From Sedimentisphaerales bacterium (GTDB taxonomy: Bacteria > Planctomycetota > Phycisphaerae > Sedimentisphaerales > Anaerohalosphaeraceae), in assembly GCA_016926155.1 (NCBI GenBank), contig JAFGPC010000135.1, forward strand, positions 1 to 33,979: DNA of 33,979 bases, in the 5' to 3' direction. Under the pieces are notes generated by a model. The model did not search any database, was not told the DNA's origin, and saw only the letters and a program-made list of their open reading frames with translations. Positions within the stretch are counted from its first letter, which is position 1. Every line of letters begins with the position of its first letter. Below, piece after piece: positions 1-33,979 of the stretch. The position numbers and the translations under genes were made by a program.

Positions 1-2057
1 ACATCGTATTCGCCGTCTTCCAGGCCTTCCAATCGAATGGTTTCATTCTCAAATGTACCGTTGCTGGCCTGTCCGAATTGGCTTCCCTTGTCATATATCC
101 ATATATAAGCTCGACATGGTCCGGCCAGTCCGATTGAATCCAGCATGGTTTCATGCTCCGGGACGAACTCATAACCGGATATATGAAACCAGTCCTGGCC
201 GGTATTTTCAATTTTTACGGTCTGTTGCCCGGCTGAGAGGGGGACACGGATCTGGAAATTGGACGAACCGTTCGTATACGTTGACGCAAAAACCTGACTG
301 TCGTCTACACGTATCCGCAGGCTGTTGGATCCATAATCCGATACCTTTACTACGTGAATGACCAGGAAGCCGGGTGTGTTCATGGTCAATTGAAAACTCG
401 GATTGGAGCTATAGTCAGGTTTCCATTGGCCGTGGAGCCATTGGGAGAGATTCTCTGTACCAGGAAAAGCATTGTCTATAAGTGCAAATTCGGTTTGTGT
501 GGAAACCGCCCGAAAATCAGTCAGTCCCGGTGTGGCCCGGACAGATTGTTCCCCCTGGATAACCTGGGGTGCTATCGTGAGATCGTATGCAGCAAGATCT
601 TCGCCGGCAGCGTACATTGCCAACGGTAAAAAATGATCATATAGATCAAGCTTATGAATATAGGAATCCCACCACCAGAGGTGGCTACTGCTGTTTACAT
701 GAAACGCGGCCCAGATACCGTTATGCAGGACTAACGCATCGTAAATTTGGCTGCGATACGGTTCCGGAAGGTCTTCGGGGTATACTTCAGCCTGGCCAAC
801 ATCACCAACGGAGCCGGCCCCGAATTCCCCCATGATGACAGGTTTGCCGTACTGACTCAAACGTCCGGCAGCGCCCTCAAAAGCCGGAATCACCGATCCG
901 TGATAGTGGTGAAGTTGAACCAAATCGATAGTGGGGAAGATCCAGATGTCCTCGAATCCGGATGCGTCGCTGCTTGTGGTGACAAGGTGATCAAACGAAT
1001 CGATAGCATGAATAAAGTCGGCCATTTCATGATGCCAGTCGACTACAATGGAATGGTCGTTTTTCCAGCCGTCTGTAAACTGCACCTCATTCCACAATTC
1101 CCATGCCAGAATCGCCGGCGAATATCCCCAACGGGCAATGATGTATCGGTATTTGTTACGTGTCATCCTTTTCGCTTCTGTATCGGTAAAGAATTGGGCC
1201 GGATCGGTCAGAAAGCCTCCCGTTGCCTCGTTATAGGGATTACTGCCCCAGTTGGAATCGACGGTGGTACTGAAAGCCCCGTGATATTGAAGAACCAACT
1301 GGATGGCAATTCCGTTTTGTTCGGCCAGTTCAATGACGCGGTCGAGACGCTGAGCAATCTGCATGCTGAATTTTCCGGGGCCGTCAAAATAACCGGTGGA
1401 ATGGTTCCCTGGATATTCCAGAATCACTCCACCCTGTCCGCCGAAAGGACACATCCAGATTCGTGTCCAGTTCTCGCCGACAGAACTCATCTCGGCGAAA
1501 TAATCCCGCCATGTAGCTACGCCGCCTGTGAGCCAGCATACATTATGGCCTATGTTTATGCGGGGAGAACCGTCCTGATAAGCCAGCCGGGTTACATCCC
1601 TTCCGTCAAGGCAAATCTTGCCTTTGGAATCACTATGAATACATCGGAATACCCCGGCAGGAGACAATACGACCGATCCATCAGAATCGTTTACAGAAAT
1701 GGAAAAGGAATAATTTCCAACCAGAGAAGGGGCGAAACGAGCTTTCCACAGCGGTGGTCCGGGGTGAATATATTCTTCCGGATTGGAGCCGGAAACTTCA
1801 TATTCTCTGTAAAAAAAGCAAGGTACTGTCGTATTAGCTCCGTCCGGCTGATGAAAGGTCACTGTGGCATCAATCCAGTCCGGATCAAAAGGATTTTCGT
1901 AGGTTTGCGATAGTTCAAATGTGATTTCAAATTTCTCATACTGTCCGACAGTACCGGTGTTTTGGTCAAGATTATAAATCTCTGCCGGTTGAACCGAGAC
2001 AGATGATAGCCATCCCAGTCCCAAAAGGAGCAGAAGTAGTATCTTTATCTTTCTCAT
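1..2057 (-). CDS. Exported glycoside hydrolase, DUF5060 plus clan GH-A (GH5-like) barrel; 3' end outside window
   Basis: Reading the minus strand from the ATG at 2057 gives an uninterrupted frame of 685 codons that leaves the window at base 1. Residues 1-25 are a signal peptide with a leucine-rich core. Residues about 28-135 resemble DUF5060, the beta-sandwich that precedes many endoglucanase or mannanase-type barrels (YEKFEITFEL, then VGNYSFSI). The barrel follows: NIGHNVCWL, then WELWNEV with E324 as the predicted acid/base, then VIMGEFG with E411 as the predicted nucleophile. A C-terminal beta-sandwich (IWIYDKGS, LEGLEDGEYDV) begins and is cut by the window edge. The protein probably cleaves a beta-glycan outside the cytoplasm; the exact substrate cannot be read. 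The start is supported by the signal peptide, but the ribosome site is weak. It lies downstream of the 2188-4884 gene with a terminator hairpin between them. Confidence 0.88.
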   Translation of the reverse strand, partial: MRKIKILLLLLLGLGWLSSVSVQPAEIYNLDQNTGTVGQYEKFEITFELSQTYENPFDPDWIDATVTFHQPDGANTTVPCFFYREYEVSGSNPEEYIHPGPPLWKARFAPSLVGNYSFSISVNDSDGSVVLSPAGVFRCIHSDSKGKICLDGRDVTRLAYQDGSPRINIGHNVCWLTGGVATWRDYFAEMSSVGENWTRIWMCPFGGQGGVILEYPGNHSTGYFDGPGKFSMQIAQRLDRVIELAEQNGIAIQLVLQYHGAFSTTVDSNWGSNPYNEATGGFLTDPAQFFTDTEAKRMTRNKYRYIIARWGYSPAILAWELWNEVQFTDGWKNDHSIVVDWHHEMADFIHAIDSFDHLVTTSSDASGFEDIWIFPTIDLVQLHHYHGSVIPAFEGAAGRLSQYGKPVIMGEFGAGSVGDVGQAEVYPEDLPEPYRSQIYDALVLHNGIWAAFHVNSSSHLWWWDSYIHKLDLYDHFLPLAMYAAGEDLAAYDLTIAPQVIQGEQSVRATPGLTDFRAVSTQTEFALIDNAFPGTENLSQWLHGQWKPDYSSNPSFQLTMNTPGFLVIHVVKVSDYGSNSLRIRVDDSQVFASTYTNGSSNFQIRVPLSAGQQTVKIENTGQDWFHISGYEFVPEHETMLDSIGLAGPCRAYIWIYDKGSQFGQASNGTFENETIRLEGLEDGEYD

Positions 2058-2095
2058 TCGCAGTAATTCCAATCCCGAGCGATTCCACAGGATGG

Positions 2096-2134
2096 AAAAA
2101 GGTCTGACGGGAGTAATTTCCATCAGACCTTTTT
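2096..2134 (-). terminator. Intrinsic terminator hairpin between the CBM/dockerin gene and the glycoside hydrolase
   Basis: A 15-bp stem (2096-2110 with 2120-2134) has one mismatch and a 9-base loop, and has T-runs on both strands (five T on minus, six on plus). It sits 54 bases after the stop of the minus-strand gene ending at 2188 and only 38 bases before the hydrolase start codon. It should end or reduce transcription of the upstream gene; the hydrolase would then depend on readthrough or its own short promoter. Confidence 0.8.
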
Positions 2135-2187
2135 TCTCAATTGATTCTCATTATTTTAATTTGATTGTTTATTACTCAGATTCATGT

Positions 2188-4884
2188 TTAAGGACAAATT
2201 GTTGGTTCCCCGGTAACAGGGTCGATGCACAGTTTCCAGTGAGCCGCCAAGTCCGCCAGATCGAGCAGTACGTATCCATCTTCTGTCAGCCATGCCCCAG
2301 CCAAAATACGCAGATCTTCGATATCGACATCGCAATCCGTGTCGAGGTCACCGACCAGAGCAAAAAATTCGCAGGGGGGCAAAGCAGTAAACTGCCATGT
2401 TCGACTTTGGAAAACCTCGCCGGGCAGTTCGCTGTCAGTATATTCCACCAGCCAATAATAGGTCGTATTTTCTGCCAGCGTTTCCGTAAGTATTAGGGAC
2501 ATGGAAGTGTCGGCCGTGATCCGGGTCATTCCGTAGTCCGGCAAGAGAGCGTTCGGTTCACTGGTGCCGATGTAGACCTCACTGGCAATGACACTGCTAG
2601 GACTGTTCGGATCGATGCGCCAGCTCAGTTCGGTCAATGTTGCAGGAACCTGGCTCCAGTCTTTGGGATTCGGCTCATAGGCTTGTCTGGGTGCTACGAT
2701 ATCAAAAAATTCAATGTAATCGTACCAGATGCCGCCCCATGAAGTGTCGAATTCGATGGTGTTAAGTCCTTCATTGAGGGTCACATTCTCATATTTGTAA
2801 TCTTCATATAAACCGCTTGTCGGCGGGAACATGGTATCGGGAGCGGATTGTGGTTCACCATTGACACGAATCTTGTCTCCGCGAGCACCTGCGCCATCCA
2901 CGCGATACCGGATGGTCATGTCAAACACACCAGCATAAGGGGCCATCACCTCAAATTCAATGGATCCGCGATCCGTACCGCTCCAGGTTGACCAGACGAT
3001 TCGATTATCACTGGCGTTGTCGTCCATACGGATTTCAGGGGAGGTGTCACCGGCGATAATCGTAGCGTCTTCGGCCTCCAGACGCAGAGAGCGGAAGTAT
3101 TCGACGACGTGAACCTCAATGGTTGCCGATGGAGCGTTACCGGATTCATCGGTAACAGTCAAGGCCAGGTTATACGTTCCAATGACATCGAAAAGAAACG
3201 TGGGATCCAATGCTGTTGGATCGTCACAAATGGATTCGATCGTGATCCCGGCCGGACCTGTTTCGATAGTCCATGCATAACTCAAACCCGGTTTTCCCAA
3301 GTCGGTGACGACCGGCTCCATACGAACGGGCACCGTGCGCTTGGCGGTTTTGGCCATATCGAGTTCGATGACCGGCGCCGGATCTACCGTGGTGAAGGTC
3401 CAGACAAATCCTTTGAACGGCACATCGTTTGTGTCTACCGGAACCAGACTGTCGACCACCCAATAATACGTGTTACCCCATTCCAATGTTACGGGAATGG
3501 AGTTTTCCACCGTACCCGAAGCAACCACGGGAAGGTCATAATCAGGGGCCGCCAGATTCGGTTCGGTGGTGCCAAGATAGACATCACAGAGCACATCCGA
3601 GGCTTGTTCCGGATCAAAGAGGCTGTGTTTTGTCCAGCTTAAGGAGTTGTCGCCAACCAGTACGACCTCATCAATTGCCGGATGGGGATGAGTGGCTGTC
3701 AGATCGTCCATGTCGATTTCGAAATAGTCGTAGGAAATGCCCCCCCAACTTGTTACGATGGAAATTGTGTTGATACCCTTTTCAAGGGTGATGGGTACCA
3801 CTAAATCACCATAAACACCGTCAGTTCCGGGGAACATGGTATCACTGGCGGACACATCGTTAATCTGGATTTTATCCCCTCTTTCACTGGTTCCGCTGAT
3901 CGCATAGTGAACCGTCATTTCATAGTCACCGGCGTCGGGGGCCATTACCTTCCAGAAAAAATAGCCCCGATCCGTTCCACTCCAGTTAGTCCAGATGATT
4001 TTTCCACCACTGGCGGCAGCGTCGTTGCGCCGTTCCGGAGAAGTGTCACCGGCGACGATCGTCCCATCTTCTGCCTGGTAACGTGTACTCGGGAAACGCT
4101 TCACTGCATCGAACTGCCAGATCGGACCTTCATGGAGGATAAATCCTCCCGATCCATCGGGTTCATAGGCATTCACTGTCCAGTAATATCGCTGCCCATC
4201 TGTTAGTTCAACGGTTACCATGTTGGCGACGTCTTCGAACATCGCAACCGGATCGGTCAGTAGGGCATTCGGATCGGTTCCGATATAGACGTCGCAGAGA
4301 ACATCTTCTCCGGTTTCGGGGTAAGCTGTGCTGTGATTCACCCATTTCAGTCGATTGCCTCCGATCAGGACGCCTAACCTGGCTCCGTCGGCAGGATTGG
4401 GATCGGAAGGGGAAAAGTCGACAACGCCTCCTCTGATATTGATGGTATAGTTCCCCGCATCGGCATGAAGCTGAAATCCCAGACGATCAACAGAGGTCGG
4501 ATCCGACAGTGTAACGGTGTAGATGCGGGTTTGTCCCGCCCCCAGCCATGCCCAGTCCTGGGTCCATGCCCAGCCCCCGCTTTGTCCGAATGCGTTGATG
4601 TTAAAGCCGGTGTCGGTCGGATTCTCAAGCTCTACCTCAAACGTATCACCATTAGCCGAAAGGTCGGCACCACCAAAGTCCAGTTGAAGAATTGAGATAC
4701 CGGTACTGTCTGTTTTGGTCACCTCAATACTCAGGCCGGGATCGCCTGCCAGGTCGGTAATCGATGTCACCTGATCGTGCCGGGTTGCCGACAGCCATTG
4801 GGCGTCTGTCAGGACAGTTCCAGCCAGTGTGGCCCCGGAGAAAATACCAAGTGCCAACAGAATGAAAGAAACAGATTTACACAT
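2188..4884 (-). CDS. Exported modular protein: CBM-like, FnIII-like and PKD-like domains with C-terminal dockerin-like module
   Basis: 898 residues. A signal peptide (1-21, ending SGATLA) is followed by a galactose-binding-like region (about 23-155), an FnIII-like domain (160-260), a CBM6/35-like module (268-392), another FnIII-like domain (400-500), a PKD-like domain (503-594), a second CBM6/35-like module (600-730) and a third FnIII-like domain (737-835). The two CBM modules are paralogous: both contain AGDTSPE, SGTDRG, RGDKI and DTMFP. Residues 845-885 are dockerin-like; the first half (DLDTDCDVDIEDLRILAGAWL) has a normal calcium loop, while the second (LLDLADLAAHWKL) lacks most loop ligands. 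No catalytic domain is recognisable, so it is probably a carbohydrate-binding or scaffold protein. Start chosen by the strong ribosome site AAGGAGAGG just before the ATG. Confidence 0.9.
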   Translation of the reverse strand: MCKSVSFILLALGIFSGATLAGTVLTDAQWLSATRHDQVTSITDLAGDPGLSIEVTKTDSTGISILQLDFGGADLSANGDTFEVELENPTDTGFNINAFGQSGGWAWTQDWAWLGAGQTRIYTVTLSDPTSVDRLGFQLHADAGNYTINIRGGVVDFSPSDPNPADGARLGVLIGGNRLKWVNHSTAYPETGEDVLCDVYIGTDPNALLTDPVAMFEDVANMVTVELTDGQRYYWTVNAYEPDGSGGFILHEGPIWQFDAVKRFPSTRYQAEDGTIVAGDTSPERRNDAAASGGKIIWTNWSGTDRGYFFWKVMAPDAGDYEMTVHYAISGTSERGDKIQINDVSASDTMFPGTDGVYGDLVVPITLEKGINTISIVTSWGGISYDYFEIDMDDLTATHPHPAIDEVVLVGDNSLSWTKHSLFDPEQASDVLCDVYLGTTEPNLAAPDYDLPVVASGTVENSIPVTLEWGNTYYWVVDSLVPVDTNDVPFKGFVWTFTTVDPAPVIELDMAKTAKRTVPVRMEPVVTDLGKPGLSYAWTIETGPAGITIESICDDPTALDPTFLFDVIGTYNLALTVTDESGNAPSATIEVHVVEYFRSLRLEAEDATIIAGDTSPEIRMDDNASDNRIVWSTWSGTDRGSIEFEVMAPYAGVFDMTIRYRVDGAGARGDKIRVNGEPQSAPDTMFPPTSGLYEDYKYENVTLNEGLNTIEFDTSWGGIWYDYIEFFDIVAPRQAYEPNPKDWSQVPATLTELSWRIDPNSPSSVIASEVYIGTSEPNALLPDYGMTRITADTSMSLILTETLAENTTYYWLVEYTDSELPGEVFQSRTWQFTALPPCEFFALVGDLDTDCDVDIEDLRILAGAWLTEDGYVLLDLADLAAHWKLCIDPVTGEPTICP

Positions 4885-5287
4885 TTTTTCCTCTCCTTAC
4901 ATATTTGAAGTGATGTATGGTTATTCAAATTCGGTTTGAGCGGAAATAAAATGGAATGAGAACTTCTGGAAGCATATCCCCTTAGAATGCAACTGATCCG
5001 AATCAGCACGACATCCCATCTCAATTGAGGATTTACATTTATCACACCCTTACCTCCAAAAAGCCTTTTTGCTTTATATAAAAGCTTTCATGGCTCCATT
5101 ATCAAACATAATACCTCTCCCGGCATAGAATCGTCAAGAATTTTCCCCATTATTCCAGGGCAGGATCGGAGAGTTGTGAGATGAGAAAAGTCTTGCTGTT
5201 CAAGTGGGATTTTGATACACAAACGACAAATGATCAAGAAATATGACAGATGTGAAACGCGGGTCCGACCAAAGAAAGGAATAGAAT
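4885..5287. other. Divergent intergenic region with AT-rich inverted repeats
   Basis: This gap lies between a minus-strand exported protein and a plus-strand transsulfuration enzyme. It contains two adjacent small inverted repeats: AAAAAG-C-CTTTTT (5058-5070) and GCTTT-ATATA-AAAGC (5071-5085). A weak minus-strand promoter guess is TTGATA (5100-5105) with TATATA (5075-5080), but the 19-base spacer is long. No convincing gene is visible. Confidence 0.4.
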
Positions 5288-6499
5288 ATGGCAAAAACGT
5301 CCCCGAAACGGCGTAAAACCGACAAACCAAAGGCCTCCATGGCGACCCGGGCCATCCATGCCGGAGAAGACCGCCGCAAGTTTGCCGATTCGCTGACCAC
5401 GCCGATTATCCAGACCTCGACGTTTACCTTCAAGAACAGCAAGGAAATCGAGGACTATACCCGATCGGGCAAGGGACATTATGAATACGGCCGCTATGGC
5501 AACCCGACCGCTACTATCGCCGAGCAGCGTCTGGCCGACTTGGAAGGGGCCGAAGATTGCGTGGTCTTCTCATCCGGAATGAGTGCTATTACGACAACGA
5601 TCTTGTCCCTGGTGCAGAGCGGCGACCATATTGTGATTACCGACGACAGCTATAAAAAGACCCTGGAGTTCTGCCGATCGTACCTGAAACAGTTTTCGAT
5701 CGCATGCACGATTGTCGGTTTCGGTGACTATGATGCCTTGGAAAAGGCGATCCGACCCAACACGCGGTTTATCTTTTCCGAATCGCCGACCAATCCTTAC
5801 CTAAATATCTTCGACCTGTTCAAAATCAGCAAGATCGCCGAGCGGCACGGAGTACTGACGTTGATCGACAGCACCTTTGCGACGCCGTACAACCAGCGGC
5901 CGCTGGAGTTCGGGATGGACCTTGTTTTACAAAGCTGCACAAAATATCTGGCTGGACATAATGACATTCTTGCCGGTGCGGTACTGGGGCGATTTGACCT
6001 GGTCGACAAGATCCGCAACCTGCACAAATCCATGGGCGGCACGATCGATCCACACTGCTGCTATCTACTGTTGCGGGGCTTGAAGACTTTCGCTATCCGG
6101 GTGGCTCAACAGAACGAGACGGCCCTGGCGGTAGCACGGCACCTGGAGGGACATCCGAAGATCAAGCAGGTGTATTATCCATTCCTGGAGAGCCATCCGC
6201 ATTACAAGGTTGCGACCGAGCAGATGGCCGGCGGCGGGGGCGTGGTGACCTTTACAACCAAGGGTACACTCACGGGGGCCAAGCGGTTTCTCGATGCGCT
6301 TAAGCTGTGCTACATCGGGCCGAGCCTGGGAGGTGTTGAGACATTGATTACGCACCCGGCGCTGGTCAGCTATTATAACTACTCGCGTAAGGAACGCTAT
6401 GATTTAGGAATCACCGATACATTGTTCCGCCTGGCCGTCGGACTGGAGGATGTGGAGGATATCATCGCCGACCTGGAGCGGGGTTTGAAGCAGTTATAA
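5288..6499 (+). CDS. Cystathionine gamma-synthase-like PLP enzyme (transsulfuration family)
   Basis: 403 residues, normal length for the Cys/Met metabolism PLP-dependent family. Visible family motifs are YGRYGNPT (residues 68-75, phosphate and active-site contacts), SSGMSA, LIDSTFATP (Asp194, pyridine nitrogen ligand) and SCTKYLAGHND with Lys219 as the PLP Schiff-base lysine. From memory the C-terminal half resembles plant cystathionine gamma-synthase more than enterobacterial MetB (HNDILAG, RGLKT, GPSLGGVETL). The likely reaction joins an activated homoserine with cysteine to give cystathionine for methionine synthesis; direct sulfhydrylation or a lyase role cannot be excluded from sequence. 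The first 17 residues are Lys/Arg-rich and look like an extra N-terminal tail. Ribosome site AAAGGA precedes the ATG. Confidence 0.9.
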   Translation: MAKTSPKRRKTDKPKASMATRAIHAGEDRRKFADSLTTPIIQTSTFTFKNSKEIEDYTRSGKGHYEYGRYGNPTATIAEQRLADLEGAEDCVVFSSGMSAITTTILSLVQSGDHIVITDDSYKKTLEFCRSYLKQFSIACTIVGFGDYDALEKAIRPNTRFIFSESPTNPYLNIFDLFKISKIAERHGVLTLIDSTFATPYNQRPLEFGMDLVLQSCTKYLAGHNDILAGAVLGRFDLVDKIRNLHKSMGGTIDPHCCYLLLRGLKTFAIRVAQQNETALAVARHLEGHPKIKQVYYPFLESHPHYKVATEQMAGGGGVVTFTTKGTLTGAKRFLDALKLCYIGPSLGGVETLITHPALVSYYNYSRKERYDLGITDTLFRLAVGLEDVEDIIADLERGLKQL

Positions 6500-6745
6500 C
6501 AGGGAATCAATGCTTGACTTTTTTCTCACGGTTTGGCTGATTGGCACATCGGATCCTGGATAATACCGGCGCTATTCTATGTGAAGCATAATGGTTTTAA
6601 ATCACCTTATGAATCAGAATCTTTCCGGATACAAGGAGTAAAGGAATTGATCTGGCCTCGAATTGTCGGTTTGTTGACAGTACACTAGAAAGTAATACAT
6701 GTACGAAAGCGATTTTTACATTGAGTGTATAGGAACAAAGACGTT
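6500..6745. promoter_or_regulatory. Intergenic region with possible promoter for the TIM-barrel gene
   Basis: A perfect TTGACA is at 6674-6679, followed 16 bases later by TACATG, a poor -10. The palindrome TACATGTA overlaps that -10 position. I see no terminator for the upstream gene and no additional gene. Confidence 0.3.
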
Positions 6746-7783
6746 ATGGAACAGCATATAAATCGTCGAGGTTTTTTGAGCGGCTCAGTGGTGGCCGGAG
6801 CATCCATTGCAGGATTTCTGAGCCAGGAGGAAAAGATCCTGCTGGCGGCTCAGGCGAATCCGGAAAAGACAACAAGCCAAAAACCTCTTGCGGCGGAACT
6901 GCCGATGGCCGAGATCGGGGGGATTCTATTCAGCCGACTGATCGCCGGAGGCAATCTGCTGAACGGCTGGTGCCATCAGCGGGATCTGTTGTATGTCTCG
7001 GAACTGGCGCAGGCTTATCTCACCAGAGAAAAGAAATACGAGACGCTGGCTCTCATGGAGCGGATGGGCATCAACGCCATCGGGATCGACATGATCCAAC
7101 TCGAGACCGTCAAGCGGTACAATATCGAATATGCCGGCATGTTGCGAACGGTGGTCAGTGTGCGCCAGGAGTGGAGCAAGTGGAATGAGCCGGATCTGGC
7201 GGACCTGAAAACAGAGATCGACAAGGTAGCCGATCAGGGGCCGGATATCCTGTATGTCCATGGAGGCTATTGTGATCGGCTGGTCGAGCGGGGCAAGCCC
7301 GAGTATATAGAACTGATCGGCGAGACCATCGAGTATATTCGCAAGAAGGGATTCGCTGCAGGGTTGGGCAGTCATTCGCTGCATGTACCGATGGAATGCG
7401 ATAAGATGCGAATCGAGCCGGACTTCTATTTCAAGACGATGCATCATGACAGGTACTGGTCGGCGACACCCAAGGAACATCGCAAACCCTTCTGTGTGGA
7501 CGGCCCCAGTCATCTGGATCATAACGAGTTTCACGACAATATTTTCTGTCTCGATGCCGATACGACGGCAGCTTACATGCGAAAGAAAAAACAACCTTGG
7601 ATTGGTTTTAAAGTACTTGCCGCCGGGGCGATTCATCCATACTCTGCATTTCAATTTGCTTTCGAGAATGGATGCGATTTTATCTGTACAGGCATGTTTG
7701 ACTTCCATGTCGAACAGAATGTCGGAATTGCCTGCAAGGTTATTCAATCAACTCAGGATCGTATGCGACCCTGGTGCGCATAG
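6746..7783 (+). CDS. Tat-exported TIM-barrel-type protein of unknown function
   Basis: 345 residues from the ATG at 6746. An in-frame GTG lies 21 bases upstream, but the ATG puts the twin-arginine motif NRRGFLSGS at residues 6-14 and follows AGGAAC, so it is preferred. After the Tat signal (to about residue 38) comes a single soluble domain with alternating strands and helices typical of an aldolase-type barrel: GINAIGIDMIQ, ILYVHGGYCD, FAAGLGSHSLHVP, WIGFKVLAAGAIHP and FENGCDFICTGMFDFH. His and Asp residues near strand ends could form a metal or substrate site. The C-terminus (RMRPWCA) matches a style common in planctomycete Tat proteins, from memory. It is likely exported folded, perhaps with a cofactor. 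The substrate is not readable. Confidence 0.75.
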   Translation: MEQHINRRGFLSGSVVAGASIAGFLSQEEKILLAAQANPEKTTSQKPLAAELPMAEIGGILFSRLIAGGNLLNGWCHQRDLLYVSELAQAYLTREKKYETLALMERMGINAIGIDMIQLETVKRYNIEYAGMLRTVVSVRQEWSKWNEPDLADLKTEIDKVADQGPDILYVHGGYCDRLVERGKPEYIELIGETIEYIRKKGFAAGLGSHSLHVPMECDKMRIEPDFYFKTMHHDRYWSATPKEHRKPFCVDGPSHLDHNEFHDNIFCLDADTTAAYMRKKKQPWIGFKVLAAGAIHPYSAFQFAFENGCDFICTGMFDFHVEQNVGIACKVIQSTQDRMRPWCA

Positions 7784-7830
7784 GTCTTCTCGATAACCAG
7801 GCCAAAATCGCAGGTTCTCATGTCGTTCAT
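7753..7830 (-). CDS. Possible 25-codon antisense ORF with a strong ribosome site
   Basis: On the minus strand GGAGG followed by TTATC and ATG opens a frame of 25 codons (begins MNDMRTCDFG) that ends inside the 3' end of the TIM-barrel gene. Apart from the Shine-Dalgarno match there is nothing to show it is translated. It may be a remnant of a gene's 5' end or chance. Confidence 0.2.
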   Translation of the reverse strand: MNDMRTCDFGLVIEKTYAHQGRIRS

Positions 7831-7901
7831 GATAACCTCCATTTTTGCGCAGAATATCAAGATTACCAGGCTTGTCATGATTATCATACCACAACTAAGA
7901 C

Positions 7902-7942
7902 GGGAAATTCCCTTGTCGTCAGGGGTTGGACGGTGGTATAGT
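7902..7942 (+). promoter_or_regulatory. Promoter with extended -10 and adjacent GGGAA-A-TTCCC palindrome
   Basis: TTGTCG (7913-7918), an 18-base spacer and TGG-TATAGT (7934-7942) form a sigma-70-like extended -10 promoter for the split YeeE genes. An 11-base palindrome (GGGAAATTCCC, 7902-7912) directly abuts the -35, which is a typical activator or repressor position. Confidence 0.55.
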
Positions 7943-8011
7943 GGTTCTCATATTCGTCCGGAAAGTGGAAACCGGACACGGCGAGGCTCACCCTGATCGG
8001 GAGGGAAACAG

Positions 8012-8551
8012 ATGGATGATTTGACGGTACGTAAAGCACTGCTGCCCTGGTGGTTGGCTGGATTGCTTCTGGGATTGGTACAAGTCGTGGCGGTGGGGAT
8101 TAACAAACCGCTGGGCGTTTCGACACAATTTGTTATTGTCGAAGGCGTCATTGCAAAGCAGGTCATGCCGGACTATGTCAAGGAACATGGTCTGCTTAAG
8201 AATGAAAAATACCAGAAGCTCGGCGGGGGATTCTGGCTGGATGTCGGCCTGATCGCCGGGGCGTTTGCGGCGTCGGTTGTAACGCTCCGATGGCGACCAA
8301 GGGCCACGACGGTCTGGTGGCAGGCTAACCGTGGCCGGGCCGATTATCTCGGCCGGTTTGTGTTTGGATTCATCGGAGGTTTTCTCATCCTGATGGGAGC
8401 TCGCTTCGCCCACGGCTGCACCAGCGGGCAGTTTGCCAGCGGTTGGGCGCAATTGTCGCTGTCTGTGGTGCCGTTTACGATCATGCTTTTCGGTGCCGGT
8501 ATGTTAACCGCTTGGCTGGTGTTTCCAAGAACCCCTGAGATTCAGCGATAA
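8012..8551 (+). CDS. YeeE/YedE-family transporter, N-terminal half-protein
   Basis: 179 residues, hydrophobic, with about four to five membrane helices. The hallmark is GARFAHGCTSGQFASG, with Cys136 in the GCTSG motif used by YeeE/YedE (TsuA-type) thiosulfate permeases to relay the sulfur substrate. Full-length members have about 330-400 residues and two pseudo-symmetric halves; here each half is a separate gene. A ribosome site GGGAGG lies about eight bases before the ATG. Its partner starts 12 bases after its stop codon, so the two are very likely cotranscribed and assemble into one transporter. Substrate (thiosulfate or another sulfur compound) is inferred from the family. Confidence 0.85.
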   Translation: MDDLTVRKALLPWWLAGLLLGLVQVVAVGINKPLGVSTQFVIVEGVIAKQVMPDYVKEHGLLKNEKYQKLGGGFWLDVGLIAGAFAASVVTLRWRPRATTVWWQANRGRADYLGRFVFGFIGGFLILMGARFAHGCTSGQFASGWAQLSLSVVPFTIMLFGAGMLTAWLVFPRTPEIQR

Positions 8552-8563
8552 GGAGGGACAACA

Positions 8564-9322
8564 ATGCTTGCAATACAATTTACCATGCCGGAATGGAATT
8601 TCAGTTTAACGCCGTTCATCATCGGAGCCCTGTTCGGAATGGCATTATTTCTGGGTGGCCTTGCCGATCCCGACAAGATCATTGGTACCCTGCGGCTCAA
8701 GGATCTGCATGCGATGCGGACGATTTTCGTCTTCGTACTGGTGGGGATGCTGGGAACCTGGATTCTCAAGCTGACCGGCCATGCGAATTTGGACATCAAG
8801 CCGGCAACGATTGCCACGATTGTGATCGGCGGGGCGCTGCTGGGAGTAGGTTTCGGTATGACCGGATATTGTCCGGGTACGGGTCTGGCCTGTGCGGCAG
8901 CCGGCCGTTTCGACGCCCTGATTACTGTGCTGGGCATGTTTGCCGGGGCCGCCGGTTTTATCTGGATCTATCCGATGATTGTCGAGCCGATTAATTCACT
9001 GGCACAATACGATCTTGGCAAGATTACGATTACGGAGTATTTCGGCGTTGAGGAGAACCGGTTTGTGCAATACGGACTGGTGCCGACAATATTTGTGGTG
9101 GGGATGTTGGTATTATTTTTGACGCGACCGCGAGAAGAACGGCCGGCCCCGGATTACGCTCCACGAATGCCGGTGCGACCCCAGCCGACGGTCGAGGCTT
9201 CACCAAAACCTCGACAGGTCGAGATCACACCGCAGCAGGAAATTCCGTCTGCCAAGGACGAGCCGTGGGAGATCGATGAGGGCGAAGATCTGCCGGACGT
9301 ACAGGACGAGGAAACCTTATAA
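8564..9322 (+). CDS. YeeE/YedE-family transporter, C-terminal half-protein with charged cytoplasmic tail
   Basis: 252 residues. Residues 14-190 contain about five membrane helices and the second signature GYCPGTGLACAAAGRFDA with Cys103 and Cys110, matching the conserved sulfur-relay cysteines of the YeeE/YedE fold. Residues 190-252 form a Pro- and acid-rich tail (many E, D, P) not usual in the family; it is probably disordered and cytoplasmic. Start is the ATG after AAGGAGGG. It follows the first half-gene by 12 bases, so the pair forms an operon. No TusA or rhodanese-like partner (YeeD) is adjacent, unlike many thiosulfate uptake loci. Confidence 0.85.
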   Translation: MLAIQFTMPEWNFSLTPFIIGALFGMALFLGGLADPDKIIGTLRLKDLHAMRTIFVFVLVGMLGTWILKLTGHANLDIKPATIATIVIGGALLGVGFGMTGYCPGTGLACAAAGRFDALITVLGMFAGAAGFIWIYPMIVEPINSLAQYDLGKITITEYFGVEENRFVQYGLVPTIFVVGMLVLFLTRPREERPAPDYAPRMPVRPQPTVEASPKPRQVEITPQQEIPSAKDEPWEIDEGEDLPDVQDEETL

Positions 9323-9382
9323 GAAGAGTATGCAAATTCGTCTCAGAGTTACGCTGTAGTAATCATATGACAGCGATTATGT

Positions 9383-9757
9383 TTAGGTCGAAATACGGGC
9401 CGGCTTAAGAGCTTTCTTTCGTAACCGGGTAGCGGAGGGGCTGGGACCATCCGGATCAGTATTCGTTTGTGATCGGGCCAGATTTAGCTGCATGGTAAAG
9501 CTGTTGAGAATGGGTAACACGCTGTGCAAGTGCTCTGTAAACACAAGGTTTTCATAGACAGCTACAGCCTTTTGCAGTGTGCGGATTTCTTCCTTGCCAC
9601 GCTGCTTGTGCCGCAATAAGGCGGCAAGACGCTCAAAGTGCTCCCGATCGATGGAACCATCGTCGATCTGGTTTTGGTAAAAGTCAATGGCCTCGTCGAG
9701 TCCCAGTTGTTCTTCCATGTGTGTTGGTTTAAAACAAATACAATCGGAAAGATTCAT
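9383..9757 (-). CDS. Small hypothetical protein with TPR-like helical core
   Basis: 124 residues, soluble, no signal peptide. The central part (about 18-90) reads as paired helices: DEAIDFYQNQIDDGSI, then EHFERLAALLRHKQRGKEEIRTLQKAV, resembling a TPR-like hairpin with the spacing (Y, A, L, A) expected of that fold. The C-terminus is Arg/Lys-rich. Ribosome site GGGGAG precedes the ATG. It is the last gene of a minus-strand series after the zinc-ribbon gene (103-base gap). Function unknown; a protein-interaction role is inferred from the fold only. Confidence 0.6.
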   Translation of the reverse strand: MNLSDCICFKPTHMEEQLGLDEAIDFYQNQIDDGSIDREHFERLAALLRHKQRGKEEIRTLQKAVAVYENLVFTEHLHSVLPILNSFTMQLNLARSQTNTDPDGPSPSATRLRKKALKPARIST

Positions 9758-9860
9758 TGGTTGGTTCTCCCCACGTATCTGGTTTCGTCCCTGTGCATAT
9801 TTTGATCTTCGGCCGATTTTGCCCCCGTGTTAACCGGGAAGGCTGATTTCGAAAGGAAGA

Positions 9861-10100
9861 TTATTCCGGTAAATGGACAGACGGAGCTGTCTTTTCATAT
9901 TGAAGAAGGGCTTCCAGCAGGATGCCCCAGCGCGAATAGTCGGGTTTGCCAGGTGGCTCATCAGGCAAAAAAACCGACTGAGAGGATTGGAAGGGAATCG
10001 TGATGACGGAATAACACTGTTTGCATTGAATCGTCTGTCCGGCCAGATCATCCGGTTGATCCATCCTGAACCCACAACAGCCACATCGGACGCTAAGCAT
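9861..10100 (-). CDS. Small zinc-ribbon protein
   Basis: 79 residues from the ATG at 10100, chosen because AGGAG lies seven bases upstream; an in-frame TTG at 10136 has no good spacing. The N-terminus carries CGCC (Cys6, Cys8, Cys9) and CKQC (Cys26, Cys29) around a DDLAGQTIQC segment, which matches the short zinc ribbons (MJ0042-like) found at the start of many planctomycete proteins. Here the ribbon stands nearly alone, followed by about 50 residues without a known domain (FLPDEPPGKPDYSRWG). Role unknown. Confidence 0.65.
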   Translation of the reverse strand: MLSVRCGCCGFRMDQPDDLAGQTIQCKQCYSVITIPFQSSQSVFLPDEPPGKPDYSRWGILLEALLQYEKTAPSVHLPE

Positions 10101-10405
10101 ACCTCGACTCCTCAATTTGAGAGACAGATCCTTCAACCTCCGTGTGCCTGTGTGCCTTCCATGACGCGTTTCAGTATCTCCCCTCCGAAACCTTTATTAC
10201 AAGGCCCTATAATAAACAATGCAAGAAAGAAATAGGGGGGAGATGTATGTGAGTGTTCATATTGTGACAAGAGGCTTATATCGGTGTGATGGAGATATAA
10301 ATTATAGGACGTTATTTCCAAAAAAATTGTATAAAAAATGAGACGGATAAACGATTTGTTACGGGAATCGTACAAAACATACTATGGAACAGGAAGGGCG
10401 GGGGA
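10101..10405. other. Intergenic stretch between SGNH hydrolase and zinc-ribbon genes
   Basis: AT-rich in its 10260-10360 part. TATAAT-like words occur at 10208 (plus) and near 10306 (minus), but neither has a -35 at a usable distance. No hairpin with a T-run and no credible ORF were found. Confidence 0.4.
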
Positions 10406-12334
10406 CTAGTCTGAGAAAGTGGCAACCGACCGTCCTGTACTTTGCTTAGCAGCCCACTCAAGGGCCTGTTGTGCAGGCAAATATTGGGGATCGAATTCCA
10501 GAACCCGGGCGTATTGTTGGGCTGCTTGTTTGATATTTCCGATACGGGCAAGAGCGTGGCCGAGACACATACGGAAATTGTGTACTTCGGGAAACTTCTC
10601 GACCACCGGTCGGATCTGCTCGATGGCCTGTGGATATTGCTGGAACTGATAGAGCAGGGTGGCATAGTTGTATCTTAGATGCCAGTCCTCGGGATATGTT
10701 GCTATGGCAGTCCGGTAATCACGAATGCAATTAGACATCTGTTGCGGATTAAGACGGTTTTGGAGTGTAGCAATTTGCCGTTCCGTTTGCGTCTGTCGTA
10801 TCTCATGGTCGAGTTGTTCGGTGAAGGGGGGATGAGTGGTCATGCGAGCCATGGCGGCCATCGCGTTAATCCGGTTCCATTCGGTATATCCAAGACGTTC
10901 TGCGCATTGCTGCATGGAAGGAATTGATGCGGATCTCCTTGGAGCAAGGTTGCGATCCTGGGACAAGGCGACTCGAGCGGATTGCAGGAGGTATTTGGCG
11001 ATTTTATAATCACCCTTAAAATTGGGGTGCACATGGTCGTAAAACCATTCCGAACCAAACGTTGTGTTGGTGCAGATTTCAGAAAGAATCGTTTCAGTAT
11101 CGACAAGGCGAACTGGAAGCTCTTTGTATTGTCCGACGATGTTTCGAATAATTGCATTCATGCCGGAATCGGTTCGGAACGGAAGGGCGTCAAGGTCGCG
11201 AGCCAGAATAAAATGCGTTCTGGCCGACTCTTTATCATTAAGGGCAAAATAGCAACGAGCCAGTCGGAAATGGATTTCGGCATACCGGTCGTCAATACCG
11301 CCGGCTTCTTGATATTGTTCGATAGCTTTCTTATATTGTTTTTTGGATTCGTATTGAATAGCGGCGGTGTAGAATTGTCTCCATTTGTTCAATTGGTCCG
11401 GCGAGAGATTGTTTCGATGCAGTGAACCCAGGGGAGGAAAATCACGAAGATTGACAGGGATCGTCGAAACCAGAACAGATGCCCCTGCATCAAGGCCACT
11501 CCGGCAAATTGCATTCAGATTGTTTTGGAAATTGGTATAAACCGGTTCTCTGGCCGGATCCGCCAAGGCGATGTACTGAGTACGAAAGAATTCTTCCGTC
11601 TGCGTCTTTTGTTCCTGAGAAAGTTCTGATGGATGGCCCTTGATTTGCAGTGTGAGCCACTGGGCCAGGTGTGTCTTTTTCAGGGTATGGACTGCCGGAA
11701 TCAGGGAAGGGTATTTTCCGAGCAAGCTGTGTGGCCCGTAAAGCCCACACAATTCGTTATTGCCCATGTAAACAAGGAACACATCCGGTTTGAGTGTCGC
11801 GCATTCTTCGGCAATCGCACGAACCATGTGAGAATTAATACCGCGGACAGCGGCATTAATAACCTCAATATGCTGTTGTGGGTAATACGTTTGTAGCATG
11901 AACTCGAGGATGCGGGCAAAGCCGAAAGACGGATCGGGCGTGCCCATGGCGGCCGATTCGCCCAGAACAAAAATCCGGATGGTATCTTTAGGCTTTTCGG
12001 CCCGGATCAGGCACGGATGCGGAGAGCCGGGCGGCGGATGGTGATAGAACCAGACGTACCATTCGTTGGTTGTCAGGACACCGGGAGTATGGGAAGGAAT
12101 AAAAAAAGCAGCCGGGCGACCCACACCGCACAAGTGGAGGGCTAATTCCAGGAGAACCAGGACGAGAAGAGGCGCCATGAAAAGCATGGCAATGCGGGCA
12201 GACCACAAGCGCCGGCCTGTCAAACGTTCTTTCGTTCTCCTCTCTCTCCCAGGCTCACTTCGCCTCTTCGGCGTCCTCTTGTCCTCTCCTCGAGGGCAAG
12301 CCATCGAATTGCCACGTGCTTTTGGCTTGGCCAC
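10406..12334 (-). CDS. Membrane-anchored SGNH/GDSL-type hydrolase with internal TPR region
   Basis: 642 residues if the GTG at 12334 is used. The start is uncertain: no clear ribosome site is seen, and an in-frame ATG at 12304 or later starts are possible. The first 45 residues are strongly basic, then a single membrane helix (about 47-70), so the rest is probably outside the cytoplasm. SGNH landmarks are VLGESAA with Ser127 as nucleophile (block I, GES instead of GDS), YMGNNE at 189-194 (block III) and YDHVHPN with Asp433 and His436 (block V). Between blocks III and V, residues about 317-385 are TPR-like (KKAIEQYQEAGGI, IHFRLARCYFALNDKESA), and further TPR units occupy 540-630. This layout is seen in SGNH-TPR proteins suspected in polysaccharide acyl modification; substrate unknown. 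Confidence 0.8.
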   Translation of the reverse strand: MAKPKARGNSMACPRGEDKRTPKRRSEPGRERRTKERLTGRRLWSARIAMLFMAPLLVLVLLELALHLCGVGRPAAFFIPSHTPGVLTTNEWYVWFYHHPPPGSPHPCLIRAEKPKDTIRIFVLGESAAMGTPDPSFGFARILEFMLQTYYPQQHIEVINAAVRGINSHMVRAIAEECATLKPDVFLVYMGNNELCGLYGPHSLLGKYPSLIPAVHTLKKTHLAQWLTLQIKGHPSELSQEQKTQTEEFFRTQYIALADPAREPVYTNFQNNLNAICRSGLDAGASVLVSTIPVNLRDFPPLGSLHRNNLSPDQLNKWRQFYTAAIQYESKKQYKKAIEQYQEAGGIDDRYAEIHFRLARCYFALNDKESARTHFILARDLDALPFRTDSGMNAIIRNIVGQYKELPVRLVDTETILSEICTNTTFGSEWFYDHVHPNFKGDYKIAKYLLQSARVALSQDRNLAPRRSASIPSMQQCAERLGYTEWNRINAMAAMARMTTHPPFTEQLDHEIRQTQTERQIATLQNRLNPQQMSNCIRDYRTAIATYPEDWHLRYNYATLLYQFQQYPQAIEQIRPVVEKFPEVHNFRMCLGHALARIGNIKQAAQQYARVLEFDPQYLPAQQALEWAAKQSTGRSVATFSD

Positions 12335-12458
12335 GGTAAGATTCCGAAAACGATCCTACGAGCGGCCATCCGTTCGGACGCGCAGCGCACGAAATATCGA
12401 GTTGCCAACCCTGTTGTCCGTGTCGACGCGCCCCAACCGACGCGCCGCCTGGACGGAT

Positions 12459-12480
12459 AAAAACCAGGTCTATCGACCTG
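12459..12480 (-). terminator. Hairpin plus oligo-T in the leader of the SGNH gene (attenuator or small-RNA end)
   Basis: On the minus strand CAGGTC-GATA-GACCTG (12480-12465) is followed by one G and five T (12463-12459). It lies about 55 bases after the predicted start of transcription and about 125 bases before the GTG, so it could stop transcription early. Confidence 0.45.
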
Positions 12481-12540
12481 CACGCAACTCTGTGATGCTT
12501 CCCATCGTGTTGACCAATGTGCTGTATGAACAGCAACCAT

Positions 12541-12570
12541 AGCATACCAGAAAAGAAGGGTAAAAGTCAA
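12541..12570 (-). promoter_or_regulatory. Promoter for the SGNH hydrolase leader
   Basis: Minus strand: TTGACT (12570-12565), an 18-base spacer, then TATGCT (12546-12541) preceded by TGG, an extended -10. Confidence 0.55.
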
Positions 12571-12686
12571 GCAAAATGCCTCTGTGCGTAGAAACAGGCT
12601 CGTATTCGAACTATCAGGCTCGAAAAAGAACACAAGACTGTATAGAGCCAACAAGAATCAACCGGAAGGAATCAAGGATAATTGTC

Positions 12687-12716
12687 TTGAGACGAGAGAT
12701 GTGGATATGATATAAT
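12687..12716 (+). promoter_or_regulatory. Promoter for the RCC1/beta-helix giant protein
   Basis: TTGAGA (12687-12692), 18-base spacer, perfect TATAAT (12711-12716) preceded by TGA, an extended -10. The start codon is about 33 bases after the predicted transcription start. Confidence 0.7.
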
Positions 12717-12755
12717 CAGTTCCGAGGGTAATAGATAACTTCAGGAGGGATTAAA

Positions 12756-15700
12756 ATGGTTGGGGCGTTACGCTTTCAGGGAATCACGTGGTTGGCACTC
12801 TTGCTCTGGCTACTGATGCTTCCAAAACCAGCCCGCGCTGCCGAGATTGTGGGATGGGGGAGTAGTACCCAAGACGGTCTAACTACGCCTCCATCTGGGG
12901 ACGATTATATCGCTATTAGCGCAGGTGCCGATCATGTCTTGGCCCTGAAAACCGACGGCAGCATCGTCGGATGGGGTAGAAATAATATTTATGGTAAGGC
13001 CACACCACCACCGGGCCATGATTATATCGCTGTTGCTGCAGGTGATTATGTTAGTATTGCCCTCAAGGCTAACGGGACAATTATTGCTTGGGGAGATGGC
13101 GGTTCAGGTATTTCCCTACAACCCACCTGTTGTGACCACATTGCCATCGCGGCAGGAAGGCATTACGGTCTGGCTCTCACAGCCGATAGTAGTATTATTG
13201 GCTGGGGGTATTCCATTGCGGATCAGATTCTACCTGCAGGAAATGATTATATCGCCATCTCGGCAGGGAGTCGGTATAATCTAGCCTTGAAAGCTGACGG
13301 TAGCATTGTCGGGTGGGGTGATAATGAATATGGCCAGGCTACCCCTCCACCGGGGAATGATTACGTTGCCATCTCGGCAGGTTGGTATTACAGTCTGGCC
13401 TTGAAAGCCGATGGCAGTATTGTCGGGTGGGGTAATAATGAATGGGGCCAGGCTACCCCTCCACCGGGGAATGATTACGTTGCCATCTCGGCAGGTATGT
13501 ATTATAGTCTGGCCTTGAAAGCTGACGGCAGTATCGTCGATTGGGGAAGACAAAGAAATACGACTTTGCCGACTGACGGTGATTATATTGCCATCGCCGC
13601 CGGGCACCACAACACAAGCGATTTCGGTTTCGCATTAAAGAGTGTTTTTCGTGTTATTCCCAAACAGATTCCCTTCGTATTACCCGCACAAAGTCAGGAG
13701 CCAATCGAACATACACTTATTCTGCATAATGAGAAGCATAAGACGGCTGAATGGGCATTGGCTGTTGAGGGTGATTGTAGTTGGCTGGAGGTTGACAAGA
13801 ATTTCGGAACACTTGGCCCGCAACAACTGGAAACTATCACTCTTACCGCATCTCCCCAAGGTCTTTCTCCCAATACGTATGCATGCACCCTGACAATTAC
13901 GAATTCCCTGGAGGAAGATACCGATATTATTCCCATCACTTTCACTATACCCCCTCAACCGATCTTGGTACCTCAACACTATTCCACTATTCAGGCGGCC
14001 ATCAATGCAGCGCATAATGGGGATACTGTTCTCGTATCCCCAGGGGAGTATGTTATTTCTGCTCCACTTACTTTTAATGGTAAGGCGATCACGGTCAAGG
14101 CGGAGAGCGAGTTGGGAGCTTCTGTCACCACTATCAGGATGGGGACTCCGATTAATCCTAACCATGCCTCTGTCCTTTACTTTACAAAGGGAGAAACGGC
14201 TTCATCCATTTTGGATGGTTTCACTATTACCGGGGGCCGAGGAGAATCATGGCAAGTGGACTGGGGGGACTTCATTGATGATATGAATGCTGGCGGTGGG
14301 ATCTACTGTGTTGAGGCAAGTCCCACCATTAGAAACTGCACAATTACGGGAAATTCGACATGGCGAGAAGGGGGTAATGGTGGTGGGATCTACTGCAGTT
14401 ATGCAAATTCCACGATTATGAATTGTACTATTACTGGGAATACGACATGGAGTAACGGTGGCGGTATATGGTGCGGTGAGTCGTCAGTAACGATTAAAGA
14501 CTGTCTGGTTTCTAACAACACAGCTAGAAGTGGTGGCGGCATATTTTGTGAGGAGTCGTTGGTAACGATTATAGACTGTATGGTTTCCAATAACATAGTA
14601 GACTCATATGGAAGTGGCCTTTATTGTCAATATTCTTCAGAGATAATCCTCTCAGGATGTACTTTCGCAGGCAACTCTGCCATTTACAATGCAATATGGT
14701 GTTGTGGCAGGTCACATACGACTGTAACGAATTGCATCATCTGGAACAATGCAGGTGGAGCATTGAATGTGGATGACGGTTCTTCAATATGCGTGGATTA
14801 TTCGTGTATCGAAGACGAACAAGTCTGGCCTGGAACAGGAAATATATACCAAGATCCGCTATTCTGTGGTTGGGAGACATCCGAAGTACGAGTCCAAAAT
14901 CAGAGCCAATTCGAGGCTGTATTGGGTGGTTCTGACGGCTTCAATTTTGCACTTTCCTGTCAATCTCCCTGCTTGGGTACCGGACAGGACGGAACCAACA
15001 TGGGCGCTGATGCAGGTATTTGTGATTCTGCTAAGTCAAGTGTACGTACCATAGTGCTGGAAAAGGGTGTCTATCAAATAGAGGGATTTAATCTGGCCTG
15101 TAATGTAAGCATTCAAGGGGCGGGACCATCCGAAACAATCATAGAAGGCACTGTTTCTGGTTTACGGACAGGCGCTTCCCTCTCTGGTATTACAATTAGA
15201 AATGGGACTGCTCATGGAATCCGTATTAACCGAGGTGATAATCCATCGATTTCGAACTGTGTAGTTACCGAGAATGCGGCAGGTGGCATCTTATACTATG
15301 GAGAGAGTATAATTATAACAGATTGTATGATTGCCAAGAATTCAGGGGCCGGTATCTCTGGTGGTGGTACAAAGTGGACTATTACGGATTGTACGATCAC
15401 AAATAATTCAAATGAAAACAATTCTGGAGGGGGGATGTCCTTTACCTCAGGAGACAACACTATTACTAATTGCACGATTTCAAATAACTTTACTCGATTT
15501 GCTGGGGGTGGTGTATACCTAACCCATAACGCCAGGATAACCATGACAGGATGCACGATTTCTGGAAACTCTGCCGGCTACTATGGCAATGCAATCTATT
15601 GTAATGATGACTCAGCGTCGACAATAATGAACTGTTTGATAATTGATAACTCGGGTGGGTATAACGCTGCTATTCATTGTGAAGATGATACCTCTTCCAA

Positions 15701-16952
15701 CTTTATGGGATGTACAATAGCAGGCAATAGAGGGGATTCCCAGAATAGTGGCGTGCGCTGCAGGCATTATGCAAGTGCAATGATAACCAATAGCATTATA
15801 TGGGACAACCTGGAAATACCATTGGAGGCTAAGGAAAATTCATCCATTCAAGTGGTCTTTTCCTGTATCGAGAAGGATTGGCCGGGAACCGGAAACATTT
15901 TCGTAAATCCTTTATTCGTCACAGGCCCCCTTGGTGATTACTACCTCAGTCAAGTGGCCTCGGGACAGGGCCAGACCAGCCCCTGCGTGGATACCGGTAA
16001 CGACATGGCTGTCAATCTGGGGATGGATACGAGATCCACCCGAACGGATGATATATGGGACAGGGGCATCGTCGATATGGGATACCATTATCCAGGTAAT
16101 GAATCATTATCCGCGGCCGACCTTTCCGGCGACGGTGTCGTGAACCTGCTGGATTTTGCCATCCTCGCCGGTCAATGGGATCTTATGGGTTCTATCGGGC
16201 AGCCCGGCGCATCGGATCTTCCGAAGATTGTTGCAGGGCAGCGGACCATCGATGCCTCTATCGCCGATTGGCCTGACGATACGATCTGGATCGATCTGGA
16301 CCGAGTCTATGATGGCGGGCCGGACGACATCCCAGAGGCGCGATTCGCCCTGGCCTGGGATAACCGGACCAACACTATCTACGCCGCCGTGATCGTTACC
16401 GACACAGATCATGTTTTTGCGGATCAGTATGGAACATGGGATGGCTCCGACCGAATCGAAGTCTATTGTCAGGGCGATGCCGCAGGCGGGACCGGCTGGT
16501 ATGGGATCTATGATCAGGCCCAGCAGTACTACCTCGCTCCGGACACGACTGGTGGTTCGTGGGCCCGCTGGCCGAATGATCAGGAGATTGCCCCGGATGC
16601 CGGTCTGGAGTTCGCTGTTGCCGTTTATGGCAATGTGATTGTCTATGAGGCGGCCGTAACTCCATTTGACTACTATGGGGGCCTTGTGGGTCAGCCGTCT
16701 GTGGTGACGGATTTAGACGTTGGAAAGGTCATCGGATTTGACATTGTCGCCTTGACACGGACTAGTTCCGGCGGTTACGGAATGCTATCCGCTAATGACA
16801 TGCAAGGTAAATATCACGATGCCGATCAGTTTGCTCACTATCTGCTTATATCGACATGGGATTGTGAAGACCTGTCCGCCGATCTGGACGGCGATTGCTA
16901 CGTAAACATTAATGATCTGGCCATTCTCGCCGAAGTCTGGCTCTGGCCATAA
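12756..16952 (+). CDS. Giant exported protein: RCC1-like repeats, two beta-helices, CBM9-like domain, split dockerin
   Basis: 1398 residues; signal peptide 1-28 (ends PARA). Residues 30-293 are seven RCC1-like repeats built on IVGWG...DYIAISAG...LALKADGS, enough for a seven-bladed propeller. A beta-sandwich (about 295-402) follows, then a right-handed beta-helix (405-692; STIQAAINAAHNGDTVLVSPG start, then NCTITGN-type rungs), a second beta-helix (about 765-1042), a dockerin-like half (DLSGDGVVNLLDFAILAGQW, about 1118-1146), a CBM9-like domain (1157-1368; ARFALAWDNRTNTIYAAVIV) and a second dockerin-like half at the very C-terminus (DLDGDCYVNINDLAILAEVW). No enzyme motif was recognised; the beta-helices could be lyase-like or purely adhesive. 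AGGAGG precedes the ATG. It converges with glmS, with only 17 bases between the stop codons. Confidence 0.9.
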   Translation: MVGALRFQGITWLALLLWLLMLPKPARAAEIVGWGSSTQDGLTTPPSGDDYIAISAGADHVLALKTDGSIVGWGRNNIYGKATPPPGHDYIAVAAGDYVSIALKANGTIIAWGDGGSGISLQPTCCDHIAIAAGRHYGLALTADSSIIGWGYSIADQILPAGNDYIAISAGSRYNLALKADGSIVGWGDNEYGQATPPPGNDYVAISAGWYYSLALKADGSIVGWGNNEWGQATPPPGNDYVAISAGMYYSLALKADGSIVDWGRQRNTTLPTDGDYIAIAAGHHNTSDFGFALKSVFRVIPKQIPFVLPAQSQEPIEHTLILHNEKHKTAEWALAVEGDCSWLEVDKNFGTLGPQQLETITLTASPQGLSPNTYACTLTITNSLEEDTDIIPITFTIPPQPILVPQHYSTIQAAINAAHNGDTVLVSPGEYVISAPLTFNGKAITVKAESELGASVTTIRMGTPINPNHASVLYFTKGETASSILDGFTITGGRGESWQVDWGDFIDDMNAGGGIYCVEASPTIRNCTITGNSTWREGGNGGGIYCSYANSTIMNCTITGNTTWSNGGGIWCGESSVTIKDCLVSNNTARSGGGIFCEESLVTIIDCMVSNNIVDSYGSGLYCQYSSEIILSGCTFAGNSAIYNAIWCCGRSHTTVTNCIIWNNAGGALNVDDGSSICVDYSCIEDEQVWPGTGNIYQDPLFCGWETSEVRVQNQSQFEAVLGGSDGFNFALSCQSPCLGTGQDGTNMGADAGICDSAKSSVRTIVLEKGVYQIEGFNLACNVSIQGAGPSETIIEGTVSGLRTGASLSGITIRNGTAHGIRINRGDNPSISNCVVTENAAGGILYYGESIIITDCMIAKNSGAGISGGGTKWTITDCTITNNSNENNSGGGMSFTSGDNTITNCTISNNFTRFAGGGVYLTHNARITMTGCTISGNSAGYYGNAIYCNDDSASTIMNCLIIDNSGGYNAAIHCEDDTSSNFMGCTIAGNRGDSQNSGVRCRHYASAMITNSIIWDNLEIPLEAKENSSIQVVFSCIEKDWPGTGNIFVNPLFVTGPLGDYYLSQVASGQGQTSPCVDTGNDMAVNLGMDTRSTRTDDIWDRGIVDMGYHYPGNESLSAADLSGDGVVNLLDFAILAGQWDLMGSIGQPGASDLPKIVAGQRTIDASIADWPDDTIWIDLDRVYDGGPDDIPEARFALAWDNRTNTIYAAVIVTDTDHVFADQYGTWDGSDRIEVYCQGDAAGGTGWYGIYDQAQQYYLAPDTTGGSWARWPNDQEIAPDAGLEFAVAVYGNVIVYEAAVTPFDYYGGLVGQPSVVTDLDVGKVIGFDIVALTRTSSGGYGMLSANDMQGKYHDADQFAHYLLISTWDCEDLSADLDGDCYVNINDLAILAEVWLWP
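13302..13545 (+). repeat. 114-bp tandem repeat in the RCC1-like region
   Basis: Two neighbouring repeat units are nearly identical at DNA level with a 114-base (38-codon) period; for example the ttacgttgcc segment recurs at 13361 and 13475. Other units in the propeller are more diverged, so this pair is recent or homogenised. Confidence 0.8.
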
Positions 16953-16969
16953 ATAAAAATCTGCTCCTT

Positions 16970-18838
16970 TTATTCGACGGTAACGCTTTTTGCTAGGTTT
17001 CGCGGTTTGTCGACGTCATGGCCCCGCAAGACGGCCGCGTGATAGGCCAGTAATTGCAGGGGAATGACAGTCAGCATGGGTTGAAGCGGCTCCGGCGCCT
17101 CGGGTACGGTAATCAGGTGATCGGCATAGTGGGCAATATGGTCATCGCCTTCAGTGGCCACCACGATCGTCTGGCCGCCACGGGAGCGGACTTCTTCGAT
17201 ATTGCCGATGATCTTGTCATATTGGGAACACTGGGTTGCGATAAAAACAGCCGGCATCTGGTTGGTAATCAGTGCAATGGGCCCGTGCTTCATTTCGGCG
17301 GCAGGCAGACCTTCGGCATGAATGTAGCTGATTTCCTTGAGCTTGAGCGCGCCTTCAAGTGCAACCGGATAGTTAAATCCACGACCAAGGAAAAGCCAGT
17401 TTTCCTTATCAATATTGGCCTGAGCAATCTGTCGGATGTGGTCGCTTAGGGACAATATCGTTTCGATCTTATCAGGGATAAGCATCAATTCTTCCAGCAA
17501 ATGGCCTGCGTAATCGGAAGCAATATGCCGCCGTCTACCCAGTTCAATAGCCATCATAGCCAGGACAGCAACCTGGGCGGTAAAGGCCTTGGTACTGGCG
17601 ACACCGATTTCGGGACCAACGCGGAGATATACACCGACATCTGTCGTGCGAGCGATTGTCGAACCAACTACATTGACGATACCCAGAACACGTGCACCGC
17701 GTTCCTTGGCCTGTTCGATGGCGGCCAGCGTGTCGGCTGTTTCGCCGGACTGGCTGATGGCGATCACAATCGTCCCGTCTTCAATGATAGGGTTACGATA
17801 GCGAAATTCGCTGGCATATTCAACCTCCGCGGGAATACGGGCGAGCTGTTCAAACAGAAATTCGCCAACCAAGCCGGCGTGCCAGGCGGTCCCACAGGCC
17901 GAGAGAATGATTCGTTTCGTGCGCGTCAATTCGCGTAATAAGGGCTGGAGGCCACCAAGAACGACACGCGCATTTTGCAGGTCAACGCGTCCCTGCAGAC
18001 AGGTGCGAACGGATTCGGGCTGTTCGTTGATCTCCTTTTGCATATAGTGTTCGCAGCCGGCCAGTTCGATCTGTTCCAGGGAAAATTCGATTTCCTTGAG
18101 TTCCTTGGTCACGGGGGCATTGGCCAGTGTCTTCGTGCGAAAACCTTTCGGGGTAATCGTGACGATTTCCCCATCCGACAGATAAATAGCCTGCGTTGTA
18201 TGTTCCACGATGGCGGCTGCATCGGAAGCGATAATGAATTCGCTTTTTCCCACTCCCAGGATCAGAGGACTGCCTTTCTTGGCGCCGATCAGCATATCCG
18301 GATAGTCTGTGCAGAGAATCGCCAGGCCATAGGTTCCGACAACTTCGCGTAGGGTTTGTTGGACAGCCCATTCAAAGCGATTCGCTCCATCAGCCGGCCC
18401 ATCTCCATCGGGTGTGCTTCCATGTTCATAGAAATAGCCAATCAGAGCGGCTATGACTTCACTGTCGGTGTCGCTGGAGAAGGTGCAGCCTTCCTTTTTA
18501 AGCCAGGTTTTAAGAGTGGCATAGTTCTCAATGATGCCATTATGCACGACGACGATCTTACCGGAATAATCGATATGGGGGTGGGCGTTGATCGTATTGG
18601 GTTGCCCATGCGTTGCCCAGCGGGTATGACCGATACCGAGCACTTCTCCGGTTTCTTGTCGGGGAAGAATGTCTTCCAGGGCGCTGATTCGCCCCGCGGT
18701 TTTCTTGATGGATATGACGTTTCCGGCTAACAGGGCGATCCCGGCCGAGTCATATCCTCGATATTCAAGTCGTTTCAAACCTTCAATCAAGATTGGACGG
18801 GCCGGTTTCTGACCCAGATAAGCTACGATCCCACACAT
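16970..18838 (-). CDS. glmS: Glutamine--fructose-6-phosphate aminotransferase (isomerizing)
   Basis: 622 residues, normal length. Cys2 after the initiator Met is the glutaminase nucleophile (MCGIVAYLG), followed by LKRLEYRGYDSAGIA and GHTRWATHGQP of the N-terminal Ntn-type domain. Two SIS sugar-isomerase domains follow (about 295-430 with SACGTAWHAGL and AISQSGETADT, and 465-600 with LFLGRGFNYPVALEGALKLKE). The C-terminus KPRNLAKSVTVE is the conserved GlmS tail. It makes glucosamine-6-phosphate, the entry to amino-sugar and cell-envelope precursors, in the cytoplasm. Ribosome site AAGGAAG lies before the ATG. No neighbouring glmM or glmU is present. I saw no glmS ribozyme in the upstream region. 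Confidence 0.97.
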   Translation of the reverse strand: MCGIVAYLGQKPARPILIEGLKRLEYRGYDSAGIALLAGNVISIKKTAGRISALEDILPRQETGEVLGIGHTRWATHGQPNTINAHPHIDYSGKIVVVHNGIIENYATLKTWLKKEGCTFSSDTDSEVIAALIGYFYEHGSTPDGDGPADGANRFEWAVQQTLREVVGTYGLAILCTDYPDMLIGAKKGSPLILGVGKSEFIIASDAAAIVEHTTQAIYLSDGEIVTITPKGFRTKTLANAPVTKELKEIEFSLEQIELAGCEHYMQKEINEQPESVRTCLQGRVDLQNARVVLGGLQPLLRELTRTKRIILSACGTAWHAGLVGEFLFEQLARIPAEVEYASEFRYRNPIIEDGTIVIAISQSGETADTLAAIEQAKERGARVLGIVNVVGSTIARTTDVGVYLRVGPEIGVASTKAFTAQVAVLAMMAIELGRRRHIASDYAGHLLEELMLIPDKIETILSLSDHIRQIAQANIDKENWLFLGRGFNYPVALEGALKLKEISYIHAEGLPAAEMKHGPIALITNQMPAVFIATQCSQYDKIIGNIEEVRSRGGQTIVVATEGDDHIAHYADHLITVPEAPEPLQPMLTVIPLQLLAYHAAVLRGHDVDKPRNLAKSVTVE

Positions 18839-18992
18839 TCCCTGCTTCCTTATGCTTGTTTACATTCTTGTGTTTGTGAGGCAAGATCTCAGGTATTATC
18901 GTCCGGAGATGGGGGCCAGTCCAGCCAAAAGCGGAAAACTAGGGATACAAGGGAAGTAATCGTTTCAAGATTGATTTATCGGACTTAAACAA

Positions 18993-19021
18993 TTGATTTT
19001 TAAGCTAATTTCTGGTATTAT
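18993..19021 (+). promoter_or_regulatory. Extended -10 promoter of the 19186-23060 operon
   Basis: TTGATT (18993-18998), 17-base spacer, TATTAT (19016-19021) preceded by TGG. Predicted transcript start is near 19028, giving a leader of about 158 bases. Confidence 0.55.
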
Positions 19022-19127
19022 TTTGATTTGTTGGAAGCATCCCAGGTGCGAGAATGCCTAGATTGCCTTGTTTCCTACCAGGGATAAGATCAGTTTCTCC
19101 CATGATTGACTATCAGCTTTCCGTTAG

Positions 19128-19145
19128 TTTCGATTAAAATCGAAA
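19128..19145. promoter_or_regulatory. Inverted repeat TTTCGATT-AA-AATCGAAA in the leader
   Basis: Two perfect 8-base arms separated by two bases, about 100 bases downstream of the predicted transcription start and 40 bases before the start codon. It may be an operator or, as RNA, a 7-bp hairpin with a four-base loop. A related dyad is at 26788-26806. Confidence 0.5.
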
Positions 19146-19185
19146 TAGACGTGTTCTTCCAACAGATGTTTTAGGGGAGAAGTGG

Positions 19186-19422
19186 ATGGGTGATGAACAA
19201 TATAAAAAGACCCTTCGATACCTGTTGTTTTTTGTTGGACTATTTAGTCTTGCTTATGCATACCGAGCTGAGAAACTTACTCCCTGCATGAATGGAGGAT
19301 ACTTTTCTGTTTATAAGGGGGAATATGGGATTCCGGATATTCCTATATTCGATTGCCCTGATGGTATCTATCCATATAAATGTATGCTTATGGTAGAAAT
19401 ACCAAGAAATATCTGCAATTGA
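19186..19422 (+). CDS. Small exported or membrane peptide with four cysteines
   Basis: 78 residues. A basic N-terminus and hydrophobic core (residues 11-25, LRYLLFFVGLFSLAYA) make a signal peptide or single helix; the remainder (about 50 residues) has Cys34, Cys57, Cys66 and Cys77, which could form two disulfides outside the cytoplasm. Ribosome site GGGGAG precedes the ATG. It ends 20 bases before the next, very large secreted protein and shares its promoter, so the two may act together. I do not recognise the family. Confidence 0.6.
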   Translation: MGDEQYKKTLRYLLFFVGLFSLAYAYRAEKLTPCMNGGYFSVYKGEYGIPDIPIFDCPDGIYPYKCMLMVEIPRNICN

Positions 19423-19442
19423 AATGATATGGAGGAGACAAA

Positions 19443-22400
19443 ATGAAAATGAGTATGCCTATTGTTAGAAAAGATAGTTTTTTTAAAAAAAGCTTTCTTT
19501 CAGGAATCCTTTTTTTTCTGGGTGTATCGACTTTTTTACCGTCGGTTTATGGGCGTCAATTATTTTATGTGCTCGATAGTATCAGTAACTCCGGGCCAGA
19601 ATACTATATCAATATTGTTAAATGCTATGACTTGAACGGCGTTTTTCAGTATGAACTCTTCCGTGTTGATCCGAAGCAATGGTATCGTTACAGTTCAATG
19701 GCTACGGATGGATCAACAGCCTGGCTTGGAGGGCGGGATCTTGGAATACAAAGTTTTTCCATCCGACCGGGAGGATCTGGAGGCCTTTCGATTCCTTATT
19801 CCTCCGGTAGTTATTCAGGTATGGCCATTGGCAACAATGGATTATGGGTATCTCAGGCACTGGCCTGGGGTACTCCATTTGCCCGGATTGATGTATATAA
19901 TGCGTCTAATGGAGCTTTTGTCAGTAGCATTCCAACCCTCAGCCAGGGATGGTATCCAAACAGCCTGCAGATGGTCGGTGCGACTCTTGTGATTAAAGAG
20001 GGTGTTCAGGCAGATCAAATTTATTTTATCAATACCGGTTCGGATTGGGAACCCTATGGTCCTCTGACTGTAACGGATGCTCCACTCAGCCCTCGGGCGT
20101 TATGTGCCGACAGTAATACGATCTGGCTGCTGGGATACTCAGCTTCCAGATGGATGGCGTATGCCTATGACTGGGCGGGTGCTCGACAGCCTGCTCGGGA
20201 TGCGGTCTTTTCCCGACTTTCTCAACCATTGGATATGTACATGGCCTGGGGTCCGGATGAACCGGTTCTCTCTGTGCCATCGACCACTCTTGATTTTGAT
20301 ACACTGACGACAGGGCAGTCAGCCAGTCTGGATTTAGAGGTTGAAAACGTTGGAAATCTGGTATTAACGGTAGATAGTATTGAACTGAGTGATACGAGTA
20401 ACTATACAATCTCGCCCGACAGTCTCTCGTCTATCCCGCCAGGCGGATCGACCACTTTGTCTGTAACATTCCAGCCGCAATCCGTTGGTGATTGGCAAGC
20501 TGAACTAATTATCAGGACGAATGATGCATATAATCCGGAACTCAGCATTTCTCTTACCGGTCAGGCGGTATCGAATATATGGTATGTCGATCCTGAAGTA
20601 GAGGGTGGAGATGGAACAAGCTGGGAAAATGCCTTTTCAGATATTATTCAGGCATTGGCTGATGCAAGCGTGTTGGATGGAGCCGAAATTCGAGTCCGCG
20701 GAGGGGAATATCATGATACGGTTGAGATCAATAAATCAGTAACTTTGATTGGGGCCTGGGATGATGAGGGTAATCGCAGCTTTGACGACTATATTCCTCT
20801 CTTTAATGGGCATGATGACCACCTACCGCTCAAAATCACGGCTGACCATGTTTCCATGGATGGATTTGATATTGAAGGGGGAAATAACAATGCCGTCTAT
20901 CCCTATTCCGGCGGAGGGCTTCGGATCGAAGCCGATCATGTAACGATCACTAATTTCTGGATTGGATTCTGTACAGCACAAAATGGCGGAGGGATTTCTG
21001 TTCAAGGAAATTCTAATACGATTCAGGATTGTTGGATTGAAGAAAACCAGGTTAACTGGAGTGGTGGGGGGATTCAAGTCAACGGAGCAGACAATCGAAT
21101 TATCCGGTGTTCGATTATGGGTAATATTAGCTTGCAGGGAGATGGTGTGGGGATCTCGAATGGATCGGGATTTCTAACCGTGAAAGATTGCTATATTCAT
21201 GGCAATCAAGGGCAAAGCCTGGGAGGCGGAATTGGAAGTAATAGTCCGATTTCTCTGATCAATTGCCTCGTCTGTGACAATGAAACGGCCGTATCCGGTC
21301 CTTCCGATCCTCGAGGAGCGGGGGTATATTGTTATGGAAATCTGACAATGATCAACTGTACTGTGGCAAATAACAGGATTCGTCGGGAATATCCGTACGG
21401 TGCAGGCATTTATTGTCACGGGACGGCGACAGTCAACAATAGTATCCTTTGGGGAAATCGTGATACCAGTGGTGAAATTGGATTGAATCAATTGTACAGT
21501 TATAATCCACCAATTGTAACATATTCGGATATCGAAGACACCCAAATTACTGGGACCGGCGTGATTCATCAAGATCCATTATTTATGAACTCGGAAGCGG
21601 AAGATTGGCGGGATCGTAATTATTGGCTGGATGAGGATTCTCCATGTATCGACAGTGGTACTGCTGTTGGAGCACCGGACCATGATCTGGATGGGATAGC
21701 CCGTCCTTATGGCGACGGATTTGACATGGGTGCTCTGGAATGGATCTGGCGTTATCCCGGGCCGTGGTATGTGGACGCTAATGTAAATGAAAGCGGTGGT
21801 GGACAGAGTTGGGCACAGGCGTTTCAGACCCTTGGCGAAGCCCTTGAAGAAGCAAATGATCATCATGAAATATGGGTTAGGGCTGGAACCTACCATCTGG
21901 GAGAGAATACATTATGGGTAGGTTGTGATGTCCAGTTACTTGGTGGTTTTTCAGGTACTGATGAGACGGATAAGTCTCAGCGGGATCCTGTTGAGAATCT
22001 GACTATTATTGATGGGGATCATGATGGCGGCTGCTTTGATATCATGGCCGATGCCGTAATTGACGGTTTTACCATCACCAATTCTGACGCCGGTGGAGGG
22101 GGTGGTATCGACTTTTTCAATGGATGTTCTCCGGTGGTATCGAATTGTATCTTTCTGCGAAATCGTGCGGATAACGGTGCCGGTATGTTAGTAGAGGATG
22201 GTTCCATTCCTCTGATTATAAATTGTTCTTTTCTGGAAAATACTGCCAATGAAGTAGGAGGTGGGATCGACACGAATGATGGCGGTTCTCCAATTATTCA
22301 AAATTGTCTCTTTGCAGGCAATACAGCGGGATTTGCAGCATCGGCTCTTTCTGCCTACCATGGATTTACCCAGGCCTATAATTGCACATTTACGGATAAT

Positions 22401-23060
22401 GTAATAATCGGTGGAGACTATGGTGGCGGGGCTGTTGCGGTTCAGGAAGCTGAATTACTATTGGATAGTTGTATTCTCTGGGGAAATACAGGACCCGAAA
22501 ATCCTCAGATTAACATAGGCGATGCGGATGTTACCATCCGTTATTGTTCCATTGATCAGGATGGATTTGAAGGTGAATCCGGTAATATCCGCAACGATCC
22601 ATTATTCGCTGCTTCTGGAATATGGGATGATAACGGTACGTCAGAGGTACCGGAGGATGATACATTCACTCCCGGGGATTATCATTTATGTTCGACAGCC
22701 GGTCGATGGGATACAAATGCGGTACTTTGGATGGCCGATATCCAGACCAGCCTCTGCATCGATACGGGCAATCCGGGTTTGGGTGTGTCCTTGGAAAGCG
22801 AGCCACATGGAAATCGACGTAATCTTGGCGTTTACGGCGGAACAGGGCAGGCCAGTCGCAGCCCCATAGGGTGGTCACTTGCTTCCGATCTGAATAACGA
22901 TGGTATAGCCGATGTGGTTGATCTTATTACAGAATTGAATGATTGGCTCATGGAAGAATGTAGCGCCTGTCCAGGCGATCTGAACGCGGATGGACAGGTT
23001 GATCTGGCTGATTTTGCGATCTTTGCCGAGAATTGGTTGGGACAGACTATCTGGTTTTAG
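19443..23060 (+). CDS. Giant exported protein: N-terminal propeller-like region, ASH-like domain, two beta-helices, C-terminal dockerin
   Basis: 1205 residues. Signal peptide 1-37 (ends SVYG). Residues about 40-275 look propeller-like (repeats of short beta-strands with LYVL/AIGNNGLWV/SNTIWLLGY patterns). Residues 276-376 match an ASH/Ig-like domain (LDFDTLTTGQSASLDLEVENVG, SVTFQPQSVGDW). Two right-handed beta-helices follow, each opened by a WYVD...SW..AF sequence (about 379 and 775) and carrying NCTV/NCSF-type rungs. Residues 1147-1203 are a complete dockerin-like pair (DLNNDGIADVVDLI and DLNADGQVDLADFAIFAENWL). No catalytic residues are evident. The role is likely surface attachment or polysaccharide binding. 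Ribosome site GGAGG lies shortly before the ATG. Confidence 0.88.
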   Translation: MKMSMPIVRKDSFFKKSFLSGILFFLGVSTFLPSVYGRQLFYVLDSISNSGPEYYINIVKCYDLNGVFQYELFRVDPKQWYRYSSMATDGSTAWLGGRDLGIQSFSIRPGGSGGLSIPYSSGSYSGMAIGNNGLWVSQALAWGTPFARIDVYNASNGAFVSSIPTLSQGWYPNSLQMVGATLVIKEGVQADQIYFINTGSDWEPYGPLTVTDAPLSPRALCADSNTIWLLGYSASRWMAYAYDWAGARQPARDAVFSRLSQPLDMYMAWGPDEPVLSVPSTTLDFDTLTTGQSASLDLEVENVGNLVLTVDSIELSDTSNYTISPDSLSSIPPGGSTTLSVTFQPQSVGDWQAELIIRTNDAYNPELSISLTGQAVSNIWYVDPEVEGGDGTSWENAFSDIIQALADASVLDGAEIRVRGGEYHDTVEINKSVTLIGAWDDEGNRSFDDYIPLFNGHDDHLPLKITADHVSMDGFDIEGGNNNAVYPYSGGGLRIEADHVTITNFWIGFCTAQNGGGISVQGNSNTIQDCWIEENQVNWSGGGIQVNGADNRIIRCSIMGNISLQGDGVGISNGSGFLTVKDCYIHGNQGQSLGGGIGSNSPISLINCLVCDNETAVSGPSDPRGAGVYCYGNLTMINCTVANNRIRREYPYGAGIYCHGTATVNNSILWGNRDTSGEIGLNQLYSYNPPIVTYSDIEDTQITGTGVIHQDPLFMNSEAEDWRDRNYWLDEDSPCIDSGTAVGAPDHDLDGIARPYGDGFDMGALEWIWRYPGPWYVDANVNESGGGQSWAQAFQTLGEALEEANDHHEIWVRAGTYHLGENTLWVGCDVQLLGGFSGTDETDKSQRDPVENLTIIDGDHDGGCFDIMADAVIDGFTITNSDAGGGGGIDFFNGCSPVVSNCIFLRNRADNGAGMLVEDGSIPLIINCSFLENTANEVGGGIDTNDGGSPIIQNCLFAGNTAGFAASALSAYHGFTQAYNCTFTDNVIIGGDYGGGAVAVQEAELLLDSCILWGNTGPENPQINIGDADVTIRYCSIDQDGFEGESGNIRNDPLFAASGIWDDNGTSEVPEDDTFTPGDYHLCSTAGRWDTNAVLWMADIQTSLCIDTGNPGLGVSLESEPHGNRRNLGVYGGTGQASRSPIGWSLASDLNNDGIADVVDLITELNDWLMEECSACPGDLNADGQVDLADFAIFAENWLGQTIWF

Positions 23061-23089
23061 CTTGTAAATAGGGATTTTAAGAAACACTC

Positions 23090-23117
23090 TTGCAGAAATA
23101 GGCTGGGCTGGTATAAT
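23090..23117 (+). promoter_or_regulatory. Extended -10 promoter for the HTH-membrane gene
   Basis: TTGCAG (23090-23095), 16-base spacer, TATAAT (23112-23117) preceded by TGG. Transcription would start near 23124, 57 bases before the start codon. Confidence 0.7.
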
Positions 23118-23180
23118 AAATAAATAAAAAGCCCTGATTAATGAGGGTATGTCCATTCGTAAATACACAGGAAACGAATC

Positions 23181-24182
23181 ATGGCGGGAATGTTTTACAA
23201 TCTCCAGGAAGTTGTTGAAAAACTTGGTAAAACGGATGTCCAGATTAAGGAAATGGTCCGGGAAGGCAAGCTTCGCGAATTTCGAGATGGCTCCAAGCTC
23301 TTGTTTAAGGTCGAAGAGGTAGACAAGCTGGCCGAGGAGCGTGCGCCGCTGGATCTGACGGCAGCCGATGAAATTGCCAAGGCCGATGCCGCCTCTTCGG
23401 CCGGATCGGAGCTGGATTTGTCGCTGGATGAAACAGGAGATATCCAGCTTTCTCCGGAAGAGGATACCGGTCCGGCGGACGATCTGGAAGGTCTGGATCT
23501 GACGGGTCTGGGCGATTTGACCAAGGCCGATACGAATGTGGAATCGGCGGGGATCAGTGTCCTTGCTGAAACCGATGACGGATATAAGCTGGCCAGCGAC
23601 ACCAAGGGCGAGACGGTCGCCGAAGGGGAAACCGAGGATATCCTTGGTGACTTGGACGACGATATGAATCTGGAGAGTGTCGGCAGCGGTTCGGGGCTGT
23701 TGGATTTGTCTCTCCAGGCCGATGATACTTCACTGGGCGCGGTGTTGGATGATATCCTCCCGACCGGTCCGGATGAACAGTCCGAGGGCTCGCCCGCGGA
23801 CGATCTGGCTTTAATGGATGAAGGGGAGGAAGTGTTCGAGGCCCCTGCAGCACCTGTCCCGGCACCGATCGCGGCAGCGGCTCCGGCTGCCCCTGTTGTT
23901 GCTGCGCCGGGCCGAGCGGTGGCTATGGTGTATGAGCCGGAGCCCACAGGAGCGGACAATGCCTGTGGGATTACCTTGTTTATAGGCATGGCAGCGATAC
24001 TGATCACGGCGATTGTGACGATTGCTGCGTTTCGCGGCATTCGCCCGTCGCTTCTTACGTCCCTGGAAGGGACCGCTTTCGCTGGGATTCCGTTGGTTTG
24101 GGTTGTAGCCGGCGGTTTGGCGATTCTGATGATTCTGATCCTACTGATTGGAGCGATGCTGGGCAAGAAACGGGCTGCCTGA
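23181..24182 (+). CDS. Membrane-anchored protein with N-terminal excisionase/MerR-like HTH and acidic linker
   Basis: 333 residues. Residues 4-52 fit the excisionase/MerR-type winged helix (FYNLQEVVEKLGKTDVQIKEMVREGKL, then FRDGSKLLFKVEEVDKL). Residues 55-225 are very acidic and low-complexity, with recurring short motifs: GSELDLSLDETGD (75-87) and GSGLLDLSLQADDTSLGA (170-187). A Pro/Ala-rich stretch (220-246) leads to two membrane helices (about 261-285 and 303-327). From memory, this layout and the LDLSL...DDTSLGA motif recur in planctomycete proteins, but I know of no proven role. The HTH would face the cytoplasm if the N-terminus is inside. AGGAAACGAATC precedes the ATG; Met4 is an alternative start. 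It is followed by the OmpA-like lipoprotein gene. Confidence 0.75.
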   Translation: MAGMFYNLQEVVEKLGKTDVQIKEMVREGKLREFRDGSKLLFKVEEVDKLAEERAPLDLTAADEIAKADAASSAGSELDLSLDETGDIQLSPEEDTGPADDLEGLDLTGLGDLTKADTNVESAGISVLAETDDGYKLASDTKGETVAEGETEDILGDLDDDMNLESVGSGSGLLDLSLQADDTSLGAVLDDILPTGPDEQSEGSPADDLALMDEGEEVFEAPAAPVPAPIAAAAPAAPVVAAPGRAVAMVYEPEPTGADNACGITLFIGMAAILITAIVTIAAFRGIRPSLLTSLEGTAFAGIPLVWVVAGGLAILMILILLIGAMLGKKRAA

Positions 24183-24205
24183 ACAAGAATCCTCTGGACA
24201 AACGC

Positions 24206-24233
24206 TTGACTTTCATGCATTCTGTGGCATATT
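24206..24233 (+). promoter_or_regulatory. Possible promoter for the OmpA-like lipoprotein
   Basis: TTGACT (24206-24211), 16-base spacer, CATATT (24228-24233). The -35 is good and the -10 matches at four of six positions. Confidence 0.4.
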
Positions 24234-24314
24234 GCCGATAGGCTCTTTTATGAATTGAGGTTGCACGCCGCTGGTCGGACCGAGGAAAAAGGATTGTCTG
24301 GAAAGGGAATGCCA

Positions 24315-25091
24315 ATGAGGATCGTACGGATTACACTTGCAGTGCTCGCAGGGATGGCTTTGTTATCAGCAGTAGGATGTATCTCGGAAACCCAGTACCG
24401 GGACCTGCAAGCGCAGAATCGAATTCAGCAGCAGCGGATTATTGACCTGGAAGGGGAATTGAGCCAGGCTAATGTCATGCTGGGGCAATTGCAGAAGAAA
24501 CTTCAGACCTGTGAGGAACAGAATCCTCTGATGAGCGGCGCCAAGAACGCCGAGATTGTCGCGCTGGAAAAAACCATCGAAGAACTCAAAGGCCGCATCA
24601 AGACGTTGCAGGATCAACTGCTCAAGATGCCTCCCCTGCTGCCTCCGGTTTTGATCGAACAACTGCGTCAGTTTGCCCAGACCAGCGATCTGGTGGAATT
24701 CGACGAGGAAAAGGGGATGTTGAAATTCAAGAGCGACCTGCTCTTTGCTCCGGGCAGCGCACAGGTGGAGGCTAAGGCCGCCGAGTCAGTCAAGACATTG
24801 GCTGGGATTTTAGGGGGCGGCGAAGGCGCCCAGTTTGACATCATTGTCGTGGGGCATACGGATGATCAGCCGATCAAGTACAGCAAGGCCCAGCATCCGA
24901 CCAACTGGCATCTTTCCGTACACCGGGCGGTCGCGGTCCTGCAGGTGCTGGAAAAGAACGGTATCTCCTCCAAGCGACTCAGCGCTCGCGGATTTGGCGA
25001 GTTTCGACCGGTTGCACCCAATGAGCCGGGCAACAAGGGCAATCCTGCCAACCGTCGTGTGGAGCTGTATATCGTTCCTTCGGGGACCTAG
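24315..25091 (+). CDS. OmpA/MotB-family peptidoglycan-binding lipoprotein
   Basis: 258 residues from the ATG at 24315, preceded by GGAAAGGGA; an upstream in-frame TTG would add 20 residues in front of the signal peptide and is unlikely. Signal peptide with lipobox LSAVGC (Cys22 lipidated). A coiled coil (about 27-104, LQAQNRIQQQRIIDLEGELS) follows, then a Pro-rich hinge and the OmpA C-terminal domain (about 125-255): LFAPGSAQVE, VVGHTDDQPI with Asp183, and NRRVEL (246-251), the residues that hold the diaminopimelate peptide. It likely tethers the outer membrane to peptidoglycan. A strong terminator follows immediately. Confidence 0.9.
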   Translation: MRIVRITLAVLAGMALLSAVGCISETQYRDLQAQNRIQQQRIIDLEGELSQANVMLGQLQKKLQTCEEQNPLMSGAKNAEIVALEKTIEELKGRIKTLQDQLLKMPPLLPPVLIEQLRQFAQTSDLVEFDEEKGMLKFKSDLLFAPGSAQVEAKAAESVKTLAGILGGGEGAQFDIIVVGHTDDQPIKYSKAQHPTNWHLSVHRAVAVLQVLEKNGISSKRLSARGFGEFRPVAPNEPGNKGNPANRRVELYIVPSGT

Positions 25092-25114
25092 TATATTCCA
25101 TGCGAGACAGACAG

Positions 25115-25152
25115 ACGCCGCCGGATTCGAGATGGACCGGCGGCGTTTTTTT
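25115..25152 (+). terminator. Intrinsic terminator between OmpA-like gene and ndk
   Basis: A perfect 10-bp GC-rich stem (25115-25124 with 25137-25146), 12-base loop, then seven T. It begins 23 bases after the OmpA-like stop codon and ends 30 bases before the ndk start. Confidence 0.9.
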
Positions 25153-25182
25153 CAGGAGAAGAAAGAAAGGGAGAACAAACCG

Positions 25183-25650
25183 ATGGCCGAACGGACACTC
25201 ATTATTATCAAGCCGGATGCAATTCAGCGGGGCCTGGCCGGCGAGATCATTTCACGCTTCGAACAAAAGGGATTCAAACTCGTGGCGAGCAAGTTCATGA
25301 AGATCAGCAAGACACTGGCCCAGAAGCATTATGCCGTGCACAAGGACAAACCGTTCTTTGCCCGCGTGGTGGCCTATCTGTCCTCGTCACCGTCGCTGGT
25401 CATGGTCTGGCAGGCCGATCATATCATCAAGATGAGCCGCCGGATGATGGGCGAGACCTTCGGCACCGAGGCGTCGCCGGGGACGATCCGGGGTGATTTC
25501 GGCTGTTCGCAGGGATTCAACCTGATTCACGGCTCCGATTCTCCCGCCTCGGCCGATCAGGAGATCCCGCTGTACTTCAAGAACGATGAAATCTGCGACT
25601 ATCCCCTGGCCAACGAGCACTGGCTCTACGGAGACAAGGAAGAGGGCTAA
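25183..25650 (+). CDS. ndk: Nucleoside diphosphate kinase
   Basis: 155 residues, typical length. It begins MAERTLIIIKPDA, the conserved first strand, and carries SPGTIRGDFG and NLIHGSDS, where His116 is the phosphorylated residue, followed by SADQEIPLYF. It transfers phosphate among nucleoside di- and triphosphates in the cytoplasm. Upstream in-frame sequence has no family similarity, and AAGGGAG before the ATG at 25183 fixes the start. The gene lies just behind a terminator with almost no room for its own promoter, so expression probably comes from readthrough or from a promoter inside the preceding gene. Confidence 0.97.
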   Translation: MAERTLIIIKPDAIQRGLAGEIISRFEQKGFKLVASKFMKISKTLAQKHYAVHKDKPFFARVVAYLSSSPSLVMVWQADHIIKMSRRMMGETFGTEASPGTIRGDFGCSQGFNLIHGSDSPASADQEIPLYFKNDEICDYPLANEHWLYGDKEEG

Positions 25651-25676
25651 AAAATAGTGAGAAGAAAGCTGGGATA

Positions 25677-25685
25677 TGGTATCAT
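25677..25685 (+). promoter_or_regulatory. Possible extended -10 element for the interrupted membrane-protein gene
   Basis: TGG-TATCAT (25677-25685) is an extended -10-like word about 60 bases before the start codon of the next gene; no -35 match is visible. Confidence 0.3.
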
Positions 25686-25743
25686 ATGCTTGCCTTTCTT
25701 TTCCTGTTAAATGGTTTAGGATTCTTGCTAAGGAGGTCGGATT

Positions 25744-26052
25744 ATGAATGATCCATCGTGGTGGATATAGGGTGCTAAAATTTTTGGAACACTCACCTTT
25801 TTCGGAGCGATCGTCTATTATTTTCGCATAAAGAAAAAAATTCCCCTCTACGTTTATGCTCTTTCGCTCGTCGCTTTTATCTGTGGAATGGCCATCGGAT
25901 TAACGATTCATTTGAAATTCATCCATATGCTGGCTCTGGGATTACTCTGTTCTGTTGCACCGCCTGTCTTGTGGTTTTTATGCGGCGGGCCCTTTTTCTC
26001 TCAGAAAAACACACTTAAAAATAAAGATAGGGAGAAATGTGATTCTGCATGA
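25744..26052 (+). pseudogene. Small membrane-protein gene interrupted by an in-frame TAG at codon 9
   Basis: A textbook ribosome site (AGGAGG, seven-base spacer) precedes ATG at 25744. The frame reads MNDPSWWI, then TAG (25768-25770), then continues open for 93 more codons to TGA at 26050-26052. The post-TAG sequence is coherent: three hydrophobic segments (IFGTLTFFGAIVYYF, YALSLVAFICGMAIGLTI and MLALGLLCSVAPPVLWFL), basic residues between them and a charged tail (KNTLKNKDREK). A single G-to-A change from TGG would restore Trp-Trp-Ile-Trp. The simplest reading is a recent nonsense mutation or a sequencing error; suppression or readthrough at TAG is possible. Function unknown. It converges with the minus-strand gene ending at 26101. 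Confidence 0.65.
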
Positions 26053-26100
26053 TTTTAGTAAATCATTGAATCTATCCTACTTAACCGATTTTGTTTATAT

Positions 26101-26496
26101 CTATTTTTGATATCTGGTAAGTTCAAGTTTTAAGTTGGTGTAGATTTCATCAATCAAGTCAGAAAGAAGATCCCTTTCACGGCCCCAATAGAGATGGTAT
26201 GGGCTGGCAGTAAGATCGCTGACCTTGGATCGTGTGATTTCAGGATTCCAATCCTCCAGGAACTGATCCCGGATCGATTTGTATTTTGGCTTGTCGATAA
26301 TGGAACGGATAAATTCCTGTGATGACACTTTTTCTTGAAATTGCTCGAAATTGGTCTCCTCGTTGAAATAACCGTCGGCTTCCGACCAGGCAAAGACAAT
26401 CGCAGGGCGGGCCGAGACATGATGCATCCTGTACCATTGAATCAAGTTTAAAACGATAAGCACAACGACCACCAGGCAATACAATATCTTCTTCAT
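26101..26496 (-). CDS. Small membrane-anchored protein of unknown function
   Basis: 131 residues. A basic start (MKK) and a hydrophobic stretch (4-22, ILYCLVVVVLIVLNLIQW) form a signal anchor; the rest (about 105 residues) is hydrophilic and rich in acidic and aromatic residues (FAWSEADGYFNEETNF, SPYHLYWGRERDLL), and is presumably outside the cytoplasm. AGGA lies eight bases before the ATG. A possible extended -10 (TGA-TACTAT, minus strand, at 26567-26562) lies about 60 bases upstream. No family recognised. Its 3' end faces the interrupted membrane-protein gene. Confidence 0.65.
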   Translation of the reverse strand: MKKILYCLVVVVLIVLNLIQWYRMHHVSARPAIVFAWSEADGYFNEETNFEQFQEKVSSQEFIRSIIDKPKYKSIRDQFLEDWNPEITRSKVSDLTASPYHLYWGRERDLLSDLIDEIYTNLKLELTRYQK

Positions 26497-26659
26497 ATTC
26501 TTATTCCTATAAAGATTTCCTTACAGGGCAAACGATCATTTGGATGAGTGTTCCATCTTCTATAGTATCAGATGCCAAACTTATCGTATCACCCTTATTT
26601 TAAAAAAATTCAGGCCAATGAAACGGGACCCACGTTGTCGGTTTCACGGGGAAATTCGC

Positions 26660-26687
26660 TTGACTTGTTCATGGGAAGCGGGATAAT
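26660..26687 (+). promoter_or_regulatory. Promoter for the duplicated-module dockerin gene
   Basis: TTGACT (26660-26665), 16-base spacer, GATAAT (26682-26687). Predicted start near 26694 gives a leader of about 220 bases. Confidence 0.6.
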
Positions 26688-26787
26688 GCAAAGGCAGGTA
26701 TTGAAGACACCGGCGGGAGGGGTGATAGATGGAAAAAAGGTTGAGGATCACGGAAGGGGCGAAAAACCACAAGGTTGGTACCCCACC

Positions 26788-26806
26788 AATCGAAAAGTTT
26801 TCGATT
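26788..26806. promoter_or_regulatory. Perfect 19-base inverted repeat AATCGAAAA-G-TTTTCGATT in the leader
   Basis: Two nine-base arms around a single G, about 94 bases after the predicted transcription start and 110 bases before the ATG. As RNA it could form an 8-bp hairpin with a three-base loop. It shares the AATCGAAA arm with the dyad at 19128-19145, in the opposite orientation. Confidence 0.5.
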
Positions 26807-26916
26807 GAAGCTTTAAGTAACTCCCTGAACACTTCTGAAATCTCGAGTTTCTCAAAATATCACATAATAAATGTTTGTCATCGGGCAAATTCGCACGATG
26901 GAAGGAGGCGGAAAGT

Positions 26917-28320
26917 ATGAGAACCGTAACGAGTATGTCAACGTATTTAATACCTTATGCCTTGCTTACCTCCTTGGTATGTGCTGATCCTCATTATCAT
27001 TGTGTGGATCTGACCGGGATCGCCAACCTTCACTACCAGGATTACTATGCAGGCGCTGAAAATCTGCCGACAGGTGATATCGACCTTGGCGGCGTTCCCT
27101 TCTGCATTCCGGATGGCAGCAACGGATGGACCAGCAGTCAGGGTTCGGGAACTGTCTTTGTCGATATCCCTGTGAATCTGATGAACATCCGGGAGGTGCA
27201 CACCCTGATCAATACCTCATGGGGAGAAGTTGGCCCCTATACCAAGCTGGAATTCTACGGTGACCAGGGTGCGTATTACGCCAAAAATCTCTACGGAAAC
27301 AGCGATATCCGAGACTGGCTTAACAATGTTTATATCAACAGCATCAACAATACAACTACGATTAATGTATGGTCCGGAACGGCGGTTACTTCTCAAACCG
27401 GCAAGGCCTGCCGGATCGATAAACAGATGATCATTCTGCCTGCCGCCTTCGCGAATCAAATCCTCACGCATGTCCGCTTGTCTGATTGGGGCGATACGAA
27501 TCTGCATAGGGCCTTCCTGTCCGGCATGACGGTAGGGCAGGAACCTTGTATTTACTGTAACCTGGCGCTGGATGACGTCATTGATTTCAATGATTTTGCA
27601 ATATTTGCCGGCTCCTGGCTGGAAGAGAACTGTGCTCAGCCGCAGGACTCCTGTTACCTGGCCGATTTCGACGAAGACGGCACTGTCGGACCTTTGGACC
27701 TGGCAACTCTGGCAGACTGTTGGCTTGAAACCATGCCGCTCTGGTTCGAGCTGCAATACCATTGTGTGGACCTGACCGGAATCGCCAATTTTCACTACCA
27801 AAATAACTATGCGGGGGCTGAAAATCTGCCGACAGGGGATGTCGAATTGGGAGGCGTTCCCTTCTGCATACCGGAGGGTAATAACGGATGGAACAGCAGT
27901 CTGGGTTCGGGAACCTTTTCCGTGGATATCCCCGTAAATCTGACGAGTATTCGGGAGGTGCATACCCTGATCAATACCGGCTGGGGCCAGGTCGGTCCTT
28001 ATACCAAACTGGAATTCTATGGGGATCAGGGTGCGTATTACGCCAAGGATCTCTACGGCAACAGTGACATCCGCGACTGGCTCAATGGCGGTTGGATCAA
28101 CAGTATCAACAATACCACCACGATCAACGTCTGGTCCGGAACGACGGTTACTTCTCCTGCCGGACAGGCCTGCCGGATCGATAAACAGATGATTCTGTTG
28201 CCGATAGAATTTTCCGGTCAAATCCTTACGCATGTCCGTATGTCCGATTGGGGCGGAGCAAATCTGCACAGGGCGTTTCTGTCCGGCATGACCGTGGGAC
28301 AGGAGTTGTATACTTATTAA
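26917..28320 (+). CDS. Exported protein with duplicated 183-residue module around a central dockerin
   Basis: 467 residues from the ATG at 26917, chosen for AAGGAGG eight bases upstream and because a signal peptide starts there (1-24, ending VCA). Module A (27-209) and module B (281-463) are the same length without gaps and about 80% identical by eye (shared YHCVDLTGIAN, HTLINT, GPYTKLEFYGDQGAYYAK, NSDIRDWLN, LHRAFLSGMTVGQE). Between them sits a complete dockerin-like pair (about 212-265; VIDFNDFAIFAGSWL and DEDGTVGPLDLATLADCWL). Module B stops just where module A joins the dockerin, so the C-terminal dockerin seems lost or was left inside by duplication. The module fold is probably a beta-sandwich but is not a family I can name. 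No catalytic motif seen. Confidence 0.85.
   Translation: MRTVTSMSTYLIPYALLTSLVCADPHYHCVDLTGIANLHYQDYYAGAENLPTGDIDLGGVPFCIPDGSNGWTSSQGSGTVFVDIPVNLMNIREVHTLINTSWGEVGPYTKLEFYGDQGAYYAKNLYGNSDIRDWLNNVYINSINNTTTINVWSGTAVTSQTGKACRIDKQMIILPAAFANQILTHVRLSDWGDTNLHRAFLSGMTVGQEPCIYCNLALDDVIDFNDFAIFAGSWLEENCAQPQDSCYLADFDEDGTVGPLDLATLADCWLETMPLWFELQYHCVDLTGIANFHYQNNYAGAENLPTGDVELGGVPFCIPEGNNGWNSSLGSGTFSVDIPVNLTSIREVHTLINTGWGQVGPYTKLEFYGDQGAYYAKDLYGNSDIRDWLNGGWINSINNTTTINVWSGTTVTSPAGQACRIDKQMILLPIEFSGQILTHVRMSDWGGANLHRAFLSGMTVGQELYTY
26995..27543 (+). repeat. Long direct repeat, copy A (549 bp)
   Basis: Encodes module A of the preceding protein. It matches copy B at 27757-28305 in the same frame with identical length. 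Confidence 0.9.
27757..28305 (+). repeat. Long direct repeat, copy B (549 bp)
   Basis: Encodes module B. The 213-base spacer between copies encodes the dockerin. Close similarity at DNA and protein level indicates a fairly recent internal duplication. Confidence 0.9.
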
Positions 28321-28548
28321 AAACTGAATTTTGGAAAAAGCGGTTCAGAAAATAAGGTGTGGAAGATCCTTTAAATCGATCTTTTCTTATAAAATCACCC
28401 TATTCAACACACTAAAAAATCGTTTTAGCATCGGGCTTTACAAGCGATAAAAAAGAATCAGACCATAAATTTTCCCTGGATAGAAAAACACTTATGCTTT
28501 GAAGAAATCACAACTTAGGATCAAAAAGAACATCTTGTCATGCAAAAT

Positions 28549-28558
28549 GAAACGTTTC
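28549..28558. promoter_or_regulatory. GAAACGTTTC palindrome, candidate LacI-family operator
   Basis: A perfect 10-base palindrome with the central CG typical of LacI-family operators. It is about 85 bases upstream of the predicted transcription start of the DUF1080 gene, and a LacI-family regulator is encoded at the end of the same block. Confidence 0.5.
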
Positions 28559-28603
28559 GAGCCGGTATTGTGAGATGTTTTCCTGCGAGTATTGAATCCG
28601 GGC

Positions 28604-28631
28604 TTGTATTTCATTGCCATATCGGTATAAT
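28604..28631 (+). promoter_or_regulatory. Promoter for the DUF1080-sulfatase operon
   Basis: TTGTAT (28604-28609), 16-base spacer, perfect TATAAT (28626-28631). The leader is about 95 bases. Confidence 0.65.
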
Positions 28632-28733
28632 ATTTAAACCTCGTTACGGATTCGCCGGAGGTGTTCGTAAAGAGGAAACACGTGGAAACCTTCGGACCTG
28701 GAAGCCCCCAACTGTAGGAAAGGAGAGAATGAG

Positions 28734-30599
28734 ATGATTGCCAATCGCAAGGTCCTGATTTTTTCTGTATTTTGTATTGGAACATTCTCTGTGTTGGCGA
28801 AGGAGGCGTCGTGGGAAACCTTGTTTGATGGCAAAAGCCTAGCCGGCTGGGAAGTTCGTGGGGGTGTTGCTCAATACCGGGTAGAAGATGGCTGCATCGT
28901 GGGTAAAACGGTGGAAGGAAGCCCCAATACGTTTCTATGCACGATGAAGGAATACGGCGACTTTATCCTGGAATTCGATGTCCGGTGTGATCCAAAGCTC
29001 AATTCCGGTGTGCAGATTCGCAGTCATATTTATTATCACGATACGGTCTTTCCGATATGGCGGGATGGACAGCGGATCGATAACAAGCATAAGGCCGGAG
29101 ATGTATACGGGTATCAGGTTGAGATTGCCTCGGCCGAGACGGGAACGAGCGGGGGCGTATGGGACGAGGCCCGCAAGGGGATGTGGCTGGATGCGACAAG
29201 TCAGGATCCGGTTGCGAGCAAAGCGTTCAACAATGGTGAATGGAATCATTATCGTATCGAATGCATCGGACCGCGAATTCGCACATTTATTAACGATATT
29301 CCTTGTGCCGACTTCGTGGATACCTCTGATGTATCGGGTTTCATTGGTCTGCAGGTGCATAGCGTTTCCCGGGGACTGACGGCAGAAGTACGATGGAAAA
29401 ACCTCCGAATCAAGGACCTGGGTCGACATGTGTGGAAGCCGCTTTTTGACGGACAGACCCTGGACGGTTGGCATACTCTGCCCGGTGGAAGCTGGCAGGT
29501 GAAAAATGGCATTCTGATCGGCTCCTCTCTGGCAACAGAAACAAAGCATGGCCTTCTTGTCAGCGATGAAGTTTTTGGGGATTTTGTGGCTTCTGTCCGA
29601 TTCAAGGCCGTCAAGGGAAACAGCGGTTTGTATTTTCGGGTGGAAGAATCCGGAGATGCGGTCGGAGTGCACGGGTTTCAGGCTGAAATTGATGGCGCTA
29701 ATGATGTGGGCGGGCTTTACGAAACAGCAGGGCGGGCATGGGTTATTCAACCCAAACCGGAAGAAGTGGCCACCTGGTTCAAACCCGGTGATTGGAACAC
29801 GATGACGGTCTATGCTCGCGGGCAGGATATTGTCGTGCATGTCAATGGCTATAAAACAGCCGAGTTGAAGAACGATCCGGGCCGTCTCGAAGGCCGTCTG
29901 GCCTTACAGTTACACGGTAACCAGGATATGGAAGTGCAATTCAGGGATGTTTCGATCCTGGTGAGAGGAAAAGTATCCGAGCCATTCAATGGAAAGGATC
30001 TGGACAATTGGATCGCCAAACCGGGCAGCGGCAAGGAAAATCTCTGGGTTGTCGGTATCCCGGAGATGAACAAAGATAATCCAAAACAGCTCATTGCCAA
30101 AAACGGTGTCGGCGCCATGATCAACCTGACCAAAGAGCATGGGCAGAGCCAGGATTTCTACAGCAGGCAGACCTTTGGGAGTGGACGTTTCGAGGTCGAA
30201 GTGATGGTGCCGCAGGGCAGTAACAGCGGTGTCTATCTGATGGGGGAATATGAGGTGCAGGTTCTTGACAGTTTCGGGCGTGAAAGGATGGGTTCCGGTG
30301 ATATGGGCGCAATTTATGGCGCTGCGCCGCCGCCGTTCAATGCGAATACGCCCCCCGGCACATGGCAAAAATACGTGATAGACTGGCAGACGCCTGTATT
30401 CAATGATAAGCCGGAGAAGATCAAAAATGCACGTTTTATCCGGGTGCAACTGAATGGGCAGATGCTTCACGAAAGTCTGGTAATGCCCAATCAGACACCT
30501 GGCGGCGTGGATGGGAGGGAAAAGCCGGTCGGTCCATTGATGTTCCAGGGCAATCATGGCTCGGTGGCCTATCGGAACATTATTGTCACCGAGTGGTAA
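28734..30599 (+). CDS. Exported protein with three DUF1080 (3-keto-disaccharide hydrolase-like) domains
   Basis: 621 residues. Signal peptide 1-22 (ends SVLA). Three consecutive DUF1080-like beta-sandwiches begin with the family signature: WETLFDGKSLAGWEV (27-41), WKPLFDGQTLDGWHT (about 236-250) and SEPFNGKDLDNWIA (about 417-430). Internal landmarks include NSGVQIRSH, NSGLYFR and NSGVYLMGEYEVQV, the conserved NSG turn of the family. DUF1080 is linked to hydrolysis of 3-keto-glycosides and to carbohydrate binding; having three domains in one chain is unusual. AAGGAGAG precedes the ATG. The sulfatase follows after an intercistronic hairpin, and a LacI regulator after that. Confidence 0.9.
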   Translation: MIANRKVLIFSVFCIGTFSVLAKEASWETLFDGKSLAGWEVRGGVAQYRVEDGCIVGKTVEGSPNTFLCTMKEYGDFILEFDVRCDPKLNSGVQIRSHIYYHDTVFPIWRDGQRIDNKHKAGDVYGYQVEIASAETGTSGGVWDEARKGMWLDATSQDPVASKAFNNGEWNHYRIECIGPRIRTFINDIPCADFVDTSDVSGFIGLQVHSVSRGLTAEVRWKNLRIKDLGRHVWKPLFDGQTLDGWHTLPGGSWQVKNGILIGSSLATETKHGLLVSDEVFGDFVASVRFKAVKGNSGLYFRVEESGDAVGVHGFQAEIDGANDVGGLYETAGRAWVIQPKPEEVATWFKPGDWNTMTVYARGQDIVVHVNGYKTAELKNDPGRLEGRLALQLHGNQDMEVQFRDVSILVRGKVSEPFNGKDLDNWIAKPGSGKENLWVVGIPEMNKDNPKQLIAKNGVGAMINLTKEHGQSQDFYSRQTFGSGRFEVEVMVPQGSNSGVYLMGEYEVQVLDSFGRERMGSGDMGAIYGAAPPPFNANTPPGTWQKYVIDWQTPVFNDKPEKIKNARFIRVQLNGQMLHESLVMPNQTPGGVDGREKPVGPLMFQGNHGSVAYRNIIVTEW

Positions 30600-30616
30600 G
30601 TCGATTCAGCGTAAGG

Positions 30617-30646
30617 AATGCAGCTTAACGCGATATCGGCTGCATT
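30617..30646 (+). other. Intercistronic hairpin between DUF1080 gene and sulfatase
   Basis: Perfect 8-bp arms AATGCAGC (30617-30624) and GCTGCATT (30639-30646) enclose a 14-base loop that contains CGATATCG. There is no following T-run, so it more likely stabilises or processes the mRNA than ends transcription. Confidence 0.5.
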
Positions 30647-30688
30647 GATTTCCGATTCTTTGACAATTTTTGCTGAGGGGACAGGTGG

Positions 30689-32227
30689 ATGAGTGAGTGG
30701 ACGCGGCGCGAATTTTTGCGTTATTCGATAGGATCCGGGATTTCGGTTGGAGCAATTGGGCTTTTTACATATGATTTGAGGGCGTCGGATTATACAAAGG
30801 GCAAGAAACCGAATGTCCTTCTGATCATGACCGATACACAGCGGCTGGATGATATGGGCGCCTATGGCAATCCCGTCATCAGGACGCCACATCTGGATTC
30901 ACTGGCAAACAGCGGTACCATGTTCCGTAACTGTCATACGCAATATCCGGCCTGTATGCCCGCGCGTGCCACAATTTTCACCGGCCGCTATCCTATGGCC
31001 CATGGAGTCTGGGCCAACGGTGTGCAACTGCCGGAAAAGGAAATTACCCTGGCGCATCTTTTTGCGGCCAACGGTTATCGAACCGGAGGAGCAGGTAAAT
31101 TTCATTTTCAGCCGCACTTTCCGTATCGCAAGAACGAACTGCCGAGTATGGAGACGCATCCTGAGCCATACTACGGATTCCAGGAATTTTACCTCGGTGA
31201 GGACGGGCGAAGCGGAGAACACCATTTGTGGATCAAGAAAAACCATCCGGAATACTATGACAAGCCCGATGATCAGATTCCCATCGAACTGCACAACAGC
31301 TATTGGACGGCATCACATACGATCGATTTTATCCGGCGATGCAATAGTAAGGGAGAACCATTCTTTGCCTTCTGCAGTTTCGTCGATCCACACCAGAGTT
31401 ATAATCCGCCTCCGCCCTACAGCATGATATATAAGCCCCAGGAAATGCCCGATCCGGTTCGCCGGGATGGTGAGCTGGAAAAAAGCCGTTTCAAATCCAC
31501 CGCTGAAAACGGCAACATGATGAATTATACCAAACGGCTGAAGGAAAATCGGGCACAGCACTATGGCGAGATGACATTCATCGACGATTCGGTCGGCCGA
31601 GTGCTTAAGACTCTGGATGAACTGAAAATCCGGGATAATACGCTGATTGTGTTTGTTGCTGATCATGGCGATATGTTGGGTGATCACTGGCTCTGGTGGA
31701 AAGGACCGTGGCATTATGCGGGCTGTACAAATGTGCCGCTGTTTTTTAACTGGACCGGCATGGTTAAATCAGGCAAGATAGTTAAAGGCATGGTCCAGCA
31801 GACCGATGTGCTTCCCACGATCTGTGAGTTAACGAGCCTTCCTATTCCCCCCGGCGTACAGGGCAAAAGCCTCAAGGATGTGCTTACTCAGGATACGGAT
31901 GAAACACCGTATGATTATGTCTATATCGAATCTGTCAGTTCCGGAGCTTATGCACCGGACTATCTGGACGGCAGCGGTCGCCGCCGACAAACCGAGCCCG
32001 GTCATACGGTCGATACCGTTACTATCCGCAGCCGGAAATGGAGATTCACTGTCTTTACCGGCGCCGATGACGGTGAGTTATACGATCTGGAAAAGGATCC
32101 GGATGAGTTTAATAATGTTTTTCACGATCCGGATTTCGCGTCGATCCGTAGCGAGTTGATGACCATTTTATTGGATCGTTTGTCTCGAACCCGCGATCCA
32201 CTCCCGGCCAAAACCAGACCCTATTAA
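30689..32227 (+). CDS. Tat-exported sulfatase (Cys-type formylglycine)
   Basis: 512 residues. Tat signal at the start (WTRREFLRYS, residues 4-13). The sulfatase core begins KPNVLLIMTDTQRLDD (metal ligand Asp49; the usual second Asp is Thr50 here). The formylglycine site is CMPAR with Cys89 and Arg93, inside YPACMPARATIFTGR. VADHGDMLG holds Asp325 and His326 near the calcium site, and the C-terminal part has the YDLEKDPDEFNN segment typical of the family. The cysteine must be matured to formylglycine; the protein probably removes sulfate esters from a polysaccharide in the periplasm. No maturase gene is in the window. GAGGGG precedes the ATG. Confidence 0.93.
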   Translation: MSEWTRREFLRYSIGSGISVGAIGLFTYDLRASDYTKGKKPNVLLIMTDTQRLDDMGAYGNPVIRTPHLDSLANSGTMFRNCHTQYPACMPARATIFTGRYPMAHGVWANGVQLPEKEITLAHLFAANGYRTGGAGKFHFQPHFPYRKNELPSMETHPEPYYGFQEFYLGEDGRSGEHHLWIKKNHPEYYDKPDDQIPIELHNSYWTASHTIDFIRRCNSKGEPFFAFCSFVDPHQSYNPPPPYSMIYKPQEMPDPVRRDGELEKSRFKSTAENGNMMNYTKRLKENRAQHYGEMTFIDDSVGRVLKTLDELKIRDNTLIVFVADHGDMLGDHWLWWKGPWHYAGCTNVPLFFNWTGMVKSGKIVKGMVQQTDVLPTICELTSLPIPPGVQGKSLKDVLTQDTDETPYDYVYIESVSSGAYAPDYLDGSGRRRQTEPGHTVDTVTIRSRKWRFTVFTGADDGELYDLEKDPDEFNNVFHDPDFASIRSELMTILLDRLSRTRDPLPAKTRPY

Positions 32228-32351
32228 CACGGGAACAACCGGAGAGGATCTTACCGGATCTTTCTGTATATCGCCTCAGTTACAATCAGTTTTATGAGGT
32301 TGGGAATTTTCGCTCTTCGGCGGGAAGCCATCTTTTACCTACCAAAAATCC

Positions 32352-32379
32352 TTGCATTGTCCGGATGTAGGCATATGAT
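32352..32379 (+). promoter_or_regulatory. Promoter of the LacI-family gene
   Basis: TTGCAT (32352-32357), 16-base spacer, TATGAT (32374-32379). An inverted repeat CCGGAT...ATCCGG (32361-32366 and 32390-32395) flanks the -10 and might allow autoregulation. Confidence 0.5.
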
Positions 32380-32454
32380 TGGGTGTGGAATCCGGGGTAT
32401 GCCAGGTTCAGACGGGCGATGGAACGGTGATGTCGAAAGGTGGTTGGAGCGGAT

Positions 32455-33504
32455 ATGGCCAATATCAAGGACGTAGCAAGGATGGCGGGGGTTTCCATCG
32501 CGACGGTCTCCCATGTCACGCGTGGAACCAAATATGTCAGCGAATCGTTGCGGAACCGGGTGAATGAGGCGATCCAGAGGCTCGGCTATGAGGTGAACCC
32601 TGTCGCCAGCGGGCTCAAAAGCCGTTCGACCCGCGTGATCGGCATCGTCTTGCCTAATATCAACAGTGTTTTCTTCCCACCGATTCTCAAGGGTATCGAA
32701 GACTATGCCTCAGCGCAAGGGTATCGGCTGACCTTCTGCAATACCGATTTCGACGTGGAAAAGGAACAGGAAACCATCCGTATGCTGCAGGGAAGCTGGG
32801 TTGATGGAATCATTCTGGATTCGGTCGCCGAGGTGGCCGACACCGACTATGTCCGTTTTCTTTCCAATCTGTCAAGCGGAGAAAAGCCCATCCCGGTGGT
32901 CTCGCTGGAACGCAGAGTTGATTCAGGCGTGATTCTTTCCGTCCGGATCAATAATTATGAGGGTGCCTGCCTGGCTGTGCGGCATCTGGCAGAATGCGGC
33001 TGTTGCAAAATCGTTCATATCGCCGGGCCGGACTTCTGTTCGATGGCCGATGACCGACTGCGGGGTTGCCGAGACCAGCTCAAACAATGCGGGTTAGGAC
33101 TGGACAAAAGCCAGGTGGTTAAGGGTGATTTTTCGCCCGAGCAGGGGTATACGGCGATGTTGTGCCTGTTGGAACAAAATCCCGATCTCGATGGCGTGCT
33201 CTCGGCCAACGACCAGATGGCAATCGGGGCAATACGGGCCCTGCACGAGAGCGGACGCCGTGTGCCTGAGGATGTGAAAATCGTCGGCTTTGACAATATC
33301 TTCGTCTCCAGCCTGATCAGTCCTTCCCTGACGACGATCAATGTGCCGCGCTATCAGATGGGCCATGCCGCCGCCGAGCTGCTCATCCGCCGGTTGACCG
33401 ATCCCGATGCTGAACTGGAAGATGTCATGCTGCCTATCCATCTGGTCGTCCGTCGGTCTACCGATCCATCCGCCCAAACCACCTGGGACCTCAGTAGTTG
33501 GTAG
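32455..33504 (+). CDS. LacI-family transcriptional regulator
   Basis: 349 residues from the ATG at 32455 (GGAG six bases upstream), giving the classic start MANIKDVARMAGVSIATVSHV, the LacI helix-turn-helix; an upstream GTG adds five residues. The hinge (about 45-60) and a periplasmic-binding-protein-like sensor domain follow (STRVIGIVLPNINSVFFPPI, VDGIILDSV, HLAECGCCKIVHIAGP, LSANDQMAIGAIRALHESG). The ligand is unknown, likely a sugar. It has its own promoter and sits directly after the DUF1080-sulfatase pair, so it is the likely local regulator; GAAACGTTTC at 28549-28558 is a candidate site. Confidence 0.93.
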   Translation: MANIKDVARMAGVSIATVSHVTRGTKYVSESLRNRVNEAIQRLGYEVNPVASGLKSRSTRVIGIVLPNINSVFFPPILKGIEDYASAQGYRLTFCNTDFDVEKEQETIRMLQGSWVDGIILDSVAEVADTDYVRFLSNLSSGEKPIPVVSLERRVDSGVILSVRINNYEGACLAVRHLAECGCCKIVHIAGPDFCSMADDRLRGCRDQLKQCGLGLDKSQVVKGDFSPEQGYTAMLCLLEQNPDLDGVLSANDQMAIGAIRALHESGRRVPEDVKIVGFDNIFVSSLISPSLTTINVPRYQMGHAAAELLIRRLTDPDAELEDVMLPIHLVVRRSTDPSAQTTWDLSSW

Positions 33505-33536
33505 TATTATGAATAATGTAAACAATTGTAAATGAT

Positions 33537-33979
33537 ATGAAGATAAGCCTTGAGCAATTGACGCAGGAAATTGAATCTGCTTTTGCAAATGTTCCCTATC
33601 CAGGAGATAAGAATATTATTGAAAAGGGCTCTAGATGGGAATATGGTAAAAATATTACAGGAGGACTGAAAGGTGTAGATTGGCGGGATCTGGAAAAGGT
33701 ATCTTTTCATTTTGAGACAAAAAGGTATGTTTTGCCTAATCCTATCCACCTGACACCTGCTGCTTACCGGTATTTTCTACCAGGCTATATGCTTGTTTTG
33801 ATACGTCACTATCATGAAGTTACCTCTTGGGTCTATTTTATTATAAATTCTCTTCAATTATATTCAGAAGGGGATAACCTTGCACTGTATCACAAGGATC
33901 GCCTTAAAAAGTTTGAGATGTTATCACCAGATCAAAAACGAGCAGTGAGACACTTTCTGGAATATCTCGAAGATGAGTA
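33537..33979 (+). CDS. Partial hypothetical protein, DUF6714-like; 3' end outside window
   Basis: An open frame of 147 codons runs from the ATG at 33537 to the window edge, where the last two bases are TA, so it may stop at the next base. Motifs FANVPYPGD, LTPAAYRYFLPGYMLVLI and LSPDQKRAVRHFLEYL resemble, from memory, DUF6714-type small soluble proteins. No ribosome site is visible, and the DNA is markedly more AT-rich than the LacI gene just upstream. The start is supported mainly by an in-frame TAA 18 bases upstream. Confidence 0.6.
   Translation, partial: MKISLEQLTQEIESAFANVPYPGDKNIIEKGSRWEYGKNITGGLKGVDWRDLEKVSFHFETKRYVLPNPIHLTPAAYRYFLPGYMLVLIRHYHEVTSWVYFIINSLQLYSEGDNLALYHKDRLKKFEMLSPDQKRAVRHFLEYLEDE

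Follow-up and report, generated by a model that had tools for sequence, protein, structure and literature searches.

An in-frame TAG at the ninth codon of a rare, probable membrane-protein gene in a Sedimentisphaerales bacterium

In-frame stop codons occur in bacterial genes, where, as reported by Belinky et al. in 2021 (PMC7918605), they are mostly short-lived and over-represented in the mobilome category, and where the genes that carry them have dN/dS ratios that are below 1 though fairly high. Many pseudogenes with internal stops are, according to Cooley and Wright in 2024 (PMC11017572), assembly errors that depend on the assembler, the sequencing platform and the coverage. Work on leader reinitiation by Korolev et al. 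(PMC4833913) describes a peak in leader-gene distance at 10-11 bp in Actinobacteria, which is also seen in Planctomycetes, and orphan immunity of Rhs toxins is the subject of the study by Hagan et al. (PMC10539506).

Here we analyse a gene in a window of 33,979 nucleotides (the whole stretch of DNA that was studied) from a Sedimentisphaerales bacterium. The initial annotation had described this gene as a perfect ribosome site, an ATG, eight codons, a TAG and 93 open codons, a layout with which both the sequence and its translation agree (Table 1), and had offered a fresh nonsense mutation, a sequencing error and genuine amber readthrough as the choices. A nonsense change is supported by two uninterrupted relatives, whereas amber recoding is made unlikely by the data given below, and we consider it likely that one nonsense change has interrupted a rare and probably dispensable membrane-protein gene.

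Table 1. Coordinates of the interrupted gene and of the features around it
Feature	Position	Strand	Remark
Shine-Dalgarno-like AGGAGG	25731..25736	+	7 bases 5' of the ATG
Start codon and first eight codons (MNDPSWWI)	25744..25767	+	Homologous to the N-termini of both uninterrupted relatives
In-frame TAG	25768..25770	+	Leu and Trp at the same column in the two relatives
93 open codons and TGA	25771..26052	+	Remainder of a small, hydrophobic membrane protein, probably of three helices, with a tail that is charged
Convergent 131-aa ORF, function unassigned	26101..26496	-	Hydrophobic N-terminus (by eye)
AT-rich stretch holding the disrupted gene and the convergent ORF	25650..26850		0.38-0.45 GC in 300-base windows

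The interrupted frame and its relatives

The frame ends with a TGA at 26050-26052 and, besides the TAG, whose middle base is position 25769, carries no second disabling change. Taken alone, the pairing of AGGAGG and ATG could be due to chance: the window has four cases of an AGGAGG with an ATG 4-9 bases on, where 2.16 are expected, and 15 of 100 shuffles reach four. The ATG at 25744 is supported as the genuine ancestral start because, of the other three such matches, two (8564 and 12756) coincide with the start codon of a listed ORF and one (26917) with an in-frame ATG internal to an ORF of the list.

When the 93 residues downstream of the TAG were searched against 198 genomes, 71 of these showed a match with E no higher than 1, and only two, G004 and G011, hold clear relatives besides the window's own frame; the remaining matches, all at E 0.005 or above, were set aside as due to chance. 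The frames in G004 (37% identity over 79 query residues, E 4.6e-15) and in G011 (32% over 89 query residues, E 4.6e-6) are both uninterrupted. The relatives' loci, L072 from an Anaerohalosphaeraceae bacterium and L073 from a Phycisphaerae bacterium, must hold the same two genes, and the identity of the two relatives to the window frame is 31-37%.

We built a profile from the two uninterrupted relatives only, leaving the window frame out, and masked the TAG as X. The window frame scores 74.9 bits with this profile, in an alignment that starts at residue 3, against a best of 11.4 bits among 2000 shuffled frames (1985 of them given a score), and this difference rules out a chance ORF. The score falls to 64.3 bits without the first nine positions of the frame, the eight codons 5' of the TAG contributing about 10 bits, and 2 of 2000 random N-termini matched the real profile score. 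Because the profile scores both sides of the TAG, the eight codons before it and the 93 after it belong to a single ancestral protein. An origin of the short segment as an eight-codon leader peptide is ruled out, its residues being homologous to the relatives' N-termini.

Two features that mark a pseudogene of this kind are seen here, namely homology that continues on either side of the stop and a sense codon at the stop column in relatives, the latter in only the two clear relatives found. As for the change itself, the proposal that a single base had turned TGG into TAG stands in so far as the two uninterrupted relatives support a single nonsense change, but an ancestral TGG is not established: since the column is Leu in one relative and Trp in the other, TGG is only one possibility for the ancestral codon. 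The three membrane helices described earlier are plausible, in that the L073 relative has three hydrophobic stretches, although those of the window copy are not cleanly separated and the AlphaFold model of the window protein is poor (mean pLDDT 58.6).

Family distribution and genomic setting

The family of this small membrane protein is rare. With a threshold of E 0.01, a three-sequence profile (A1) made of both relatives and the window frame detected it in 3 of the taxonomic family's 39 genomes, the window's own included; the 38 others all lie outside the window's genus. At the stricter threshold of E 0.001, the same profile matched 4 of 161 genomes of the order and 4 of a class-wide sample of 397, and the fourth match in both sets, in G069, was discounted as chance (21.3 bits, inside a 581-codon frame). 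Within the window's own genome the gene is single-copy. Viral contigs (0 of 176 stretches), plasmids queried with the L073 relative and the 100 stretches of a first contig scan with the window protein alone yielded no relative, and a DNA search of 59 genomes gave only short matches besides the window itself, the best of them covering 54 bases (E 0.003). This is a protein found in three genomes only and matching no curated family over cut-off. No Pfam or NCBIfam model passes for the family's proteins (best E 0.077 and 0.019), the NCBIfam value (E 0.019) coming from a weak similarity between the window frame and MnhB/MrpB-type antiporter subunits; PHROGs gave no match; and PADLOC gave one marginal match, between a '4TM' effector and the window frame only (E 0.005).

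The upstream neighbour is ndk, an ORF with an NDK domain that ends at 25650. The convergent ORF on the other side has no Pfam match, and among 158 further genomes of the order it gave nothing better than weak matches (best E 6.8e-4, two stops inside). Measured in 300-base windows, GC is 0.51-0.61 upstream of 25650 and mostly 0.48-0.54 downstream to 28349, and the disrupted gene has a GC of 0.41 against 0.50 for the window as a whole. This AT-richness is not a family trait, because the L072 gene has a GC of 0.51 in a locus of 0.46; the L073 gene has 0.44 in a locus of 0.51. Promoter-like sites in 25560-26200 (two, against 1.3 in shuffles) and terminator-like sites there (one, inside the gene, against 0.4) were given no weight. 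Farther along the window lie a 3-keto-disaccharide hydrolase-type protein at 28734-30599 (three matched stretches) and a sulfatase at 30689-32227, perhaps a polysaccharide-use cluster, with a LacI-type regulator nearby at 32440-33504.

The genomic contexts of the window copy, L072 and L073 differ. In L072, the gene follows a 250-aa ORF with a lipoprotein-like N-terminus (by eye; no Pfam match), and a convergent gene that by eye resembles DNA-3-methyladenine glycosylase lies 3' of it. In L073, the relative is flanked by two Rhs-like ORFs, at distances of 96 bases from the one before it and 27 from the one after it. Because this is the usual place of an immunity gene, the window gene may conceivably, to judge from this one locus, be a stranded immunity-type gene. 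The position of the L073 relative recalls the orphan immunity genes of Rhs polymorphic toxins, of which Serratia Rhs1 is an example (PMC10539506). Unlike that system, the window's contig has no RHS repeat match (five contigs of its genome have RHS repeats over cut-off), and no Rhs-like ORF was seen by eye on the 7-kb L072 contig. The Rhs matches in L073 also score below the Pfam cut-offs (19.6 against 22 bits, 18.2 against 27.9 and 19.3 against 50), the C-terminal part of the L073 Rhs-like ORF has no match in the window's genome, and no named immunity family was recognised among Pfam and NCBIfam models over cut-off or in PHROGs. As an observation on the Phycisphaerae bacterium itself, positions 3687-6785 of L073 hold tandem Rhs-like ORFs with differing C-terminal tails, each followed by a gene for a small hydrophobic protein (4971-5300 and 6360-6785), an arrangement suggestive of arrayed toxin-tip and immunity cassettes.

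Decoding of UAG in this genome

Release factor 1 is encoded by a complete 362-aa ORF that scores 467.8 bits against a curated cut-off of 423.25, and the single TAA reported inside the match is, by its position, the end of that ORF. The genome has 48 tRNA matches over cut-off, 150 of 198 first-look candidates having been scored and 48 weaker ones left unscored. ARAGORN, applied to 30 loci and 18 stretches, recognised a tRNA in 47 of the 48, with 40 anticodon types among them; the called set is incomplete, as expected types such as Lys-TTT and Gln-TTG are missing from it. The UAG-reading anticodon CTA was seen in none of the 48 matches, in a genome that is 95.89% complete and with 48 of the 198 candidates unscored, and the suppressor tRNA that readthrough might call for was accordingly not among them. 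The one match that ARAGORN did not accept, a 71-base tRNA-like element (L070 101-171; G000:C73:11224-11294) that scores 40.3 bits to the tRNA family, has no CTA in it and is probably a degenerate tRNA; it shares its contig with a long RHS-repeat frame. With the pylS model, whose cut-off is 178.15 bits, only two matches appeared, at 21.7 and 20.5 bits, and since 13 of 14 control genomes also match this model, only one of them over the cut-off, the matches are probably other synthetases; pyrrolysine was rejected on this score.

In the window, TAG serves as an ordinary terminator. Among 21 hand-picked ORFs, some of them perhaps not genes, 7 end with TAG, 12 with TAA and 2 with TGA. Six of the seven TAG-ended ORFs were compared with Pfam, two of them without a match, and the seventh is the convergent ORF at 26101-26496. 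Among those with a match, the LacI-type regulator is complete, with its ligand-binding domain extending to residue 341 of 354, and the domains of an OmpA protein and a TPR protein reach residue 261 of 278 and about residue 618 of 642, respectively.

Recoding of UAG at this TAG, the amber readthrough of the initial annotation, is unlikely because RF1 is whole, no UAG-reading tRNA was found among the 48 matches, pylS is below its cut-off and the neighbours use TAG as a terminator. A general reassignment of TAG was rejected on the presence of RF1, the usual role of TAG as a terminator and the lack of CTA among the 48 tRNA matches. A recoding RNA structure was rejected as well, the 147-base RNA from the start codon to 25890 folding less well than an average shuffle (z 0.87; equalled or bettered by 164 of 200 shuffles) and no Rfam family matching in 25600-26200. 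UAG recoding in Planctomycetes does not appear in the titles and abstract openings of the papers listed by a literature search on that phylum, UAG and stop codons.

Origin of the stop and comparison with known systems

Taken together, our data suggest that the window carries a member of a rare accessory gene family encoding a small membrane protein, probably with three helices, and that one base change in this copy would have replaced a sense codon with TAG at codon 9. Since RF1 is present, ribosomes should halt after eight residues. With ribosomes stopped in this way, and with no ATG, GTG or TTG in frame after the TAG before codon 49, which lies beyond the first hydrophobic stretch, the gene would be effectively off, and we infer that its function has been lost. 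The AT-rich stretch in which it lies, its patchy distribution and the lack of a second copy in the genome suggest that the gene is probably dispensable and drifting.

The age of the change is harder to read from the frame. The initial annotation took the intact downstream frame as an argument that the event is recent or the stop tolerated; the frame is indeed open, but this is weak evidence, because in a simulation of neutral change with an assumed transition bias, substitutions alone leave the frame open in 57% of runs at 10% divergence (24% at 30%). Of the 837 possible single substitutions in the 279 downstream bases, 39 (4.7%) create a stop, as do 1.1% of the transitions. When 0.1 indels per substitution are assumed, the frame is still open in 19% of runs at 5% divergence and in 3.6% at 10%. 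We consider the nonsense change probably recent, though not necessarily very recent.

A different explanation would place the TAG in the assembly or the base calls, or in a minority strain variant, the gene being whole in the living population. The assembly consists of 222 contigs, with 95.89% completeness and 1.08% contamination, the frame has no other defect, and assembly errors account for many internal-stop pseudogenes in the report of Cooley and Wright (PMC11017572). However, several neighbouring ORFs match near-complete domains without interruption and the assembly does not look error-rich here, and we hold an error to be less likely than a real nonsense change, and unlikely overall.

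It is also conceivable that the cell tolerates the TAG, either by low-level readthrough with near-cognate tRNAs, which would give a little full-length protein, or by using the stop as a brake on expression. The fully open downstream frame would agree with such tolerance, as would the bacterial in-frame-stop genes with dN/dS below 1 (PMC7918605), but the whole RF1, the lack of a UAG-reading tRNA among the matches, the low pylS scores and an RNA fold that is unremarkable all speak against it. Moreover, neither relative has a stop there, so that the sharing of a stop between species, on which that report relied, is absent here, and we judge tolerance improbable. More doubtful again is a stop kept as an expression brake in an otherwise normal code, with trace protein made by UAG readthrough or by initiation at an ATT. 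Readthrough, if real, would make this a case, in a planctomycete, of a stop that serves to hold expression down.

An in-frame ATT does lie four codons 3' of the TAG, ahead of most of the first hydrophobic stretch, and ATT start codons are very rare. Restart at such a codon after an eight-codon mini-ORF that acts as a leader, yielding a protein that lacks only its first residues, would be in keeping with the distance peak that extends to Planctomycetes (PMC4833913), but the usual start codons are absent from this part of the frame, and the homology of the eight codons to the N-termini of the relatives shows that they had no origin as a leader; we hold this to be the least probable of the readings.

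We therefore return to a single nonsense change. As a plain nonsense allele, the locus would matter little in itself; it would show the turnover of accessory genes and would caution against taking lone in-frame stops in assembled genomes for recoding. It resembles UAG recoding by pyrrolysine or a suppressor tRNA in having an in-frame TAG followed by coding sequence, and differs from it in the decoding apparatus, with RF1 present, pylS below cut-off, no CTA among the 48 tRNA matches and TAG an ordinary stop. With the single-nonsense pseudogenes and in-frame-stop alleles reported in PMC7918605 and PMC11017572, it shares the single stop, the uninterrupted homologues and the accessory nature of the gene, although, unlike the alleles of PMC7918605, the stop in the window is known from one genome only. 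The phenomenon is an ordinary one, and as such the gene fits what Belinky et al. and Cooley and Wright describe.
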